Assembly: GCF_001314875.1 (NCBI RefSeq)
Contig: NZ_LJZS01000001.1
Location: 124,001-188,000, forward strand
Length of the DNA stretch: 64,000 bases
Reading direction: 5' to 3'
DNA from: Halomonas sp. HL-48
GTDB taxonomy: Bacteria; Pseudomonadota; Gammaproteobacteria; Pseudomonadales; Halomonadaceae
In this document: positions 1 to 64,000 of the stretch, one piece after another
Layout of the letters: every line of letters begins with the position of its first letter
How positions within the stretch are numbered: position 1 is the first letter of the stretch
Notes under the pieces: generated by a model
The model's database searches: none
Seen by the model: only the letters and a program-made list of their open reading frames with translations
What the model was told of the DNA's origin: nothing
Made by a program: the position numbers and the translations under genes

Positions 1-2268
1 GAACAGCACGGTATTGCGCGATGTTTTGTTGATCTGAATCCCGTACTTGTTCATCAGATATTCGTTCTTGAAGGTATCGCCATCGACCCCCGTATTGCCA
101 ATCGCGATGGTCACGCGGGAAGGGTCGACCACAAACTCATCGCGGGCCCAGGCTTCCTCCATTTTGTTCCAGCCGGTCACCGGGTCGTAATACGACTCGA
201 CACCCGACTCGCGATACGCCTCGGGCACCATGTCGCTGTTTTTCAGCACGCGGAAATACTTTTGCAGTAACGGGTGCGTATAGAGCTGCTCGCGGAGTGA
301 CAACGCCGTTTCAACCTGGGCGTGCACGAGTTCAAAGCCTTCCATTTCCGCCTGCATGCGCCCAACATCCAGCGACGCCACAATCTGGTAGTTGGGGGAG
401 GTCGAAGTATGGGTCATGTACGCCTCGTGGAAAGAGGCTTCCACTTTCTGACGAAAGTCCTGATCCCACACGTGAATCATTGAGCCCTGCCGCAACGAGG
501 TCAGGGTTTTGTGCGTTGAGTGCGTGGCATAGGTACGAATACGCACCTCATCAGGGTCGGGCATCAACCGCTGGTCGAGCCAGGTCGCATCGTCTTCCGG
601 GTCGAGCTTGTCGAACTCCTCCTTCCAGGCCGCGTATTCTTCCCGGTAGCTTGCGCTGCGATAACGATAGCGCAGGGTGCTTGCCGTGTTCATCGCGGTA
701 CGCGGCCGATACGTCGGGTTGAAACCAGCAAAGGCGAACCAGGCTTCATCCCAGAGAAATACCAGGTCCGGCTTGATCGCCAAGCATTCTTCCATGACGC
801 GGCGCACGTTATACACAATGCCGTCGAAGGTGCAGTTGGTCAGCAGCAGCATCTTCACCTTGTGCAGTTGGCCAGCGCGCTTATAGCTAAGCAGGGTTTT
901 CTTGATGTCACGCAGCGGCACAGCCCCGTACATGGAATAGTCATCGAGCGGATAAGAATCCAGATAACTCACATGGGCACCGGCCAGCACCATGCCGTAG
1001 TGATGCGATTTATGGCAGTCACGGTCAATGAGCACGATGTCGCGGGGTTTGACCAGGGCTTGCACCACGATCTTGTTGGCGGTGGAGGTGCCGTTGGTAA
1101 CAAAGAAACTGCGGCGCGCCCCAAATGCCCTGGCGGCATACTCTTGCGCCTTTTTAATCGGCCCGAAGGGTTGTAGCAGCGAATCGAGCCCACCGGACGT
1201 TGCCGACGTTTCTGCCAGAAAAATATTGATGCCGTAGAAATCGATCATGTGCCCCGCCCAATGGGAACGCGTCACCGACTTGCCCCTTGAAATGGGCATG
1301 GCGTGAAACACCCCCGTGGGTTTTTTACTGTATTCACGCAGGGCATCAAAGAACGGTGTTCGGTATCGGTTATCGATAGCGCGCAGGATGGTGTGATGCT
1401 GCTCAATATAATCCGTTTCGCGGTAGAAAATGCGATTGAAATACTGAATGTCCTGGCTCGCCGTGGCCTCCACATCACCGCTGGTGACCAAAAACTGGTC
1501 GATCTCCGGACGTAGCTCATGAATCATCGAGCTAAGCAAGATACTGCGCTCGGCTTCGGTCTGATGCTCCAGCTCTTTCTCCGATAGGCCTTCCAAATAG
1601 TTACGTAAGGCACTGAGGTTGTACTTTGACTTGTAGGGAAACTCGTAGCGGATCAGGCACGCCTGGATATTGGGATTGACCAAAACGGCAATCAGCGCAT
1701 CCTCGAAGCTTTTCACGGTCACTACGTCATAGACAAAGCGGTCCTCGGGCCGGCGCATATTGTGAAACGCCTCGCGCACCACCTCTTCTTCCTGGTTAGA
1801 GAGGTTGTCGACGATCAACAGCTCAAAATAAGGCTGTGCCGAACTGTTGGACGCGGGGTGTCCGCGGCGAAGCTGATTGAGCGCGTCGAGCGTTTCCATG
1901 TCCTCTGCGCCGGCATCCGTCTCGGAAAGATCGACATGGCGACGACGATAGGACTCGCTGATCAACGCTCTTACCAGGCGCTTTACGACTTTATCGAGCA
2001 GCGCGTACTCACCGCGATTGAAGAGCGTCCACAGATGGCGAAAATCTTCCTTGGATGGAAATGCATGATAGTCCTCGATGATTTCCAGGCGCGTCAGCTT
2101 GACGTCAATGGCCTTGACCAGGTTCTTGACGCGACCTTCATCCTCAAGGCGCGTCAGAATACCCAGGTCACGTTTAAGTGCATTCCAGGTATCGGCACGC
2201 AGTTGGGAGATTTTGTGATAAAAACCCAGGGCGGTGTAGGACGTTTCGGTAGGATTACTCTCTGACAT
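1..2268 (-). CDS. Orn/Lys/Arg decarboxylase family protein, 3' end outside the window
   Basis: PLP-dependent basic amino acid decarboxylase; 756 codons are visible and the C-terminus lies beyond base 1. The motif THSTHKTLTSLRQGS carries the Schiff-base lysine at about residue 587 (codon 510-508). Upstream are the fold-I motifs FFVTNGTSTANK and DRDCHKSHHYG, and GIQINKTSRNTVLF ends the visible part. A receiver-like wing domain sits near residues 150-230. In AdiA/CadA the lysine is near 370-390, so the N-terminus is about 200 residues longer than usual. I chose the ATG at 2268 because AAAGGA precedes it by about 11 bases; an ATG at 2280 is also in frame. It is the last visible gene of a four-gene operon, 61 bases after the C45 gene. 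Substrate unknown: ornithine, lysine, arginine or diaminobutyrate are all possible. Confidence 0.9.
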   Translation of the reverse strand, partial: MSESNPTETSYTALGFYHKISQLRADTWNALKRDLGILTRLEDEGRVKNLVKAIDVKLTRLEIIEDYHAFPSKEDFRHLWTLFNRGEYALLDKVVKRLVRALISESYRRRHVDLSETDAGAEDMETLDALNQLRRGHPASNSSAQPYFELLIVDNLSNQEEEVVREAFHNMRRPEDRFVYDVVTVKSFEDALIAVLVNPNIQACLIRYEFPYKSKYNLSALRNYLEGLSEKELEHQTEAERSILLSSMIHELRPEIDQFLVTSGDVEATASQDIQYFNRIFYRETDYIEQHHTILRAIDNRYRTPFFDALREYSKKPTGVFHAMPISRGKSVTRSHWAGHMIDFYGINIFLAETSATSGGLDSLLQPFGPIKKAQEYAARAFGARRSFFVTNGTSTANKIVVQALVKPRDIVLIDRDCHKSHHYGMVLAGAHVSYLDSYPLDDYSMYGAVPLRDIKKTLLSYKRAGQLHKVKMLLLTNCTFDGIVYNVRRVMEECLAIKPDLVFLWDEAWFAFAGFNPTYRPRTAMNTASTLRYRYRSASYREEYAAWKEEFDKLDPEDDATWLDQRLMPDPDEVRIRTYATHSTHKTLTSLRQGSMIHVWDQDFRQKVEASFHEAYMTHTSTSPNYQIVASLDVGRMQAEMEGFELVHAQVETALSLREQLYTHPLLQKYFRVLKNSDMVPEAYRESGVESYYDPVTGWNKMEEAWARDEFVVDPSRVTIAIGNTGVDGDTFKNEYLMNKYGIQINKTSRNTVLF

Positions 2269-2329
2269 GACGACACCCATCCTTTATCGGTATTTATCTA
2301 GAAACGCATTGACGTCGGCAACGAGTTAT

Positions 2330-3373
2330 TCAGCTGTATAACCCTCGTAAGCCATAACGCACAACTATTTGTTCTTCAGGAAATTTATCGAAACTCAAGT
2401 CCAGCACTCTGCCGGGCCAACGAAACTCCACGCGCCTTTCCTTGGGGTAATACACCGAGGTGTACACCGTACCAAGGCCGCGCTGGTAGTCGTGGCGAAA
2501 CAGAGGTGGGGCAGAAAAAGCCGCAATCAGACGCTCGTTGGTCGTCTCGTCATCATCCACCAGAATCGAAAGCTGACGCTCGCGAATCAACGTTTCCGAG
2601 GCCAGTGCATGAGCATACCACTCGATTTTCTTTTGATGATTGGTGGCCACCGCGACTCGCCGGATATTGGCACGACGGTCTGGCGCAATCATTGCCGTGA
2701 CATAGCGCCCGCTGGCATCCGTCACCGTAATGTTGTAAGCCATGTGCGTGGGCACACGCGCCAGGACGGCCGCCGCTTCGGGCACCGTATCGCAGAATTC
2801 AAGAATGTAACGCAGGATGATCGGCGCGCCAAAACCATCCCCTACCACCTGGCGCCCACCGAATGCCAGGGAAACAGCAAGCCCCGAATCGTTCATCCCA
2901 TCCAGCACGCCCCACAGGCAGTCTGACATGGCAATGACGCGGCGCTGATTCCAACGGGTGAAGAGGATCGTGCCCTCGCACAGTTCCGGTGGATAATCAT
3001 AGTTGCGTGCCAGTACGGTAGACTTAGGCCTTGCCAACACCGCCTGGGAACAACCGGTGATATAGGGCGGCGGCCGATACAGACTGAGTAGCCGCGACGC
3101 CAGATCGCCTCCACCGGTCAGTGCGCACAGCGTGCGATAGGTATCCAGCAATTCCGGCATGTACTGGCGTAAGGCGTTGTAGCACTCCAGATAGGAGGGC
3201 CGTTCACGTTCCCCTTCGGACAGGTACCAAGGTTCGTAAGCGGGCCAGTGGTAATCAAATAACGATTGCCACTTGGGGCCCGCCTGCTCTTCATGAACGG
3301 CGCGAAACGTCAATGCCTTATCCAGCTCTACCCCTGGTGCACGGCCAGCAGTCACATTTCCATCCATGCTCAC
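2330..3373 (-). CDS. C45-family autoproteolytic acyltransferase/hydrolase (isopenicillin N acyltransferase-like)
   Basis: A 347-residue Ntn-hydrolase of the acyl-CoA:6-aminopenicillanate acyltransferase family. Members self-cleave before a cysteine, which then acts as nucleophile to transfer or hydrolyse an acyl group on an amine. The likely nucleophile is C108 in PYITGCSQAVL, followed by the family pattern STVLARNYDYP; the downstream stretch VLDGMNDSGLAVSLAFGG is also typical. No signal peptide, so probably cytoplasmic. The start is a GTG at 3373 overlapping the stop of the ATP-grasp gene (GTGA); an ATG six bases downstream (3367) is equally possible. Translational coupling to the ligase suggests that it processes the ligase product. 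Real substrate unknown. Confidence 0.85.
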   Translation of the reverse strand: MSMDGNVTAGRAPGVELDKALTFRAVHEEQAGPKWQSLFDYHWPAYEPWYLSEGERERPSYLECYNALRQYMPELLDTYRTLCALTGGGDLASRLLSLYRPPPYITGCSQAVLARPKSTVLARNYDYPPELCEGTILFTRWNQRRVIAMSDCLWGVLDGMNDSGLAVSLAFGGRQVVGDGFGAPIILRYILEFCDTVPEAAAVLARVPTHMAYNITVTDASGRYVTAMIAPDRRANIRRVAVATNHQKKIEWYAHALASETLIRERQLSILVDDDETTNERLIAAFSAPPLFRHDYQRGLGTVYTSVYYPKERRVEFRWPGRVLDLSFDKFPEEQIVVRYGLRGLYS

Positions 3374-4971
3374 AGAATTTTGAAGTTACCACCGCCAATA
3401 GCATGGCTGACGGCAACTCCCTCCACCACGGGGTCTTGCAGCGCTTGGCCCGCATATTCACCGCGAATGGCGTCGATCCAGGCTTTGGCTCGCTCATTAA
3501 GACTGAAATCGTCGTTCATTAAGCGACCACGGGTGATCAGGATACCCAGATCGGCGCCTTCGTAGCGGAAATCCCCCGCACCGCTAATGCGCATAAAGAA
3601 GGCTTCCTGCTCATTTTCAGCGGCATGCGGATGGTAGCTGTAATGGTCATAATTGATGCTGCCGTCGTCGCTCATACGCCATACCCCCGTCTTGGGAGCC
3701 TGGGTCAGCAGGTCGACGCTCTCATCAGTGTGTTTGATCACCAACTGGCTCCAGCTGTCGACACTTTCAGGGTGCGCCCAGCGCTCGTTGATATCATCGA
3801 TATCAAGATCAAAGTCGAGGTCTGAAAACTCAAGCAAATGAAACAGAAACAGTGGAATATCAGAGTGGGCAAACGCCGCCACGTTGGTTAGTGAACTGGC
3901 GCCAGTGACGCGCGGATTGAGCTCACCAAGGTAGACTTCGTCGGTATCCATATCGATCAGGAAGTCGAGCTCAAAATAGCCACGATAGCCCTCATCGCGG
4001 AGCGCCTCACCGAATTGGAACGTATACTCACGCGCTTTGTCGCGCACTTCCTGGGTAAAGGCACCGGCAAACATCTCGTTGCCGCACCAGCCCCCCTTGT
4101 AAGGCGTCAATGTCTTGAACCCAACAAGCTCTGTCATTAAGGGACCCACTACGGTCCCGCAACGCGTGGCACAAGCTTCTATTGCCGAGCCGCGGCAATT
4201 GATACGCTTCATGATTTTGACTTCGGCCTCGGCCTCAATCTCTTCGGCGTGCTTGTAATAGTCCTCTTCACTGGCAATAAAGAAAGTGGTGTGGCCCGAG
4301 TCGCCAAACGCGGTCTGCACCACCAGGTCACTGCCGAGCTCCTTGCTTACTTCACAAAGCTCTTGATAACTGCCCACTTTCGCCAATACGTTGGGCACAC
4401 TTGGCACACCTGCTTTGTTGCCAATGCGTACCGTCTCGATCTTGTTATCCATACGTTGGCGTAACGTCGCCGGGGGAAAGGCAATTTTGAGCCCCAATTG
4501 CTTGCAGATATCTTCGGTGTGCTCATCAAACATCAAAAAAGCGGCGGTACCGGCGTTATCGCCTTCGGAACGCGACTGAAGAAAGTCGATTACTTCCTTG
4601 TGCTCAAGCAGGTAGTTATTGATGTCTTCAATGCCTTCAAAATCACGGGGGAATTTTTCTTTAGGCACAAAGACGTTACGCTGCTGGCCTTCGAAGCAGT
4701 CTATGTAGTTGATATGGCGAAAATTGCTCACCCAATCGCCAATCCCCAATAGGTTAAAGTTAGTCGCTGAAATAAAGTAAATCGGTTCCTTGTTATTGCG
4801 AAAGTGACGGCGAACATCGGCAATGGATGTGATCTTGCTCATGGTTGATGCTCCCTGATTGGCGGAAGGAGTGCGCGTGTTATCAGACGTCGTCTGTGAC
4901 GACGGGGCGCTGGCTTCATTGTTCTGCGCAGGGCTCAATAGCCGGCGCATCAGATCCAACAGAAATTTCAT
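3370..4971 (-). CDS. Biotin carboxylase-like ATP-grasp carboxylate-amine ligase
   Basis: A 533-residue ATP-grasp protein. The ATP-grasp core shows a lysine segment (MDNKIETVRIGNKAGVP), a glycine-rich loop (TAFGDSGHTTFF) and the metal-binding end GELNPRVTGASS with the usual E and N ligands. There is no biotinyl domain or carboxyltransferase partner, so a carboxylate-amine ligase fits better than a true biotin carboxylase. The ATG at 4971 has a strong AAAGGAGA 7 bases upstream. A second ATG at 4842 (reading MSKITS) has its own GGGAG 8 bases upstream. The stretch between them encodes a short basic N-terminus and a low-complexity Ser/Thr/Asn/Ala linker, so two forms may be made. It lies 31 bases after the nitrilase gene. 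It may join an amine to a carboxylate; substrates are not visible. Confidence 0.85.
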   Translation of the reverse strand: MKFLLDLMRRLLSPAQNNEASAPSSQTTSDNTRTPSANQGASTMSKITSIADVRRHFRNNKEPIYFISATNFNLLGIGDWVSNFRHINYIDCFEGQQRNVFVPKEKFPRDFEGIEDINNYLLEHKEVIDFLQSRSEGDNAGTAAFLMFDEHTEDICKQLGLKIAFPPATLRQRMDNKIETVRIGNKAGVPSVPNVLAKVGSYQELCEVSKELGSDLVVQTAFGDSGHTTFFIASEEDYYKHAEEIEAEAEVKIMKRINCRGSAIEACATRCGTVVGPLMTELVGFKTLTPYKGGWCGNEMFAGAFTQEVRDKAREYTFQFGEALRDEGYRGYFELDFLIDMDTDEVYLGELNPRVTGASSLTNVAAFAHSDIPLFLFHLLEFSDLDFDLDIDDINERWAHPESVDSWSQLVIKHTDESVDLLTQAPKTGVWRMSDDGSINYDHYSYHPHAAENEQEAFFMRISGAGDFRYEGADLGILITRGRLMNDDFSLNERAKAWIDAIRGEYAGQALQDPVVEGVAVSHAIGGGNFKIL

Positions 4972-5002
4972 CGATGGTCTCCTTTTGTGACCATTGCCGG
5001 GG

Positions 5003-5881
5003 TTAATGTTCCGGGGGCGTCTCAATATCAGCGCGTATGGGCTTGGCCAGCGGCCCTAGGGTGTCCAGAAAAGGTGAAGAACCGCCTTCATTTGCATACA
5101 GAGAAAAATTTACCTGCCGGTCGCGGAAGCTCTTGAGCGGCTGACCAAGGCCATGCAGGCCTCTCTCGCGTTCGCGCCTCACCCGGTTCAGATCGATCTC
5201 GATCGGCATCACCTGTTCGCCAGTGCCTGCCTGATGAATGACATCACCAGAGGGCCCCACCACAATCGAGCGGCCATTGCCCAAGGCACCCGCACCATTG
5301 ATATCAAAGAAGTAACATTGGTTAACCGCCGCGTTGGTGCGGGCGATAGACAGTTCGATATCTCGATCAACCGTATCGGTCATGGTGGGATGCAAAATGA
5401 CCTCGGCCCCCATGGAAGCCAACGTACGCGTCGTTTCGGGGAACCACATATCGTAGCAAATCGATATCCCAAAACGGCCGACATTGGGTACGTCAAACAC
5501 GACAAATTCGCTGCCGCTTTCTACACCAGCTTCAAAGGGGCGGAACGGGAACATTTTGCGGTAACGCGCAACCACCTGCCCTAAAGGGTTAATAACCACA
5601 GATGTGTTATAAATTTTCTCGCCGACTCGTTCAAACATGGAACCGGGGATCAGCCAGATGCGGTGTTGTAGCGCGAGTTGGCAAAACATCGCCTCGGTAT
5701 CACTGGGTAAGGGTTGCGCATAGTGAGGTGAAGCCCCCATGGGCATTAATTCACTGAACAGCACCATTTGAACCTGAGGGAAACGGGTCATAAGTGCATC
5801 AACGCGATGGCGCATGGCTTCGGTGTTATCGCCGTGGTGCAGGGCATGCATTTGTACACCAGCAATGGTGAAATAAGACAT
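5003..5881 (-). CDS. Carbon-nitrogen hydrolase (nitrilase superfamily amidase)
   Basis: A 292-residue nitrilase-superfamily enzyme with the complete Glu-Lys-Cys triad: E44 (LFSELMP), K109 (YRKMFPFRPF) and C142 (ISICYDMWFPET). Members hydrolyse linear amides, N-carbamoyl groups or ureido groups on small amines. Family signatures such as GAEVILHPT and NGRSIVVGP are present. There is no signal peptide. It is the first gene of the minus-strand operon that continues with the ATP-grasp ligase, the C45 enzyme and the decarboxylase. By context it could be an N-carbamoylputrescine amidase-like step or an amidase for a conjugate made by the ligase. The exact branch of the superfamily cannot be decided by eye. 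Confidence 0.9.
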   Translation of the reverse strand: MSYFTIAGVQMHALHHGDNTEAMRHRVDALMTRFPQVQMVLFSELMPMGASPHYAQPLPSDTEAMFCQLALQHRIWLIPGSMFERVGEKIYNTSVVINPLGQVVARYRKMFPFRPFEAGVESGSEFVVFDVPNVGRFGISICYDMWFPETTRTLASMGAEVILHPTMTDTVDRDIELSIARTNAAVNQCYFFDINGAGALGNGRSIVVGPSGDVIHQAGTGEQVMPIEIDLNRVRRERERGLHGLGQPLKSFRDRQVNFSLYANEGGSSPFLDTLGPLAKPIRADIETPPEH

Positions 5882-6098
5882 TGGTTTCTCTCTGCGTTAG
5901 GCGAACGGGTTGTTTGAGCTTAGCTTTATGATATCGCTTGATGATTCAGGTGCGTCTACCCCATTAGGCGATTGAGCAAATGACGTTTATTTACCTACAC
6001 AGTAAGCCAACGAAACGCTGAATTGGCGTTGACCACGCACCTAGCCAAATCAATATTTCAATTTTCATGCATTCACACTGTCAGCGTACTGGATCGAA

Positions 6099-6566
6099 TT
6101 AAACGTCGACATCAATGCCAATGGGAATGCTTTTGACCGTTTTAGTCACAATATAAGTGAAATAGCGCTCGATACCTGCATCCGAGACCAGCCACTTGTC
6201 CATCAAACGCTGGTAACTGTCGATGGTGCGGGCTTCAAACTTGACCAGGTAATCCACGCCGCCGCCCACCGCCACGCACTCGGTCACCTCCGGCGTCTGC
6301 ATGACCAGCGCTTCAAAGCGCGCAAAGCTGTCGGCGTTGTGCTGCTTGAGCTCGATCTGCACCCAGACGGGATTGCGCGGCACCAGTACGTCGGTGTCGA
6401 TGCGGGCACTGTAACCTTGAATGACACCGGCATTTTCCAGGCGCTTTACCCGCTCCCAACAGGGGCTGACCGAGAGGTTGATGGCGTCGGCCAGCTTCGA
6501 CTTGGTGATCCGCCCGTCGCGGGACAGGATGTCGAGAATTTTCAGGTCGTAACGGTCAAGTTTCAT
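6099..6566 (-). CDS. doeX: Lrp/AsnC-family regulator DoeX, ectoine degradation
   Basis: A 155-residue Lrp/AsnC regulator. The N-terminal winged HTH (LDRYDLKILDILSRDGRITKS, then KLADAINLSVSPCWERVKRLE) is followed by an alpha-beta ligand domain with VAVGGGVDYLVKF. In Halomonas elongata doeX sits directly after doeA and doeB and encodes the regulator of ectoine catabolism. The order is the same here, 11 bases after doeB. I prefer the ATG at 6566; a GTG immediately upstream would add one residue. No strong terminator is visible in the 217 bases between it and the nitrilase gene. Confidence 0.92.
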   Translation of the reverse strand: MKLDRYDLKILDILSRDGRITKSKLADAINLSVSPCWERVKRLENAGVIQGYSARIDTDVLVPRNPVWVQIELKQHNADSFARFEALVMQTPEVTECVAVGGGVDYLVKFEARTIDSYQRLMDKWLVSDAGIERYFTYIVTKTVKSIPIGIDVDV

Positions 6567-6577
6567 CACGGCAGGGG

Positions 6578-7609
6578 TTACGCCTCCAGACGCTCAACCA
6601 CATCGGCAATCACCGCCAGGGTGTCGCCCATGTTGATTAACGACGGCGCGCGACGGGCCATCAGAATGCCGTCGCGTTCGGCGTGATACGCCACCGGCGC
6701 GGTGCCGCTTCGGGTCATGTCGTACACGTAGGCGATGGTTTGGCCTTTTTTAACTTCATCCCCAAGCGCGACCAACAGCTCTAGCACGCCCGAGTGCTGG
6801 CTCTGCACGTAGCAGCTGGCGTCAGGCATATCGAGGTACATCTGCCCGCCTGCAGGCATTTTCACTTCGCCTTCTATCAGGCCGTAGTGGATCAGGAAAT
6901 TACGCACGCCGCGCTCGGTAATCGCGATGCTCTCAGGCGTCGAGGTGCCGCCGCCGCCAAGCTCGGTGGCGACGAATACTTTGCCCTGGCGCTCGCAGGC
7001 GGTGTCGAAGAGTTTTTCGGCATCCAGCTCGAACATTACCATGGCGTAGGGCGCGCCAAAGGCTTTGGCGCCTTCCAGCGCGGCCTGCTGCTGGGCTTTG
7101 TCGTCAAGCACGTGGGAGGCGCCAAACGGCAGGATATCCAGCGTACGGCCACCAGAATGCAGGTCGAGCACGACGTCGCTCATCGGCACCAGCACGCGGG
7201 TGAAGTAGTCGGCAATCTGGGAGGTGACGCTGCCGTTAGGGTCGCCGGGAAAGCTGCGGTTGAGGTTGCCCTTGTCCATCGGCGAGGTGCGCTTGCCGGC
7301 CATCACCGCCGGGGTATTCATGCACGGCACGATAATCACCCGCCCCGTCACATCCTCTGCCTTGAGGGTTGAAGACAGCTTGAGCAGTGAGGTGATGCCT
7401 TCGTATTCATCGCCGTGGTTGCCGCCGGTCAAAAGCGCCGTGGGGCCGTCGCCGTTCTTGACTACGGTGACGGGAATCATCACCGCGCCCCAAGCGGACT
7501 CGTCGGTGGAAATCGGCAGCTTCAAGAAGCCGTGCTGAACGCCGTCGGCATCAAAGTCCACGGTGGCCGAAATCGGGCTGGGCCGCGGTTGGCTGGAGGG
7601 TATCGTCAT
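6578..7609 (-). CDS. doeB: N-alpha-acetyl-L-2,4-diaminobutyrate deacetylase DoeB
   Basis: A 343-residue zinc deacetylase of the AstE/AspA (M14-like) group. It removes acetate from N-alpha-acetyl-diaminobutyrate, the product of ectoine ring opening, to give L-2,4-diaminobutyrate. The zinc ligands are visible as H65 and E68 in GGNHGDEYEG and H151 in LDLHSGGR; a catalytic-Glu segment ATELGGGG follows. The identification rests on adjacency to doeA (12 bases) and doeX (11 bases) in the order known from H. elongata. The C-terminal barrel domain ends in a hydrophilic stretch, and no export signal is present. Confidence 0.93.
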   Translation of the reverse strand: MTIPSSQPRPSPISATVDFDADGVQHGFLKLPISTDESAWGAVMIPVTVVKNGDGPTALLTGGNHGDEYEGITSLLKLSSTLKAEDVTGRVIIVPCMNTPAVMAGKRTSPMDKGNLNRSFPGDPNGSVTSQIADYFTRVLVPMSDVVLDLHSGGRTLDILPFGASHVLDDKAQQQAALEGAKAFGAPYAMVMFELDAEKLFDTACERQGKVFVATELGGGGTSTPESIAITERGVRNFLIHYGLIEGEVKMPAGGQMYLDMPDASCYVQSQHSGVLELLVALGDEVKKGQTIAYVYDMTRSGTAPVAYHAERDGILMARRAPSLINMGDTLAVIADVVERLEA

Positions 7610-7621
7610 GGTGTCGTCCTT

Positions 7622-8836
7622 TTACTTAACAAACAGCTGGCGCGGAAAATTGGCCAGCGTTTCGCAGCCGTCTTCGGTGATCAGAATACTTTCGGTAATT
7701 TCCAGGCCCCAGTCTTCAACCCACAGGCCGGGCATAAAGTGAAACGTCATGCCGGGCTGCAGGATGGTGTCGTCCGAGGGGCGCAGGCTCATGGTGCGCT
7801 CGCCCCAGTCCGGCGGGTAGGAAAGACCGATCGAATAGCCACAGCGGGCACCGCCGCGGTCAAAGCCGTATTTATCCATGGCCGCGCCCAGCGCCATGGC
7901 GATATCGGCAGTACAGTTGCCGGGCTTGGCCACCGCCAGGCCGTTGTCGATGCCTTCGAGTAGCGCTGACTCCGCCCGGATAAAATCCGCCGGCGGCCTG
8001 CCCAGAAACACCGTCCGCGACATCGGCGCGTGGTAGCGCTTGAACACCCCGGCAATCTCGAAAAACGTGCCCTCGCCTTCGCGAAACGGCGTATCGTCCC
8101 AGGTCAGATGGGGAGCTGCGGCGTCTTTGCCGGTGGGCAGCATGGGCACGATCGCCGGATAGTCACCGCCAAACACCTTGCCATTTTCATCCACAAAGCC
8201 TTCGATGCCGACGCGGTAGATCTCCGATACCAGCTTGCTCTTGGGCAGGCCTGGCTCGATGACCTCCAGAATACGCGTGTGCATGCCTTCCACGATCTTG
8301 GCGGCCGTGCGCATATAGCTGATTTCCTGCGGCGACTTGATCGCCCGGCACCAGTTTACCAGGGCATTGGCATCCATGAAGCGCGCATGGGGCAGCTCGC
8401 GCAGCAGACTCTGGTAGGCCTTGGCGGAAAAGTAGTAGTTATCCATTTCCATGCCCACCACGCCCAGGTGCCAGCCGCGGTCGGGCATGATCGACTGGGC
8501 CAGGTATTCCATCGGGTGCATATCCGGATTCTGAACGTAATAATCCGGGTAATAGGTGATGTTTTCCGGATCGATCCAGCAGGTGCGCAGCGCGCCGTTG
8601 GCGTCCATGCGCCGGCCAAACCAGACAGGCTCGCCCTCAAGGCCCACCAGCACGCACTGATGAACGTAAAACGACCAGCCGTCGTAACCGGTCAGCCACG
8701 CCATGTTAGAGGGGTCACTGACGATCAATACGTCAATGCCGCGACCGGCCATTTCAGCACGCACCTTCCAGAGGCGGTTTGCATACTCTTCACGAGTGAA
8801 AGGCAGGGACACCTGAGTCATCGGGCAACTCGCCAT
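7622..8836 (-). CDS. doeA: Ectoine hydrolase DoeA
   Basis: A 404-residue enzyme of the M24 (creatinase/Xaa-Pro peptidase) fold that opens the ectoine ring to N-acetyl-diaminobutyrate, the first step of ectoine degradation. The N-terminal creatinase-like domain contains DVLIVSDPSNMAWLTGYDGWS and the C-terminal pita-bread domain contains FFEIAGVFKRYHAPMSRTV and WVEDWGLEITESILIT. It is the first gene of doeABX. A second in-frame ATG at 8821, beginning MTQVSLPF, would shorten it by five residues and may be the true start; neither has a convincing ribosome binding site. The later enzymes of the pathway (doeC, doeD) are not in the window. Confidence 0.94.
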   Translation of the reverse strand: MASCPMTQVSLPFTREEYANRLWKVRAEMAGRGIDVLIVSDPSNMAWLTGYDGWSFYVHQCVLVGLEGEPVWFGRRMDANGALRTCWIDPENITYYPDYYVQNPDMHPMEYLAQSIMPDRGWHLGVVGMEMDNYYFSAKAYQSLLRELPHARFMDANALVNWCRAIKSPQEISYMRTAAKIVEGMHTRILEVIEPGLPKSKLVSEIYRVGIEGFVDENGKVFGGDYPAIVPMLPTGKDAAAPHLTWDDTPFREGEGTFFEIAGVFKRYHAPMSRTVFLGRPPADFIRAESALLEGIDNGLAVAKPGNCTADIAMALGAAMDKYGFDRGGARCGYSIGLSYPPDWGERTMSLRPSDDTILQPGMTFHFMPGLWVEDWGLEITESILITEDGCETLANFPRQLFVK

Positions 8837-9080
8837 TAAGGATCACTAAGAACCAGCGCCATTATAGGCCGCTGGGCCGCAGGATCGACCTGGCCACCGC
8901 CACAGTAGGCCCGCCAACGTCGTCTTGAGCCGATACTAGCACCCACCCTTGGTTGCCGGTCAAAGCCTTTATGACAAAATGTGCATAGGGCATCATGATT
9001 TACGCTAAGCAAGTCTGCCGCGGCGTTTATCGCCTACCATGATAGCCTTGCGTGATGACCCGCTTGCGACAGGAGCCGCC

Positions 9081-10016
9081 ATGAAAATTATTGTGCATAT
9101 CGACGAGGCCGATCAGTGGCAGGAAGCGCTGGCCGAGGCCTTTCCCGACGCCCAAGTGCTGACCAGTAGCGCGCCAGCCGAGGAACGACAGAACGCCGAT
9201 TACCTCGCCGTCTGGAAAGCCCCTGCGCATTTGCTCGAGGAGCAAACCCGGCTCAAGGGCATCATCAATCTCGGCGCAGGGGTCGATCACCTGCTCAGGA
9301 CCCCCGGCCTGCCCCGGCAGGTGCCCATCGTCAAACTGCGCGATGCGGGCATGGGCGAGCTGATGGCGGATTACGTGCTTTACGGCGTGCTGCATTTCTA
9401 CCGCAGCATGGACTGCTATGCCGCTCAACAGCAGCGCGCCACCTGGCAGCCGCAGGATGTCGTGGCGAAGTCTCAATGGCCAGTCGGCGTGCTCGGCTTG
9501 GGGGCAATCGGCCGCTATGTGGCAAACGTGCTGCACCAGGCGGGCTTCCCGGTGCTTGGCTGGAGCCGTTCACCCAAACAGATCACCGGCGTGCGCTGCT
9601 ACCATGGCGATGACGGGCTTGGCGAGCTCCTTGGCCAGGTGCAAACGGTGGTCACCATACTGCCCGATACCGCAGCCACCCAGCATATTCTTGACGCCAG
9701 ACGGCTTGCCAAGCTGCCCGAAGGCGCCAGCGTGATCAACCCTGGACGGGGCAGCCTGATTGATGAGCAGGCACTGCTGGAAGCGCTGGGCAGCGACAGC
9801 CAACCTGGCCATATCCGCGGCGCCCTGCTGGACGTCTTCGAAGAAGAGCCGCTACCCGACAATCATCCTCTGTGGCAGCATCCCAGGGTACTCATCACAC
9901 CGCACATGGCCGCCCCCACGCCCCTCAGTGACGCCATCGACCAGGTGATTGCTTACATAAAGGCCTTTGAAGCAGGGGACTCCGTCACCACTATTGACCC
10001 TGAGGCAGGTTACTGA
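9081..10016 (+). CDS. ghrA: Glyoxylate/hydroxypyruvate reductase A
   Basis: A 311-residue D-2-hydroxyacid dehydrogenase, matching the length of E. coli GhrA. It reduces glyoxylate to glycolate and hydroxypyruvate to glycerate with NADPH. The nucleotide-binding loop is VGVLGLGAIGRYVA. Catalytic segments are NPGRGSLIDEQALL (Arg), FEEEPLPDNHPLW (Glu) and ITPHMAAPT (His). I chose the ATG at 9081 because AGGAG lies six bases upstream; a start at 9039 would add 14 unconserved-looking residues. It is transcribed divergently from doeA across about 240 bases. Glyoxylate is also the end product of the ureide pathway encoded at the other end of the window. Confidence 0.93.
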   Translation: MKIIVHIDEADQWQEALAEAFPDAQVLTSSAPAEERQNADYLAVWKAPAHLLEEQTRLKGIINLGAGVDHLLRTPGLPRQVPIVKLRDAGMGELMADYVLYGVLHFYRSMDCYAAQQQRATWQPQDVVAKSQWPVGVLGLGAIGRYVANVLHQAGFPVLGWSRSPKQITGVRCYHGDDGLGELLGQVQTVVTILPDTAATQHILDARRLAKLPEGASVINPGRGSLIDEQALLEALGSDSQPGHIRGALLDVFEEEPLPDNHPLWQHPRVLITPHMAAPTPLSDAIDQVIAYIKAFEAGDSVTTIDPEAGY

Positions 10017-10107
10017 ACGCCGAAACAGACGGCCTGCTATCCTGCTCCTATGGGCCTGCTCTTATGGGATGGCCAGTAAATCCTTGTAAACGAAGGAGAA
10101 ACGCACC

Positions 10108-10677
10108 ATGACGTCGTCCCTCCATGATTATCAACCCCACGATGCGCTGCTGGTCGTCGATATGCAAAACGACTTCTGCGAGGGCGGAGCCCTAGCGATT
10201 GACGGCGGCAGCGCCTTGGTGCCGGGCATCAATGCCGAAATCGAAGCGGCGCTCGCCGCCGGGGCGACCGTCGTAGCCTCGCGCGACTGGCATCCGGTGG
10301 ATCATGTCAGCTTCAGCCACCAGGGCGGCCCCTGGCCGGTTCACTGCGTGCAGGATACGCCGGGCGCCGCCTTTCACCCGGATCTCTTACTCCCCGATGA
10401 GGTCATCCGCGTGAGCAAAGCCACAGCCTTTGATGCCGATGCCTATTCGGCTTTCGATGGCACGGGTCTCGGTGGCTACCTGCGCGAACGCGATATCCAA
10501 CGCGTCGTGGTGTGCGGCCTGGCGCTCGACGTATGCGTCCACGCCACGGTACTTGAAGCCTGCCGGGAAGGCTTTACCACACTGTTTTTGGAAACCTTAT
10601 CCGCCGCGGCCGACCCTGACGCCATCGCGCGCTGCCGTCGTGAGATGCAACATGCCGGGGCCGAGGTACGTAAATGA
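10108..10677 (+). CDS. pncA: Nicotinamidase
   Basis: A 189-residue isochorismatase-fold hydrolase converting nicotinamide to nicotinate in NAD salvage. The triad is D18 (VVDMQNDFCEGG), K104 (VSKATAFDADAYSAF) and C143 (GLALDVCVHAT). Metal ligands include D60 and H62 in SRDWHPVDHVSF. The ribosome binding site GAAGGAGA stands upstream of the ATG. Its stop overlaps the start of pncB by four bases (ATGA), so the two consecutive salvage enzymes are translationally coupled. Confidence 0.95.
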   Translation: MTSSLHDYQPHDALLVVDMQNDFCEGGALAIDGGSALVPGINAEIEAALAAGATVVASRDWHPVDHVSFSHQGGPWPVHCVQDTPGAAFHPDLLLPDEVIRVSKATAFDADAYSAFDGTGLGGYLRERDIQRVVVCGLALDVCVHATVLEACREGFTTLFLETLSAAADPDAIARCRREMQHAGAEVRK

Positions 10678-12023
10678 ATGACCCGTTAACGCTGAGCGTG
10701 GCAGACGACGAGCTGGCACTGTTGACCGACCTCTACCAGCTGACCATGATCCAGGCCTACTGGAAGGAGGGAATGCACCAGACGCCCGCGACGTTTAGTC
10801 TGTTTTTCCGCCAGCTACCCCCGACGCGCCGGTTCATCCTTGCCTGCGGCCAGCAGCACGCGGCGGCCACGCTCAGTCGGTTGCATTTCAACGCCGATGC
10901 GATTGAAAAACTCGCCTCGACCGGGCGCTTTGACGACGATTTTCTGGCCTGGCTCGCGAACTGGCAATTTTCCGGGGATATCTGGGCGGTGCCCGAAGGC
11001 ACTGTGCTCTTTCCCCATCAGCCGCTGCTTGAAGTGGACGCCCCGATCGCCGAGGCCCAACTGCTCGAAAGCCTGATCATGAACCTTGTCCAGCTGGAAA
11101 CGGTGCTGGCGTCCAAGGCGGCACGCATCGTGTGGGCGGCGGGCGACCGCCCGGTGGTGGATTTTGGCATGCGCCGCGTGCACGGCATTGATGCGGCAGT
11201 GCGAGGGGTGCGCGCTTACAAGACGGCGGGCATCAGCGGCACCAGCAATGTGCTTGGCGGGCTACGTCATGATCTGCCGCTCAGCGGCACCATGGCGCAC
11301 AGCTATATTCTTGCTCACGATGACGAACCCTCGGCCTTCCGCGCGTTTGCCCGTCACTACCCCGACACCACCTTACTGGTCGATACCTACGACACCCTGC
11401 AAGGCGTTCAGCACGTAATTGACGTGCTGCGTGACATGCCCAGCCTGACAGTCGGTGCCATTCGCCTCGACTCGGGCGACCTGGGCGCGCTCGCCAAAGG
11501 CGCGCGCAGGTTACTGGACGACGCCGGCCACCAGTCGATCAGGATCATTGCCAGTAGCGGCCTGGATGAGCACAGCATCGCCAAGCTGATCGCCCAGGCA
11601 GCACCGATCGACGCCTTTGGCGTTGGCACCCAGATGGGCGTTTCGGCGGATGCCCCGGTGATTGACCTGTCCTACAAGCTCGTTGAATACGCCGGCACGC
11701 CGCGGGCCAAGCACGCCCCCGGTAAAACCAGCCTGCCGACTCGCAAGCAAATCTTCCGGCGGCAGGATACCCAAGGACGCTACCTTGGCGATATCATTGC
11801 CCGTCGCGATGAAACGGGTATCGAAGGCGAGGCGTTACTCGTGCCGGTGGTGACCGGCGGCGTCATCAACACCGCGGCGATGGCCGACACCCAGCACGCC
11901 AGCGCCCGGGTCGCCGATGCCCTGCCCCGCTTTCCAGCCTCCGTGACGGCGCTGGCCGACGGAGAAAGCGATTACCCGGTGGAACTGAGTGACGCCCTGG
12001 CGCATCTATCATCCACGGTATAA
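10674..12023 (+). CDS. pncB: Nicotinate phosphoribosyltransferase
   Basis: A 449-residue type II phosphoribosyltransferase that makes nicotinate mononucleotide from nicotinate and PRPP, the next step after PncA. Typical segments are LLTDLYQLTMIQAYW at the N-terminus, FGMRRVHGIDAAVRGVRAY, GISGTSNVLGG, GTMAHSYILAH and AIRLDSGDLGALAKGARR with the phosphate site in ASSGLDE. The ATG overlaps the pncA stop. A short hairpin follows the stop codon. Confidence 0.95.
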   Translation: MNDPLTLSVADDELALLTDLYQLTMIQAYWKEGMHQTPATFSLFFRQLPPTRRFILACGQQHAAATLSRLHFNADAIEKLASTGRFDDDFLAWLANWQFSGDIWAVPEGTVLFPHQPLLEVDAPIAEAQLLESLIMNLVQLETVLASKAARIVWAAGDRPVVDFGMRRVHGIDAAVRGVRAYKTAGISGTSNVLGGLRHDLPLSGTMAHSYILAHDDEPSAFRAFARHYPDTTLLVDTYDTLQGVQHVIDVLRDMPSLTVGAIRLDSGDLGALAKGARRLLDDAGHQSIRIIASSGLDEHSIAKLIAQAAPIDAFGVGTQMGVSADAPVIDLSYKLVEYAGTPRAKHAPGKTSLPTRKQIFRRQDTQGRYLGDIIARRDETGIEGEALLVPVVTGGVINTAAMADTQHASARVADALPRFPASVTALADGESDYPVELSDALAHLSSTV

Positions 12024-12034
12024 GCATGCCACGC

Positions 12035-12052
12035 CGCCCAAATGATTGGGCG
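12035..12052 (+). terminator. Small hairpin after pncB
   Basis: A perfect 7-bp stem (CGCCCAA / TTGGGCG) with an ATGA loop directly downstream of pncB. No T run follows, so it is at best a weak or Rho-assisted terminator, or an mRNA 3'-end stabiliser ahead of the DUF3108 gene. Confidence 0.4.
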
Positions 12053-12075
12053 ACCGCTCGTCAGGGAGACTCATT

Positions 12076-12780
12076 ATGCGCTGTGCGCTATCAAACTGTT
12101 TGCACCACCCGCGCCGTTTAGCGGCGACGGCTGCCCTTGCCCTTAGCGGCCTGCTGGTGGTCGACGCCAGCGCCGCCACCAAGGCGCCACAGGCGTTTGA
12201 AGCCAGCTACCGTCTCAAGGTCAGCGGCTGGCCCAGCGCGACCATTACCCATCACCTGAGCCAGGAAGACAATCACTGGCGCAGCGACATGCGCTTCTCC
12301 ATCGCGGTGGTCAGCGGCGAGGAAAGAAGCCGCTTCAGCGTGGCAGACGACACCACCCGCGCGCTACTCTATAACAGCAGCTATTCACTGTTTGGCATCG
12401 GCAACGACTACCAGCTCAAGGAGGGCGAACTGACCACGCTCGACCGGCAAACCGCCCTGTTCGAGCTGTCGCGCCGCGCCGGTAACGAGCAGTGCACCGA
12501 GGCGGCACCCTGCGATGTGCGCTTTCTCGACCACGAAGGCGAAGAAGAGCACTACCGGTATTATCTGGATAGCCAACAGCCCATCAGCGTACCTGCCGGG
12601 GAGTTCGAGGCGCTCAATGTGGTACTACTGAACGCCGAAAAACGCGATCGCGAACTTCACCTGAGCTTCCACCCCGACTGGCCCGGGCTCGTGCTGTCCG
12701 CCGAGTACATCAAGAACGGCGAGCGCGAAACGCGGATCGCCTTGACCGAGTTCAACCCAGACGGGGGCGCAACGCCCTAG
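12076..12780 (+). CDS. DUF3108 domain-containing exported protein
   Basis: A 234-residue protein with an N-terminal signal sequence (hydrophobic stretch TAALALSGLLVVDASA followed by an Ala-rich cleavage region). The mature part resembles the DUF3108 beta-rich fold: FEASYRLKVSGWPSATITHHL at the front and PAGEFEALNVVLL near the C-terminus. The function of this family is not established. The ATG at 12076 has AGGGAGA five bases upstream. Its stop codon directly abuts the start of the LysO-like gene, so the two are probably co-transcribed. Confidence 0.8.
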   Translation: MRCALSNCLHHPRRLAATAALALSGLLVVDASAATKAPQAFEASYRLKVSGWPSATITHHLSQEDNHWRSDMRFSIAVVSGEERSRFSVADDTTRALLYNSSYSLFGIGNDYQLKEGELTTLDRQTALFELSRRAGNEQCTEAAPCDVRFLDHEGEEEHYRYYLDSQQPISVPAGEFEALNVVLLNAEKRDRELHLSFHPDWPGLVLSAEYIKNGERETRIALTEFNPDGGATP

Positions 12781-13713
12781 ATGCTTTCCGGATTACTGAT
12801 CGTCCTGCTCCCACTGCTGCTGGGCTACCTGGTTCGCGTTCCTTCGTTGCGCTGGCAGCAAGCAATCAACCACGCCGTCAACAGCGCCGTCTACATCATT
12901 TTACTGCTGATGGGCATCAGCCTCGCCGGGCTTGAAAACCTCTCGAGCCAGCTTTCCAGGCTCGGCGGCAACGCCCTGCTGCTGTTCAGCATTACCACGC
13001 TGTTTAATCTGGCCGCGCTGTGGTGGCTATCGCGCAGAGTGGCCCTGAAGGCCGGCCAGTCTCCAGTGGTCAAGGATGCGCCGACCAGCAAGCTGGCGGC
13101 GATGCAGGGCTCGCTGTTGTTAGTGGCGGTGGTGGCGGGCGGTGTCACTGCCGGCCTGCTGGCCGACCCCCATCTTGGGGAAGGGCTGTTTACCACGGCA
13201 GATGTACTCGCCGAGTGGGTGCTCTACCTGCTGCTGGCCCTCATCGGCTGCCAGCTGCGCAACTCGGGCATGCCGCTCAAGCAGATACTGCTCAACCGGC
13301 TGGGGCTGGCGATAGCCGTCACTCTGGCGCTCAGCTCCCTGCTGGCCGGCTTGGTGGCCGCCCCGCTGTTGGCGCTAAGCTGGAACGAAGGCCTCGCCAT
13401 GGCCGCAGGCTTTGGCTGGTACTCGCTCTCGGCGATCCTGATCGGCGACCAGTTGGGCCCGCTGATGGGCGGCGTGGCGTTTTTCAACGACCTGACCCGC
13501 GAGCTGCTGGCGTTCATCCTGATTCCGCTGGTCATTCACCGCCACACCGCGCTGGCCATCGGCTACGGCGGCGCGACGTCCATGGATTTCACGCTACCGG
13601 TCATTCAGCAACACGGCGGCGTGGCCTGCGTGCCCATCGCCGTGGTCAGCGGGTTTATTCTCTCGCTGCTTTCGCCCCCGCTGATTCTGTTCTTTCTGTC
13701 GTTGTCGGGTTAG
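12781..13713 (+). CDS. lysO: LysO-type lysine exporter
   Basis: A 310-residue integral membrane protein of the LysO/YbjE (DUF340) family, which in E. coli exports L-lysine. About eight hydrophobic segments are visible. The conserved core reads GFGWYSLSAILIGDQLGPLMGGVAFFNDLTRELLAF, here split by short polar turns, followed by GGATSMDFTLPVIQQHGG. The start codon immediately follows the stop of the DUF3108 gene. It faces the asparaginase gene across only 13 bases, with no room for a terminator. The substrate is inferred from the family only. Confidence 0.85.
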   Translation: MLSGLLIVLLPLLLGYLVRVPSLRWQQAINHAVNSAVYIILLLMGISLAGLENLSSQLSRLGGNALLLFSITTLFNLAALWWLSRRVALKAGQSPVVKDAPTSKLAAMQGSLLLVAVVAGGVTAGLLADPHLGEGLFTTADVLAEWVLYLLLALIGCQLRNSGMPLKQILLNRLGLAIAVTLALSSLLAGLVAAPLLALSWNEGLAMAAGFGWYSLSAILIGDQLGPLMGGVAFFNDLTRELLAFILIPLVIHRHTALAIGYGGATSMDFTLPVIQQHGGVACVPIAVVSGFILSLLSPPLILFFLSLSG

Positions 13714-13726
13714 TCATATCCGACAA

Positions 13727-14749
13727 TCATTGATCAGTATGACGGCACTCACCCCTTACCGCACTTTTCAGACAGTGTCGCAGTGCAAGACCCGATAGCC
13801 CGCGGCCAAGTAGAACGTTGAGCTTTGCCAGGGCGGCTTCCAGCGTAATATCGCCACCCGCGATAACACCGGCCTGATTGAGCGCGGCACCGGTGGCGTA
13901 GGCGCCCTGCACCACCTCACCCTGGGCACACTGCGTCACGTTTAGCAGCGCGACGCCACGCTCGTTGGCCGCTTTCAGGGCGTCAAGCAGCTCGCCTGCA
14001 AAGCTGGGCGGGTTGCCAACGCCGTAGCTGTAAAGCACCAGGCCTTTAAGACTCTCATCGGCCAGCAACGCCTTTGCCCGGCGCAGCGACATCCCCGGAT
14101 ACAGCGGCAGTACCGCGACCGCCTCGTCGTCTACCGTGATAGGGGCGAAGTTCGGTATACCGCTCAGCAACGCTGAGGGCTGGGGAAACCTTAAGCTGAT
14201 GCCTAGCTCCGCTAGCCAAGGGAAGTTGGGTGAGTCGAAGGCATCCAAGCCCTGGGTGCGCACCTTGCGCGCTCGGTTACCGCGCAGCAGCCGGTCGTGA
14301 AAGGCCAGGCTTACTTCGCAAGGTGTCGCGGGGTGAACCGCAAGCTGCAGCGCGCTGACCACATTATTCAGCGCGTCACTGCGGGGCTCACCCAGTGGAA
14401 TTTGGGAGCCGGTGAAGATCACCGGCTTGTTCAGCGCACCGAGCATAAACGACAGCGCCGCGGCGCTGTACGCCATGGTATCGGTGCCGTGGAGCACTAC
14501 AAACGCATCATAGTGCGCCCAGTGGCTTTCCAGCAGCGCCACCAGGCGGTTCCAGGCCGCTGGCATTAGCTCAGCGCTATCCATCAGCGGCTGCATTTCA
14601 ATCACATCGAACGTCGGCAGCCGATAAGAATCGTCCAGGGCCAAGTGCGCGGCCAGGCGTTCGGCCAGCCCCGCGCTGGGCACGTAGCCTTGTGGCGATG
14701 GCTGCATACCCACCGTCCCGCCGGTATACAGCATCAGTACGCGGGGCAT
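13727..14749 (-). CDS. ansA: L-asparaginase, type I
   Basis: A 340-residue asparaginase hydrolysing asparagine to aspartate and ammonia. Both catalytic threonine motifs are present: MLYTGGTVGM near the N-terminus and VLHGTDTMAYSAAALS around residue 90. The typical FTGSQIPLGEPRSDALNN follows. No signal peptide, so a cytoplasmic (type I) enzyme. It lies 39 bases after the alanine/glycine symporter gene on the same strand, which suggests an amino acid uptake and use operon. Confidence 0.92.
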   Translation of the reverse strand: MPRVLMLYTGGTVGMQPSPQGYVPSAGLAERLAAHLALDDSYRLPTFDVIEMQPLMDSAELMPAAWNRLVALLESHWAHYDAFVVLHGTDTMAYSAAALSFMLGALNKPVIFTGSQIPLGEPRSDALNNVVSALQLAVHPATPCEVSLAFHDRLLRGNRARKVRTQGLDAFDSPNFPWLAELGISLRFPQPSALLSGIPNFAPITVDDEAVAVLPLYPGMSLRRAKALLADESLKGLVLYSYGVGNPPSFAGELLDALKAANERGVALLNVTQCAQGEVVQGAYATGAALNQAGVIAGGDITLEAALAKLNVLLGRGLSGLALRHCLKSAVRGECRHTDQ

Positions 14750-14788
14750 GGACTCTCCTTTCTTTATCGTGACAACCTGTATGATCGC

Positions 14789-16252
14789 TTACTTCGCAGG
14801 CGCGCCTTCCAGGCGCTGCTTTAATGCGTCAGCCTCTTCAGGGTCCAACTCCCAGGCTTTGGGATCCAGGTCGAGATCCGGGTGCTGGTTGGCATCAAAA
14901 ATCGGCTGCTTGATCCCCTGCCGGCGCTGACCGTCGAAGTCTTTCAAAATGCGCAGGCCGTGCATGAACAGCATGATCAGCGCAATCAGGTTAACCACGG
15001 CCAGAAGCCCCATGGTGACATCGGCAAAGCCGAACACGGTGCCCAAATCGGTGGTTGCACCCCAGCACACCAACAGCACGATGGCCACGCGGAAGGCGTT
15101 AAACAGGTTCTGGTTATCGCGACTGAAGAAGTTGAGGCTGTTCTCGCCCAGATAGTAGTTGTACAGGATGGTGCTGAAGGCAAACAGCAGCAGCGCCAGG
15201 CTGACAAAGGTGCGGCCCCATTCGCCCACATGGTCAGCCAATGCGGCTTGAGTTAGCGCAATGCCCTCAACACCAGCGCCCGCTGCGGGATCGAAAGCGC
15301 CGCTGAGCAGAATCAAAAACGCCGTAGCGGAACAGATAATCACGGTATCGATAAAGACCGAAAACGCCTGCACGATGCCCTGGTTGGCCGGGTGCGGCAC
15401 GTAAGCAACCGCCGCCACATTGGGCGCACTACCCAGGCCCGCTTCGTTAGAGAACAGGCCGCGCTTCAGACCCATCATGATCGCCGCGCCAATACCGCCG
15501 CCAATCAGTGGTTCAAGGCCGAAGGCACTTTTCACAATCAGCACAATCACGCCAGGTATTTCGGTAATATTCATGGCGATGACCAGCAGTGCGACAGCAA
15601 TATAACCGATGGCCATAAAGGGCACTAAAATCTCGGAAATACGCGCAATACGCTTGATACCACCGAAGATAATCAGCCCGACCAGCATCGCCAGGGCAAT
15701 ACCGCTATACAGCACCGGCACGCCGAAGGCGTCACCGAAAGAGGTTGCCACCGCGTAGGATTGCAGCGCGGTAAAGGCAAACCCGAAGGTCAACAGCAGC
15801 AGTACCGAATAGAACGCTGCCAGCCAGCGCCACTGCTTACCCAGCCCTTTAACGATGTAGTACGCAGGGCCGCCGCGATAGGTGCCGTCACCGACGGCCT
15901 CTTTATAGGTCTGCGCCAGGGTGCACTCCAAAAAGCTGGTGGCCATACCCATCAAACCCACCAGCCACATCCAGAAAATCGCCCCTGGGCCGCCCAGCGT
16001 AATCGCTACCGCCACGCCTGCGATGTTGCCGCCGCCTACGCGACCGGCAACCGACAGCACCAGCGCCTGAAACGAGCTTAGATGGCCGTGTTTGTTGCGC
16101 TTAAAGGCCTGACCGGAACCAAGGATGCGAAACATCTCACCGAAATAGCGAAACTGCACAAAGCGGGACGCAACGGTAAAACCGATGCCAACCCCCACCA
16201 GCAGCACTAGCAGAACCTTCCCCCACAGGAGGTCATTGAGCATATCGAGCAT
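14789..16252 (-). CDS. AGCS-family alanine/glycine:cation symporter
   Basis: A 487-residue sodium:alanine/glycine symporter. About eleven membrane segments are visible, with the family signatures LVLSVAGRVGGGNIAGVAVA, FWMWLVGLMGMATSFLECTL and GLKRGLFSNEAGLGSAPN. The N-terminal segment MLDMLNDLLWGKVLLVLLVG is typical of the family. GGAG lies eight bases before the ATG. The C-terminus is hydrophilic and acidic. The upstream region carries a row of phased TGCA words (about 16380-16425) that could be its operator. The asparaginase gene follows closely. Confidence 0.93.
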   Translation of the reverse strand: MLDMLNDLLWGKVLLVLLVGVGIGFTVASRFVQFRYFGEMFRILGSGQAFKRNKHGHLSSFQALVLSVAGRVGGGNIAGVAVAITLGGPGAIFWMWLVGLMGMATSFLECTLAQTYKEAVGDGTYRGGPAYYIVKGLGKQWRWLAAFYSVLLLLTFGFAFTALQSYAVATSFGDAFGVPVLYSGIALAMLVGLIIFGGIKRIARISEILVPFMAIGYIAVALLVIAMNITEIPGVIVLIVKSAFGLEPLIGGGIGAAIMMGLKRGLFSNEAGLGSAPNVAAVAYVPHPANQGIVQAFSVFIDTVIICSATAFLILLSGAFDPAAGAGVEGIALTQAALADHVGEWGRTFVSLALLLFAFSTILYNYYLGENSLNFFSRDNQNLFNAFRVAIVLLVCWGATTDLGTVFGFADVTMGLLAVVNLIALIMLFMHGLRILKDFDGQRRQGIKQPIFDANQHPDLDLDPKAWELDPEEADALKQRLEGAPAK

Positions 16253-16379
16253 GTGATTCTCTCCGCGTTTTTGTATTAGCGTTATGTTGGAATTGGCGTC
16301 GTTTGCTATCGCGCGTTATGAATTCGCGCCGCGGGGAGTGTTTTAACAAGCCTGGGGCAGGATTGAATTTGGCGCAGCG

Positions 16380-16425
16380 GTGCAGTTGTGTGCACCCCTG
16401 CACCAACGGGTGCATCAAAGTGCAT
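16380..16425. promoter_or_regulatory. Phased TGCA repeat cluster upstream of the symporter gene
   Basis: Five TGCA words start at 16381, 16391, 16399, 16411 and 16421, with spacing of 10, 8, 12 and 10 bases, so they lie roughly on one helix face. Four are preceded by G and one by C. The cluster sits between the OsmC-YcaO terminator and the symporter start, about 130-170 bases upstream of the latter. It looks like a tandem operator for an oligomeric regulator; the regulator is unknown. Confidence 0.4.
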
Positions 16426-16430
16426 CACCC

Positions 16431-16471
16431 ATAAAAAAACGGCGCGCCTCCGTTAAAGAGGCGCGCCGTTT
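16431..16471 (-). terminator. Rho-independent terminator of the OsmC-YcaO gene
   Basis: A perfect 14-bp stem (AAACGGCGCGCCTC at 16437-16450 with GAGGCGCGCCGTTT at 16458-16471) and a 7-base loop. Read on the minus strand it runs into a stretch of seven T, 29 bases after the stop of the OsmC-YcaO gene. Confidence 0.9.
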
Positions 16472-16500
16472 GATTCGCGATCTGTTAATTGTTGGGTGGT

Positions 16501-18684
16501 TCACATATTGGCAGTTGCCGCCCGTGCCGCATGGAGCTTCTTATAGCTTTCGATCAAGCGCTGGTGGCGCTCAAGGCCTTCGAGCTGCATGTTGGTGGGC
16601 GTCAGGCCGTGGAAGCGCACCTCACCGCTTACCGATCCCACTACCGCCGCCATGGTGGCTTCGCCGAACATGCGCTGGAAGTTGTGCAGGTAGTCGCCCA
16701 GCTCTAGTTCGTCATCCAGGGCAATTTCCAGCACCGCGTTCACCGCCTGGTAAAACAGGCCGCGCTCGACGGTGTTGTCGTTGTACTGCAGGAACATCTG
16801 CACGCAGTCCAGCGCCTCTTCGTGGCGCTGAAGGGCCAGATAGACCAGCAGCTTCAGTTCCAGAATGGTCAACTGGCCCCACTCGGTGTTCTCGTCAAAC
16901 TCGATACCGATCAGCGTGATGATATCGGTATGGTCGTCCATCTGGCTCTCTTCCAGCCGCTCGACCAGATCGGTGAGCTGATCGTCATCCAGGCGGTGAA
17001 GGTTGAGAATATCTTCGCGGTAATCCAATGCCTTGTTGGTGTTGTCCCAGATCAAATCCTCAATGGGATACACCTCGGAGTAGCCCGGCACCAGAATGCG
17101 GCACACCGGTGCGCCCAGGTCTTCGTGGACTGCCATATACACTTCGGCACCTAACTCTTCAAAGATGCCGAAAAGTGTGGCGGCCTCCTCTTCATTGCTG
17201 CCAGAGAAGTCCCACTCGCTGAACTCAAAGTCGGGCTTGGCGCTAAAGAAGCGCCAGGAGACCACGCCTACGGAGTCGATAAAGTGCTCAACAAAGTTGT
17301 TGGGCTCGGCAACCGTCTGTGAGTTAAACGTCGGCAGCGGCAGATCGTTCAGGCCCTCAAAGCTGCGGCCTTGCAGCAACTCAGTCAGGCTGCGCTCCAG
17401 CGCTACTTCAAAGCTTGGGTGGGCGCCAAAGGAAGCAAACACGCCGCCGGTACGCGGGTTCATCAGGGTGACGCACATCACCGGGAACTGACCGCCCATG
17501 GAGGCATCTTTGACCAGCACCGGAAACCCCTGGGCTTCCAGGGCGTTAATGCCCTCCACAATGCTGGGATATTTCGCCAACACGTCTTGGGGTACGTCCG
17601 GCAGGGTTAACTCCTGCTCGAGAATTTCGCGTTTTACCGCCCGCTCGAAAATTTCAGACAGGCACTGCACCTGGGCTTCCACCAGCGTATTGCCCGCGCT
17701 CATTCCGTTACTCAGGAACAGGTTTTCGATCAGGTTGGAGGGGAAGTAGATCGTTTCGCCATCGGACTGACGCACAAACGGCAGCGACACGATACCGCGG
17801 TCTTCACGACCGGAGTTGGTATCGATCAGATTGGAGCCACACAGCTCGCCTTCCGGGTTGTAGATGTCAAGGCAGTGCTCATCAAGAATCTCAGCGGGCA
17901 GTTCATCATTCGGGCCCGGCTTGAACCACTTCTCATTGGGGTAGTGAACAAAGTCGCTACCCGCGATCTCTTCACCAAAGAACTGGTCGTTATAGAAGAA
18001 GTTGCAGCTCAGGCGTTCAATAAACTCGCCCAGCGCCGAGCACAGCGCGCTCTCTTTGGTGGCGCCTTTGCCGTTGGTAAAGCACATCGGCGAGGCTGCG
18101 TCGCGGATATGCAGCGACCAAACGTGGGGCACGATATTGCGCCAGGAGGCGATCTCGATTTTCATGCCCAAATCAGCAAGGATCGAGCTCATATTGGCAA
18201 TGGTCTGCTCCAGCGGCAGGTCCTTGCCTTCGATGTAGGTGTTGCTGCCTTCCGGCGCGCCCATTAGCAGCGCCTGGGCGTCTTCGTCGATATTCTCGAC
18301 CACTTCGATCTGGAACTCGGGGCCGGTCTGCACGACTTTCTTCACCGTGCAGCGATCAATGGAGCGCAGCATGCCCTCGCGATCCTTGTCAGAAATGTCC
18401 TCCGGAAGCTCGACCTGGATTTTAAAAATCTGCTTGTAGCGGTTTTCCGGGTCGACGATGTTGTTCTGCGACAGGCGGATGTTCTCGGTGGGAATATTGC
18501 GCGCGTTGCAGTACACCTTGACGAAGTAGGCCGCGCACATGGCCGATGAGGCCAGGAAGTAGTCAAACGGCCCGGGCGCCGAGCCATCGCCCTTATAGCG
18601 AATCGGCTGGTCGGAGGTGACCGTAAAATCGTCGAACTTGGCCTCCAGGCGGAGGTTGTCGAGATAGTTGACTTTGATTTCCAT
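16501..18684 (-). CDS. OsmC-YcaO fusion protein
   Basis: A 727-residue two-domain protein. Residues 1 to about 135 form an OsmC/Ohr-like domain with cysteines at C50 (ASSAMCAAYFVKVYC) and C112 (SIDRCTVKKV), the two positions used by OsmC peroxidases. From about residue 150 on is a YcaO domain with the paired ATP/Mg motifs SALGEFIERLS (about 216-226) and QVQCLSEIFERA (about 338-349). The part after about residue 590 is helical and acidic, as in E. coli YcaO. YcaO enzymes activate amide backbones with ATP; E. coli YcaO is linked to RimO-dependent methylthiolation of ribosomal protein S12. No precursor peptide or partner is nearby, so a housekeeping role is more likely than natural-product synthesis. 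Confidence 0.9.
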   Translation of the reverse strand: MEIKVNYLDNLRLEAKFDDFTVTSDQPIRYKGDGSAPGPFDYFLASSAMCAAYFVKVYCNARNIPTENIRLSQNNIVDPENRYKQIFKIQVELPEDISDKDREGMLRSIDRCTVKKVVQTGPEFQIEVVENIDEDAQALLMGAPEGSNTYIEGKDLPLEQTIANMSSILADLGMKIEIASWRNIVPHVWSLHIRDAASPMCFTNGKGATKESALCSALGEFIERLSCNFFYNDQFFGEEIAGSDFVHYPNEKWFKPGPNDELPAEILDEHCLDIYNPEGELCGSNLIDTNSGREDRGIVSLPFVRQSDGETIYFPSNLIENLFLSNGMSAGNTLVEAQVQCLSEIFERAVKREILEQELTLPDVPQDVLAKYPSIVEGINALEAQGFPVLVKDASMGGQFPVMCVTLMNPRTGGVFASFGAHPSFEVALERSLTELLQGRSFEGLNDLPLPTFNSQTVAEPNNFVEHFIDSVGVVSWRFFSAKPDFEFSEWDFSGSNEEEAATLFGIFEELGAEVYMAVHEDLGAPVCRILVPGYSEVYPIEDLIWDNTNKALDYREDILNLHRLDDDQLTDLVERLEESQMDDHTDIITLIGIEFDENTEWGQLTILELKLLVYLALQRHEEALDCVQMFLQYNDNTVERGLFYQAVNAVLEIALDDELELGDYLHNFQRMFGEATMAAVVGSVSGEVRFHGLTPTNMQLEGLERHQRLIESYKKLHAARAATANM

Positions 18685-18867
18685 GAGCGGGCGTCCGGAT
18701 AGATAAATGTGCTAAGGGCCTTGGGGCCATAGGCTGATGGCGGCCATTATCCAGTTTTTCACCCGCTTCGTCTTGGGCCATCGCCCAAATCATCTACCAC
18801 TCGTCGTGCAAAAACGGCATTGCTTGCTACAGCAGCAACTTGGCGATCTGTTCAGCAGAGGAAGAAA

Positions 18868-19509
18868 TTACTGTGCTTGCATCATACGCTCTGCCTCGGC
18901 TTCGCTGACCCCAAGCATGAGTAAAATCTGGCGTTGTGTGGCTAACAATACCTGCTTGCGCTCCGCCTCTCCCGGCAGGCTTTTGGCAATGGCGACGGCT
19001 CCAACCAGGGAGGCCAATATAACCCGGGATTTATCAGCAATCGCTTTGCGGTCAGTGGCAAAGGGGAGTTGTTTCAGCTTACTCAGCGCTATCAGCCGGG
19101 TTTCCAGCATCTTTTTCATGCTCATATATGAGGCTTCAAACAACGTGCGGATTTCTGCTTTTTCACTGCCTATTTCGTTGAACAGTATCGTCTCAGGTCC
19201 TGGCTTGTGCTTGGCTTCCAGCTCCTGAAGATTACAGTAGTTAGCGACCAATTCGGTTAGGTGCTGCAATGAAAGCGGCCCTTTTACCAGCCTAGCCGCC
19301 CGGCTGTTATCAATGGTCAGGCGAACAGACTCATGGTAAAGCGCCTCTTTTGAAGCGAAATGGGCATAAAAGGCGCCGTGGGTCATCTTTGCTAGCTTCA
19401 TGATCTGGCCAATCGATACTTTTTGAAACCCATTGCGGCTAAATAGCTCCGTCGCCGACGCCAAAATGCGCTCTTTGGTTTTCGATTTATGGCTTTTTGG
19501 GTAAGGCAT
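18868..19509 (-). CDS. TetR/AcrR-family transcriptional regulator
   Basis: A 213-residue repressor with an N-terminal HTH: ERILASATELFSRNGFQKVSIG then MKLAKMTHGAFYAHFASKEALYHES. The C-terminal ligand domain is all-helical and not diagnostic. I prefer the ATG at 19509 (AGG about five bases upstream) over an in-frame GTG at 19515. It is transcribed divergently from the ketoacyl synthase gene across about 88 bases that hold a perfect 13-bp palindrome. It therefore probably controls both itself and that gene, perhaps in response to a fatty acyl ligand (inferred). Confidence 0.9.
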   Translation of the reverse strand: MPYPKSHKSKTKERILASATELFSRNGFQKVSIGQIMKLAKMTHGAFYAHFASKEALYHESVRLTIDNSRAARLVKGPLSLQHLTELVANYCNLQELEAKHKPGPETILFNEIGSEKAEIRTLFEASYMSMKKMLETRLIALSKLKQLPFATDRKAIADKSRVILASLVGAVAIAKSLPGEAERKQVLLATQRQILLMLGVSEAEAERMMQAQ

Positions 19510-19564
19510 ATTCACCTCGTCGTGCGTCAGCTAAATATTATCTTGATCATATACTGCCCATTGC

Positions 19565-19577
19565 TAGGGTGACCCTA
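19565..19577. promoter_or_regulatory. Palindromic operator between the TetR and ketoacyl synthase genes
   Basis: TAGGGTGACCCTA is a perfect inverted repeat with one central base. It lies in the short divergent intergenic region, 21 bases before the ketoacyl synthase start codon and 56 bases before the TetR start. Size and placement suit a TetR-family dimer. Confidence 0.55.
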
Positions 19578-19597
19578 TCAATCATTCAGGAGTCACT

Positions 19598-20869
19598 ATG
19601 CGCTCACCTATTGTGATTACCGGCATGGGTATGGTCAGCCCGCTAGGCAACAGCGTCAACACAAGTTGGCAGCGACTGGTGAATGGCCAGTCTGGCATCA
19701 GCACCATTGACCGCTTCGACACAACCAATATCCCGATCAAAATTGCCGGGGTGGTGCCGAGCATTCACCGCGACCCCAGCGGCGGTATTGACCTGGATGC
19801 GATAGCCGACCCCAAAGAGCAGCGTAAAATGGATCTGTTCAGCCTTTATGCGCTAGCAGCAGCCCAAGATGCACTGTCACAGGCCAACTGGTTCCCCGTT
19901 GAGCAGGCGCAAAAACGCCGAACGGCCACCATTATTGGCTCTGGCATTGGCGGTTTCCCGACCATTACGCAAGCCCAAAAAACCCTTGCAGAGCGCGGCT
20001 ATCGCAAACTCTCCCCTTTTACGGTGCCCGCCTTTCTAGCCAACTTAGCGGCTGGCAATCTCTCTATTCGTTATGGCTTTCAAGGCCCACTGGGGTGCCC
20101 GGTCACAGCTTGCGCAGCGGGGCTACAGGCGATTGGCGACGGTATGCGCATCATCCGCAACGGAGAGGCCGATGTTGCCGTCGTAGGTGGCGCTGAGGCG
20201 TGTATTGACCCTCTATCACTGGCCAGCTTTAACGCTTTAAAGGCCGTTTCCACAGAAGCAGACGCCCCTGAACGCGCGTCCAGGCCGTTTGATAAAGCCC
20301 GCAACGGTTTTGTGATGGGAGAAGGCGCGGGCGTGATGGTGATCGAAACCCTTGACCATGCACTCGCGCGGGGCGCAACGCCGTTGGCGGTTATCAGCGG
20401 CTACGGTACCAGCGCGGATGCCTACCACCTGACGGCAGGCCCAAAAGATGGGGCTGGCGCCGCAGCAGCGATTCAAGCAGCGCTGGGTATGGCGAACCTT
20501 ACCATTGGTGCTATTGATCATATCAATGCCCACGCCACCTCGACGCCCGTTGGCGACCGGGCCGAAATTGCCTCGCTGCGTAATGTATTTGGTGAGCGTT
20601 TGCCCGCCATCCCAATTTCGGCAACGAAAGCCGCCACAGGCCATCTACTAGGCGCTGCGGGGGGCATAGAGAGTATTTTCTCTGTATTGGCCGTCAATAC
20701 GCAGCTGCTTCCGCCCACCATCAACCTTGAGCAGTGCGATGAGGACATGCAGGATTTAACCTTCGTCACAACGACCGGTCAGAAGCACAACACCCAGCAT
20801 GTCTTGTGCAATGGATTCGGTTTTGGTGGCGTCAATGCAGCGCTGATCATTAGCAGTATGGAAGGTTAG
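19598..20869 (+). CDS. Beta-ketoacyl-ACP synthase II-like protein
   Basis: A 423-residue KAS I/II-type condensing enzyme. The Cys-His-His triad is visible: C172 in CPVTACAAGLQ, the first His in HINAHATSTPVGD and the second in ATGHLLGAAGG. The C-terminal glycine loop is NGFGFGGVNAAL. AGGAG precedes the ATG. Unlike the housekeeping fabF it is not next to acpP or fabD. It stands alone beside a divergent TetR gene, so it may serve a specialised or inducible fatty acid step. Which KAS subtype it is cannot be settled by eye. Confidence 0.85.
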   Translation: MRSPIVITGMGMVSPLGNSVNTSWQRLVNGQSGISTIDRFDTTNIPIKIAGVVPSIHRDPSGGIDLDAIADPKEQRKMDLFSLYALAAAQDALSQANWFPVEQAQKRRTATIIGSGIGGFPTITQAQKTLAERGYRKLSPFTVPAFLANLAAGNLSIRYGFQGPLGCPVTACAAGLQAIGDGMRIIRNGEADVAVVGGAEACIDPLSLASFNALKAVSTEADAPERASRPFDKARNGFVMGEGAGVMVIETLDHALARGATPLAVISGYGTSADAYHLTAGPKDGAGAAAAIQAALGMANLTIGAIDHINAHATSTPVGDRAEIASLRNVFGERLPAIPISATKAATGHLLGAAGGIESIFSVLAVNTQLLPPTINLEQCDEDMQDLTFVTTTGQKHNTQHVLCNGFGFGGVNAALIISSMEG

Positions 20870-20972
20870 AACCGGCAGCGGCTGCCTGCGCGCATATTAC
20901 GCAGCCAAGCTCTTTTTAATAAACCAACATCCGGGCATGATGGCGCTACTTAAATCCACGGGAGCAACCGTT

Positions 20973-21983
20973 ATGAAAGCGATCGCCTTTACCAAAAGTC
21001 TGCCCATCGATCACCCCGATGCGCTGCAAACTATCGAATTACCTACTCCAACCCCGGAAGCCCACGATATTCGCGTTGCAGTGAGCGCCATTTCCGTAAA
21101 CCCGGTGGATGCCAAAGTGCGCAACAGCGCCCTGCCGGAAACCGGCGAGCCGCGCGTGCTGGGTTACGACGCGGTGGGCATCGTGGATGCCGTTGGCAGC
21201 GCCGTTACGCGCTTTCAGCCGGGCGACCGGGTGTGGTACGCGGGCAACGTGGCGCGCCAAGGCTCTAACGCCGAGTTTCAACTGGTCGATGAGCGCATCG
21301 CCAGCCTGGCACCAAAAAGCCTCACTGACGCTGAGGCCGCCGCCCTGCCGCTCACCGCCATTACCGCTTGGGAACTGCTGTTCGACCGACTGGAGCTGGG
21401 TCTGCGCGACACCCAAGGCAAAAGCCTGTTGGTGATTGGCGCAGCGGGGGGCGTAGGCTCAATTCTGGTGCAGCTTGCCAAACAGCTCACCGATATTACC
21501 GTCATTGGCACGGCATCCCGGGCCGAAAGCCAAGCCTGGGTGACGTCGTTAGGCGCGGACGCCGTGATTGACCACCACCAGCCGCTTGATCAGGCGCTTA
21601 AAGCCGCAGGCTTTGACGGGGTGGATATGGTGATCAGCCTTAACCAGACCGATCACCACTTTGACGCCATTATTGAAGCCCTTAAGCCTCAGGGAAAACT
21701 GGCGCTTATTGATGATCCGGCGCTGATCGATGTGCGTAAGCTCAAAATGAAAAGCCTGTCGCTGCATTGGGAGCTGATGTTTACCCGCCCGTTGTTCACC
21801 ACCGACGATCTTGCCAAGCAGCACGACTTATTGACGGAAGTCGCCGGCATGGTGGACAGCGGCCGATTGAAAACCACCCTGGGGGACGCATTAGGCCCCA
21901 TTACCGCTGAGAACCTAAAACGCGCGCACGCCCTTATTGAGAGCAACAGCACGATCGGCAAACTGGTCTTGGAAGGTTTTTAA
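20973..21983 (+). CDS. Zinc-binding alcohol dehydrogenase family / quinone oxidoreductase-like protein
   Basis: A 336-residue MDR-superfamily oxidoreductase. An N-terminal GroES-like domain (SVNPVDAKVRN) is followed by a Rossmann domain with LLVIGAAGGVGSILVQLAKQL. The pattern matches the NADPH-dependent quinone oxidoreductase/zinc-binding ADH subgroup rather than true zinc alcohol dehydrogenases, whose Cys/His ligands are missing. I chose the ATG at 20973 because GGGAG lies upstream; a start at 20937 would add 12 residues. Neighbours give no clear pathway. Confidence 0.88.
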   Translation: MKAIAFTKSLPIDHPDALQTIELPTPTPEAHDIRVAVSAISVNPVDAKVRNSALPETGEPRVLGYDAVGIVDAVGSAVTRFQPGDRVWYAGNVARQGSNAEFQLVDERIASLAPKSLTDAEAAALPLTAITAWELLFDRLELGLRDTQGKSLLVIGAAGGVGSILVQLAKQLTDITVIGTASRAESQAWVTSLGADAVIDHHQPLDQALKAAGFDGVDMVISLNQTDHHFDAIIEALKPQGKLALIDDPALIDVRKLKMKSLSLHWELMFTRPLFTTDDLAKQHDLLTEVAGMVDSGRLKTTLGDALGPITAENLKRAHALIESNSTIGKLVLEGF

Positions 21984-22004
21984 ACAAGCTAACGCTTAAT
22001 TGAC

Positions 22005-22031
22005 GCAACGGCCCTGGCACAGGGCCGTTGC
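22005..22031 (+). terminator. Hairpin after the oxidoreductase gene
   Basis: A perfect 11-bp stem (GCAACGGCCCT / AGGGCCGTTGC) with a 5-base loop, 22 bases after the stop codon. No T run follows, so termination may be partial or Rho-assisted. Confidence 0.5.
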
Positions 22032-22091
22032 ACTCTGGTGCATGAACCCTCACATTAGGCAGCCACGACACCAAGAGAATCGAGTCACCCC

Positions 22092-22895
22092 ATGCATGAC
22101 GATTTCGTGGCCAACCTGCGCCTGCTGTGCAGCTATTACCCGTCTATTGCTGAAGTCTGTCGGCGTTTAACGATCAACCGCGCTCAGTTTAACCGCTACC
22201 TGAGTGGTCGCTACCGTCCCAGCCACGCCGCTCTGCAGCGCATTTGCCACTTTTTCGGCGTCACTACTGAAGATATTGCGCTTCCCCACCACGATTTTCG
22301 TGCCCTGGTGCAAACCGGCCAGCTAAACACAGAAACAACTCCTGCAACGCTGCCCTGGCCTAACGCGTTGGTTCAGCGCGGCAGCGAAGGGATGGAGCGC
22401 TATATAGGCCGCTACTTTGAGCTGTATCACTCGATGTCCCGACCGGGGCAGTTAATGCGTACCTTGGTTTGCCTGGAAAAGCGGGAGGGTGGCGTCGTTT
22501 ATCAGCGCACCGAACGGATGCAGACCTCTCCCGACGCCCGCCCGTGCCACAATCGCTATGTGGGCACCGCGGTTAAGCTTGCGGATCGGCTGTTTTTGGT
22601 CGACCACGAAACCCTTAACGGCCACGAAATCACCCAGACGATTCTGTTTCCGAGCTTTCAGAGCCAGGTGACGCGTCTGACCGGCTTAAAAATAGGCGTG
22701 GCGGATAATAGCGAGCGCATGCCCTGCTGTGTGCGGGTGGTATATCAGCGCCTGGATAAACAGGTCAGCCTGCGCGAAGCGCTAGCACAGTGCGGTTTAA
22801 TCACACTGGATGATCCTTCACTGGATGATGCCCTGAGAGCCGCGATCCAAAACGATGTAGGTGCTGATGAGCATCATTTCCGCGCTCGCCACTAG
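22092..22895 (+). CDS. Helix-turn-helix (XRE-type) transcriptional regulator
   Basis: A 267-residue protein. The N-terminal HTH resembles the Cro/CI type: SIAEVCRRLTINRAQFNRYLSG then RYRPSHAALQRICHFFGV. A C-terminal domain of about 190 residues has no family I recognise; it contains MERYIGRYFELYHSMS and a pattern of short beta strands that could bind a ligand. It is monocistronic, between the oxidoreductase and a convergent TetR gene. Target unknown. The ribosome binding site is weak. Confidence 0.8.
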   Translation: MHDDFVANLRLLCSYYPSIAEVCRRLTINRAQFNRYLSGRYRPSHAALQRICHFFGVTTEDIALPHHDFRALVQTGQLNTETTPATLPWPNALVQRGSEGMERYIGRYFELYHSMSRPGQLMRTLVCLEKREGGVVYQRTERMQTSPDARPCHNRYVGTAVKLADRLFLVDHETLNGHEITQTILFPSFQSQVTRLTGLKIGVADNSERMPCCVRVVYQRLDKQVSLREALAQCGLITLDDPSLDDALRAAIQNDVGADEHHFRARH

Positions 22896-22920
22896 GTCAT
22901 TGGGGATTAGCAGACTCGCG

Positions 22921-23511
22921 CTAAGCGGGAGGCACCAACACCTGCTGGAACAGGATTTTTTCAAACTGCTCCATGGGCTCGACGGATTTCAACGTCTTGG
23001 CGCGCAGGATCGCGCCTTCCCACCCCGAGAGAATAAAGCTGGCGAGGGTATCGGCGGGTAGCGCGGCGCTTAGCTCGCCGGCTTCCTGAGCGCCCTTGAG
23101 ACAGCCTACCAGACGCTGCTCCCAGCGCTGGAAAACCCGGTCCAGCGCATCGCGGAAGGTATCGCTCTGCCCGGAAAGCTCCTGGCCCAGATTGCCGATC
23201 AAACAGCCCGTGGCATGGTTGCAGCTGTGCATATGCTCGCGCCCGGCGGCAAAGTAACGGCGCAGCCGCTCGAGCGGCGGGGTCGTCGTGTCTTCCAGCA
23301 GTTCGGCCAGTTGCGCATCGTAGGCAGCCGCGAACTGATCGATCACCGCCAGACCAAACTCCTCCTTGCTCGAGAAGTAGTGGTAAAACGAGCCCTTGGG
23401 AACGCCGCAGGTTTTCAATACGGCATTGATCCCCGTGGCATTATAGCCGTGCTGACCGATCAGTTCGGCACCGGTCTCGATGAGCTTTTCGCGCGTAGCG
23501 GTGTTTTTCAT
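22921..23511 (-). CDS. TetR/AcrR-family regulator, AcuR/NemR-like
   Basis: A 196-residue TetR-family repressor. The HTH is REKLIETGAELIGQHGYNATG then LKTCGVPKGSFYHYFSSKEEF. The ligand domain holds CNHATGCLIGNLGQEL, a two-cysteine pattern seen in NemR/AcuR-type sensors of electrophiles or acrylate. A TAGAC-N6-GTCTA inverted repeat lies 12 bases upstream of its start codon, which fits autorepression. It is divergent from the RND pump operon, which it may also repress (inferred). Confidence 0.9.
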   Translation of the reverse strand: MKNTATREKLIETGAELIGQHGYNATGINAVLKTCGVPKGSFYHYFSSKEEFGLAVIDQFAAAYDAQLAELLEDTTTPPLERLRRYFAAGREHMHSCNHATGCLIGNLGQELSGQSDTFRDALDRVFQRWEQRLVGCLKGAQEAGELSAALPADTLASFILSGWEGAILRAKTLKSVEPMEQFEKILFQQVLVPPA

Positions 23512-23522
23512 ATCGTTAAAAA

Positions 23523-23538
23523 TAGACCAGTCAGTCTA
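23523..23538. promoter_or_regulatory. Inverted-repeat operator of the AcuR/NemR-like regulator
   Basis: TAGACCAGTCAGTCTA has 5-bp arms TAGAC and GTCTA around six bases, immediately upstream of the TetR start codon. TAGAC/GTCTA arms are the pattern known for NemR/AcuR-type TetR operators. Confidence 0.6.
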
Positions 23539-23727
23539 GTATGAGCAAGTGAAGCGTCAGCCAAGACGATCATCATGCCACGTGGCAGCGCTGTCGGCAC
23601 TGTGCGGGGGCAGTTCCACGTAATTTACACATTGCTTACCTAATCGCTGCGTGGCGTTGGGTGATGCTAGCATGATACGCCCTTACAGCTCTAAGTTTTG
23701 CCTTCAGCCAACGGATGCCCCGCGACC

Positions 23728-24933
23728 ATGACATTTCACAGCGCTTTCCCCCCTTTGCAGCAGGGCCGCATTCGGCTGAGCGCCGTGGTCGCGTTGCTGG
23801 TGCTTGTCGGCGGCGCAGCGCTGGCGTGGTGGCTTTTGACCCAGCCGCCGCGCATCGAACGCCAGCCGCCGCCCGAACCCACCCCGCCGCTGGTCGATGT
23901 CGTCAGGGTATCCGCCGCTGAACAGTCGCCCGACCTGCAGGGTTTTGGGCGCGTAGAAGCCGAGCAGGAAACCATGCTCGCCAGTCGTGTTGCCGGGCAA
24001 TTGGAGCGGTTTGCGGAAGGCGTGCGGCCCGGCCAGGTCGTCGAGCAAAACGCAGCGATCGCCTATATCGACCAGGCGGATCTGCAGTTGGCGCTTGAAG
24101 ACGCCGAGGCTCAGCTCGCGGACGCCCAGGCGCAACTCGCCCTGGAGCAGGCGGAGCAGCAGCGCGCCCGCAGCGAGTATGAATCCTTCGGTCGCCAACT
24201 CTCCGCCGAGCGCCGGGCTCTGGTGCTGCGCGAACCCCAACTGCGCCAGGCCCAGGCCGGGGTCACCCAAGCGCGGGTGGCACGCGACCAGGCCGCACTC
24301 AATCTGGAGCGGGCCACGCTGCGCGCACCCTGGCGGGCCATGGTGCAGGAGCGTCTGGTGGGCGCTGGCAGCCTGTTGAGCCTGGGCACCGAGGTGCTGC
24401 ACCTGGTGGGCGTCGAACAGTTCTGGGTGCGCGCGTCGCTACCCGGTGAATGGCTGCACTGGCTGAGCGAAGGCAGCCCTGTAACCCTGTCCAGCAGCGG
24501 CTGGCCCGATGACGGACAGCGCCAAGGCAGGCTGGTGTCCATACTGCCTGCGCTCGAGGAAAACGGTCTTCAGGCGCAGCTGCTGATTGCCGTCGATGAT
24601 CCGCTCGCGCTGGACCACGACGGCCCTGCGCTGCGCCTGGGTGACGTGCTGCGGGCATCGTTTGAGGCCAGTGCCAAGCCTAATCTCATCGCCCTGCCCT
24701 CCGCCGCGCTACGGCCTGGCGAGCAGGTGTGGTGGGTCGACGACGATAACCGTCTGCAGCGCAGCCAGGTCACGCTAGCCTATCGAGGCCAGGAACATGC
24801 GCTGGTCAGCAGCGGCCTGGCCGATGGCCGACGCGTCGTGACGGCGGGGTTGGCACAGCCAAGCGAAGGCCAGCAAGTACGCATACGGCAACGCGGCGAC
24901 ACACCCTCAAGCGACAGCGAAGGTGACACCTGA
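23728..24933 (+). CDS. RND efflux periplasmic adaptor (membrane fusion protein)
   Basis: A 401-residue adaptor that bridges an inner-membrane RND pump to an outer-membrane channel. One N-terminal membrane anchor (VVALLVLVGGAALAWWLL) is followed by a Pro-rich linker. Then come a lipoyl half (LASRVAGQLERFAEGVRPGQ), a long Ala/Gln/Glu-rich coiled coil (about residues 120-200), the second lipoyl half (LRAPWRAMVQERLV) and a beta-barrel. I start at the ATG 23728; a TTG at 23698 would add ten residues. Its stop overlaps the pump start by one base. No outer-membrane factor gene is nearby. Confidence 0.9.
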   Translation: MTFHSAFPPLQQGRIRLSAVVALLVLVGGAALAWWLLTQPPRIERQPPPEPTPPLVDVVRVSAAEQSPDLQGFGRVEAEQETMLASRVAGQLERFAEGVRPGQVVEQNAAIAYIDQADLQLALEDAEAQLADAQAQLALEQAEQQRARSEYESFGRQLSAERRALVLREPQLRQAQAGVTQARVARDQAALNLERATLRAPWRAMVQERLVGAGSLLSLGTEVLHLVGVEQFWVRASLPGEWLHWLSEGSPVTLSSSGWPDDGQRQGRLVSILPALEENGLQAQLLIAVDDPLALDHDGPALRLGDVLRASFEASAKPNLIALPSAALRPGEQVWWVDDDNRLQRSQVTLAYRGQEHALVSSGLADGRRVVTAGLAQPSEGQQVRIRQRGDTPSSDSEGDT

Positions 24934-27900
24934 TGCTGCGTAAAGGTCCCCTGGCGTGGATGGTCGATCACGGCGTTGCCCCGAACCTGCTGATGATCCT
25001 GTTTATTGTCGGCGGCCTCATGGCTTCGCTTGCCATCAAAAAAGAGATATTCCCGGAATTTGAAACCGAAGTTGTCCAGGTCACCATTAACTACCCGGGC
25101 GCCACACCGGAAGATATTGAGCAAAGCCTGCTGCTACCCGTTGAAGCGGCTATTTCCGACGTCGAGGGCATTGATGAACTGACAGCCAGCGCCAGCGAAG
25201 GCAGCGCCAACCTGAGCGCCACGCTGGTCGATGGCATCGACGTAATGCGCGCTTATCAGGATATCCAACAGTCGGTTAACGCGATCACCACCTTGCCCAG
25301 CGCTGCTGACCCACCCCGCTTCACTCTGGCTGGGCGTACACGCAGCGTGTTGAGCCTGCAGGTTTACGGCCAGACCGACCTGGGAACGCTGCACGATGTC
25401 GCAGAAAATGTCCGGGCGGAGCTACAGGCCACCGATGGCCTTTCCCGTGCGGAGCTTTCCGGTAACCGCGACCGGGAAATCCAAGTGCTACTGGATGATG
25501 AGGCCATTGAACGTTACGGCCTGGATCATCAGGCACTTGCCAGCATCATTGGCGAGGAAGCCTTAGACTTAGCCAGCGGCCAGTTGACCACCGACGAAGG
25601 CGAATGGCTGATCCGCTATCAGGGGCGCCGCAACAGTGCCGATGCCTTCGCCGAATTGCCTGTTCTTACCAGCACCCAGGGCGCCCCGATCAAACTGGGC
25701 GATATCGCCAACGTGCGCGAGGGCTTTGCCGAAACCGACCGTGAGGAATTCTATAATGGTCAGCCTGGCCTATCGGTGGACGTTTACCAGATTGGCGATC
25801 AAACACCGACCAGTATTTCAGAGGCGGTTAACGGCGAGCTTGAACGCCTGCGCGCTGGCTTGCCGGAAGGCGTTAGTCTGGATATTTCCCGCGACAGCTC
25901 AGAAGTTTACGAAGACCGGCTGAGCCTGCTGCTGAAAAACGCCTGGATGGGACTGGCTCTAGTGCTGGTGCTGATGGCGCTGTTTCTGGAAGCCCGACTG
26001 GCCTTCTGGGTCACATTGGGCATTCCCACGGCATTTTTAGGCGCGATGCTGTTTCTGCCCTGGATCGGCGTGTCGCTGAACATGATGTCGATGTTCGCGT
26101 TTATTATCGCACTGGGCATTGTCGTCGACGATGCGATTATCGTTGGTGAAAATATCTACAGCTATCGCGAAGAAGGCTACTCACTGCGCGATGCGGCCGT
26201 CAAAGGGGCCCGAGAAATCGCCACGCCGCTGACGTTTGCGATACTTTCCAACATCGTCGCCTTTTTACCGCTGTTGTTTTTACCCGGTTTTCTAGGACTG
26301 ATTTTTGCCACCGTGCCCGTTGTCGTGATTACGGTATTTTTAATTTCCTGGGTCGAAGCGCTATTTATTCTGCCCGCGCACCTGGCCCACAGCCGTAAAC
26401 CCCGCCAAACACCCGCTTGGCAACGCCCGCTAGAAGCCCTGCGCCAACGCATGCAGGGGGGGCTGCATCATTTTACCTACCACCAGTTCGAGCCCTTTTT
26501 GCAGCGGGCGCTCAACGTACGCTGGCTGACCGTCGCGCTGGGTATCGTCATATTGCTGGTGACGCTTGCCTGGAGCATGAGCGGACGTCTTGGCTTCTCG
26601 CTGATGCCACGGGTCGAGTCCGACCAAGTCCAGGCCACGGTCACGCTGCCGATTGGCACCCATATCAGCGTCAGCCGCGAACTGAGCGATCAGTTGCTTG
26701 AAGCGGCCGAGGCTTTAAGCGAGCGGGAACCGTCGCTTGAATTTTCCAGCTCACGCAGCCGCCTTGACGGCGAGAGCCTTGAGGTTCGACTGGATATCGC
26801 CCGCGACAGCTTGGCTGAGTGGCCGCCGTCGCGTATCGCTCGAGAGTGGCGCACGCTCTCCGGTGACCTGCTGGGCGCGCAGTCGGTTCGCTTTGAATCA
26901 GATGTGGGCGGTCCAGGCAGTGGAGCGGCACTGAGCCTGCGCCTCTCACACCCCGACACCCAAGTCCTTGAAGGGGCGGCCAGTGAGCTGGCTGACTCGC
27001 TAGGCAACTACGGATTAACCGACATCGACAGTGGGCTTGGCGATGGCAAACCCCAGTTGGAAATGCGCCTTTCATCTGAAGGGCGCTCATTGGGCCTCAC
27101 CGGCAGCGACCTAGCCCAAGCCTTACGTGGGCCTCTTCAAGGCGCCACCGCGCTGGAGCAGTTTGTCGGCCGCAGCGAAGTCAGCGTCGAAGTAAAACTG
27201 CCCAGCGATAGCCGCAATAGCTTGAACGAGCTCTACCGGCTGCCGGTGCGCACGCCCGACGGGCTCAGCGTGCCGCTTTCCAGAGTCGCGGACATATCAC
27301 TTAGCCAGGCTTCCAGCGGCATTGAGCGGATTAACGGCCGGCGGGTGATCACCGTCACTGCCGATGCTGAAGATGACCTGCCGATCAACCAGGTGCTTGC
27401 CACCTTACAAACTGACGTTTTTCCCGACCTGGAAAGCAACTGGTCAGGGCTAGAGGTCACCATGGGCGGGCGTCAGCAGGATACCGCCGACAATCTCGCC
27501 ACGCTGCGCACGGCCATGTGGCTAATGATCGCCGCACTTTATGCCCTGCTGGCGATTCCGTTTAGAAGCTACTTGCAACCCTTGCTGGTGATGGCGGCCA
27601 TCCCCTTTGGTATCGTCGGGGCAATTGGCGGGCATATGCTGATGGGCTTTGGCCTGTCGATCATCAGCCTGCTGGGCATGCTGGCGCTCTCGGGGGTGGT
27701 GATCAACGATGCGCTGGTACTGATCGATTACGCCAACCGCAAGCGCCGCGAGGGCATGGCCGCCCGCGAAGCGATTGTGGCGGCGGCCACCCGGCGTCTG
27801 CGGCCGATCATGATGACCACCTTGACCACCTTTCTGGGGCTCGCACCGATGATTCTGGAGACCTCCCGTCAGGCGCGCTTCATGATCCCCATGGCCATCT

Positions 27901-28031
27901 CGCTGGGCTTTGGCATGCTCTTCGCAACGCTGATCCTGCTGATTCTGGTACCTTGCCTCTACCTGAGCCTCGAGCATCTGCGCGAGCGGTTTCGCACCCC
28001 GCCCCAGCCCCATTCACCAGGAGTTCGCTAA
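24933..28031 (+). CDS. RND efflux transporter permease subunit
   Basis: A 1032-residue AcrB-fold proton-driven pump. The layout is one N-terminal membrane segment, a large periplasmic loop (VTINYPGATPEDIEQSLLLPVE), five or six segments with the proton-relay region FIIALGIVVDDAIIVGENIY, a second periplasmic loop, and the final bundle with LALSGVVINDALVLIDYANR and RRLRPIMMTTLTTFLGL. Acidic residues of the relay are present. It is coupled to the adaptor upstream and the sensor kinase downstream by one-base overlaps. Substrate class cannot be read directly. Confidence 0.93.
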   Translation: MLRKGPLAWMVDHGVAPNLLMILFIVGGLMASLAIKKEIFPEFETEVVQVTINYPGATPEDIEQSLLLPVEAAISDVEGIDELTASASEGSANLSATLVDGIDVMRAYQDIQQSVNAITTLPSAADPPRFTLAGRTRSVLSLQVYGQTDLGTLHDVAENVRAELQATDGLSRAELSGNRDREIQVLLDDEAIERYGLDHQALASIIGEEALDLASGQLTTDEGEWLIRYQGRRNSADAFAELPVLTSTQGAPIKLGDIANVREGFAETDREEFYNGQPGLSVDVYQIGDQTPTSISEAVNGELERLRAGLPEGVSLDISRDSSEVYEDRLSLLLKNAWMGLALVLVLMALFLEARLAFWVTLGIPTAFLGAMLFLPWIGVSLNMMSMFAFIIALGIVVDDAIIVGENIYSYREEGYSLRDAAVKGAREIATPLTFAILSNIVAFLPLLFLPGFLGLIFATVPVVVITVFLISWVEALFILPAHLAHSRKPRQTPAWQRPLEALRQRMQGGLHHFTYHQFEPFLQRALNVRWLTVALGIVILLVTLAWSMSGRLGFSLMPRVESDQVQATVTLPIGTHISVSRELSDQLLEAAEALSEREPSLEFSSSRSRLDGESLEVRLDIARDSLAEWPPSRIAREWRTLSGDLLGAQSVRFESDVGGPGSGAALSLRLSHPDTQVLEGAASELADSLGNYGLTDIDSGLGDGKPQLEMRLSSEGRSLGLTGSDLAQALRGPLQGATALEQFVGRSEVSVEVKLPSDSRNSLNELYRLPVRTPDGLSVPLSRVADISLSQASSGIERINGRRVITVTADAEDDLPINQVLATLQTDVFPDLESNWSGLEVTMGGRQQDTADNLATLRTAMWLMIAALYALLAIPFRSYLQPLLVMAAIPFGIVGAIGGHMLMGFGLSIISLLGMLALSGVVINDALVLIDYANRKRREGMAAREAIVAAATRRLRPIMMTTLTTFLGLAPMILETSRQARFMIPMAISLGFGMLFATLILLILVPCLYLSLEHLRERFRTPPQPHSPGVR

Positions 28032-29446
28032 TGCCGCCTCCCCTGTCACGCTCGACACTGGGCCGTTTCAACTGGCGCTTCTCGCGGCTGGGGCTGAAGC
28101 TGTTCATGATCATTCTGAGCGTCAACGTGGCCATTTCCGCTGGGGTCTTTCTGGCGGTCTCGTTCAGTATCGACCGGGGGTTCCTTGAATACCTCAACCA
28201 GGCCCAGGAACGCCGCGCGACGCTGCTGGCCGACAGCCTGATCAACCGCTGGGAGCCGCAGGAAAGCTGGGCATGGCTCGAGCGTTCGCCGGAACGCTGG
28301 CCGATGGTGGTCCGTCATGCCCTGGGGCAGGAACACCGCGACCGCCCAAGCCCGCTGGGCGAGGCACAGGACTTCGTGCTGCGCGATCCCCAGCAGCAGT
28401 TCATCGTGCCGCCCCATAACGGCCGGGAAAGCAACTGGCACTGGCTGCCTCTGCGCAGCGATGGCGAGCTCATCGGCGAGCTGGGGTTTCGTCCGCCCAT
28501 GCAGGTAATGGAACGCATGGAAAACCGCTTTCTCGAACGCCAGCAGCGTAACCTCATGATTATCGTGGTCTCGCTGGGCGTGGCGTCGCTGCTGCTGGCC
28601 GGCGGGCTGTCGTGGTGGCTGGGCCGGCGAACCCGTGCACTGGCCATGGCCACCCGACGCTTGACCGAGGGCAATTATCACAGCCGCCTGCCTGAGCGCG
28701 GGCGCGATGAGCTGTCGCGGCTGGCGAAGGACTTCAACGTGCTGGCCGCCACCCTGGAAGCCAGCCGCAACGCCCGGGCGCGCTGGGTCTCGGACACCGC
28801 CCACGAGCTGCGCACGCCGCTTGCCGTGCTGCGCGGTGAAATCGAAGCCATGCAGGACGGCATTCGCCCGCTGAACCACGAAAGCCTGGCGTCACTCGCC
28901 CAGGAAGTCGATCAGTTGGAACGCCTGGTCACCGACCTGCGCCTGCTCTCACAAAGCGATGCCGGCGCGCTGGATATTCAGCTGGCGCCGCTCAACCTGA
29001 GCGACTCCCTCGCCGGTCGCCTGGAAGACGCCGACCGCTGGCTTAACGACAGCGACCTGAGCCTGACCCGGCAGATCGCGCCGGACGTGATGATCCGCGG
29101 CGACGCCCAACGCCTGCGCCAGCTATGGGATAACCTGCTGGACAATAGCTGCGCCTACACCGACGCCCCGGGAAGGCTTGCGGTCACCCTGACCTGCGAG
29201 GGCGAAGAGGCCGTGGTCACCTGGCAGGACAGCGCCCCCGGGGTCCCCGACAGCGAGCTTGTGCGCCTCACCGAACGGCTGTACCGGGTGGAAGGCTCGC
29301 GCAACCGCGCCAGCGGCGGGAGCGGGCTTGGGCTCTCCATCGCCAGCGCCCTGGCGAATGCCCACGACGGCAGCCTATCGGCCTCTCATTCTACGCTGGG
29401 TGGGTTATGCTGGACGCTACGGTTTCCGCTGTTAATCGATCAATAA
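28031..29446 (+). CDS. baeS: BaeS-like sensor histidine kinase
   Basis: A 471-residue inner-membrane kinase. The first membrane segment (LFMIILSVNVAISAGVFLAV) and a periplasmic sensor of about 120 residues are followed by a second segment (LMIIVVSLGVASLLLAGGLS). A HAMP domain, HisKA with H258 (SDTAHELRTPLAVLRGE) and HATPase motifs (DNLLDNSCAYT, GSGLGLSIASALANAH) complete it. I chose the ATG at 28031, with AGGAG eight bases upstream and a TAATG overlap with the pump. The sensor domain ending ENRFLERQQRN resembles BaeS. Operon context with an RND pump supports an envelope-stress role like E. coli mdtABC-baeSR. Confidence 0.9.
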   Translation: MPPPLSRSTLGRFNWRFSRLGLKLFMIILSVNVAISAGVFLAVSFSIDRGFLEYLNQAQERRATLLADSLINRWEPQESWAWLERSPERWPMVVRHALGQEHRDRPSPLGEAQDFVLRDPQQQFIVPPHNGRESNWHWLPLRSDGELIGELGFRPPMQVMERMENRFLERQQRNLMIIVVSLGVASLLLAGGLSWWLGRRTRALAMATRRLTEGNYHSRLPERGRDELSRLAKDFNVLAATLEASRNARARWVSDTAHELRTPLAVLRGEIEAMQDGIRPLNHESLASLAQEVDQLERLVTDLRLLSQSDAGALDIQLAPLNLSDSLAGRLEDADRWLNDSDLSLTRQIAPDVMIRGDAQRLRQLWDNLLDNSCAYTDAPGRLAVTLTCEGEEAVVTWQDSAPGVPDSELVRLTERLYRVEGSRNRASGGSGLGLSIASALANAHDGSLSASHSTLGGLCWTLRFPLLIDQ

Positions 29447-29478
29447 CGCCGGTCCTTTTCTTCAAGCGAGCTTGCCCT

Positions 29479-30174
29479 ATGAATAACGCCTCTTTACTGG
29501 TCGTGGAAGATGAACCCAAAATCGCCCGCCTGATGGCCGACTACCTGACCACCCACGGGTTCGAGGTCACCACCCTCGACCACGGCGACCATGTGTTGCC
29601 GTGGCTAGTGAAGCAGACGCCTAACCTCATCCTGCTAGACCTGATGCTGCCCGGCAAAGACGGCCTGACGCTATGCCGTGAAATCCGCCAGCAATGGCCG
29701 CATGTCGCCATCATCATGGTGACCGCCAAGGTCGAAGAGGTGGATCGGCTGCTGGGGCTGGAACTAGGGGCCGACGATTACATCTGCAAACCCTTCAGCC
29801 CTCGGGAGGTCGTGGCGCGGGTCAAGGCGGTTCTGCGGCGCAGTCAGGCAGCGGTCGAAGCCGCGCCTCAGGCGACCAACAACGCGCCGGTGACGCTCAA
29901 CGAAGACGGCTGGCAAGCCCTCGCCAAGGGCCATGATCTGGGCCTCACGGCGGTGGAGTTCCAACTGCTGCGGGTGATGATGCAGGCGCCGGGACGGATT
30001 TTCAGCCGCGAGCAGCTGATGGACCACATGTACCGCGACAACCGCATCGTCTCGGAGCGCACCGTGGACAGCCATATCAAAAAGCTGCGCAAGAAGATCC
30101 ACGAAGCGCTCCCCGAGCAGGAAATCATCCGCTCGGTGTATGGCGTCGGCTACAAATACCAGCCCGAAGGCTAG
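29479..30174 (+). CDS. baeR: BaeR-like OmpR-family response regulator
   Basis: A 231-residue response regulator. The receiver has D54 in LLDLMLPGKDG and the conserved Lys in DDYICKPFSP. The C-terminal winged helix contains LLRVMMQAPGRIFSREQLMDHMY and RTVDSHIKKLRKKI. I chose the ATG at 29479 over an earlier in-frame start at 29407 because the latter would overlap the kinase and adds residues unlike a receiver. It partners the kinase immediately upstream. Its stop lies 16 bases from the convergent esterase gene. Confidence 0.92.
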   Translation: MNNASLLVVEDEPKIARLMADYLTTHGFEVTTLDHGDHVLPWLVKQTPNLILLDLMLPGKDGLTLCREIRQQWPHVAIIMVTAKVEEVDRLLGLELGADDYICKPFSPREVVARVKAVLRRSQAAVEAAPQATNNAPVTLNEDGWQALAKGHDLGLTAVEFQLLRVMMQAPGRIFSREQLMDHMYRDNRIVSERTVDSHIKKLRKKIHEALPEQEIIRSVYGVGYKYQPEG

Positions 30175-30190
30175 ACCCGATGGCGCCACG

Positions 30191-31135
30191 TCATGGGGCG
30201 ACCTGCTGATTGAGAAACGCAATCCCCGCATCGATCGCGCTGCCGCGCAGCAGAAAGCTGGCGAAGTGGCCGCGGCCGTGCTGCAGATACAGCTCGCTCT
30301 CGACGCCGTTGTCGATCAGCGTCTGGTAGAAATCCCGCGCATGATCAACGGGCACCAGCTGGTCCCAGGTACCGTGGAAGATAAAAAACGGCGGTGCGTC
30401 AGTGGTTACCTGGCGCTCAGGCGAGGCCAGGCGATACGCCTGGTTCTTTTCGGCGCGGGTCCCGCCGATAAAATCCACCACCAGGCGCCCATCGTCGAAC
30501 TTGAGCAGGTCACTGGGTATCCCGCCCGCCAACACCGCTGCAAAACGGCTCTCCTCGCCGCCGTAGGGGTCAGCCAGCGGGCCTTCTACGCCGGCCACCG
30601 CCAGCAGGCTGACCAGATGAGCGCCGGATGAAAACCCAACGCCCACGATACGCTGGGTATCCACCCGCCAGGCGTCGGCATTGTCGTGCAGCCAGGCCAT
30701 GGCCTGCTGCAAGTCGTGAAGCTGTGCCGGGAAGCGGTAGGTCGGCACAAAGCGGTGCTCGATGTTGACCGCCACATAGCCTTGTTCGGCGAGCTGCTCG
30801 GCAATGCCCTGCATGTCCTCGGGGCTGCGATTGCGCCAGCCGCCGCCGTGAACGATCAGTGCCGCCGGGCGGCGCGCCTGGGGCGGCGTATCGGGCAGAT
30901 AGACCTCCGCATTGAGCGTTTCGGGCCACTCATCGGGGGTGTACGCCATCGGTGGAAGCCGCCTGTAGGTCAACGTCTCTTGCCGGTCGCGATCGTCCAC
31001 CGCGTTGGCGGGTGCTCCCTGGCTTGCCAGATGCGTAACGCCACAGCCGCTGAGCAGTAACGTCAAGACACTGATACAGCCGACGCCCTGCAGGCGCTTC
31101 CAGCGAGGTCTCTTCCACATAGCCATTCGCCTCAT
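30191..31135 (-). CDS. Alpha/beta hydrolase (esterase) lipoprotein
   Basis: A 314-residue alpha/beta hydrolase with a lipoprotein signal: the lipobox LLLSGC near residue 31 predicts a lipid-anchored mature protein. The oxyanion motif is LIVHGGGWRNRS, the nucleophile elbow is GVGFSSGAHLVSLL, and the catalytic His is in the C-terminal HGRGHFASF. This resembles carboxylesterases of the HGGGW group (BD-FAE-like). GAGGAGA precedes the ATG. It is divergent from the Spy-like gene and convergent with the response regulator. Natural substrate unknown. Confidence 0.88.
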   Translation of the reverse strand: MRRMAMWKRPRWKRLQGVGCISVLTLLLSGCGVTHLASQGAPANAVDDRDRQETLTYRRLPPMAYTPDEWPETLNAEVYLPDTPPQARRPAALIVHGGGWRNRSPEDMQGIAEQLAEQGYVAVNIEHRFVPTYRFPAQLHDLQQAMAWLHDNADAWRVDTQRIVGVGFSSGAHLVSLLAVAGVEGPLADPYGGEESRFAAVLAGGIPSDLLKFDDGRLVVDFIGGTRAEKNQAYRLASPERQVTTDAPPFFIFHGTWDQLVPVDHARDFYQTLIDNGVESELYLQHGRGHFASFLLRGSAIDAGIAFLNQQVAP

Positions 31136-31265
31136 GGGCTTTCTCCTCTCACGATCCCCCGCCCCCCTGCAAGCATACTAAGATCACGATTGTTGCACAC
31201 TCTCTGCATGTGTTTTGCACCCGGACGGGCGATAGTGACATCGTTAATTTACCAGGAGAAACGTC

Positions 31266-31652
31266 ATGACCTTGTCACTTCGTCAACTCGCTGCACCGGC
31301 GCTGCTTGCCGCCGCCATGCTGCCATTCGCGTTAACCGCTCAGGCCGGCAATCACGGCGATAGCCATAAGGGTCCAGACCGCGAGCGCATGGAAGAGCGC
31401 ATGCAGGAGCACCGCCAGGATGTCTATGAGCGCGCCGGGCTGAGCGACGAAAAGCAGCAGGCCCTGAATGAGGCCCACGATACGTTTCGCGAAGAAATGA
31501 CCGACGTTCGTGAAGCCCATCAGGCCCGGATGGCCGACATCCTCGACGAAGACGAGCAGAAAGCGTTGCGTGACGCCATGCACGAAGCCCGTGAGGCCTA
31601 CCATGAAAGTCACGGTAAGCGTCATCACGGCGACGCCATGGACGACGAATAA
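31266..31652 (+). CDS. Spy/CpxP-like periplasmic protein
   Basis: A 128-residue exported protein. The signal peptide ends near LTAQAGNHG, and the mature part is highly charged, helical and rich in His, Glu and Arg. Two degenerate LTxxQ-like repeats (GLSDEKQQALNEAH and ILDEDEQKALRDAM) match the Spy/CpxP chaperone and metal-binding group. The ATG has AGGAGA upstream. It lies beside a BaeSR-like system; in E. coli, spy is a BaeR target, so regulation by this system is plausible. A good terminator follows. Confidence 0.75.
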   Translation: MTLSLRQLAAPALLAAAMLPFALTAQAGNHGDSHKGPDRERMEERMQEHRQDVYERAGLSDEKQQALNEAHDTFREEMTDVREAHQARMADILDEDEQKALRDAMHEAREAYHESHGKRHHGDAMDDE

Positions 31653-31685
31653 GCCCAGCGTTTATTTAGCGTCCATCACCTACTC

Positions 31686-31712
31686 AATGCCCGGCTCTGC
31701 CGGGCATTTTTC
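31686..31712 (+). terminator. Rho-independent terminator of the Spy-like gene
   Basis: A 10-bp stem (AATGCCCGGC / GCCGGGCATT) with a TCT loop, followed by TTTTT, 33 bases after the stop codon. Confidence 0.9.
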
Positions 31713-31832
31713 GTTTCTACACTGGGAATATCGTGGGTGCCTCGCCGTCAACAACGCCTATCCACCCGATGGGCGAATCGACACTTAGTGCTGATCGCAG
31801 ACTTGAAGCCACACGCTAAAGCGCGTATTTTA

Positions 31833-31850
31833 TTTGAACGTTCATTCAAA
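31833..31850. promoter_or_regulatory. BetI-like operator upstream of the choline transporter gene
   Basis: TTTGAACGTTCATTCAAA contains the 8-bp palindrome GAACGTTC and outer TTTGAA/TTCAAA arms. It resembles the BetI sites known in front of bet genes, and lies about 60 bases upstream of the BetT start codon. It is the only obvious operator in the 256-base gap between the Spy-like gene and betT. Confidence 0.55.
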
Positions 31851-31908
31851 ATAAACCGAGCCAAGCGTGTTGCTTCATTTCTTTCTCTAACAATAGGAGT
31901 CAGCCTCC

Positions 31909-33951
31909 ATGGCGAAAGACAATCCCGTCCTTCCCGCCCGCGACCGCCTGAATCCCGTGGTGTTCCACGGCAGCGTAGCCGGTATCGTGGTCTTCCTGGT
32001 GCTTACCATGCTCTTCACCGAGCAGGCAGGCGCTTTTTTTGATGCCGGTCTTGCTTGGGTCAGCACCACCTTTGGCTGGTATTACATGCTGGCCATCGTG
32101 GCGTACCTGGTGTTCGTGGCGATGATTGGCATGTCGCGCTACGGCAGTATTCGGCTGGGGCCTGACCATTCACGACCCGAGTTTTCGCTGCTGTCCTGGT
32201 CGGCGATGCTGTTTGCCGCCGGTATCGGTATCGACCTGCTGTTCTTCAGCGTCGCCGAGCCTGTGGCCCATTACCTGGCACCCCCCGACCTGGAACCGGA
32301 AAGCCAGGCGGCGATGCGGAATGCCGTCGTTCAAACCTATCTGCACTGGGGTCTCTCTGGCTGGGGGCTGTACGTGTTGATGGGTATGGCGCTGGCCTAC
32401 TTCAGCTACCGCCACCGGCTGCCGCTGGCCATTCGCAGCGCGCTTTATCCGCTGCTTGGCAAGCGTATTCATGGCCCGATCGGCAATGCGGTGGATATTA
32501 CCGCAGTGATCTCGACGGTATTCGGCATCGCGACCAGCCTCGGCATCGGCGTCATGCAGCTCAACTACGGCCTGAACTATATGTTCGACGTGCCGGAGTC
32601 GCTCACCGTTCAGGTGATCTTGATCGTGCTGGTCGTGGTACTGGCGACCATTTCCGTGGTGACCGGCGTCGAGAAAGGCATCCGTCGGCTCTCGGAGTTC
32701 AACATGTTACTGGCGTTGGCACTGATGCTGTTTGTGCTGTTCGCTGGCGACACTCTGGTGCTACTCGATAAAGTGGTCAACAACGCCGGTGACTACCTCT
32801 CAGGCTTTGTAGCCACCAGCTTTAACACCTACGCCTTTGACGGCGAGGACGCCCAGGAATGGAAAATGTGGTGGACGATATTCTTCTGGGGCTGGTGGAT
32901 CGCCTGGACACCTTTCGTCGGTCTGTTCCTGGCGCGCATTTCCCGTGGCCGCACCATCCGTGAATTCGTCGCAGGCGCCCTGTTTATACCGCTAGCGTTC
33001 ATGATGGTGTGGATGTCGATCTTCGGTAACAGCGGTATCGAGCTGGTCGCCAACCAGGGCGTGTCCGAACTCGGTGAGCAGGCGCTCAATACTCCGCAGA
33101 CCACGCTTTATACGCTGCTTGAGTATTACCCCTACGTGGGCATTACCGCGGCCGTCGTCACCGTGCTGGGTATCGTGTTCTTCATTACCTCGGCGGACTC
33201 GGGGGCGCTGGTACTGGCCAACTTCACCTCTATCCTGAGCGACGTTAATCACGATGCGCCGGTGAAGCTGCGTATTTTCTGGTCGGCGATTATCGGCTTG
33301 ATCACCATCGCGCTGCTGATGGCGGGCGGCTTGGAAGCCCTGCAAAGTGCCGTGGTGATTACCGCCCTGCCGTTCTCGCTGGTGATCTTTGCCATCATGG
33401 TGGGCATGGTCAAAGCGCTCAAACTTGAAGGCCGCAAGGCCGATGCGCGGCGTCTTGTCACCGGCACCGCCCACGGGGGCGACTGGAAAGAGCGCCTCGA
33501 CCGCGCGCTGGACACCTCGAACCGTGCCGGCGCCGGCGCGACCATCGAGCATGCCATTCGCCCGGCGATGACCCAGTTTGCCCAGGAGCTTGAAAGCCGG
33601 GGGCAAACCGCCAACGTCAGCGAAGAGCATATCGACGGCGAATCGCTGCCCAACCTGATGTTGCAGGTCGACTTTGGCGACGCAACAAGCTTTGTCTATC
33701 AGGTATGCCCGCACCGCATGCGCACGCCGAGCTTCATCCCCGCGGACGATGACTTCTACGTACGTCTGGATGTCTTCCTGGCGGAAGGGGGTCAGGAAAA
33801 AGACCTCAACGGCTACACGCGCGGTCAGGTCATTGGCGACCTGGTGAGTGAATACGAGCGCCACCTGCACTTCCTGGCGCTGGCCGGCCATCAACAGGCG
33901 ATGCCGGGCACCATCGGCGAACCGCCGGAGGACGCTACTCAACCTTCCTGA
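31909..33951 (+). CDS. betT: BCCT-family choline/betaine transporter (BetT type)
   Basis: A 680-residue BCCT symporter. Twelve membrane segments are visible, with the family signature WTIFFWGWWIAWTPFVGLF and following RISRGRTIREF; SWSAMLFAAGIGIDLLFFSVAEP lies near residue 100. A hydrophilic C-terminal extension of about 170 residues (after about residue 510) is typical of BetT proteins, where it takes part in osmotic control. This supports choline uptake for glycine betaine synthesis. betI, betB and betA are absent from the window. A BetI-like site lies upstream and a strong terminator downstream. Confidence 0.9.
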   Translation: MAKDNPVLPARDRLNPVVFHGSVAGIVVFLVLTMLFTEQAGAFFDAGLAWVSTTFGWYYMLAIVAYLVFVAMIGMSRYGSIRLGPDHSRPEFSLLSWSAMLFAAGIGIDLLFFSVAEPVAHYLAPPDLEPESQAAMRNAVVQTYLHWGLSGWGLYVLMGMALAYFSYRHRLPLAIRSALYPLLGKRIHGPIGNAVDITAVISTVFGIATSLGIGVMQLNYGLNYMFDVPESLTVQVILIVLVVVLATISVVTGVEKGIRRLSEFNMLLALALMLFVLFAGDTLVLLDKVVNNAGDYLSGFVATSFNTYAFDGEDAQEWKMWWTIFFWGWWIAWTPFVGLFLARISRGRTIREFVAGALFIPLAFMMVWMSIFGNSGIELVANQGVSELGEQALNTPQTTLYTLLEYYPYVGITAAVVTVLGIVFFITSADSGALVLANFTSILSDVNHDAPVKLRIFWSAIIGLITIALLMAGGLEALQSAVVITALPFSLVIFAIMVGMVKALKLEGRKADARRLVTGTAHGGDWKERLDRALDTSNRAGAGATIEHAIRPAMTQFAQELESRGQTANVSEEHIDGESLPNLMLQVDFGDATSFVYQVCPHRMRTPSFIPADDDFYVRLDVFLAEGGQEKDLNGYTRGQVIGDLVSEYERHLHFLALAGHQQAMPGTIGEPPEDATQPS

Positions 33952-33974
33952 TAGGGCGTGAGCTCAGTAACAAA

Positions 33975-34006
33975 ATGTCCCGGCCAAATGGCCGGGACAT
34001 TTTTTA
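33975..34006 (+). terminator. Rho-independent terminator of betT
   Basis: An 11-bp perfect stem (ATGTCCCGGCC / GGCCGGGACAT) with an AAAT loop and a T6 run, 24 bases after the stop codon. Confidence 0.93.
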
Positions 34007-34103
34007 TGGGCAGCCCACCCAACAGCACACGCCCAGTTGTGCGAACGAAACGGTCGGAGTAGCGTAAAGGTCTGATTTCTCTATCGCTCAGGAGGCTGAC
34101 CTC

Positions 34104-35855
34104 ATGTCCCGCACACATCACGCTAAGGGGTACACCTTTCCCATGCCAGGCAGCGCACTCGTCAGTGCCTGGCGCGAAGGATATACGTTTGGCAAATTAA
34201 AGCGCGATGTCATGGCGGGGCTGACGATTGGCGTGGTGGCGGTCCCCCTATCGATGGCGCTGGCAATCGCCACGGGCGTGCCGCCCCAGCATGGGCTTTA
34301 CACCGCCATCGTCGCGGGGGCAGTGATTGCCTTAACCGGTGGCTCGCGGTTTAACATCTCGGGGCCCACCGCCGCCTTTGTGGTCATTCTATTTCCCATT
34401 GTGGCCAACCACGGTCTGGGCGGGCTGCTGATTGCTACCTTGATGGCAGGCGCCATTTTGGTGGCGCTGGGGCTGTCGCGGCTGGGCAGTCTGATTCAGT
34501 ACGTCCCCTACCCGGTGATTCTTGGCTTTACCACCGGTATCGGCTTGGTCATTGCGCTGCTGCAATTACCTGACTTTCTGGGCCTGGCTGGCGTGGAGCT
34601 AGGCGATAGCACCCTGAGTAACCTAATGCTGATTGGCCGAGCACTGCCCAGCCTTTCACTGGCGGAGGTCAGCGTGGGGGTTGTGACCTTGGCAGCGCTG
34701 CTGATTTGGCCTCGCTTGAATACGCCAATTCCTGCCCCGCTGGTAGGCTTGGCGGTGGGCACCCTGGCCGCCGCTTTATTAATGATGAGTGGTATTGAGG
34801 TCGATACGATCGCCTCACGCTTTAGCTGGGAGTTTGAGGGTGCCAGCGGCAGCGGTATTCCCCCTTTCGCGCCTGGCTTTGCCGCCCCTTGGCATTTTCC
34901 TGGCGCTGATGGAAATCCGCTTGAGATCAACTTTGCACTGATACAGGCACTACTTGGCCCGGCGCTGGCCATTGCGCTACTGGCGGCCATTGAGTCGCTG
35001 CTATGCGCCGTGGTGGCAGATGGCTTAACCCGCACCCGTCATGATCCTAACGCCGAGCTGATTGGCCAGGGGCTGGGCAATATGGTGGTGCCCTTCTTCG
35101 GCGGTATTACCGCCACAGCAGCGCTTGCGCGCACCGCAACCAATATCAAAAGCGGGGCTTTTTCGCCTGTTTCCGCCGTGGTGCATTCGGTCGTGGTGCT
35201 GCTTGCCGTGGTGGCGCTGGCAGGCGTGCTGGGGGTTGTCCCCATGGCGGCGCTGGCGGCCCTCCTGTTCATCATTGCCTGGAACATGAGCGAGGCGCGC
35301 CACTTTGTGCATACGCTGAAAAGCGCCCCCGCCAGCGATGTATGGGTGATGGTCATCTGTTTCCTGCTTACCGTGATTTTCGACATGGTCATTGCGGTGG
35401 CGGTGGGTATTGGCCTGGCGGCCGCGCTGTTTATTCGTCGTATGGCCCAGCTAACCCATACCCAGCGCCTGGAGGCATTGGATAGCGATATCCACTTTCC
35501 GCCGGAAGTGTCACTGTATAAGGTCAGCGGACCGCTGTTTTTTGGCGCGGCCGAAAAGGCCATTGCCACGCTGCGGGTAATTGATCACGGCGTTCGGGTT
35601 GTCATTTTGGATATGCGCGATGTGCCAAGCCTGGATACCACCGCCATGGTGGCACTGGATACACTGCGCCGAGAGCTTAGCGAGCAAAACGTAGGGGTAG
35701 TGTTTGTTGGGTTGGCGCCGCGCATGGCACTGAAAATAAAACGCGCAGGCATTAAACGTGAAGCCGGTAAGTTAGCGGTCGTCAGCAATCTAGCCCACGC
35801 CGAGCGCATGACTCGTCGCTGGCTGGGTGATAGAGCTACTGTGAGTGCTGAGTAG
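34104..35855 (+). CDS. SulP-family inorganic anion transporter
   Basis: A 583-residue SLC26/SulP transporter. The membrane part starts with RDVMAGLTIGVVAVPLSMALAIATG and contains FNISGPTAAFVVILFPI and GGITATAALARTATNIKSGA. A cytoplasmic STAS domain occupies about residues 470-575 (VVILDMRDVPSLDTTAMVAL). Substrates in the family include sulfate, bicarbonate and C4-dicarboxylates. No carbonic anhydrase is fused or adjacent, so the substrate is open. CAGGAGG lies upstream of the ATG. It stands alone between two terminators. Confidence 0.9.
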   Translation: MSRTHHAKGYTFPMPGSALVSAWREGYTFGKLKRDVMAGLTIGVVAVPLSMALAIATGVPPQHGLYTAIVAGAVIALTGGSRFNISGPTAAFVVILFPIVANHGLGGLLIATLMAGAILVALGLSRLGSLIQYVPYPVILGFTTGIGLVIALLQLPDFLGLAGVELGDSTLSNLMLIGRALPSLSLAEVSVGVVTLAALLIWPRLNTPIPAPLVGLAVGTLAAALLMMSGIEVDTIASRFSWEFEGASGSGIPPFAPGFAAPWHFPGADGNPLEINFALIQALLGPALAIALLAAIESLLCAVVADGLTRTRHDPNAELIGQGLGNMVVPFFGGITATAALARTATNIKSGAFSPVSAVVHSVVVLLAVVALAGVLGVVPMAALAALLFIIAWNMSEARHFVHTLKSAPASDVWVMVICFLLTVIFDMVIAVAVGIGLAAALFIRRMAQLTHTQRLEALDSDIHFPPEVSLYKVSGPLFFGAAEKAIATLRVIDHGVRVVILDMRDVPSLDTTAMVALDTLRRELSEQNVGVVFVGLAPRMALKIKRAGIKREAGKLAVVSNLAHAERMTRRWLGDRATVSAE

Positions 35856-35881
35856 CAGATAGGAAATGGCAAGCTTACAAA

Positions 35882-35908
35882 TAAAAAGGGGAAGTGTCCT
35901 TCCCCTTG
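35882..35908 (-). terminator. Terminator of adhP, between convergent genes
   Basis: An 8-bp stem (AAGGGGAA / TTCCCCTT) with a 6-base loop. On the minus strand it runs into TTTTTAT, 23 bases after the adhP stop. In the plus direction the T run is poor, so the SulP gene may share it only weakly. Confidence 0.75.
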
Positions 35909-35930
35909 TATAGCACCAACTAAACAGCGA

Positions 35931-36962
35931 TCAACTCGCCATATCGAGCACAATACGGCCCTCTATTTTGCCGTCGATCATGCGCTGGAAGATATCGTTG
36001 ATATTGTCTAGCGTATCGGTTGCCACCGTCGCTTTGACCTTGCCTTCGGCGGCGAAATCCAGGGCTTCCTGCAGGTCGCTGCGCGTGCCGACGATCGAGC
36101 CGCGAATGGTAATACCGTTGAGCACCGTACTGAAAATCGGCAGCGGGAAGTCGCCGGGTGGCAGGCCATTAAGCACCAGTGTACCGCCACGGCGTAACAT
36201 ATTCTGCGCTTGATCAAACGCCTTCGGCGACACCGCTGTTACCAATGCCCCGTGAGCGCCACCGATGGTTTTTTTCAGGTAGGCCGCTGGGTCAGTTTTC
36301 ATGGCGTTGACGGTTACCGTGGCGCCCAACCGCTCGGCCAGGGCTAGCTTGCCGTCATCGATATCCACCGCAGCGACATTCAACCCCATGGCTTTGGCGT
36401 ACTGCACCGCCATATGGCCCAGGCCACCAATGCCCGAAATCACCACCCACTGTCCGGGGCGGGTATCGGTCATCTTCAAGCCTTTATAAACTGTCACTCC
36501 CGCACACAGTACCGGAGCTATTTCGATAAAATCGACGGCATCGGGTAGTCGCCCTACATAGCCCGCATCGGCCAAGGTGTAGTCGGCAAAACCGCCGTTG
36601 ACACTGTAGCCGGTATTCTGCTGGGACTCGCAAAGGGTTTCCCAACCGCCCAGACAGTGCTCGCAGTAGCCGCAGGCCGAATAGAGCCAGGGTACGCCGA
36701 TACGATCGCCCTCTTTGACATGGGTAACGCCTTCACCCACTGCCACAATATGCCCAACGCCTTCGTGCCCTGGAATAAAGGGCGGCGAGGGTTTTACCGG
36801 CCAATCGCCGTGGGCGGCGTGTAAATCGGTGTGGCAAACCCCGGAGGCCGCCACTTTCATCAACACCTCACCCCGCTTGGGGCGCGGTACATTTACTTCA
36901 TCAAGTCTTAACGGCTGGCCGAATTCATGAACGACCGCCGCACGCATTGTGCTATCCATCAT
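35931..36962 (-). CDS. adhP: Zinc-dependent alcohol dehydrogenase AdhP
   Basis: A 343-residue NAD-dependent medium-chain alcohol dehydrogenase. Catalytic zinc ligands are C43 ([10 protein letters not shown]) and H66-E67 (PGHEGVG). The structural-zinc cysteine cluster is [18 protein letters not shown]. The Rossmann loop is [16 protein letters not shown]. Length and motifs match AdhP-type propanol-preferring ethanol dehydrogenases. AGGAG precedes the ATG. It follows the ExaC-like aldehyde dehydrogenase gene on the same strand after about 110 bases, giving an ethanol to acetaldehyde to acetate route. Confidence 0.93.
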
Positions 36963-37029
36963 GCAGCTCCTGATAATATCCCGTCATTCCGTTTTATTAC
37001 CCAGCGCCAATAGGTAGCGTCAGGCAATA

Positions 37030-37052
37030 CCGCCCGGCTTGGTGCCGGGCGG
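37030..37052 (-). terminator. Hairpin after the aldehyde dehydrogenase gene
   Basis: A perfect 9-bp GC stem (CCGCCCGGC / GCCGGGCGG) with a 5-base loop, about 20 bases after the aldehyde dehydrogenase stop. No T run follows on the minus strand. It may attenuate read-through into adhP or stabilise the upstream mRNA. Confidence 0.5.
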
Positions 37053-37071
37053 GTGCGACTACCGGGGAGGC

Positions 37072-38592
37072 CTAGAAGAAGCCCAGCGGGTTGACGTCGT
37101 AGCTGACCAGCAGGTTCTTGGTTTGCTGGTAGTGCTCGAGGGCCACTTTATGGGTTTCACGACCCACGCCGGATTTCTTGTAGCCACCGAAGGCGGCGTG
37201 AGCGGGGTACTGGTGATAGCAGTTGGTCCATACGCGACCGGCCTGGATACCACGGCCCATGCGGAAGGCAACGTTGATATCACGGCTCCACACGCCTGCG
37301 CCCAGACCAAACTCTGTGTCGTTGGCGATGGCCAGAGCTTCTTCTTCGTCCTTGAAGGTGGTGACCGCGACCACCGGGCCAAAGATCTCTTCCTGGAAGA
37401 TACGCATCTTGTTGTTGCCCTTGAGCAGCGTCGGCTGAATGTAATAGCCGCTGTTGATGCTGTCGTCCAGAGTCTCCTTGTTGCCGCCGGTGAGGAATTC
37501 CGCGCCTTCGTCGCGGGCGATATCCATGTACGACATGATCTTGTCGAACTGCTCCTGCGAGGCCTGGGCACCCACTTGGACGTCGGTATCCAGCGGGTTG
37601 CCACGCTTGATGGTTTGCGTGCGCTCGATGACCTTGGCCATGAACTCGTCGTACATGCTCTCCTGGATCAGCGCACGGGAGGGGCAGGTACACACTTCGC
37701 CCTGGTTGAAGAACGCAAGCACCAGGCCTTCCACGGCCTTGTCGATAAACGTCGGCTCGGCGTTCATGATATCGGCGAAGTAGATATTGGGGGACTTGCC
37801 ACCCAGCTCCACGGTGGAGGGAATGATATTTTCCGCCGCGCATTTCAAAATATGCGAGCCCACCGGCGTGGAGCCGGTAAAGGCGATCTTGGCGATTCGC
37901 TTGCTGCTGGCCAGCGCCTGACCCGCCTCGGCGCCAAAGCCGTTGACGATGTTCAGCACGCCGGGGGGCAGCAGATCGCCGACCAGCTCAGCCACCTTCA
38001 GGATAGACGCCGGTGTCTGCTCGGCAGGCTTGAGCACCACGCAGTTGCCCGCCGCCAAGGCCGGCGCCAGCTTCCAGGTAGCCATCAGAATCGGGAAGTT
38101 CCAGGGAATGATCTGCCCTACCACGCCCAGCGGCTCGTGGAAGTGATACGACACGGTATTGGCGTCGATATCGGCCGCGGTGCCCTCCTGCGAGCGCAGG
38201 CAGCCGGCAAAATAACGGAAGTGGTCAACGGCCAGCGGAAGGTCGGCGTTGAGCGTTTCGCGTACCGCCTTGCCGTTGTCCCAGGTTTCAGCGACGGCCA
38301 GCATCTCCAGGTTCTGTTCGATGCGGTCGGCGATTTTCAGCAGGATATTGCTGCGCTCCTGGACCGAGGTTTTGCCCCAGGCCGGCGCGGCTTGATGGGC
38401 GGCGTCCAGCGCCTTGTCGATGTCTTCTGCCGTTGAACGGGGAATTTCACAAAACACCTGGCCGTTCACCGGGCTGACGTTGTCAAAGTATTGGCCTTTT
38501 ACCGGGGCAACAAACTCGCCGCCGATGTAATTGCCGTAGCGTTTTTCAAATGACACGACTGAACCAGTGTCACCGGGATTGGCGTATATCAT
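37072..38592 (-). CDS. exaC: Aldehyde dehydrogenase, ExaC/acetaldehyde type
   Basis: A 506-residue NAD-dependent aldehyde dehydrogenase. Typical segments are [46 protein letters not shown] (general-base Glu) and [17 protein letters not shown] with the catalytic Cys. The ending [20 protein letters not shown] is characteristic of the ExaC/AldB acetaldehyde group rather than BetB. I chose the ATG at 38592 because AGGAG stands upstream; an earlier in-frame start at 38634 adds 14 poorly plausible residues. It lies upstream of adhP and is divergent from a LuxR-type response regulator. Confidence 0.92.
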
Positions 38593-38710
38593 TATTGAGC
38601 TCCTGCGTATTATGATTATTAAAAGAGTGCACATGCAGTGTTGGTCAGTCGGGCGCGGCGCGGTATCGCCCGATGGCAGGATGCGCCCTCATCCCTTGGT
38701 AGGAGACGCC

Positions 38711-39394
38711 ATGTATTCGTTATTGGTGGCAGACGATCATCCGCTGTTTCGCGACGCGCTGCAGGTCGTGATCAGCAGCGGCCTGCCGCAGAGCCAACTG
38801 CTGGAAGCCGACAGCCTGGCCGCCGCGATACCGCTGATCGCCCAGCACGACGGTCTGGATTTGCTGCTGCTTGATTTGAGCCTGCCGGACGCAGAAGGCC
38901 TTGACGGCCTGACCCGGCTGCGCGACGCCTACCCCTGGCTGCCGGTGGCGATTGTCTCAGCGCATCAAGAGCGCCAACTAGTGCTCGATGCGATCAGCCT
39001 AGGTGCGGTCGGCTATATTCCCAAGTCGACGCCCCGGGAAGCCCTGCTCAATGCGTTGACCCAGATACTCGAAGGCCAGCTGTACCTGCCCCCGGATGTG
39101 ATGCGCCGCCCGCCGACAGCGCCCTCCCCCCAGGCCAACGCCCCCGCTGCCGAGCCATTGGCCGATGAGCGGCTTGCCCAGTTGACCGGCAAGCAGCTCA
39201 GCGTCCTGCACTGCATGACCCAAGGCATGTCGAACAAGCAGATCGCCCGCGAGCTGAACATTGCCGAGACCACGGTCAAGACCCATGTCTCGGCCATCCT
39301 GCGCAAGCTGGGCGCCACCAGCCGGGTGCATGCCATCGTGCTGGCAGGCGACGCCAACCTGCCGCTCGTGATGGCCAGCCGCTCGGCGCGTTAA
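38711..39394 (+). CDS. LuxR/NarL-family response regulator
   Basis: A 227-residue response regulator. The receiver has D55 in LLLLDLSLPDAEG, then a C-terminal LuxR HTH (LTGKQLSVLHCMTQGMSNKQI then ARELNIAETTVKTHVSAILRKL). The ATG at 38711 has AGGAG upstream; longer in-frame starts are unlikely. It resembles the ErdR/AgmR group that controls alcohol and acetate genes in Pseudomonas, and it sits divergent to the aldehyde dehydrogenase gene. Its stop codon shares the bases TTAA with the stop of the convergent kinase gene, a probable partner. Confidence 0.9.
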   Translation: MYSLLVADDHPLFRDALQVVISSGLPQSQLLEADSLAAAIPLIAQHDGLDLLLLDLSLPDAEGLDGLTRLRDAYPWLPVAIVSAHQERQLVLDAISLGAVGYIPKSTPREALLNALTQILEGQLYLPPDVMRRPPTAPSPQANAPAAEPLADERLAQLTGKQLSVLHCMTQGMSNKQIARELNIAETTVKTHVSAILRKLGATSRVHAIVLAGDANLPLVMASRSAR

Positions 39395-40782
39395 TCCTGC
39401 GGGGTCAGCAAGCTCACCAGCAGCATGCGCAAGCGCATGGGCTTTAACGGCTTCAGCAGGCAATGCATGCCGGCCTCACGTGCGGCGCGGCTCAGCGCGG
39501 CATCGTGGTTGGCGGTAATGACCACCGCCGCCAGGCCGGGGTAGCGCCCTCGCAAACGCGCGGCCAGCGCCAGACCTGTTTCGCGGTGGTCGCCCAAATG
39601 GTAGTCCACCAGCAGGACGTTAGGCGGTTCGCCGTCGCTTACGGCCTCAAGGGCACTTGCCGTGGCGGCCGCCCGCACCCGGCAGCCCCAGCTGCCAAGC
39701 AGCGCCTGCATGCCGTCAATGATCGCCTCATCGTCGTCGATGACCCACACCACGCTGTCGGCAAGCGGTGAATCGGGGTTGTCGTGGGACAGCTCAGCCA
39801 CTCGAGAGGACGCCCCCTGCCCCGGTGCGGTAGATGCCGGCGCATAGGGCACGGTGATCGAAAACAGCGCTCCGCGCCCTGGCTGCGAGGCCAGCGTCAC
39901 CGGTTGCTCGAGCATCGCGCTAATGCGGTCGACGATCGCCAGCCCAAGCCCCAAGCCACGGCTATGGTGATGCTTGGCCTCGGGGGCGCGCTGAAACTCA
40001 AGGAAAATCGCCTCGCGTTGCTGCTCAGCAATCCCCGGGCCGGTGTCACCCACCATGATCTCAAGACCTTCGGGCCGGCGGCGACAGCCGAGCAGCAGGT
40101 GGCCGTGCTCGGTATAGCGCACTGCGTTACTCAAGAAGTTACGAATCACCCGCGCGAGCAGCGCCAGATCAGACTCCACCACCACGCTCGACGGCACATA
40201 ATGCAGGCTCAAACCACGTACGGCGGCTACCTGGCGGTACTCTTCCGCCAGCGCATCCAGCAGGGTGCTGACGGCAAACGGCGCTTTATCGGCGTGCAGC
40301 ACCCCGGCATCCAGGCGCGAAATATCCACCAGGGTGCCGAGCAGCCCCTCGACATCCTTGAGCGAGCGCCCCGCGTGGGCGACCAGTGCCTGCGAGGCCT
40401 CGGGCAACGGATGCGTTTCCAGGGCGCTGACGAACAGCCGCGCTGCGTTGAGCGGCTGCAACAGATCGTGGCTGACGGCGGCGAGAAACTTGGTCTTGGA
40501 CAGGTTGGCCGCCTCGGCTTCGGCCTTTGCAGCCTGCAAACGCGCATTGGCCTGCCCTAGCTCGTCCAGGACACGGTGCAATGCATCGGTCCGCTCTCGG
40601 ACCTGCTCGGCCAGCAGCACCGAGCGCTCGAAGGCGGCATAGGGCGCGCCGTCGGCGCCACTCCCCGATTCCACACGGCTCATCAGCGCCTGACACACTT
40701 TGCGCAGACGGCGGTTTTCTTCGCGTAAGGCCGCGGGGCTGAGCGAGGTATCGTCACTCGCCGAGAGCTGGAAGAGCGCCAA
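39391..40782 (-). CDS. Hybrid histidine kinase, NahK/ErcS'-like
   Basis: About 463 residues. An N-terminal coiled-coil region (REENRRLRKVCQALMSRVE) is followed by HisKA with the phospho-His in FLAAVSHDLLQPLNAARLF (about residue 105). HATPase motifs are RNFLSNAVRYT and RGLGLGLAIVDR, and a C-terminal receiver contains VVWVIDDDEAIIDGM and VLLVDYHLGD. There is no membrane segment. The HDLLQPLNAARLF box is typical of NahK, the kinase controlled by the NO sensor NosP in Pseudomonas. I favour the TTG start at 40782 (CAGGAG six bases upstream); an ATG at 40812 is the alternative. Either overlaps the FIST gene. Confidence 0.85.
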   Translation of the reverse strand: MALFQLSASDDTSLSPAALREENRRLRKVCQALMSRVESGSGADGAPYAAFERSVLLAEQVRERTDALHRVLDELGQANARLQAAKAEAEAANLSKTKFLAAVSHDLLQPLNAARLFVSALETHPLPEASQALVAHAGRSLKDVEGLLGTLVDISRLDAGVLHADKAPFAVSTLLDALAEEYRQVAAVRGLSLHYVPSSVVVESDLALLARVIRNFLSNAVRYTEHGHLLLGCRRRPEGLEIMVGDTGPGIAEQQREAIFLEFQRAPEAKHHHSRGLGLGLAIVDRISAMLEQPVTLASQPGRGALFSITVPYAPASTAPGQGASSRVAELSHDNPDSPLADSVVWVIDDDEAIIDGMQALLGSWGCRVRAAATASALEAVSDGEPPNVLLVDYHLGDHRETGLALAARLRGRYPGLAAVVITANHDAALSRAAREAGMHCLLKPLKPMRLRMLLVSLLTPQD

Positions 40783-41917
40783 GCGCCACTCCTGTAAAGG
40801 TCTGGTTGACATGCATGCCGTGGTGCTGCTCGCCATAGGTGTTGAAACCAACCACCCGGGATCGCCGCAGCAGCGCTGAGGCCTGGTCAAGGTGTCGGAC
40901 GGCCTCCAGCTCCATACGCCGCAGGAAGCAGTCGCAGCCAATCATCAGCGACGGCCCCCCCACCCGCGCGGTCACCCCCTCCAGCATACGGTTGAGGTCA
41001 TCCAGCAGCGGGGCGGGCTGCATGGCCGTCAGCACGATACCGGTCTCCACCGCACAGTAGAAGTTTAGGCTACCGTCGTCGTTGACGCGCTGAATCGAGC
41101 GCACATAGTGCTGCCCGCCAAGCTGAACCGCGAGGGGATGACGCGCAAAGACAACGGGATCGAGGGCGTCAGGCGCAACGCCGACCAGGTCGGCATAGAC
41201 GCTGGCAGCCGGCAGGCCGTTGAGCTCCACCACCCGGCGGCGCTCGCGGTCAGCCTCGGTCACCACCAGCTTATGGCGGAGCGGTGTTAAATGGTGGGTG
41301 GAAAACACTTCAAACGGCAGACGGGTATTGATCATCACCACCACGGCGGCACGGCTGTGAAAGCGGCCATGGGCATACACATGGGTGCGCGCCAGATGGT
41401 TATCGTCACCGGCGGAGCCGCCGAAGCTGGGGATGCGGCCCAGCGCGGCGTCCAGCGTGGCCAGCACCTGCTCTTCGCGGCTGGAAAGCCCATCCAGCAG
41501 CGTCAGCGCAAAGCTGTGCTCGTTGACCGGTGCCAGCGCCTGGCGACGGCAGCGTTCAATCAGGTCATCGACCAGTGGCTGGGCGTCGCTCAGCGCGAAA
41601 CGGTCCAGATCGTCGACCAGCGCCGACTCGATGGCGAACACCCGTCGGTCAAAGCCGATGGCCACGATGCTGCCACGGTCGTAGCCCTCGGGGGTGATTT
41701 CGCCCGCCGTAGTGCAGCCGCTGACCGTCACCGCCGGGAAGGCGCTCAGCAGCGCCGCTGCCAGCCGATCCAGGTCATACTCGGCGCTGCAGAAAAAAAT
41801 AATTCCACCCAGGTGAGCGTGGTTCAGCCCCTGGGCCAGCGTCTGCACGGCTGCCTCGGCATCCAGCGAGCGGCTGGCCACCACGACGGTGCCCTGATCA
41901 GTTGGCAATGTGGTCAC
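40754..41917 (-). CDS. FIST-domain protein, NosP-like
   Basis: A roughly 387-residue cytoplasmic FIST_N plus FIST_C protein. FIST_N shows [37 protein letters not shown] and [16 protein letters not shown] shows [16 protein letters not shown] and [19 protein letters not shown]. In Pseudomonas the FIST protein NosP binds heme and NO and sits next to the kinase NahK; the same order and overlap are seen here. I chose the GTG at 41917, which overlaps the upstream kinase gene by 20 bases; longer readings would be translated within that kinase gene. The heme role is inferred from the neighbour, not from a motif I can prove. Confidence 0.82.
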
Positions 41918-44135
41918 GTTGCCATCGCTCCAGGGCGGAAGTGGTAAGCGCTGCGGCCTGACGCAGCGCGTCCAGCGCATCGCGCAGGTCGCTGGGGGAT
42001 GGATCATCCTGGCTGGCCAGCGATTCAAGGGAGCGGGCATGCTGCGCCACCCGCTGGGCGCCAATGCTCAGGGCTTCACCGCGCAGCTGATGAGCCAGAC
42101 GGGAAATCTGCCGGGCGCTCTCGGCCGAGGGCGTGTCCGGGCCAAGGCAGGTCGCCAACTGTGCCAGATTATCTTCGACCTGCTGATGATAGAGCGCCAT
42201 GAGCTGGCGCAGGTGGGCTTCGCCCAGGGTATGGTAAAGGCTGCTCAAGGTTTCCTCGTTAAGCAGCGAGGCATCGCTCGATTGCGCATTGGCAACGACC
42301 GTTTCCGCCGATGGATCGCCCAGCTGCAAGGCCAGCATATTGTTCAACGCAACGATAGATAGCGGCTTGGTGATGTAATCGTCCATGCCCGCCTGCAGGC
42401 AGCGCTGCCGATCGTCCTCAACACCGCCTGCGGTCATCGCCACGATCGGCACGTCAGCCAGCCAACCGCCCTGCGCGCGAAGTTGACGCGTGACCTCAAG
42501 CCCGTCCATGTCGGGTAACTGAATGTCCATGAAGATCAGGTGAACATGCTGGACCGCCACCATGGCCAGGGCATCATGGCCGTTCTCGGCGCACACCACG
42601 TCGCAGCCCAGGCGTCCCAGCAGCTCGATGGCGACCTTGCGGTTGATGGCGTTGTCTTCGACCAGCAGTAAAGTGGTGCCGGCAAAGTGCTGCTGGATGG
42701 GCAAGGAGGGAAGCGGCGCGCGATGGTAAGGCGCGGCCTCCACCAGCGGCAATTCACAGCGAAAGGTGCTGCCCTTTCCAGGCTGGCTGTCAACGCTCAG
42801 TTGTCCTTGCATGGCCTCGCTTAGCCGCTTGCAAATGGCCAGCCCCAGGCCGGTTCCTCCATACCGGCGGGCAACCGACGCATCCGCCTGCTGGAAAGGT
42901 TCGAACAGGTGCTGCTGTTGAACGTCGCTCAAGCCACAGCCGGTATCGATGACCTCGAAACGTAGCTGGTCCACCGTGGCCGAGACACGTACCTCCACCG
43001 CGCCCTCATCGGTGAATTTGATCGCGTTGGCGATCAGGTTGAGCAAAATTTGTCGCAGCCGTCCGGCGTCGACCATTATCCAGTCGGGTACCCCTTCATC
43101 CACGTGGTGGGTCAACGCCAGGCCTTTTGCCTCAGCCCGTGGCTTGAACAGGGCCACCACGCTTTCCACCAGCGGCTCGACCGCCGTCGGGGCGGTTTCC
43201 AAGCTGAGGTGACCGGCTTCGATCTTGGAAAAATCCAGAATCTCATTGATCATTGCCAGCAGCTGGTTGGCGCTGTCGTAAATCGTGTTGGCGTAATCTT
43301 CCACCTGTACTCGGTTGGCAGGCTCGCGCAGCAGCTCACTCATCCCGATAACGCCGTTCAATGGCGTGCGTATCTCATGGCTGACCATGGCGAGAAAGTC
43401 GGACTTGGCATGGTTGGCCGCCTGGGCCTGCTCGGCAGTATCTTCCAACTGGCGGCTGAGCTGTTCCTGCTCGCGGCGCGCCGCAGCACTCTCGCGCATC
43501 TCCCGCACCAGAAAGATCACGACCAACAGAGCCGCTACGCTCATGGCCACAATCAGGCTCATCAACAGCTTGTACAGCAGGCTCAGTTGAGCACGTTCTT
43601 CGGTAGCGGATTCGGCCAGATAGCCATTGATCGTGATGACCAGCCGCTCGGTCAGGCGGGTCAATGTTTGCAACTCGGTTTCCAGCGCGGTGAGCGGCAT
43701 CTGCTCCATATTGTCGTGGGGTTCAAACATCGGATCGAGGATATCGAGTTGCTGCTGGATTTCCTCGAGCAGCTCGCGGGCAGGCTCGATGCGGTTCAGC
43801 AAGTCGCTGACCTCGCCTTCATTGAGCAGCGTAATACGGCTATACAGCAGTTCGAACCGCAGGTCGAGCTCGTCCTGGGCATCGGGCGCGATCGGCCCGC
43901 GCGTCGCGTTCAGCAACTGATTAAGGAGTTGAACCGCGTCACGGTCCAGCTTGTAGACCACCCAGGAGGTATCTTCGCGCAGGGTCTGCGTGAGATTGTC
44001 CTGCCGCCATGCCGAAATGGTGGCAACGACAAGCGCCGCGGCGAACAGCACCACGGCGGTCATGGCGACCAGCTTGAAACGCCAGGGATAGCGCAGCAAG
44101 CGTGGATAGTGCGACACCGAATCGCTAGAGGACAT
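41898..44135 (-). CDS. Membrane-bound hybrid histidine kinase with receiver and HPt domains
   Basis: A 745-residue kinase. The first membrane segment ([19 protein letters not shown]) and a periplasmic helical sensor of about 150 residues are followed by a second segment ([21 protein letters not shown]). Then come HisKA ([15 protein letters not shown]), HATPase ([24 protein letters not shown]), a receiver ([13 protein letters not shown]) and a C-terminal HPt with [14 protein letters not shown]. The layout resembles TorS/BarA-type phosphorelay kinases. The ATG at 44135 overlaps the upstream periplasmic protein gene by 11 bases, and the end overlaps the FIST gene, so all four genes look co-translated. 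The output regulator is not certain. Confidence 0.9.
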
Positions 44136-44637
44136 CAATCTGCATCACCTGCCAGACGGCACGAAAGCGCATCTTTTCGCTCAGCAGGGCTTCGTCCTGA
44201 TCAAACGGATACAGCACCCAGAGCGGGCCATATTCGCGGATGGGGATCGCCTCGCCGTCGCGTTTGAGCGCCAGGATGACATCGTAGTCATAAAAGTCAC
44301 TGACCGGTATCTCCGCCTCATAGCCATTCAGCGCCAGCACATTGACGCTGCCTTCCTCTATGCCCAGATGCGCCAGCAAATCTCGCATCAAGGGCCCTTC
44401 GTAGTGATTCTGGCTGTCCGTCCATGGCGTGGTGGTCTCAAAATCGTGCTGCGGCAGACGCTGCAGCATTTGGCGATCAAAATGGGCTTCGCCAGCGACG
44501 TTTTCCTTGTCGATATCGCCCACTATCTTGAGTATCACCGGCCCTGTCGGCGCTTCATGGCCATCCGAATCAGCCGCGAGCCCCGCCAGGGGAATGCTGA
44601 ACGCCAGCATGATGCACCCCAATAACAACGCTTTCAC
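44125..44637 (-). CDS. Periplasmic molybdopterin-oxidoreductase-fold protein lacking cysteine
   Basis: A 170-residue exported protein; the signal peptide is [21 protein letters not shown]. The mature part resembles the oxidoreductase molybdopterin-binding (SUOX-like) domain: [68 protein letters not shown] and [11 protein letters not shown]. The mature protein has no cysteine, so the Mo-ligating Cys is missing and catalysis is unlikely. It overlaps the kinase gene downstream, so a periplasmic sensing partner for that kinase is a sensible guess. Confidence 0.82.
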
Positions 44638-44783
44638 TGCGATATCCTCTTGCCACGTTACCCGGGGGTAACCGTTTGTCGATCTTCAAGGTTACGTCAT
44701 CTCATGGGCAAGGTCAGTTCAAACACGATTTTTTTGCTGGCCTCATGATGTGCTGACACACCCCGCCAAGCCATTGACCATAA

Positions 44784-44814
44784 TAAAAAAGCTCCAGGAC
44801 AGGCCTGGAGCTTT
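44784..44814 (-). terminator. Rho-independent terminator after the universal stress protein gene
   Basis: An 11-bp stem (AAAGCTCCAGG / CCTGGAGCTTT) with a 5-base loop. On the minus strand it is followed by a T6 run, 19 bases after the stop. It ends the TAXI-TRAP operon. Confidence 0.93.
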
Positions 44815-44832
44815 CGCTTTTCCGTTCAGGGA

Positions 44833-45261
44833 TCAGCGCACGATCATGACCGACATCTTGGCATGGTGTACCACATGCTCGGCGTTGGGACCTAACACAT
44901 AGTCGACGAACTTGTGCTTGGTATGCGAGGCCATGACGATCAGGTCAATATCCAGTTGCTTACCTACCTTGATGATCGCCTCCCACGGCGAGCCGTCAAC
45001 TATCACACTCTGGGTATTGATGGTCTCGGGTACATGCGTTTGGATAAACTCATGCTGCGCCTCCTTCACCGCCGCGTGGGCTTTTTGGGAGAAGTCCTTG
45101 GGAAAATAAGCGCCCACCATGGGCATCTTAAAATCCGGCACCACCGTCACCACATGCAGCGAGGCGTCAAACGTCTGGCATAGCGTGATGGCCGTGGGTA
45201 ATGCCTTGGCCCATGAACTCTCTTCATTGAGGTCAACGGGCAGTAGGATCTTGTGGTACAT
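44833..45261 (-). CDS. Universal stress protein of the TRAP operon
   Basis: A 142-residue single UspA domain. N-terminal HKILLPVDLNEESSWAK and the C-terminal ATP-binding region (VMASHTKHKFVDYVLGPNAEHV then VHHAKMSVMIVR) are visible. It starts 12 bases after the TRAP permease stop. In Halomonas elongata the USP TeaD is encoded with the ectoine TRAP transporter TeaABC and regulates it. This gene is the analogous partner in a TAXI-type system, so a regulatory ATP-binding role is inferred. Confidence 0.92.
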   Translation of the reverse strand: MYHKILLPVDLNEESSWAKALPTAITLCQTFDASLHVVTVVPDFKMPMVGAYFPKDFSQKAHAAVKEAQHEFIQTHVPETINTQSVIVDGSPWEAIIKVGKQLDIDLIVMASHTKHKFVDYVLGPNAEHVVHHAKMSVMIVR

Positions 45262-45273
45262 GACAGCCCCTCC

Positions 45274-47877
45274 TTACGCGGGATTAGCCTTGCTAGCGCG
45301 CCCTTCAGCGGAACGACGACGGTGCTGCAGCATCACGATAAGCGCAAACACCCCTAAGGCCGGTATCCAGATCCACTCCTTCGTCCAGCGATCCACCGGT
45401 GCCAGCACTTCAACGATTTCCTGATCGAAATCAAAGCCCAGATCCGCCGCATCACTGCCGTAGGTCACCGTATCAACAATCGTTTCATCGTCTTCGGTCA
45501 TCAGCATTAGGCCAAGATTATCCAACCGCTCCTGCCCACTATCACCTTCGGGTACTGGCACTAGAATATAGGTCGTCATGGGGTCACCATAATCATCCAA
45601 ACCGCTGATTTGCACCCGAAGTGATGAGTCTTCTTCCATCTCGCCAAGTGTGTCCACGAACTCAGCAGGCTGCGTAGAACGGTAGGGATCGTGAATCATG
45701 TCCATGAAGAAACCGGGGCGGAACAGCGCAAACGCTACCACCAGCATTAGGATTGACTCATACCAGCGGTTACGGGTGAGCATATACCCCTGGGTGGCCG
45801 CAGCAAAAATCAACATCGCCACGGTGGCCACAATAAAGATCAGCACCCCTTGCAGCGGTGTCACGTCGATTAATAATAGATCGGTATTGAAAATAAACAG
45901 AAATGGCAGCGCTGCAGTACGCAGGCTGTAATAAAACGCCTGGAAACCGGTACGGATCGGATCTCCGCCAGAGATTGCCGCCGCCGCAAATGAAGCAAGC
46001 CCCACCGGCGGCGTCACATCAGCCATAATGCCGAAATAAAACACAAACAGGTGCACGGCAATCAGTGGCACCAGCAGGCCATTTTGCTCGCCAAGCTGAA
46101 TGATCACCGGCGCCAAAAGTGCTGATACCACGATATAGTTCGCGGTGGTCGGAAGCCCCATACCCAGAATCAGGCTAAGGATTGCGGTAAAGACCAAAAT
46201 CAGCATCAGGTTGCCCATCGCCAGCGTTTCGACCACCTCAGCCAATACCAGACCAACGCCAGTCTGGGAGACCGCCCCCACAATGATACCGGCGGTAGCG
46301 GTCGCAATGCCGATGCCAATCATGTTACGCGCACCGGTGACCAGCCCGTCCCACAGATCCAATGCACCTTCGCGTAGGTCTGCGGCGATATTGCTGCGGC
46401 CACGGAAGAACGCAGTGATGGGACGCTGGGTCAGCATGATAAAGATCATGAACACCGTCGCCCAAAACGCCGACAGCCCTGGCGATAGACGCTCAACCAT
46501 CAGGCACCACACCAGTACTACGACGGGCAGAATGTACTGCAACCCAACGAGCACAGTGGGCCGCGTCTGTGGCAACCTGACGACCGGCTCACTGGGATCA
46601 TCAATTTCGAGTTCAGGGTAGCCCGACGCCAGCTTCAACAGGGCAACATAAACTGCCGCTAGTGCCAGACCAATCACCCAGGGAGCCGCAGGGCCCAGCA
46701 CGGGTTGCAGCCAGCCCAGGCCGTAATACACCGCCAACGCGGTGACCATCATCAGCAAGAGACCCGTTAAAAAGCCAATGACCTTGCGCACCAGTGGCTT
46801 GGGGGGATTGCTGCTTTCAAGCCCCTGCATATTGGCTTTCATGGCCTCAAGGTGAACGATATAAATCAGTGCGATGTACGAAATCACCGCAGGTAAAAAC
46901 GCATGCTTGATAACCTCAACATACGAAATACCGACGTATTCGACCATCAGAAAAGCAGCAGCGCCCATTACAGGCGGCATGATTTGCCCGTTGACCGAAG
47001 CAGCCACCTCTACTGCGCCGGCTTTTTCCGAGGGGAACCCCACACGCTTCATCATCGGGATGGTAAAAGTGCCGGTGGTCACGGTGTTGGCAATCGAGGA
47101 GCCTGAAATCAAACCGGTCATGCCCGAGGCCACCACCGCGGCTTTGGCAGGGCCGCCTTTGTAGTGACCCAGCATTGAAAACGCAACTTTGATGAAATAG
47201 TTACCCGCGCCGGCTTTATCCAGCAGCGCACCAAATAATACGAACAAGAATACGAAGCTGGTGGATACCCCCAACGCAATACCGAATACGCCCTGAGTGG
47301 TTAACCACTGGTGATTGACCAGCCCATAAAAGCTGACCCCGCCATGGGCCAATATACCTGGCATCCAGGGACCCGCCAGCGAGTAAAACAGAAAGACGCC
47401 GGCCACAATCATCAGCGGCGGCCCAAGCGCGCGCCGGGTGGCTTCCAGCAGCAATACAATCCCCGCGATACCGACAACAACGTCAATCAACAGCGGTGAA
47501 CCGGGGCGATCCGACAAGCCCTCGTAAAAGATGAACATATAGGCGCCGCAAAACGCGGCCACCGCCGCCAGTGTCCAATCCAATACCGGGATACGGTCAC
47601 GGGGCGAATTCTTTAGCGCAGGGTATGCCATGTACGCTAGAAACAGCGCAAAGGCTAAATGGATCGAACGGGCCTGGGTTGCATTAAATACCCCAAACCC
47701 CACTACATACGGCAGGGGCGAAGCAATCCACAACTGAAAGAGTGACCAAACCGCCGCGATACTGACCAACAGCTTACCTGGAACGCCCGCTGGCTTGCGC
47801 GCTCCGGAGTCGGTAGAGGCGACAAGATCATCAAGATCAACATTCGACCCACTGGCCTTGGTGTTGTCCATTGTCAT
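45274..47877 (-). CDS. TRAP transporter fused permease subunit (TAXI type) with DUF3394 domain
   Basis: An 867-residue fusion of the small (4TM) and large (12TM) TRAP permeases. The large half carries GLISGSSIANTVTTGTFTIPM and LGMGLPTTANYIVVSALLAPV. Beyond the last transport segments is a periplasmic loop of about 130 residues (from about DMIHDPYRSTQPAEF to VLAPVDRWTK) and a final membrane helix, matching the DUF3394 tail of some TAXI permeases. I chose the ATG at 47877; ATGs at 47907 and 47871 are alternatives, none with a strong ribosome site. It lies after the solute-binding gene and a hairpin, and before the USP gene. Confidence 0.92.
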   Translation of the reverse strand: MTMDNTKASGSNVDLDDLVASTDSGARKPAGVPGKLLVSIAAVWSLFQLWIASPLPYVVGFGVFNATQARSIHLAFALFLAYMAYPALKNSPRDRIPVLDWTLAAVAAFCGAYMFIFYEGLSDRPGSPLLIDVVVGIAGIVLLLEATRRALGPPLMIVAGVFLFYSLAGPWMPGILAHGGVSFYGLVNHQWLTTQGVFGIALGVSTSFVFLFVLFGALLDKAGAGNYFIKVAFSMLGHYKGGPAKAAVVASGMTGLISGSSIANTVTTGTFTIPMMKRVGFPSEKAGAVEVAASVNGQIMPPVMGAAAFLMVEYVGISYVEVIKHAFLPAVISYIALIYIVHLEAMKANMQGLESSNPPKPLVRKVIGFLTGLLLMMVTALAVYYGLGWLQPVLGPAAPWVIGLALAAVYVALLKLASGYPELEIDDPSEPVVRLPQTRPTVLVGLQYILPVVVLVWCLMVERLSPGLSAFWATVFMIFIMLTQRPITAFFRGRSNIAADLREGALDLWDGLVTGARNMIGIGIATATAGIIVGAVSQTGVGLVLAEVVETLAMGNLMLILVFTAILSLILGMGLPTTANYIVVSALLAPVIIQLGEQNGLLVPLIAVHLFVFYFGIMADVTPPVGLASFAAAAISGGDPIRTGFQAFYYSLRTAALPFLFIFNTDLLLIDVTPLQGVLIFIVATVAMLIFAAATQGYMLTRNRWYESILMLVVAFALFRPGFFMDMIHDPYRSTQPAEFVDTLGEMEEDSSLRVQISGLDDYGDPMTTYILVPVPEGDSGQERLDNLGLMLMTEDDETIVDTVTYGSDAADLGFDFDQEIVEVLAPVDRWTKEWIWIPALGVFALIVMLQHRRRSAEGRASKANPA

Positions 47878-47948
47878 AAGCATGCCCTGCAGAAATATGG
47901 ATGACATTGTGGAATGCCAACTCGATGCCTAGCGGCATCCCAAACACA

Positions 47949-47976
47949 GCGCGCGGCCACTTGAGAGGCCGCGCGC
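47949..47976. terminator. Intra-operon hairpin between the TAXI binding protein and permease genes
   Basis: A perfect 10-bp GC stem (GCGCGCGGCC / GGCCGCGCGC) with an 8-base loop, 42 bases after the binding-protein stop. On the coding strand it lacks a T run, so it probably protects or partly attenuates the message rather than ending it. Confidence 0.6.
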
Positions 47977-48018
47977 AATCTTTTTATCGGAGGGTATCTC
48001 TCACCCTAGCCGATGGCC

Positions 48019-49011
48019 TTACTCTTCGATCCAACCCTGCTCTACGTAGTACTTCTTGGCACCATCATGCAGCGGAGCAGACAAGCCCTCAGAAACCATT
48101 TCTTCAGCATCCAGGTTTTCGAAGGCGGGGTGCAGGCGCTTGAAGCGATCAAAGTCATCGAAGACCGCTTTAACCGTTTCGTAGACGACGTCTTCATCCA
48201 CATCTGCAGAGGATACGAACGTCGCCGATACGCCAAATGTTTCTACGTCATCGGGATTGTTCTTGTACAGGCCGCCCGGAATAGTCGAGCTTGTGTAATA
48301 TGGATATTCGTCAACAATGCCCTGAACATCTTCATCGTCAAGCGGAATTAAGCGCGAATCCACCGTCGTGGTGGCTTCCTGGATGGAGCCGTTCGGGTGA
48401 CCGACCACGTAGACCATGGCGTCGATATTATTATCGGCCAAGGCAGCAGCCTGCTCGGAAGCATCAAGTTCAGACACCATTGAGAAGCTATCTTCGTCCC
48501 AGCCTTTGGCGTCCATCACCACTTCCATGGTGTTGCGCTGACCAGAGCCCGGGTTACCAATATTAACTCGCTTGCCTTCCAGATCGTCCAGCGTCTCGAT
48601 GCCGGAATCTTCGCGGGCCAGCAGCGTCAGCGGCTCGCCATGAATACGGAAAACGGCACGCAGATCGTCAAAGGCCTCGTCTTCGAAGTTACCTTCGCCA
48701 TTATACGCCTGGTACTGAACGTCAGACTGGGCGACGCCCATGTCCAGCTCGCCGGATTTAATGCCGTTGATATTGGCAACGGAGCCGCCGGTAGATGGCG
48801 CGTTACAGCGGATGTTGTGGTCATCGCTACCGCGGTTGACCAGTCGGCATACCGACTGACCGACGACGTAGTAAACGCCGGTTTGGCCACCGGTGCCGAT
48901 CGTGATGTAGTTTTCACCTTCTTCTTCTTCTGCCATTGCCGGGGCGGCAAAAGCGGCGGCGGCGAGTAGCGCACCGGAGAAAGCTACGGTAGAAAATGCG
49001 TGGCGTTTCAT
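48019..49011 (-). CDS. TAXI-family TRAP transporter solute-binding protein
   Basis: A 330-residue periplasmic binding protein with a signal peptide (FSGALLAAAAFAAPAMA). The TAXI hallmark ITIGTGGQTGVYYVVGQSVCRLVN starts the mature part, and NGIKSGELDMGVAQSDVQY, LVGKRVN-like EGKRVNIGNPGSGQRNT and MVYVVGHPNG follow. The ATG at 49011 has AGAGG upstream. TAXI ligands include glutamate, 2-oxoglutarate and other small acids; the ligand here is unknown. It is first in the operon with the fused permease and USP. Confidence 0.92.
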   Translation of the reverse strand: MKRHAFSTVAFSGALLAAAAFAAPAMAEEEEGENYITIGTGGQTGVYYVVGQSVCRLVNRGSDDHNIRCNAPSTGGSVANINGIKSGELDMGVAQSDVQYQAYNGEGNFEDEAFDDLRAVFRIHGEPLTLLAREDSGIETLDDLEGKRVNIGNPGSGQRNTMEVVMDAKGWDEDSFSMVSELDASEQAAALADNNIDAMVYVVGHPNGSIQEATTTVDSRLIPLDDEDVQGIVDEYPYYTSSTIPGGLYKNNPDDVETFGVSATFVSSADVDEDVVYETVKAVFDDFDRFKRLHPAFENLDAEEMVSEGLSAPLHDGAKKYYVEQGWIEE

Positions 49012-49292
49012 GAACACACCTCTTTATCTTGATGTTATGGGCATTTCGCGTTTTGTCCCACCCATACCATATTCCCTCAGGTGGGATGATCCAAAACGTT
49101 TACAAGACAATCTGTTATCAGCGCCGACAACGTCTGTCGGCTTTGACTACTTTAGCGAAAAAAAACGTTATTGGCGAAACGCAATACGTTAAACAGCAAA
49201 CATCGCTTCTTGGCGCCATGTATTGAGTGTAGTGATGTTAACCGTTTAGAGAGCGTTAACCAGCATACCGCTTTTGCATAGGCCAAGCGGCA

Positions 49293-50600
49293 TCAGTCCA
49301 CGTTGTAACCCAGAACGCGCGGCAACCACAGTGCAATGCCAGGGAAAACCGCCACCAGCACCAGCGCGCCGCCCATGGCGATGACAAACAGCAATGCCCA
49401 ACCCAGCGTCTGCTCCAGACGGATCTTGGCCACTTCCGTGGTGACCATCAAATTCACCGCCACCGGCGGGGTGAACTGGCCGATGGCAATGTTCATGGCC
49501 AGCAAAATACCGAACCATACCGGGTTCCATTCAAAATGCTGCATGACCGGTATCAAAATCGGCATCATGATCAGATAGATCGAAATGGCATCCAGCAGCA
49601 TTCCCGCTACCAGCACCGCCAGCATGACCAGAATCAGCAGCAGCACGCCGTTGTCGGTGAGCCCGATAATCCACTCCGCCAGATGGCGGAACGTGCCCAG
49701 CATGGTGCCCGCCCAGGCAAAAATACCCGCCAGTGCGATAATCAGCATCACCACGCCGGAGATAATCGCCGCTTCGCCGAACAGCTCCCACAGGTCACGC
49801 CACGTCAACTCGCGGGTCAGAAAAAGCCCGACGATGGCGCCGTAGGCAACCGCTACCACCGCCGCCTCGGTGGGCGTAAATAGCCCCGAGCGCAGCCCGC
49901 CGAGGATCAGCACCGGGGCAAACAGCGCAGGCAAGGCCTGCTTGAACGTGGTTTTTACGCTCAGCCGCTCGGCGCCTTCCACCGGTGTACCGCCTTCCCA
50001 ACCGTAGCGCTTGGACACCAGCAGTGCTGGTACTAACAGCGCCAGCCCGGCCAGTATCCCGGGAAACAAGCCCGCGGCAAACAGGGCACGCAGATCCACC
50101 CCCGGCACCACGATCGAGTAGAGAATCAGCGCAACGGAAGGGGGAATGAGAATCGCCGTGGAGGCCGACGCCGCGATCAGCGTGGCGGAAAATGGCTTGG
50201 GGTAGCCGGCCTTGGTCATGCTCGGCAGCATCACCATGGCCACCGCCGCGGCATCGGCGGGGCCGGAGCCGCTCATGCCGCCCATGATCATGCACACCAG
50301 CACCGCTACCAACGCCAGGCCGCCATGACGTGGGCCGATCAACGCCTGGGCGAAGCGCACCAGGCGCAGCGCGACGCCGGCACGCTCGAAAATCAGCCCG
50401 GTCAAAATGAATAGCGGAATCGCGATCAGCGGGTACTTGGCAATACTGTTGTAGGTATTGGTGCCCAGGGTCGCCAGCATGTCCGGCGACAGCCCGATCA
50501 CAATGCCCACTGCGCCCGACAAGGCCAGCGAAAACGCCACCGGTACGCCTGCGATCAGCAGCCCAGCAAAGGCCAGAATCATCCATACATCAGGCGTCAT
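49293..50600 (-). CDS. dctM: TRAP transporter large permease subunit DctM
   Basis: A 435-residue 12-helix permease. It begins MTPDVWMILAFAGLLIAGVPVAF; later segments include IMGGMSGSGPADAAAVAMVMLP, ASASTAILIPPSVALILY and a C-terminal FTPPVAVNLMVTTEVAKI. The ATG at 50600 has GGGAGG upstream and overlaps the dctQ stop by 11 bases; a longer reading to 50708 is an overlap artefact rich in Cys and Gly. It is the last gene of dctPQM. Confidence 0.93.
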   Translation of the reverse strand: MTPDVWMILAFAGLLIAGVPVAFSLALSGAVGIVIGLSPDMLATLGTNTYNSIAKYPLIAIPLFILTGLIFERAGVALRLVRFAQALIGPRHGGLALVAVLVCMIMGGMSGSGPADAAAVAMVMLPSMTKAGYPKPFSATLIAASASTAILIPPSVALILYSIVVPGVDLRALFAAGLFPGILAGLALLVPALLVSKRYGWEGGTPVEGAERLSVKTTFKQALPALFAPVLILGGLRSGLFTPTEAAVVAVAYGAIVGLFLTRELTWRDLWELFGEAAIISGVVMLIIALAGIFAWAGTMLGTFRHLAEWIIGLTDNGVLLLILVMLAVLVAGMLLDAISIYLIMMPILIPVMQHFEWNPVWFGILLAMNIAIGQFTPPVAVNLMVTTEVAKIRLEQTLGWALLFVIAMGGALVLVAVFPGIALWLPRVLGYNVD

Positions 50601-51069
50601 CGGCGTGCCTCCCGGCCAGGCGATCACGGGTCTGCTGCAGCAAACGCCACAGCATGGCAGCAGACAGCACCGGCAACCAGACGATGTACCACCACTGGGG
50701 CAGGCCAAGCCCGGGCGACAGCGACTGCCACTGATATTCCTGCCAGGCCAGCGTAGCGCCGAACCAGGTGATCAACCCCAGCACCACGGCGCCACACAGC
50801 GCCTGGAAGCCAATCAATAGCCGGCGCGGGCCAGGGGGCAGCGCCCGTTCCAGAAAGCTGATGCGGATATGGCGTTGGCGACGCAGCGCCACGGACGCCC
50901 CGGCGAAGGTCAGCACCACCAGCAGGAACACGGAAATTTCTTCGGTGAAGGAAAACGAGCCGCCGGTCAGATAGCGCGTGATCACGTTGCCCAGGCTGAT
51001 CAGCGAAATAATGATCAGCGCCAGCGCGCCCAGCCAGCGCTCGGGGCGCGCATCCGGTAAGCCTTTCAT
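50590..51069 (-). CDS. dctQ: TRAP transporter small permease subunit DctQ
   Basis: A 159-residue four-helix membrane protein with the DctQ core NVITRYLTGGSFSFTEEISVFLLV, here with the conserved Trp replaced in the FTEE segment, and VALRRQRHIRISFLERALPP. It lies between dctP and dctM, overlapping dctM by 11 bases. It is separated from dctP by 69 bases that hold a UUCG-loop hairpin. Confidence 0.9.
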   Translation of the reverse strand: MKGLPDARPERWLGALALIIISLISLGNVITRYLTGGSFSFTEEISVFLLVVLTFAGASVALRRQRHIRISFLERALPPGPRRLLIGFQALCGAVVLGLITWFGATLAWQEYQWQSLSPGLGLPQWWYIVWLPVLSAAMLWRLLQQTRDRLAGRHADDA

Positions 51070-51090
51070 GGCAGCCTCATTACGAAAGCT

Positions 51091-51108
51091 ACCGGCCCGA
51101 AGGCCGGT
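51091..51108 (-). terminator. UUCG tetraloop hairpin between dctP and dctQ
   Basis: On the minus strand it reads ACCGGCC-TTCG-GGCCGGT, a 7-bp GC stem closed by C(UUCG)G, an extra-stable tetraloop. It stands 31 bases after the dctP stop and has no T run. It probably shields dctP mRNA and lowers permease expression. Confidence 0.65.
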
Positions 51109-51138
51109 ATATCAACATTGTCAAAACATCCGACGGGC

Positions 51139-52149
51139 CTAGCGCGCGTCGATGTCGGCCTGCGCCGCCTCGACCAGCTCCTCGCCAATCCGCGGTGTCC
51201 ACTTTTCGTACACAGACTGAGTCGCTTCGACAAACGCCTGGTACTGCGCATCGGTCAGTTCGGTGACCGTTACGCTGCGCTCCTGAATGGCGGCAAGCCG
51301 GTCGCTTTCTTCTTCACGGGTCATGGCGATTTCCCATTCACCCGCTTCGACGGCGGTTTCGCGCAATAGCGTCTGCTGATCCTCGCTGAGCGATTGCCAG
51401 ACCTGCTGGTTGACGGCGAAGATAAGCGGATCATTCATGTAATTCCAAAGCGTCAGGTGCTCCTGACCGACCTGGTCGATGCGCGCCACGTCAAACACGG
51501 ACAGCGGGTTTTCCTGGCCGTCCACCGCGCCGGTGGTAAGCGCCGGCTGGGCATCGGTCCAGCTCATTTGCGTAGGGTCGGCATCCAGCGCCGAGAAGGT
51601 ATCCTGGAACAACGGCGATCCCACGACACGAATCTTCAGCCCCTCCAGGTCTTCGGGCTCGCTGATGGGGCCCTGGGAGTTGGAGACCTGACGGAAGCCA
51701 TTTTCGCCCCAGGCAAGCGGTATCACGCCGCGCGACTCGATCGCCTCGAACACCATGTCGCCAGCTTCCCCACCGGTGACCGCGTCGACGGCAGCTTCAT
51801 CCGGGATAAAGAACGGCAGCGAGAAGAGATTGAGCTCGGGCACCTGCGGCGACCAGTTGATGGTCGAGCCTACGGCCGCATCGATGAGTCCCGAGCGCAT
51901 GGCGGAGAACTCGCGGGTCTGGTCACCAGACACCAGTTGGGAATTGGGATACACCCTGAGGGTCAGCTCACCGCCGCTGCGCTCCTCGACGAGATCCGCC
52001 CATTTTTCAGCCGCCTGGCCCCAGGGAAAGGCATCGGGCAGCACCGTTGAAACAGACAGTTCGCGCGCCTGGGCGGAAAGCGAGGCAGAAAGCAGGGCGG
52101 CACCGGCCAAGCCGGCGGTTAAACGAGCCATTGAGCGTGTCAGCGTCAT
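51139..52149 (-). CDS. dctP: TRAP transporter solute-binding protein DctP
   Basis: A 336-residue periplasmic DctP-type binding protein. The signal peptide ends at SAQA before RELSVST. The fold signatures are GEAGDMVFEAIESRGVIPLAW, the conserved-Arg strand LEGLKIRVVGSPLFQDTF and TGAVDGQENPLSVF. The R in KIRVV normally contacts the ligand carboxylate. I chose the ATG at 52149 with AAAGGA upstream; a reading from 52230 adds 27 non-signal residues. Ligand unknown, probably a small carboxylate. Confidence 0.93.
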   Translation of the reverse strand: MTLTRSMARLTAGLAGAALLSASLSAQARELSVSTVLPDAFPWGQAAEKWADLVEERSGGELTLRVYPNSQLVSGDQTREFSAMRSGLIDAAVGSTINWSPQVPELNLFSLPFFIPDEAAVDAVTGGEAGDMVFEAIESRGVIPLAWGENGFRQVSNSQGPISEPEDLEGLKIRVVGSPLFQDTFSALDADPTQMSWTDAQPALTTGAVDGQENPLSVFDVARIDQVGQEHLTLWNYMNDPLIFAVNQQVWQSLSEDQQTLLRETAVEAGEWEIAMTREEESDRLAAIQERSVTVTELTDAQYQAFVEATQSVYEKWTPRIGEELVEAAQADIDAR

Positions 52150-52396
52150 GGTAGATCCTTTTTTTATCGGTTGTTGTGATGACTTTGTTATTGAGCCAGT
52201 CCTTACCACCGTCGTCGACTTATCTGGCAATAAGCATTCTATTGTAGGTATTCTTTGGTTGAAGGGAAGCCATACAATCGGCTACTAAAGACCCATCAAA
52301 ACCTCAGCGGCGGCATACCTTCATACTGGGGCTTATAGACACTGTTGGCACCTGATATCCTAGTTTTGCCCCTTCTGTATACCAACGGACATCAAC

Positions 52397-53296
52397 GTGC
52401 CACTACGCGACCTGCTGCTCGGCCTGCTTGTTATCGCCATTTGGGCGTTGAATATCATTGTCATCAAGGTCGGCGTCACAGAACTCCCGCCGCTGTTGAT
52501 GACCACGCTACGCTTTACGCTGGTCGCCGTGCTGCTGGTACCCTTCTATCCGGTGGCGCGAGCCCAGCTGCCATTTTTGCTATTACTTTCCTTCACCTTC
52601 GGCAGCCTGCACTTCGGCCTGCTGTTTATCGGCTTACAGCAGGCCGAAGCGGGTACGGGTGCGCTGCTGGTGCAGATGGGCACGCCTTTTGCCACGCTGC
52701 TGGCGGTGATCTTTCTGAAAGAAAAGCTGGGCCCCAAACGTATTGTTGGGCTGCTGCTCTCGTTTGCGGGCATTATCGTACTGGCGGGTGGGCCCACCTT
52801 ACCGACGCCTCTCCCCCTGGCGATTCTATTGTGTAGTGCAATGGGCTGGGCGGTATCGCAGCTGTTGATCAAGCGGGGCCCGCCGATTGCGCCGATGGCC
52901 TTGGCTGGCTGGGTCGCGTTGTTTGCCGTCCCCCAGGTGGCGCTGGGCTCCTGGCTGTTCGAGAGCGGCCAGTGGCAGGCCATACAGCAAGCGAGCTGGC
53001 TGGGCTGGGGGGCGATGATTTACACCGCCGTGATGTCGTCGATTGTCGCTTATGGGATCTGGTACGCGCTGCTGCGCCGCCATCCCGTCAACCGTGTCGT
53101 CCCCATGACGCTGCTTGTACCGGTATTGGCGGTCGGCCTGGGCGCGCTGCTGATGGGCGACAGCCTAGGCGTGCACAAGCTGGTAGGCGGCGGCTTGGTG
53201 GTCGCAGGTATTGCCCTGATTGTGATCAGGTTTCGCCGTCGCCCGGCTGGCAGAAACCGGCCTCATCCGGCACGGAAACGCAGTCGCCCACTTTGA
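52397..53296 (+). CDS. DMT-superfamily (EamA) transporter
   Basis: A 299-residue ten-helix metabolite exporter with two EamA repeats. The first starts LLLGLLVIAIWALNIIVIKVGV, and the second includes LCSAMGWAVSQLLIKRGPP and AVMSSIVAYGIWYALLRRHPV. The C-terminus is basic. The start is a GTG at 52397. Its last 71 bases overlap the end of the convergent DUF192 gene. The family exports amino acids and related metabolites; the substrate cannot be read here. Confidence 0.9.
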   Translation: MPLRDLLLGLLVIAIWALNIIVIKVGVTELPPLLMTTLRFTLVAVLLVPFYPVARAQLPFLLLLSFTFGSLHFGLLFIGLQQAEAGTGALLVQMGTPFATLLAVIFLKEKLGPKRIVGLLLSFAGIIVLAGGPTLPTPLPLAILLCSAMGWAVSQLLIKRGPPIAPMALAGWVALFAVPQVALGSWLFESGQWQAIQQASWLGWGAMIYTAVMSSIVAYGIWYALLRRHPVNRVVPMTLLVPVLAVGLGALLMGDSLGVHKLVGGGLVVAGIALIVIRFRRRPAGRNRPHPARKRSRPL

Positions 53297-53756
53297 TACC
53301 GCGCTCGGCAAAGTAGCCGGCGTTGACTTCCAGCGCCGCATGGTAAGCCGCCCCGGGCGCATAGGAAGGACAGTCGCTCGGCGACGAGGACTCACAGGGC
53401 TGCATGGACTCAATGGCGACGATACGGCCGTCGTCATCGATAAAAGCGATGTCCAGAGGAATCAGGGTGCGGTACATCCAGAAGCCTTTACCAGGAGCCT
53501 GTTCGCGCCCGAAGACAAACAGCATGCCGCGTTTTTCGCCGAGCGTCTCCCGCCCCATCAGCCCTTGCTGACGCTGTGCCAGCGACTTGGCCACTTCCAC
53601 CGTCAAACGATGCGGGCCCTGCTCGGTATGAATCGACAGCGCCAGGGTATCGGCGTCGCCTGTCGCTTCCTTGGCCCACAGGGAGCCGCCGGGCAGCATC
53701 AGCGACAGCGGCAGCATGAGTGACGCCTTGAGCAGCGTCCGCCGGTTCATGGTCAT
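53226..53756 (-). CDS. DUF192 exported protein
   Basis: A 176-residue protein. The N-terminus MTMNRRTLLKASLMLPLSLM is a signal sequence with an RR pair resembling Tat signals. The DUF192 core is visible: VEVAKSLAQRQQGLMGRETL, GMLFVFGREQAPGKGFWMYRT, LIPLDIAFIDDDGRIVAIESM and AALEVNAGYFAERGIKVGD. Family function is not established. Its ATG overlaps the modC stop (ATGA), so it is translated with the molybdate transporter genes, and its 3' end overlaps the convergent DMT gene. Confidence 0.87.
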   Translation of the reverse strand: MTMNRRTLLKASLMLPLSLMLPGGSLWAKEATGDADTLALSIHTEQGPHRLTVEVAKSLAQRQQGLMGRETLGEKRGMLFVFGREQAPGKGFWMYRTLIPLDIAFIDDDGRIVAIESMQPCESSSPSDCPSYAPGAAYHAALEVNAGYFAERGIKVGDCVSVPDEAGFCQPGDGET

Positions 53757-54880
53757 GGTGGTGTCCTTTTCTCGTTGGGCGCCATGTCGACGCCCTGTCC
53801 TGGCATTAAATGGATGCCCCCCGCCAACAGTGATACATGGACGGCGGCGCCGGGCATCAGGTCATTACGACGCGCTGCGTGGGTAGCGATATCGAAACGT
53901 AGCACATCGCCATGTTGAACGCGCAACGCAATCGAGGTCATGCCGCCGAGCACCAGCATATCATCGACGCTCGCCGCCACCGGGTTTTCACGCTCGCCAT
54001 GGGAAGGCCGCCCGCGACGATGGAGCACAATGTCAGAAGGCGGCAGATACCACGCCACCCGCGTGCCGATGGTCAGCCCTTCAAGCCCGGTCGCGACATC
54101 CAGCTCCACGTTTCCCCAGCGCAGGCGGCGCCTGCCCGCCGACTCGACCACCTGGCCGTGATAGACATTGTGGCGGTCCAGCAAGCGCGCCACGCTGGGC
54201 GAGGCTGGGGTTCGAAACAGTGTCTCGGGAGACGCCTGCTGAAGACTGTTTCCGTTGTGCAGCACGCAAATCTGATCCGCCAGCGCGGCGGCTTCTTCAA
54301 GGTCGTGGGTGACCAGCACGATGGGGATCGAAATGTGCTGGCGAAGCCTAGCCAGCTCACGCTGAAGGCGGCGCCTGGTGACCTGGTCCACCGCCGAAAA
54401 CGGCTCATCGAGCAACAGCACCTGAGGGTCGCGGGCCAGTGCCCGGGCAAGGGCCACGCGCTGGCGCTGGCCGCCGGAAAGCTCGCTCGGGTAGCGGTTT
54501 TCCAACCCCTTCAGGCGCACGGTTTCAAGCCACGCTTCGGCGTTAAGGCGGCGCAGCGGTAGCGGCAAATGGCGCAGCGGAAGCGCAACATTGGCAAGCG
54601 CGGTCAGATGAGGAAACAGCGCATAATCCTGAAACACCATGCCCACCCGGCGTCGCTGGGGCGACAGCGAATGCTGACGCCGGGTATCCAGCCAGGTGTC
54701 ACCGGCACATTCGATGTGCCCGTGCTGAGGGCGGTAAAGCCCGGCAATCGCGCGCAGCAAGGTGGTTTTACCACTGCCCGAGGGCCCCACCAACGCCAGC
54801 AGCTCGCCCGGCAAGCAGCTGAATTCTGCGTTCAACGGAATCGGGCCGGTCTGCTGCACGTTGACGTTGAGTTTAACCAC
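53753..54880 (-). CDS. modC: Molybdate ABC transporter ATP-binding protein ModC
   Basis: A 375-residue ATPase. Walker A is GPSGSGKTTLLRAI, the signature LSGGQRQRVALARAL, Walker B VLLLDEPFSAVD. A C-terminal TOBE/Mop-like domain spans about residues 285-365. The start is a GTG at 54880 with GGAGG upstream, overlapping modB by eight bases; the longer reading from 55036 belongs to modB in another frame. Third gene of modABC. Confidence 0.92.
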   Translation of the reverse strand: MVKLNVNVQQTGPIPLNAEFSCLPGELLALVGPSGSGKTTLLRAIAGLYRPQHGHIECAGDTWLDTRRQHSLSPQRRRVGMVFQDYALFPHLTALANVALPLRHLPLPLRRLNAEAWLETVRLKGLENRYPSELSGGQRQRVALARALARDPQVLLLDEPFSAVDQVTRRRLQRELARLRQHISIPIVLVTHDLEEAAALADQICVLHNGNSLQQASPETLFRTPASPSVARLLDRHNVYHGQVVESAGRRRLRWGNVELDVATGLEGLTIGTRVAWYLPPSDIVLHRRGRPSHGERENPVAASVDDMLVLGGMTSIALRVQHGDVLRFDIATHAARRNDLMPGAAVHVSLLAGGIHLMPGQGVDMAPNEKRTPP

Positions 54881-55541
54881 GCACCCACCTCCGGCGGCCT
54901 GCCAGGCCATAAACCACGCCCAGGGTGGTAAAGGACACAAACAGAAGTAACGCCGCCATCTGAGCCGCGCCCTGTTCGTCAAAGGCCTGCACCCGGTCGT
55001 AGATGGCAATCGCCAGGGTGCGCGTTTCGCCGTCAATCGCCCCGCCGACCATCAGGATGACGCCGAACTCCCCCAGGGTGTGGGCGAAGGTTAGCGCCGA
55101 CGCGGACAGGATACCCGGCCATACCAGCGGCAGCTCGATGCGCAGCAGGGTTTGCCAGGGGCCAAGCCCGCTGCACCATGCCGCCTCGCGCAGGTTATGG
55201 GGCACGTGCTCGAAGGCACGCTGGATCGGCTGGACGGCAAACGGTAGGTTGGCCACCAGCGAAGCCAGCAGGATACCGCTGAAGGTAAAGTTGAGCCCGC
55301 CGCCGGTCAGCGTCATCCACAGCTGGCCGACCGGCGCTTCGCGACCAAAGCTTTGCAGCAGATAAAAGCCCAGCACCGTCGGTGGCAGCACCAGCGGCAG
55401 CGCCACCAGCGCTTCGCACAGCCCCTTGCCACGGAACCGGGCCACCGCCAGCCAACGGCCAAGAAAGATGCCCAGCGGCAACAGAAACAAACACGTCAGC
55501 GCCGCCAGGCGCAGTGACACAGAGAGCGCCGACCAATCCAT
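54873..55541 (-). CDS. modB: Molybdate ABC transporter permease ModB
   Basis: A 222-residue permease with about five membrane segments. The family motif LVALPLVLPPTVLGFYLLQSFG is near the front, and the EAA loop EAAWCSGLGPWQTLLRIELPL with TLGEFGVILMVGG follows. The ATG at 55541 shares its A with the modA stop (TGATG). modC overlaps its 3' end. Confidence 0.93.
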   Translation of the reverse strand: MDWSALSVSLRLAALTCLFLLPLGIFLGRWLAVARFRGKGLCEALVALPLVLPPTVLGFYLLQSFGREAPVGQLWMTLTGGGLNFTFSGILLASLVANLPFAVQPIQRAFEHVPHNLREAAWCSGLGPWQTLLRIELPLVWPGILSASALTFAHTLGEFGVILMVGGAIDGETRTLAIAIYDRVQAFDEQGAAQMAALLLFVSFTTLGVVYGLAGRRRWVRG

Positions 55542-56311
55542 CAGTCTGTACTGAATCCGTAATGTTGAAAGATAGCGCGAGCCTCGTCCTGCTGCAGCCA
55601 GGCATAAAACGCCTGGGCGGTGTCGCCCGCCTGACGGGTGAGCACCATGCGCTGGTGCAGCGCCTGGTGCCAACCCTCGGGGATAAGTACGTACTCACTT
55701 CGCTCGGCCAATGCAGGCGCCAGGGCCAGCGAATAGGCCACAAGCCCTCCCTGGGCATCGTCGGTGAGCGCAAACTGTGCGGCCTGGGAGACATTTTCGC
55801 CCAGCACGTGCAGCGCGCGACTTTCCTCCCACAGGCCCGCATGAGTAAGTACTTGCTGCGCGGCAACGCCATAGGGTGCATGGTCGGGGTTGGCCAGCGC
55901 AATGCGCGGCCGCCGGCCTTCTGCCGATTCCGCGATGGCTTGCTCGACGTTCGCCAAGGGTGCCTCCTGATCGGGCAGATTCCCTCGGCTTGCGGACTGC
56001 AGCCACACCAGCCGCCCAATGGCATACACTACGCCGTCGTCAACCGTATGCCCCGCCTCGTTCAGGTCGAAGACATAGCGCTCATCGGCGGAGAGAAAAA
56101 GCTCAAAGGGCGCCCCCTGGGCGATCTGGCGGCGAAAGTTGCCCGAGGAGCCAAAATTCAGCCGCAGCGTGTGGCCGGTTTCCTGCTCAAAGCGCTCGGC
56201 GGCCTCGGTAAGCGCAAACTGCAGATCGGAAGCCGCCGCCACCGTTGCCGTGCCCGCCGAGGCGGGCATCGCCATCAGCATCAGCCCTACCACCAGCCAT
56301 AACCTGCGCAT
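55541..56311 (-). CDS. modA: Molybdate-binding periplasmic protein ModA
   Basis: A 256-residue binding protein with signal peptide WLVVGLMLMAMPASAG. Oxyanion-site segments are AAASDLQFALTEA, NFGSSGNFRRQIAQGAPFELFLSAD and NPDHAPYGVAAQQVL. The pattern fits ModA for molybdate; tungstate cannot be excluded. Its start lies three bases after the pyruvate kinase stop, so it may be read from the pyk message as well. No modE gene is visible. Confidence 0.93.
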   Translation of the reverse strand: MRRLWLVVGLMLMAMPASAGTATVAAASDLQFALTEAAERFEQETGHTLRLNFGSSGNFRRQIAQGAPFELFLSADERYVFDLNEAGHTVDDGVVYAIGRLVWLQSASRGNLPDQEAPLANVEQAIAESAEGRRPRIALANPDHAPYGVAAQQVLTHAGLWEESRALHVLGENVSQAAQFALTDDAQGGLVAYSLALAPALAERSEYVLIPEGWHQALHQRMVLTRQAGDTAQAFYAWLQQDEARAIFQHYGFSTD

Positions 56312-56314
56312 CGC

Positions 56315-57799
56315 TCAGCCTGCCTGCGGGTCGAGGTGCTGTTCGGTGATGGTCATGACCTTCATGGTATTGGTGCCGCCGTGGGCGTTCATGTGATCGC
56401 CACGGGTCAGAATCACGTAATCGCCGACCTTCGCCACGCCCTGCTTCACCAGCAACTGCAGGGCGCGGTCATTGAGCTCGGTGGCGGTCATCGCAGAGGT
56501 ATCGAACGGCAGCGAGACCACGCCGCGATAAAGCGCCATGCGACGCTGGGCGATGGGGTTATGCGCCAGGCCGACGATCGGCAGCCCCGAGCGAATGCGT
56601 GAGGCAATCAGCGGGGTGTAGCCCGACGAGGTCATGCAGGCAATCGCCGTGACGCCTTCCATGTGGTTCGCCGCGTACATCGCGGACAGCGCAATGGTCT
56701 CGTCAGGCTGTGTGAAGCCTTCGTGAATGCGGTGGCCTGATTCCTGGGCAGACTTTTCACGCTCGGCGCCGAGGCAGACCCGCGCCATGGCATCGACGGT
56801 TTCTACCGGATAGTCCCCCGCCGCGGTCTCGGCCGAGAGCATGACCGCGTCGCTGCCATCCAACACCGCATTGGCCACATCGAACACTTCCGCGCGGGTG
56901 GGCAGCGGCGCCGAAATCATGCTTTCCATCATTTGCGTGGCGGTGATCACCGCGCGGTTGAGCGTGCGCGCGCGCTTGATCATGCGCTTTTGCACGCCGA
57001 CCAGCTGGGCATCGCCGATTTCGACGCCCAGGTCGCCGCGGGCGACCATTACCGCCTCGGAGGCTTCGATAATGCCGTCCAGGGTGGCGTCATCGGCCAC
57101 CGCTTCGGCACGCTCCACCTTGGCGACCAGGCCAATCTCAGCCCCCGCCTCGCCCAGCAGGCGGCGTGCTTCGAGCATGTCTTCGGCATGCCGGGGGAAG
57201 GAGATCGCCAGATAATCAACGCCAATCTCGACGGCGGTTTTCAGGTCGGCCTTGTCTTTCTCGGTCAGCGCGGGGGCCGAGAGCCCTCCACCCTGCTTGT
57301 TGATGCCCTTGTTGTTGGAGAGCTTACCGCCCACCACCACTTTGGTATGAACCTGGGTGCCTTTCACCTCGGTGACATCCAGCACGACGCGGCCGTCGTC
57401 GAGCAGCAAACGGTCGCCCGACGTCACGTCGTCGGCAAGGGTCTTGTAATCGCAGCCGACCTGAGTGGCATCGCCTGCGTCGCCGTCCATCGCCATATCG
57501 AGAATAAACGGCTGCCCCTCTTCCAGCATCACCGCGCCTTGTTTAAAGCGCGCCACGCGAATCTTGGGGCCTTGCAGATCGCCCAATACCGCCACGCTGC
57601 GCCCCAGCTTGGCGGCGGCTTCGCGCACCTGCTGCAGGCGACGACGGTGATCATCGGCGGTGCCGTGGGAGAAATTCAGCCGCACCACGTCCACCCCCGC
57701 CGCGAGCATGGCATCCAGCACGCCCTCGCGATCACTGGCAGGCCCTAGCGTGGCGACAATTTTGGTACGGCGAATCGAGGAATGATGCAGTGCGTTCAT
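56315..57799 (-). CDS. pyk: Pyruvate kinase
   Basis: A 494-residue glycolytic kinase making pyruvate and ATP from PEP and ADP. N-terminal [14 protein letters not shown], the substrate loop [18 protein letters not shown], the active-site stretch [12 protein letters not shown] and the motif [19 protein letters not shown] are all present. The C-terminal regulatory domain includes [16 protein letters not shown] chose the ATG at 57799 (GGGAG upstream). Its stop is only three bases from modA. Confidence 0.95.
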
Positions 57800-57879
57800 A
57801 AAGCTCCCGGGCTTAGCGTTGGTAATCACTAGCCTAACAGTATAACGCGCGAAACATGACCGCTATGCAACACCCGGCA

Positions 57880-58371
57880 CTATTCGTCTAGATGAACCCG
57901 CAACGTCAAGGGGTGCTCGTCACAGTTATTGCCGTCGCCCCCTCGATCCACGACCAAAAACTCACCTTCGCGATCCAGCACCGACTGGATGGCGTGCCAG
58001 GTACCCGCATGATAATTCACGCCCTGGCGACCATCGGTCACGAACGCGTGCACATCCTCAGCGTTGATCGTTTCACCGGGCGGGGCCACCACGACGATAA
58101 ATCGCTCCTGATGCAGCGGCATAAACGCCTGGCTGCCCAGCGGGTGGCGCTCAAGAAACGTCAGGTCCAGCGGCAGCGTCACCGGCTGGCTAACGAAGAT
58201 ATTGATCAAGGTCCGGGCGTTATCGCCCAGTGTTTCGACCGTCGCCAGATCGTGATGGCGCTGGGTGCGCCCGGCGTTGATGGGAAATGAATCTGACGTT
58301 CGCGCATCAATCACATCACCAAAGGGCGCAAAGGCGTCTGCGGTCAGCGGCACGGCGGTTAGTTCTAGCAT
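57880..58371 (-). CDS. allA: Ureidoglycolate lyase
   Basis: A 163-residue cupin-like enzyme splitting ureidoglycolate into glyoxylate and urea, the last step of allantoin degradation. Family segments are DAFAPFGDVIDAR, GRTQRHHDLA, LERHPLGSQAFMPL and VNYHAGTWHAIQSVLDREGEF. It follows allE by 17 bases. The glyoxylate formed could be handled by the GhrA encoded near 9 kb. Confidence 0.93.
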   Translation of the reverse strand: MLELTAVPLTADAFAPFGDVIDARTSDSFPINAGRTQRHHDLATVETLGDNARTLINIFVSQPVTLPLDLTFLERHPLGSQAFMPLHQERFIVVVAPPGETINAEDVHAFVTDGRQGVNYHAGTWHAIQSVLDREGEFLVVDRGGDGNNCDEHPLTLRVHLDE

Positions 58372-58388
58372 AGCGTTGTCCTTGAACG

Positions 58389-59225
58389 TTATCGCAGACG
58401 AAGAGCAGGATGACGGTTAACATCCTTATACAACAAATACCGGAACGGCCCAGGGCCACCGGCGTAACACGCCTGAGGGCAGAAAGCGCGCAGCCACATG
58501 AAGTCCCCCGCCTCAACCTCTACCCAGCTCTGGTTGAGGTGATAGACCGCCTTGCCCTCCAGCACGTAAAGGCCGTGTTCCATGACATGGGTTTCATCGA
58601 AAGGAATCACGCCGCCCGGCTGGAAGGTGACGATGTTGACGTGCATATCGTGACGCACATCGTCGGGCTCAACAAAGCGCGTAGTGGCCCAGCGGCCCTC
58701 GGTACCCGGCATCTCGATCGGGGCGATATCCTGCTCGTTGGTCACGAACGCCTGGGGTACGTCCAATCCCTCGACAAACTCGTACGCCTTGCGCACCCAG
58801 TGAAAGCGCACGGGTGCGGCGGATTCGTTGCGCACCTGCCAGTGGCTCCCCGGCGGAATAAACGCATAGCCGCCCGGCGTCATCGTATGACGCTCGCCGG
58901 AGAGGGTAAGCGTCATCTCACCTTCGACGATAAACAGCACGCCCTCCGCCTGGGGGTCCAGCTCGGGCTTGTCGCTGCCGCCGTCCGGCTGCACTTCCAT
59001 GATGTATTGCGAGAAGGTTTCGGCGAAGCCCGACAGCGGCCGCGCCAATATCCAAAGCCGCGTGCCTTCCCAGAATGGCAGCTGGCTGGTGACGATATCG
59101 CGCATCACGCCCTTGGGGATCAGCGCGTAGGCTTCGGTGAATACCGCGCGGTCGGCGGTTATCTGGGTTTGCGGCGGATGTCCGCCGGTCGGCGCGTAGT
59201 AGTTGGGCGTAGGCGTTACAGGCAT
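58389..59225 (-). CDS. allE: (S)-ureidoglycine aminohydrolase
   Basis: A 278-residue bicupin enzyme releasing ammonia from ureidoglycine to give ureidoglycolate. The N-terminal cupin includes FSQYIMEVQPDGGSDKPE and GGYAFIPPGSHWQVRNES. The C-terminal catalytic cupin has ETHVMEHGLYVLEGKAVYHLN and the metal ligands H, E, H in that stretch. It sits directly before allA. A short hairpin and a GTATAC-containing site lie upstream. Confidence 0.93.
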   Translation of the reverse strand: MPVTPTPNYYAPTGGHPPQTQITADRAVFTEAYALIPKGVMRDIVTSQLPFWEGTRLWILARPLSGFAETFSQYIMEVQPDGGSDKPELDPQAEGVLFIVEGEMTLTLSGERHTMTPGGYAFIPPGSHWQVRNESAAPVRFHWVRKAYEFVEGLDVPQAFVTNEQDIAPIEMPGTEGRWATTRFVEPDDVRHDMHVNIVTFQPGGVIPFDETHVMEHGLYVLEGKAVYHLNQSWVEVEAGDFMWLRAFCPQACYAGGPGPFRYLLYKDVNRHPALRLR

Positions 59226-59259
59226 GATCTATCCTAATCAGCTAGCGTGATGTCGTAGA

Positions 59260-59277
59260 CTGCGCCATCCGGCGCAG
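59260..59277. terminator. Hairpin between the ABC ATPase and allE genes
   Basis: CTGCGCC-ATCC-GGCGCAG forms a 7-bp stem with a 4-base loop, in the 88-base gap after the ABC ATPase stop. There is no T run on either side, so it may be only an attenuator or processing site. Confidence 0.4.
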
Positions 59278-59313
59278 CATTGTTATGTATGCGTCCTTGT
59301 ATACGATATTACG

Positions 59314-60042
59314 CTAGAGGACCGCTGAGATGAACTGCTTCAACTCGGCCGTTTGAGGCGAGGTAAACAGCTCGCCAGGTGCTCCCTCTTCGTGGATGCG
59401 CCCCTCGTGCATGAACACCACGCGGTCGGCGACGTCCCGGGCAAAGCTCATTTCGTGGGTAACCAGAATCAGCGTCATGCCTTCGGCCGCCAGCGTTTCC
59501 AGCACGCGCAGCACCTCCCCCACCAGCTCCGGGTCAAGCGCCGAGGTCACCTCGTCGCAGAGCATCACCTTGGGGCGCATGGCCAGCGCCCGGGCAATGG
59601 CAACGCGCTGCTGCTGACCACCGGAAAGCTGCGCCGGGTAAGCATCGTATTTATCCGAGAGCCCCACTTTCTCAAGTACCTCATGAGCGATTTTTTCAAC
59701 GGCAGCCTTTCCCTCGCCGCGCACCACGATGGGCGCCAGGCAGACGTTTTCACCTACAGTTTTGTGGGGAAACAGGTTGAAGCTCTGGAACACCATGCCG
59801 ACATTTTCACTCAGTTCCTTGGCCGACATCGACGCTGCATCGAGCTGTTTATCGGCGATGGTGATCTGGCCGCTGTCGTGTTTTTCAAGCTGATTCAAGC
59901 AGCGCAGCAGGGTGCTTTTACCCGAGCCGCTGCGGCCAATAATGGCGACGACTTCCCCTTGCGCGACCGAAAGGTTAATACCTTTCAGTACTTCCAGATC
60001 GCCAAAGGCTTTATGAACGTTATCAACGCAGACCAGCGTCAT
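59314..60042 (-). CDS. Polar amino acid-type ABC transporter ATP-binding protein
   Basis: A 242-residue ATPase of the GlnQ/ArtP group. Walker A GRSGSGKSTLLRC, signature LSGGQQQRVAIARAL and Walker B VMLCDEVTSALDPE are visible. The ATG at 60042 (MTLVCVDN) has GGAG upstream and overlaps the permease end by 20 bases. It powers the two permeases and binding protein upstream. Its position next to allE, allA and puuE suggests uptake of a ureide or purine breakdown product rather than an ordinary amino acid (inferred). Confidence 0.93.
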   Translation of the reverse strand: MTLVCVDNVHKAFGDLEVLKGINLSVAQGEVVAIIGRSGSGKSTLLRCLNQLEKHDSGQITIADKQLDAASMSAKELSENVGMVFQSFNLFPHKTVGENVCLAPIVVRGEGKAAVEKIAHEVLEKVGLSDKYDAYPAQLSGGQQQRVAIARALAMRPKVMLCDEVTSALDPELVGEVLRVLETLAAEGMTLILVTHEMSFARDVADRVVFMHEGRIHEEGAPGELFTSPQTAELKQFISAVL

Positions 60043-60679
60043 AGAGCTTTTTCTCCAGATGGCGCGCATAGCACGAGAGTGGGTAGCACAGCGCGAAGTA
60101 AAGAAGCGCCACAAGGGCAAAAATGGTGAAGGGTTCAAAGGTGGCGTTATTGAGCATGGTGCCGGCCTTGGTCAGCTCGACAAAACCGATGATGGACGCC
60201 AGTGCCGTGCCTTTGATGACCTGCACAGAGAACCCCACCGTGGGCGGAACCGACAGGCGCAACGCCTGGGGCAGAATCACATGCCGCATGGTTTGGAAAT
60301 AGTTCATCCCCAGCACCTGCGATGCATGCCACTGCCCTTTGGCAACCGCCTCAAGACACCCCCGCCAGATATCGCATAGAAAGGCACTGGTAAATAGCGT
60401 GAGCGCAATGGAGGCCGCAAGCCAGGCTGAAATCTGATGCCCCATGGCGGCGGCGCCAAAGAAGATCAAAAACAGCTGCATCAGCAGCGGCGTGCCCTGG
60501 AAAAGGTCAACATAGAGTGACGTTAAACGCCGCAGCCAGCGGTTGCTGGAAAGACGCATAAAGGTCAACAGCAACCCCACCGTGGCGCCACCGACAAACG
60601 CGATCAGCGATAGCAAGATGGTCCAGCGAGTCGCCAGCAGCAGGTTGCGCAAAATATCCCAGAAGGTGAACTCGATCAT
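60023..60679 (-). CDS. Amino acid-type ABC transporter permease (second)
   Basis: A 218-residue HisM/GlnP-type permease. Five segments are visible, starting TRWTILLSLIAFVGGATVGLLL. The EAA loop is CLEAVAKGQWHASQVLGMNYFQ. It overlaps the first permease by four bases and the ATPase by 20. The pair probably forms a heterodimer. Confidence 0.92.
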   Translation of the reverse strand: MIEFTFWDILRNLLLATRWTILLSLIAFVGGATVGLLLTFMRLSSNRWLRRLTSLYVDLFQGTPLLMQLFLIFFGAAAMGHQISAWLAASIALTLFTSAFLCDIWRGCLEAVAKGQWHASQVLGMNYFQTMRHVILPQALRLSVPPTVGFSVQVIKGTALASIIGFVELTKAGTMLNNATFEPFTIFALVALLYFALCYPLSCYARHLEKKLYDAGLR

Positions 60680-61353
60680 CGTTGCTCTCCTTGCTGATAG
60701 GCGAACACGCGCTTGCCCACCAGCATGAAGCTGCGCCGCATGCCAAAGGCGAGCAGCAGGTAGATCAGCGTGATCAGCAGGTAGACTTCAAAGCTGCGAA
60801 AGTTGCGCGACTGGATAAAGTTTGCCGCATAGGTCAGGTCAAATACCGATATCTGCGATACCACCGCTGACCCGAGCATGACGATAATCGACTGGCTGAT
60901 CAGTGCGGGGTAAACCCGCGCAAAGGCGGGCACCAGTACCACATGGCGATAGCATTGCAGCGTGGTCATGCCCAGCGCACGGCCGGCTTCCAGTTGCCCT
61001 TTGGCTGTGGCACTGATACCGGCACGGAGAATCTCGGCGCTGTAAGCGGCCAGATTAAGCGTCATGGCGATAAACGCCGCGGTAATGGCATCAATTTTGA
61101 TGCCGAGCCCCGGCAGGCCGAAGAAGATAAAGAACAGCTGCACGATAAAGGGCGTGTTGCGGGTCAGCTCAACGTAGCCACCCAGGCCCCAACGCACCCA
61201 TGGCTGCGCATGCGCACGCAGGTAAGCCACGGCCACCGCTAGCAAAAGCCCTGTCAAGGTGGTCACCACGGTCAAGGTGACCGTGGTGGCAAGCCCTTTG
61301 AACAGCTGGCCAACGTAGGGCAAGAGGGTCAGAAAATCGAGTGTTGGCCCCAT
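60676..61353 (-). CDS. Amino acid-type ABC transporter permease (first)
   Basis: A 225-residue permease of the same family. Typical segments are GLATTVTLTVVTTLTGLLLAV, ELTRNTPFIVQLFFIFFGLP and the EAA loop RAGISATAKGQLEAGRALGM. It starts eight bases after the binding-protein stop and overlaps the second permease (ATGA-type, four bases). Confidence 0.92.
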   Translation of the reverse strand: MGPTLDFLTLLPYVGQLFKGLATTVTLTVVTTLTGLLLAVAVAYLRAHAQPWVRWGLGGYVELTRNTPFIVQLFFIFFGLPGLGIKIDAITAAFIAMTLNLAAYSAEILRAGISATAKGQLEAGRALGMTTLQCYRHVVLVPAFARVYPALISQSIIVMLGSAVVSQISVFDLTYAANFIQSRNFRSFEVYLLITLIYLLLAFGMRRSFMLVGKRVFAYQQGEQR

Positions 61354-61361
61354 GATACGCC

Positions 61362-62216
61362 TCAGCTACCGAAGTTTTCAGGTAGGTCGGCACTAAACCA
61401 GCGCTGGGACATTTCATTCAGTGTGCCATCTTCCAGCGCCTGGGCGATCAGACGATTCACCTCTTCCATCAACGCCGGTTCATTTTTGTTCATGCCCACA
61501 TAGCAAGGTGAGTCTTTGAGCTGATACATCAGCGACGGCGCACGGTCACTATTACGCTCGGCAATTTCAGCGGCGACGACATTACCGGTCGCCACGTAGT
61601 CGACCTGGCCGGAAAGAAACGCGGAGATGGTGGTGGCGTTATCTTCAAAGCGCTGGACGGTGGTGGAGTCCGGGGCAACCTCAGACAGCTCCATATCTTC
61701 CACGGACCCACGCGTAACGCCAATGGTTTTATCGGCCAAACCTTCCGGCCCTTCCACGCTTTCATCCTCATCGGCACTAAACACACCCAGGAAGAACGGT
61801 GCGTAGGCATCGGAAAAATCAATCGCCGCTTCACGCTCCGGGTTCTTACCCAGGCTTGAGATCACCAGATCCGCCTGACCGGTTTCCAGGTAAGGAATAC
61901 GGTTAGCACTTGTTACGGTCACCAATTCAAGCTCAACCCCCATCTCGTCGGCGAGGTAGTTGGCCATATCAATGTCGTAGCCGCGTGGTTCCATATCGGT
62001 CCCCACCGAACCAAAAGGGGGAAAATCCTGAGGCACGGCGATACGGACCGTACCTCGGGACTCGATATCTTCAAGGGCATCCGCCTGGACGTCAGGGCTT
62101 GTCGCGATAGCCCCTAAAGCAACTGCGGCACTGAGGCCGGTTGCTAAAATACCGGACTGCAAACGCTTAAAGCAGCCATTAAAGGCGTGGTTGAGGTGCT
62201 GAGATAGCAATGTCAT
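61362..62216 (-). CDS. ABC transporter periplasmic substrate-binding protein
   Basis: A 284-residue SBP of the HisJ/GlnH fold. After a long N-terminal region, the signal stretch ATGLSAAVALGAIATSPDVQA precedes DALEDIESRGTVRIAV. Fold signatures are FPPFGSVGTDMEPRGYDIDMANYLA, LVISSLGKNPEREAAIDFSDAYAPFF and VGMNKNEPALMEEVNRLI. The ATG at 62216 has AGGAG upstream; a longer reading to 62261 is unlikely. It opens the transporter operon, and two GAAA-N6-TTTC sites lie about 90-130 bases upstream. Confidence 0.92.
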   Translation of the reverse strand: MTLLSQHLNHAFNGCFKRLQSGILATGLSAAVALGAIATSPDVQADALEDIESRGTVRIAVPQDFPPFGSVGTDMEPRGYDIDMANYLADEMGVELELVTVTSANRIPYLETGQADLVISSLGKNPEREAAIDFSDAYAPFFLGVFSADEDESVEGPEGLADKTIGVTRGSVEDMELSEVAPDSTTVQRFEDNATTISAFLSGQVDYVATGNVVAAEIAERNSDRAPSLMYQLKDSPCYVGMNKNEPALMEEVNRLIAQALEDGTLNEMSQRWFSADLPENFGS

Positions 62217-62527
62217 GGGACTCTCCTGGCAGGGGCACGTTTTATCAAGGATGCTTTGCATGGGCTAAGCCGAAGCGGCCGTAGCAATTCACGGAAGGCT
62301 AATGAAAGCTTTGTTTCATAAAACCCTTACAAGAAACTTTCGTTTCACCAGCTCACATAAAAGCAAACACGATGCCAGAAGCGGCTAAGGTTATTTATAA
62401 CAGCGCTTTAGTGAAGGTGCTGAGCAAAGATGCAGCGGCCGCCGCATCAGGAAGGGAGGGCGATGCATGGTAATGGTGCAGTTTTATTCCCTCGATAGGA
62501 CGAGATGCACCATGCCACGATACACAC
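62217..62527. promoter_or_regulatory. Intergenic control region of the ABC operon with two RpiR-type sites
   Basis: This 311-base gap carries two similar inverted repeats: TGAAAGCTTTGTTTCA at 62303-62318 and AGAAACTTTCGTTTCA at 62332-62347. Both contain GAAA-N6-TTTC, and their starts are 29 bases apart, about three helical turns. The second has perfect GAAAC/GTTTC arms. The RpiR gene ends at 62528. I see no gene in the gap; the rest is AT-richer and may hold the promoter. Confidence 0.6.
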
Positions 62528-63403
62528 CTACTGAGTATTCCAATCCACACTCATGATGGACGATTCCAGCTCGCTGAGGTCGGCGTAAATATCGCTGATC
62601 GCACTGATGCGCTCTCGCCCGTCCGCCAAGCGTCGATGCAGTACGCCGTTGGCGAGCAGGCAAATCAGGCTATTGGCCGTTGCGTAGCTATCAAATGCCG
62701 AAAGACTTTCCAGCGGGGTTTCAAAAAACCACGCCACCTGGGAAGCAAAATTTACCGCGGTGGGGTCAGCAATCAGCGCCACCTTGGCAGGCGAGCGCCC
62801 AAGCGCATTCACCAGTTCGGCAAACGCCGACGGGCGGCGTCGGAAACCAAACAACACCACCACGTCTTGCTCGCTGAGATCAACAATCTCTTCGGCTAAC
62901 GACTGGTTGGGCTGCGGCACCACGCTTACCTGGCAACGCGCCTGAATCAGTTGCTGGCGGAAATGCAACGCCAAGGGGTAGCTGTTACGAAACCCGATAA
63001 CGACCAAATGACGCGCCTTATCCAAACTCTCCACCAAGGCTGAAAAGTCCTGGTGTGAAATACTATTCAGACAGCGCTGCAGGTTATCCTGCTCGCGCTG
63101 CAGGTGACGCTGAAATGGTACCCCAGCCTCGTCCTGCATGGCGTTTGCATCGATCACGAGCGGCACGCCCAGATTGCGCAGTTGGCGGGCGTGGTCTTTA
63201 ACGCTGCGGTAGCTCTCAAACCCAAGCCGCTTGAACAGCCTGCTGACTGTCGATTTAGAGACCCCGGTCAAGCGCGCCAAGTCGGCGGCGCTGTATACCG
63301 CCAGATCGTCGAAGTGGTCGAGGATAAAGCTCGCCACCCGCTGCTCCTGGGCACTGAGTGCATCAAACTGGCGGGTAATACGCTGTCCGATATGCGGCGT
63401 CAT
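62528..63403 (-). CDS. MurR/RpiR-family transcriptional regulator
   Basis: A 291-residue regulator. The N-terminal HTH_6 domain has LSAQEQRVASFILDHFDDLAV and AADLARLTGVSKSTVSRLFKRLGF. The SIS domain (about residues 130-270) contains ARHLVVIGFRNSYPLALHFRQQL and VVLFGFRRRPSAFAELVNAL. It lies 22 bases after puuE on the same strand and faces the ABC operon promoter. It probably responds to a purine-degradation intermediate and controls uptake and catabolism. Confidence 0.93.
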   Translation of the reverse strand: MTPHIGQRITRQFDALSAQEQRVASFILDHFDDLAVYSAADLARLTGVSKSTVSRLFKRLGFESYRSVKDHARQLRNLGVPLVIDANAMQDEAGVPFQRHLQREQDNLQRCLNSISHQDFSALVESLDKARHLVVIGFRNSYPLALHFRQQLIQARCQVSVVPQPNQSLAEEIVDLSEQDVVVLFGFRRRPSAFAELVNALGRSPAKVALIADPTAVNFASQVAWFFETPLESLSAFDSYATANSLICLLANGVLHRRLADGRERISAISDIYADLSELESSIMSVDWNTQ

Positions 63404-63425
63404 AGCATCCTATTCAGCTGTTGGA

Positions 63426-64000
63426 TTAGGCCGGATGATACTCGGCCCAATGGCGGGCGATGTCCACCCTGCGAGCCACCCATACGCGGTCATGGGATTC
63501 GATATGGTCGAGAAAGCGCTGCAGCGCGCGAAAACGTCCGGGACGCCCCAGCAGGCGGCAATGCATGCCCACCGAGAGCATTTTGGGGGCCTCTTCCCCT
63601 TCTGCGTAGAGGACATCAAAGGCATCCCGCAGGTAGGTAAAGAAGTGCTCCGCGGTATTAAACCCCTGGGGCGCGGCGAAGCGCATGTCGTTGCTGTCCA
63701 GCGTGTAGGGCACGATCAGGTGTTGGTGGTCGTGGCCCTGGCTATCGGTTACCTGGGCCCAGAACGGCAAGTCGTCGCCGTAATAGTCGCTATCGTAAAG
63801 GAAACCGCCCTCATCCAACACCAGCCGACGGGTATTGGGGCTGTCGCGGCCGGTGTACCAGCCCAGCGGTTTCTCGCCGTACAGCCGCTGAAAAATCTCC
63901 ATGGCTTTGTGCAGATGCTCACGCTCAACGTGCTCGGGTACTTCCTGGTAGTGAATCCAGCGATAGCCGTGGCAGGCAATTTCATGGCCCAGTTCCTTGA
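63426..64000 (-). CDS. puuE: Allantoinase PuuE (polysaccharide deacetylase-like), 5' end outside the window
   Basis: C-terminal part (about 190 residues) of a polysaccharide deacetylase-fold allantoinase, which opens the allantoin ring. Visible motifs are ELGHEIACHGYRWIHYQ, EIFQRLYGEKPLGWYTGRDSPN, GFLYDSDYYGDDLPFW, FAAPQGFNTAEHFFTYL and MLSVGMHCRLLGRPGRF. These match PuuE rather than metal-dependent allantoinase AllB. The frame stays open to base 64000, so the start lies to the right. It is cotranscribed with the RpiR gene. Confidence 0.92.
   Translation of the reverse strand, partial: KELGHEIACHGYRWIHYQEVPEHVEREHLHKAMEIFQRLYGEKPLGWYTGRDSPNTRRLVLDEGGFLYDSDYYGDDLPFWAQVTDSQGHDHQHLIVPYTLDSNDMRFAAPQGFNTAEHFFTYLRDAFDVLYAEGEEAPKMLSVGMHCRLLGRPGRFRALQRFLDHIESHDRVWVARRVDIARHWAEYHPA

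Follow-up and report, generated by a model that had tools for sequence, protein, structure and literature searches.

A conserved four-gene module of Halomonas and other bacteria that may make and break amides of a gamma-amino acid

The butirosin side chain is made with the ATP-grasp ligase BtrJ, the PLP decarboxylase BtrK and the acyltransferase BtrH, followed by deprotection by BtrG. In the Puu (gamma-glutamylputrescine) pathway, an amide is formed in an ATP-dependent step and is later hydrolysed, and GABA is passed on by a transaminase and a semialdehyde dehydrogenase.

Each of the four kinds of step in butirosin assembly would have its counterpart in the module described here: ligation of a gamma-glutamyl group, its decarboxylation to gamma-aminobutyryl, acyl transfer, and amide removal. 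However, the butirosin acyl group rides on a carrier protein, and the four genes of the module include none; moreover, the module appears to differ in having an OKR-fold decarboxylase, an Ntn acyltransferase and a hydrolase with a nitrilase fold or an amidase signature. With the Puu pathway it would share ATP-driven amide formation, subsequent hydrolysis, and the exit of GABA through the transaminase and the semialdehyde dehydrogenase, but it has no oxidase, and its ligase and hydrolase appear to belong to other enzyme families. A third relative is the arginine-to-GABA route through AruI (5-guanidino-2-oxopentanoate decarboxylase), whose genes adjoin or surround the ligase and C45 genes at four loci (L071, L097, L173, L175). 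This route is not known to include an ATP-grasp ligase or a C45 enzyme. A search of the available literature by annotation words found no characterised pathway with the four-enzyme set, in agreement with a preliminary description of this DNA.

Layout of the module

The window is the whole 64,000-nucleotide stretch of DNA that was analysed. In its ORF list, all four module genes lie on the minus strand, and they are listed here together with the three adjacent context genes:

5003..5881, minus strand: nitrilase-superfamily (CN hydrolase) enzyme, probable amidase; 292 aa; PF00795, 110 bits
3370..4971, minus strand: ATP-grasp ligase; 533 aa; NF005096, 763 bits (cut-off 684)
2330..3373, minus strand: C45-family Ntn acyltransferase/amidohydrolase; 347 aa; nucleophile Cys108; NF040521, 189 bits (cut-off 85); PF03417
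1..2280, minus strand: large OKR-fold PLP decarboxylase, 5' part; PF01276, 246 bits
6099..6569, minus strand: Lrp/AsnC regulator in the doeX position, as in H. elongata (context); PF13412 and PF01037
6578..7609, minus strand: doeB, N2-acetyl-diaminobutanoate deacetylase (context); TIGR02994 above cut-off
7622..8836, minus strand: doeA, ectoine hydrolase (context); TIGR02993 above cut-off

The decarboxylase gene is cut by the window edge, and its full ORF (L002:9491-12280) encodes 929 aa. The ligase starts at the ATG at 4971, which is preceded by the Shine-Dalgarno sequence AAAGGAG and lies 31 bases from the end of the nitrilase-fold gene at 5003; the longest ligase ORF begins at TTG 5025 and would give 551 aa. 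The start of the C45 gene overlaps the ligase stop by 4 bases, and the decarboxylase follows after 61 bases (start 2268) or 49 bases (start 2280). With gaps of 31, -4 and 49-61 bases, there is therefore no further gene between the four. These coordinates agree with the head-to-tail, single-strand arrangement of the preliminary description, whose gaps of 31, -4 and 61 correspond to start 2268.

Co-occurrence and active-site residues

We examined 89 loci (L002, L012-L019 and L020-L099), the last 80 of which are the best 80 of at least 564 and are biased to close relatives. Two pairs, L012 with L023 and L013 with L061, each represent a single place, so the set holds 87 distinct loci. All four genes are present at 70 of the 89 (including the best 80 of at least 564), against the possibility, raised in the preliminary description, that they are rarely together. 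In a sample of 299 genomes, the ligase occurs in 9, the decarboxylase in 13, the C45 enzyme in 12 and the nitrilase-fold enzyme in 9; every ligase genome also contains the decarboxylase and C45, and seven of the nine contain the nitrilase-fold enzyme. Hypergeometric probabilities for co-occurrence with the ligase, which ignore relatedness, are 1.5e-14 (decarboxylase), 4.7e-15 (C45) and 3.2e-11 (nitrilase-fold). The grouping is far beyond chance, and the four genes are a conserved module that behaves as one unit. The ligase has at least 564 relatives, including those of halophiles, Candidatus Accumulibacter, Planctomycetota MAGs and rhizobial plasmids, and the module is found on both chromosomes and plasmids.

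The catalytic residues listed in the preliminary description (E44/K109/C142, C108, ELNP and K587) are all conserved in the alignments. In the ligase, E368, N370, P371 and R372 are invariant in 20 of 20 aligned sequences. The curated family whose cut-off it passes, NF005096, is named 'biotin carboxylase', as is the ligase in the annotated plasmid records examined, and in a fold comparison its nearest relative is biotin carboxylase/PurK. However, the sequence E-x-N-x-R-I-Q-V-E-H, which we take to be the bicarbonate/biotin motif of biotin carboxylases and which is seen at the aligned site in pyruvate carboxylase (EVNPRIQVEH) and 2-oxoglutarate carboxylase (EMNTRIQVEH), is replaced by ELNPRVTGAS in the window ligase. 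The pattern GE[LI]NPR, two residues and G-A matches 82 of the 89 ligase ORFs (including the best 80 of at least 564) and does not match the remaining 7. Because the bicarbonate motif is missing, biotin carboxylase was rejected as the function; the enzyme looks like a carboxylate-amine ligase, and the family name would be misleading. Many ligases of Halomonadaceae and Marinobacter carry a basic, amphipathic-looking N-terminal stretch, which was not seen in most other ligase lineages, and a membrane anchor was rejected as a family-wide feature.

In the C45 enzyme, the nucleophile C108 is invariant in 32 of 32 aligned sequences and G107 nearly so, which, with the curated score, gives the Gly-Cys nucleophile of the family; the alignment count is used because a pattern scan (23 of 86 matched) was too narrow. 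Its fold is nearest to acyl-CoA:isopenicillin N acyltransferase, also a C45 enzyme with a Gly-Cys site (TM 0.67 over the model), although identity in the structural match is 14%, and it also resembles N-acylethanolamine acid amidase and acid ceramidase. When solved structures were searched by sequence, no credible match to it emerged (best E 0.025).

The E44/K109/C142 triad of the nitrilase-fold enzyme, invariant in 21 of 21 relatives, is the Glu-Lys-Cys triad of the superfamily. An amidase-signature gene lies near some of the loci that lack the nitrilase-fold gene (L065, L066, L067 and L169; more loosely L171 and L174; that of L066 was identified by BLAST only), so the step is probably amide hydrolysis. 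A point against the reading favoured below is L050, which has the nitrilase-fold gene plus a distant amidase-family gene. The amide chemistry of both this enzyme and the C45 enzyme is a prediction from sequence.

The decarboxylase resembles LdcI and AdiA in its OKR fold and in the PLP lysine of SxHK (22 of 22 in the alignment, 75 of 75 by pattern; K591 from start 2280, K587 from start 2268). It differs in its size (about 930 aa, including an extended N-terminal part), in its closest solved relative, and at the position of LdcI E526, which we take to be the residue that binds the substrate side chain or distal cation. Here LdcI and arginine decarboxylase carry Glu, whereas the window enzyme and its family carry Asn (74 of 75 by pattern, the remaining one by alignment; 22 of 22 in the alignment set), and the acidic residue of Lys/Orn/Arg OKR decarboxylases is thus absent. 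The available parts of the lysine-decarboxylase literature examined do not confirm a role for E526; one paper names E387 and E391 as substrate-binding residues of a lysine decarboxylase. The family name appears to mislead, and the substrate may be acidic or an amide. The nearest solved structure is 9n0n (833 bits), presumably Rv2531c, in agreement with the 9N0O entry of a review. In the available part of that review, the activity of Rv2531c is described as unclarified. Also bearing on the substrate, a sister clade of the decarboxylase has Asp-Al_Ex exchangers nearby at 4 of 4 loci.

Glutamate, GABA and the alternatives

We tentatively favour, at somewhat below an even chance, a glutamate/GABA-centred module that makes and breaks gamma-amino acid amides, with GABA derived from glutamate as the most likely acid. 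In a putative order of steps, the large OKR-fold enzyme would decarboxylate either glutamate, giving GABA, or a gamma-glutamyl amide, giving a GABA amide; the ligase would use ATP to couple an amine or amino acid to the gamma-amino (or gamma-glutamyl) acid; the C45 enzyme would transfer or remove that acyl group by means of an autoproteolytically freed Cys; and an amide would be hydrolysed by the nitrilase-fold amidase or by a substitute with an amidase signature, GABA leaving through GabT and GabD. The enzyme families, conserved catalytic residues, co-occurrence and genomic contexts are the directly observed part of this reading. If it is true, the name 'biotin carboxylase' is wrong for the ligase, and the metabolism of glutamate, arginine and GABA gains a new branch that can be put to the test, nodule bacteria included.

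Outside Halomonadaceae, the module stands alone or near a GABA transaminase, a succinate-semialdehyde dehydrogenase (SSADH), a glutamate-dehydrogenase-family gene or the arginine-to-GABA operon. Of the 46 distinct non-Halomonadaceae loci in the set of 89, 10 have a GabT-like gene nearby by BLAST, versus about 0.2 expected; of 9 such genes scanned with TIGR00700, 6 score above the cut-off and 3 below it (482-499 of 506.65 bits), and the tenth is a partial gene. On the ligase tree, which holds 54 of the 89 ligases, the GabT label changes 5 times, at least 3 of them forced (27 rows without a label are left out of all label-change counts). SSADH is above cut-off in L018, L068 and L087, a count that omits the weak GabD BLAST labels in L056 and L069 (32 and 38%). 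L170, L171 and L174 have a Glu/Leu/Phe/Val dehydrogenase family gene at a distance of 1.3 to 5 kb, and L172 has gabT plus a glutamate-synthase-family gene. The arginine-to-GABA genes beside the ligase and C45 genes at L071, L097, L173 and L175 also speak for this reading. Against it, 24 of the 47 non-Halomonadaceae loci in the set of 89 show no tracked neighbour within 6 kb, some of them being cut by contig ends, and 3 of 15 module genomes yielded no GabT.

Other points, too, count against the GABA reading. Gene neighbourhood is no demonstration of chemistry. In the decarboxylase, Ile stands in Rv2531c and Pro in S. meliloti where the window enzyme has the Arg of NKTSRN. When 11 genomes (those of 10 loci without the large OKR enzyme, and G339) were searched, 2 held one elsewhere and 9, including four Aquitalea and Thiofilum, held none; decarboxylation is therefore not essential. 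A PF00282 decarboxylase, predicted as a stand-in, was found in 0 of 6 such genomes tested versus 11 of 18 others.

A polyamine route, in which the decarboxylase would make agmatine, putrescine or cadaverine, the ligase would acylate it with a protecting gamma-glutamyl or carbamoyl group, and both amidohydrolases would take that group off, seems unlikely. The OKR family name and the similarity to arginine and lysine decarboxylases speak for it, but it is disfavoured because the decarboxylase has Asn where LdcI and arginine decarboxylase have Glu and because the nameable recurrent neighbours indicate GABA and glutamate instead; the identified recurrent neighbour families, a set that excludes most small clusters, include neither a polyamine synthase nor a gamma-glutamylputrescine gene. 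The closest NCBIfam model to the nitrilase-fold enzyme is N-carbamoylputrescine amidase (AguB, TIGR03381), but at 75.7 of 410.25 bits the cut-off is missed by far. The four-gene set of the preliminary description holds as a conserved unit, and the literature search gave no characterised pathway for it. The polyamine route proposed there is so far not supported, its carbamoyl step is weakly supported by the AguB model, and a gamma-glutamyl or other small amide-linked product is still plausible. Agmatinase-family genes (TIGR01230 above cut-off) occur near L071, L074 and L097; L074 also has the decarboxylase, and an arginine-agmatine route would fit this locus too, which counts against GABA and for the polyamine route.

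Rather improbable, in our estimate, is a carrier-free, butirosin-like variant, in which the ligase would link the gamma-carboxyl of glutamate to a small amine, the OKR enzyme would turn the attached glutamyl group into a gamma-aminobutyryl amide by decarboxylation, the C45 enzyme would pass the group on and the amidase would release GABA, so that GABA would be widely made or stored as an amide. We give a similarly low rating to a small natural product or amino-lipid, an amide-linked metabolite built by the ligase and the C45 enzyme for export or the membrane. The C45 fold relatives, the amphipathic-looking N-terminus of many Halomonadaceae and Marinobacter ligases, and RiPP-type or ACP/adenylation genes near some plasmid copies are consistent with it, but the module has no carrier protein, that N-terminus is confined mainly to these groups, and the module is widely spread with catabolic neighbours (GabT, GabD) and, at part of the loci, importer-type genes.

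The ectoine-degradation setting

In the window, the module is bracketed by doeA, doeB and the Lrp-type gene, with doeC-like and doeD-like genes beyond the window, a setting that the preliminary description does not mention. Genes of the doe set flank it in 41 of the 42 Halomonadaceae loci among the 89 (L012 and L023, a single place, are both counted); L024, a short contig with Lrp and doeC, is counted among them, and the exception, L047, has a weak DoeA match. The doe label changes once on the ligase tree. A part in ectoine metabolism, with the four enzymes acting on diaminobutyrate or N-acetyl-diaminobutyrate, is nevertheless very unlikely and was rejected as the main reading: none of the other 47 loci among the 89 showed the pair of DoeA and DoeB in its flanks, and H. 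elongata, according to the available part of its description, degrades ectoine with doeA, B, C and D, doeX directly adjoining doeC (PMC3187862), so the module is not required wherever doe works.

Within the doe cluster of Halomonadaceae, the module is probably its own transcription unit. A terminator-like hairpin, a further point against a part in ectoine metabolism, separates the decarboxylase gene from doeC, although such sites are no commoner in the region than in shuffles, and a promoter scan of L002:9000-16700 gave two sites, fewer than in shuffles and both on the plus strand.

Gene arrangement and surroundings in Halomonas

The preliminary description placed four enzyme genes head to tail on the same strand, and this arrangement is borne out by the open reading frames of the window and by family matches. 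The genes of this module and its surroundings are as follows.

Genes of the module and its surroundings (L002 is the extracted locus of the window genome; other coordinates are those of the window)
5881-5003, minus strand: nitrilase-superfamily enzyme, first gene of the module
4971 (likely start, ATG, after AAAGGAG) to 3370 (stop), minus strand: ATP-grasp enzyme (ligase)
3373-2330, minus strand: C45 Ntn enzyme
From downstream of the C45 gene across the window edge (full length 929 aa, L002:9491-12280), minus strand: PLP decarboxylase, OKR fold
Upstream of the module, minus strand: Lrp-type regulator, doeB and doeA (family scan)
Downstream, outside the window, doeC position: succinate-semialdehyde dehydrogenase (SSADH)-like protein, 611.8 bits against a TIGR01780 cut-off of 646
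Downstream, outside the window, doeD position: aminotransferase-family protein, NF005684, above cut-off

Since doeA, doeB and the regulator lie upstream and the genes at the doeC and doeD positions downstream, the module is located within an ectoine-degradation (doe) cluster. A study of H. elongata (PMC3187862) places doeC directly after the regulator gene doeX, so the module is an addition relative to that strain. The distance from the regulator to the nitrilase-fold gene is 217 bases, and the gap between the decarboxylase and doeC contains one terminator-like hairpin found by scan, in a region whose total is not above that of its shuffles, and another recognised by eye. The module probably forms a separate transcription unit within the doe cluster. 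A search of the window genome gives one match for the ligase and one for the decarboxylase.

A luxS-like open reading frame was recognised by eye at L002:4064-4531 (G000:C5 in the window genome), about 1.7 kb past the doeD-like gene and close to doeC/doeD; repression of doeCD by LuxS/AI-2 in H. elongata is reported in a 2026 paper (PMC13337758). Nicotinamidase-like and nicotinate phosphoribosyltransferase-like genes, also recognised by eye, lie near the module both here (window 10108-12023) and in a second genome (L073:13624-15843), perhaps by chance.

Co-occurrence and spread

The grouping of the four families was examined at two levels and goes beyond chance. In a sample of 299 genomes evenly drawn from the window organism's phylum, the ligase is found in nine, all of which are among the 13 genomes with the decarboxylase and the 12 with the C45 enzyme, and seven of which are among the nine with the nitrilase-fold enzyme; the hypergeometric P values with the ligase, which ignore kinship, are 1.5e-14, 4.7e-15 and 3.2e-11, respectively. 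The second level consists of 89 extracted loci (87 distinct), including the best 80 of at least 564 ligase relatives confirmed in a named-genome scan. All four genes are present in 70 of the 89, the ligase and C45 genes in every one, the decarboxylase in 79 and the nitrilase-fold gene in 78; six of the 11 loci that lack the latter start at a contig edge. Two gene orders prevail (49 and 17 loci).

In the window organism's family, 28 of 101 genomes contain the ligase, and doe genes flank the module at 41 of 42 Halomonadaceae loci. Hosts among the matches listed are Gamma-, Alpha- and Betaproteobacteria and metagenome-assembled genomes of Planctomycetota, Myxococcota and Gemmatimonadota. The ligase also occurs on 32 plasmid records, 26 of them from Rhizobium or Sinorhizobium; on a lentil Rhizobium plasmid (L170:11506-12793), a truncated C45 gene lies beside an IS30-type transposase gene. 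The enzyme families are known ones, but their combination appears to be undescribed: a literature search, mostly by annotation words, found no published description of the four-gene set.

Putative roles of the enzymes

The ligase scores above the cut-off of a model named biotin carboxylase, and the closest structural matches to its predicted fold (pLDDT 80) are biotin carboxylase and PurK (TM about 0.5). However, the alignment speaks against a biotin carboxylase function, since ELNPRVTGAS stands in place of the EVNPRIQVEH of carboxylases; given this replacement, the enzyme is more probably a carboxylate-amine ligase. Many ligases of Halomonadaceae and Marinobacter, that of the window genome (L002:13370-14971) included, have a basic N-terminal stretch that looks amphipathic, together with a good Shine-Dalgarno sequence; this stretch was not seen in most other lineages.

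For the C45 enzyme, the best structural match to the predicted model (pLDDT 94) is isopenicillin N acyltransferase (TM 0.67); next come bile salt hydrolases, N-acylethanolamine acid amidase and acid ceramidase. At four loci where the nitrilase-fold gene is missing (L065, L066 and L067, which form one clade on the ligase tree, and L169), an amidase-signature gene follows the ligase and C45 genes. Two rhizobial plasmid loci (L171 and L174) likewise lack the nitrilase-fold gene; downstream of each lie an oligopeptide-type ABC gene set and an amidase of lower similarity (30%). This pattern points to amide hydrolysis as the putative job of the nitrilase-fold enzyme, although at L050 both genes are nearby.

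The window decarboxylase has Asn at the position of E526 in the lysine decarboxylase LdcI (numbering from alignment), whereas arginine decarboxylase has Glu, as in LdcI. We take E526 to bind the side-chain amine of the substrate; no confirmation of this role was found in the literature examined. By pattern, the SxHK lysine is present in all 75 module decarboxylases and NKTSRN in 74, the remaining one (L091) having N and R by alignment. A sister clade, 44-45% identical, comes from four genomes in two genera, none of which contains the ligase, and at all four loci (L139, L140, L141 and L142) an Asp-Al_Ex (PF06826) family gene is nearby. Decarboxylase-exchanger pairs for acidic amino acids have an Asp-Al_Ex gene near the decarboxylase, and the sister clade possibly represents a new pair of this kind, with an OKR decarboxylase. 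The window protein also matches Rv2531c across most of its length (833 bits), the activity of which has not been clarified according to a review (PMC12910592).

Gene neighbours and interpretation of the module

The best fit, which we hold tentatively and at somewhat less than even odds, is a glutamate/GABA-centred amide module. GABA transaminase (GabT)-like genes are nearby at 10 of 46 distinct non-Halomonadaceae loci (BLAST), against about 0.2 expected from the GabT density in 15 module genomes. In the family scan, six exceed the TIGR00700 cut-off (L018, L072, L080, L087, L096 and L099) and three fall below it (L084, L090 and L091; 482 to 499 of 506.65 bits); that at L075 is partial and was identified by BLAST. 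On the ligase tree, with unlabelled rows left out, the GabT label requires five changes, at least three of them forced by well supported branches. Genome G083 has another GabT above the cut-off, about 6 kb away from its module (L167), and SSADH is above its cut-off at L018, L068 and L087 (family scan). In Roseobacter ponti, the neighbours include gabT and a gene of the glutamate-synthase family, and at three rhizobial plasmid loci, L171 and L174 among them, the distance between the decarboxylase and a Glu/Leu/Phe/Val dehydrogenase is 1.3 to 5 kb. In Thiofilum (L071), Labrys (L097), Roseateles (L173) and Shinella (L175), the ligase and C45 genes adjoin or lie within an arginine-to-GABA-type set: amino acid permease, agmatinase-family gene, 5-guanidino-2-oxopentanoate decarboxylase, aldehyde dehydrogenase, D-amino acid dehydrogenase and racemase (the last two recognised by eye at L071 and L097). 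By the known activities of its enzymes, this set converts arginine to 4-guanidinobutyrate and GABA.

Several results count against the GABA reading. Many modules have no GABA gene nearby, the large OKR decarboxylase is absent from nine of 11 genomes checked (including four Aquitalea and Thiofilum), the predicted substitute decarboxylase was found in none of six genomes tested, and the Arg of the NKTSRN motif is not universal. Of the 47 non-Halomonadaceae loci, 24 have none of the tracked partners within 6 kb.

An arginine-agmatine route is also allowed by the data, with agmatinase-family genes near three loci.

The boldest reading would follow from analogy: butirosin side-chain assembly uses the same four kinds of step, but the module contains no carrier protein.

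The transporter pair DctM and NMT1_3, which we take to be a TAXI-type TRAP transporter, recurs at L016, L068, L070, L072, L076 and L087 (BLAST). The GabD (SSADH) and C45 genes of L018 have a gene for an Imm49-type immunity protein between them (L018:8352-9209). On a Rhizobium plasmid from a clover nodule, the surroundings of the module include a Nif11-type RiPP precursor and two radical SAM maturation genes (L171:662-4496).
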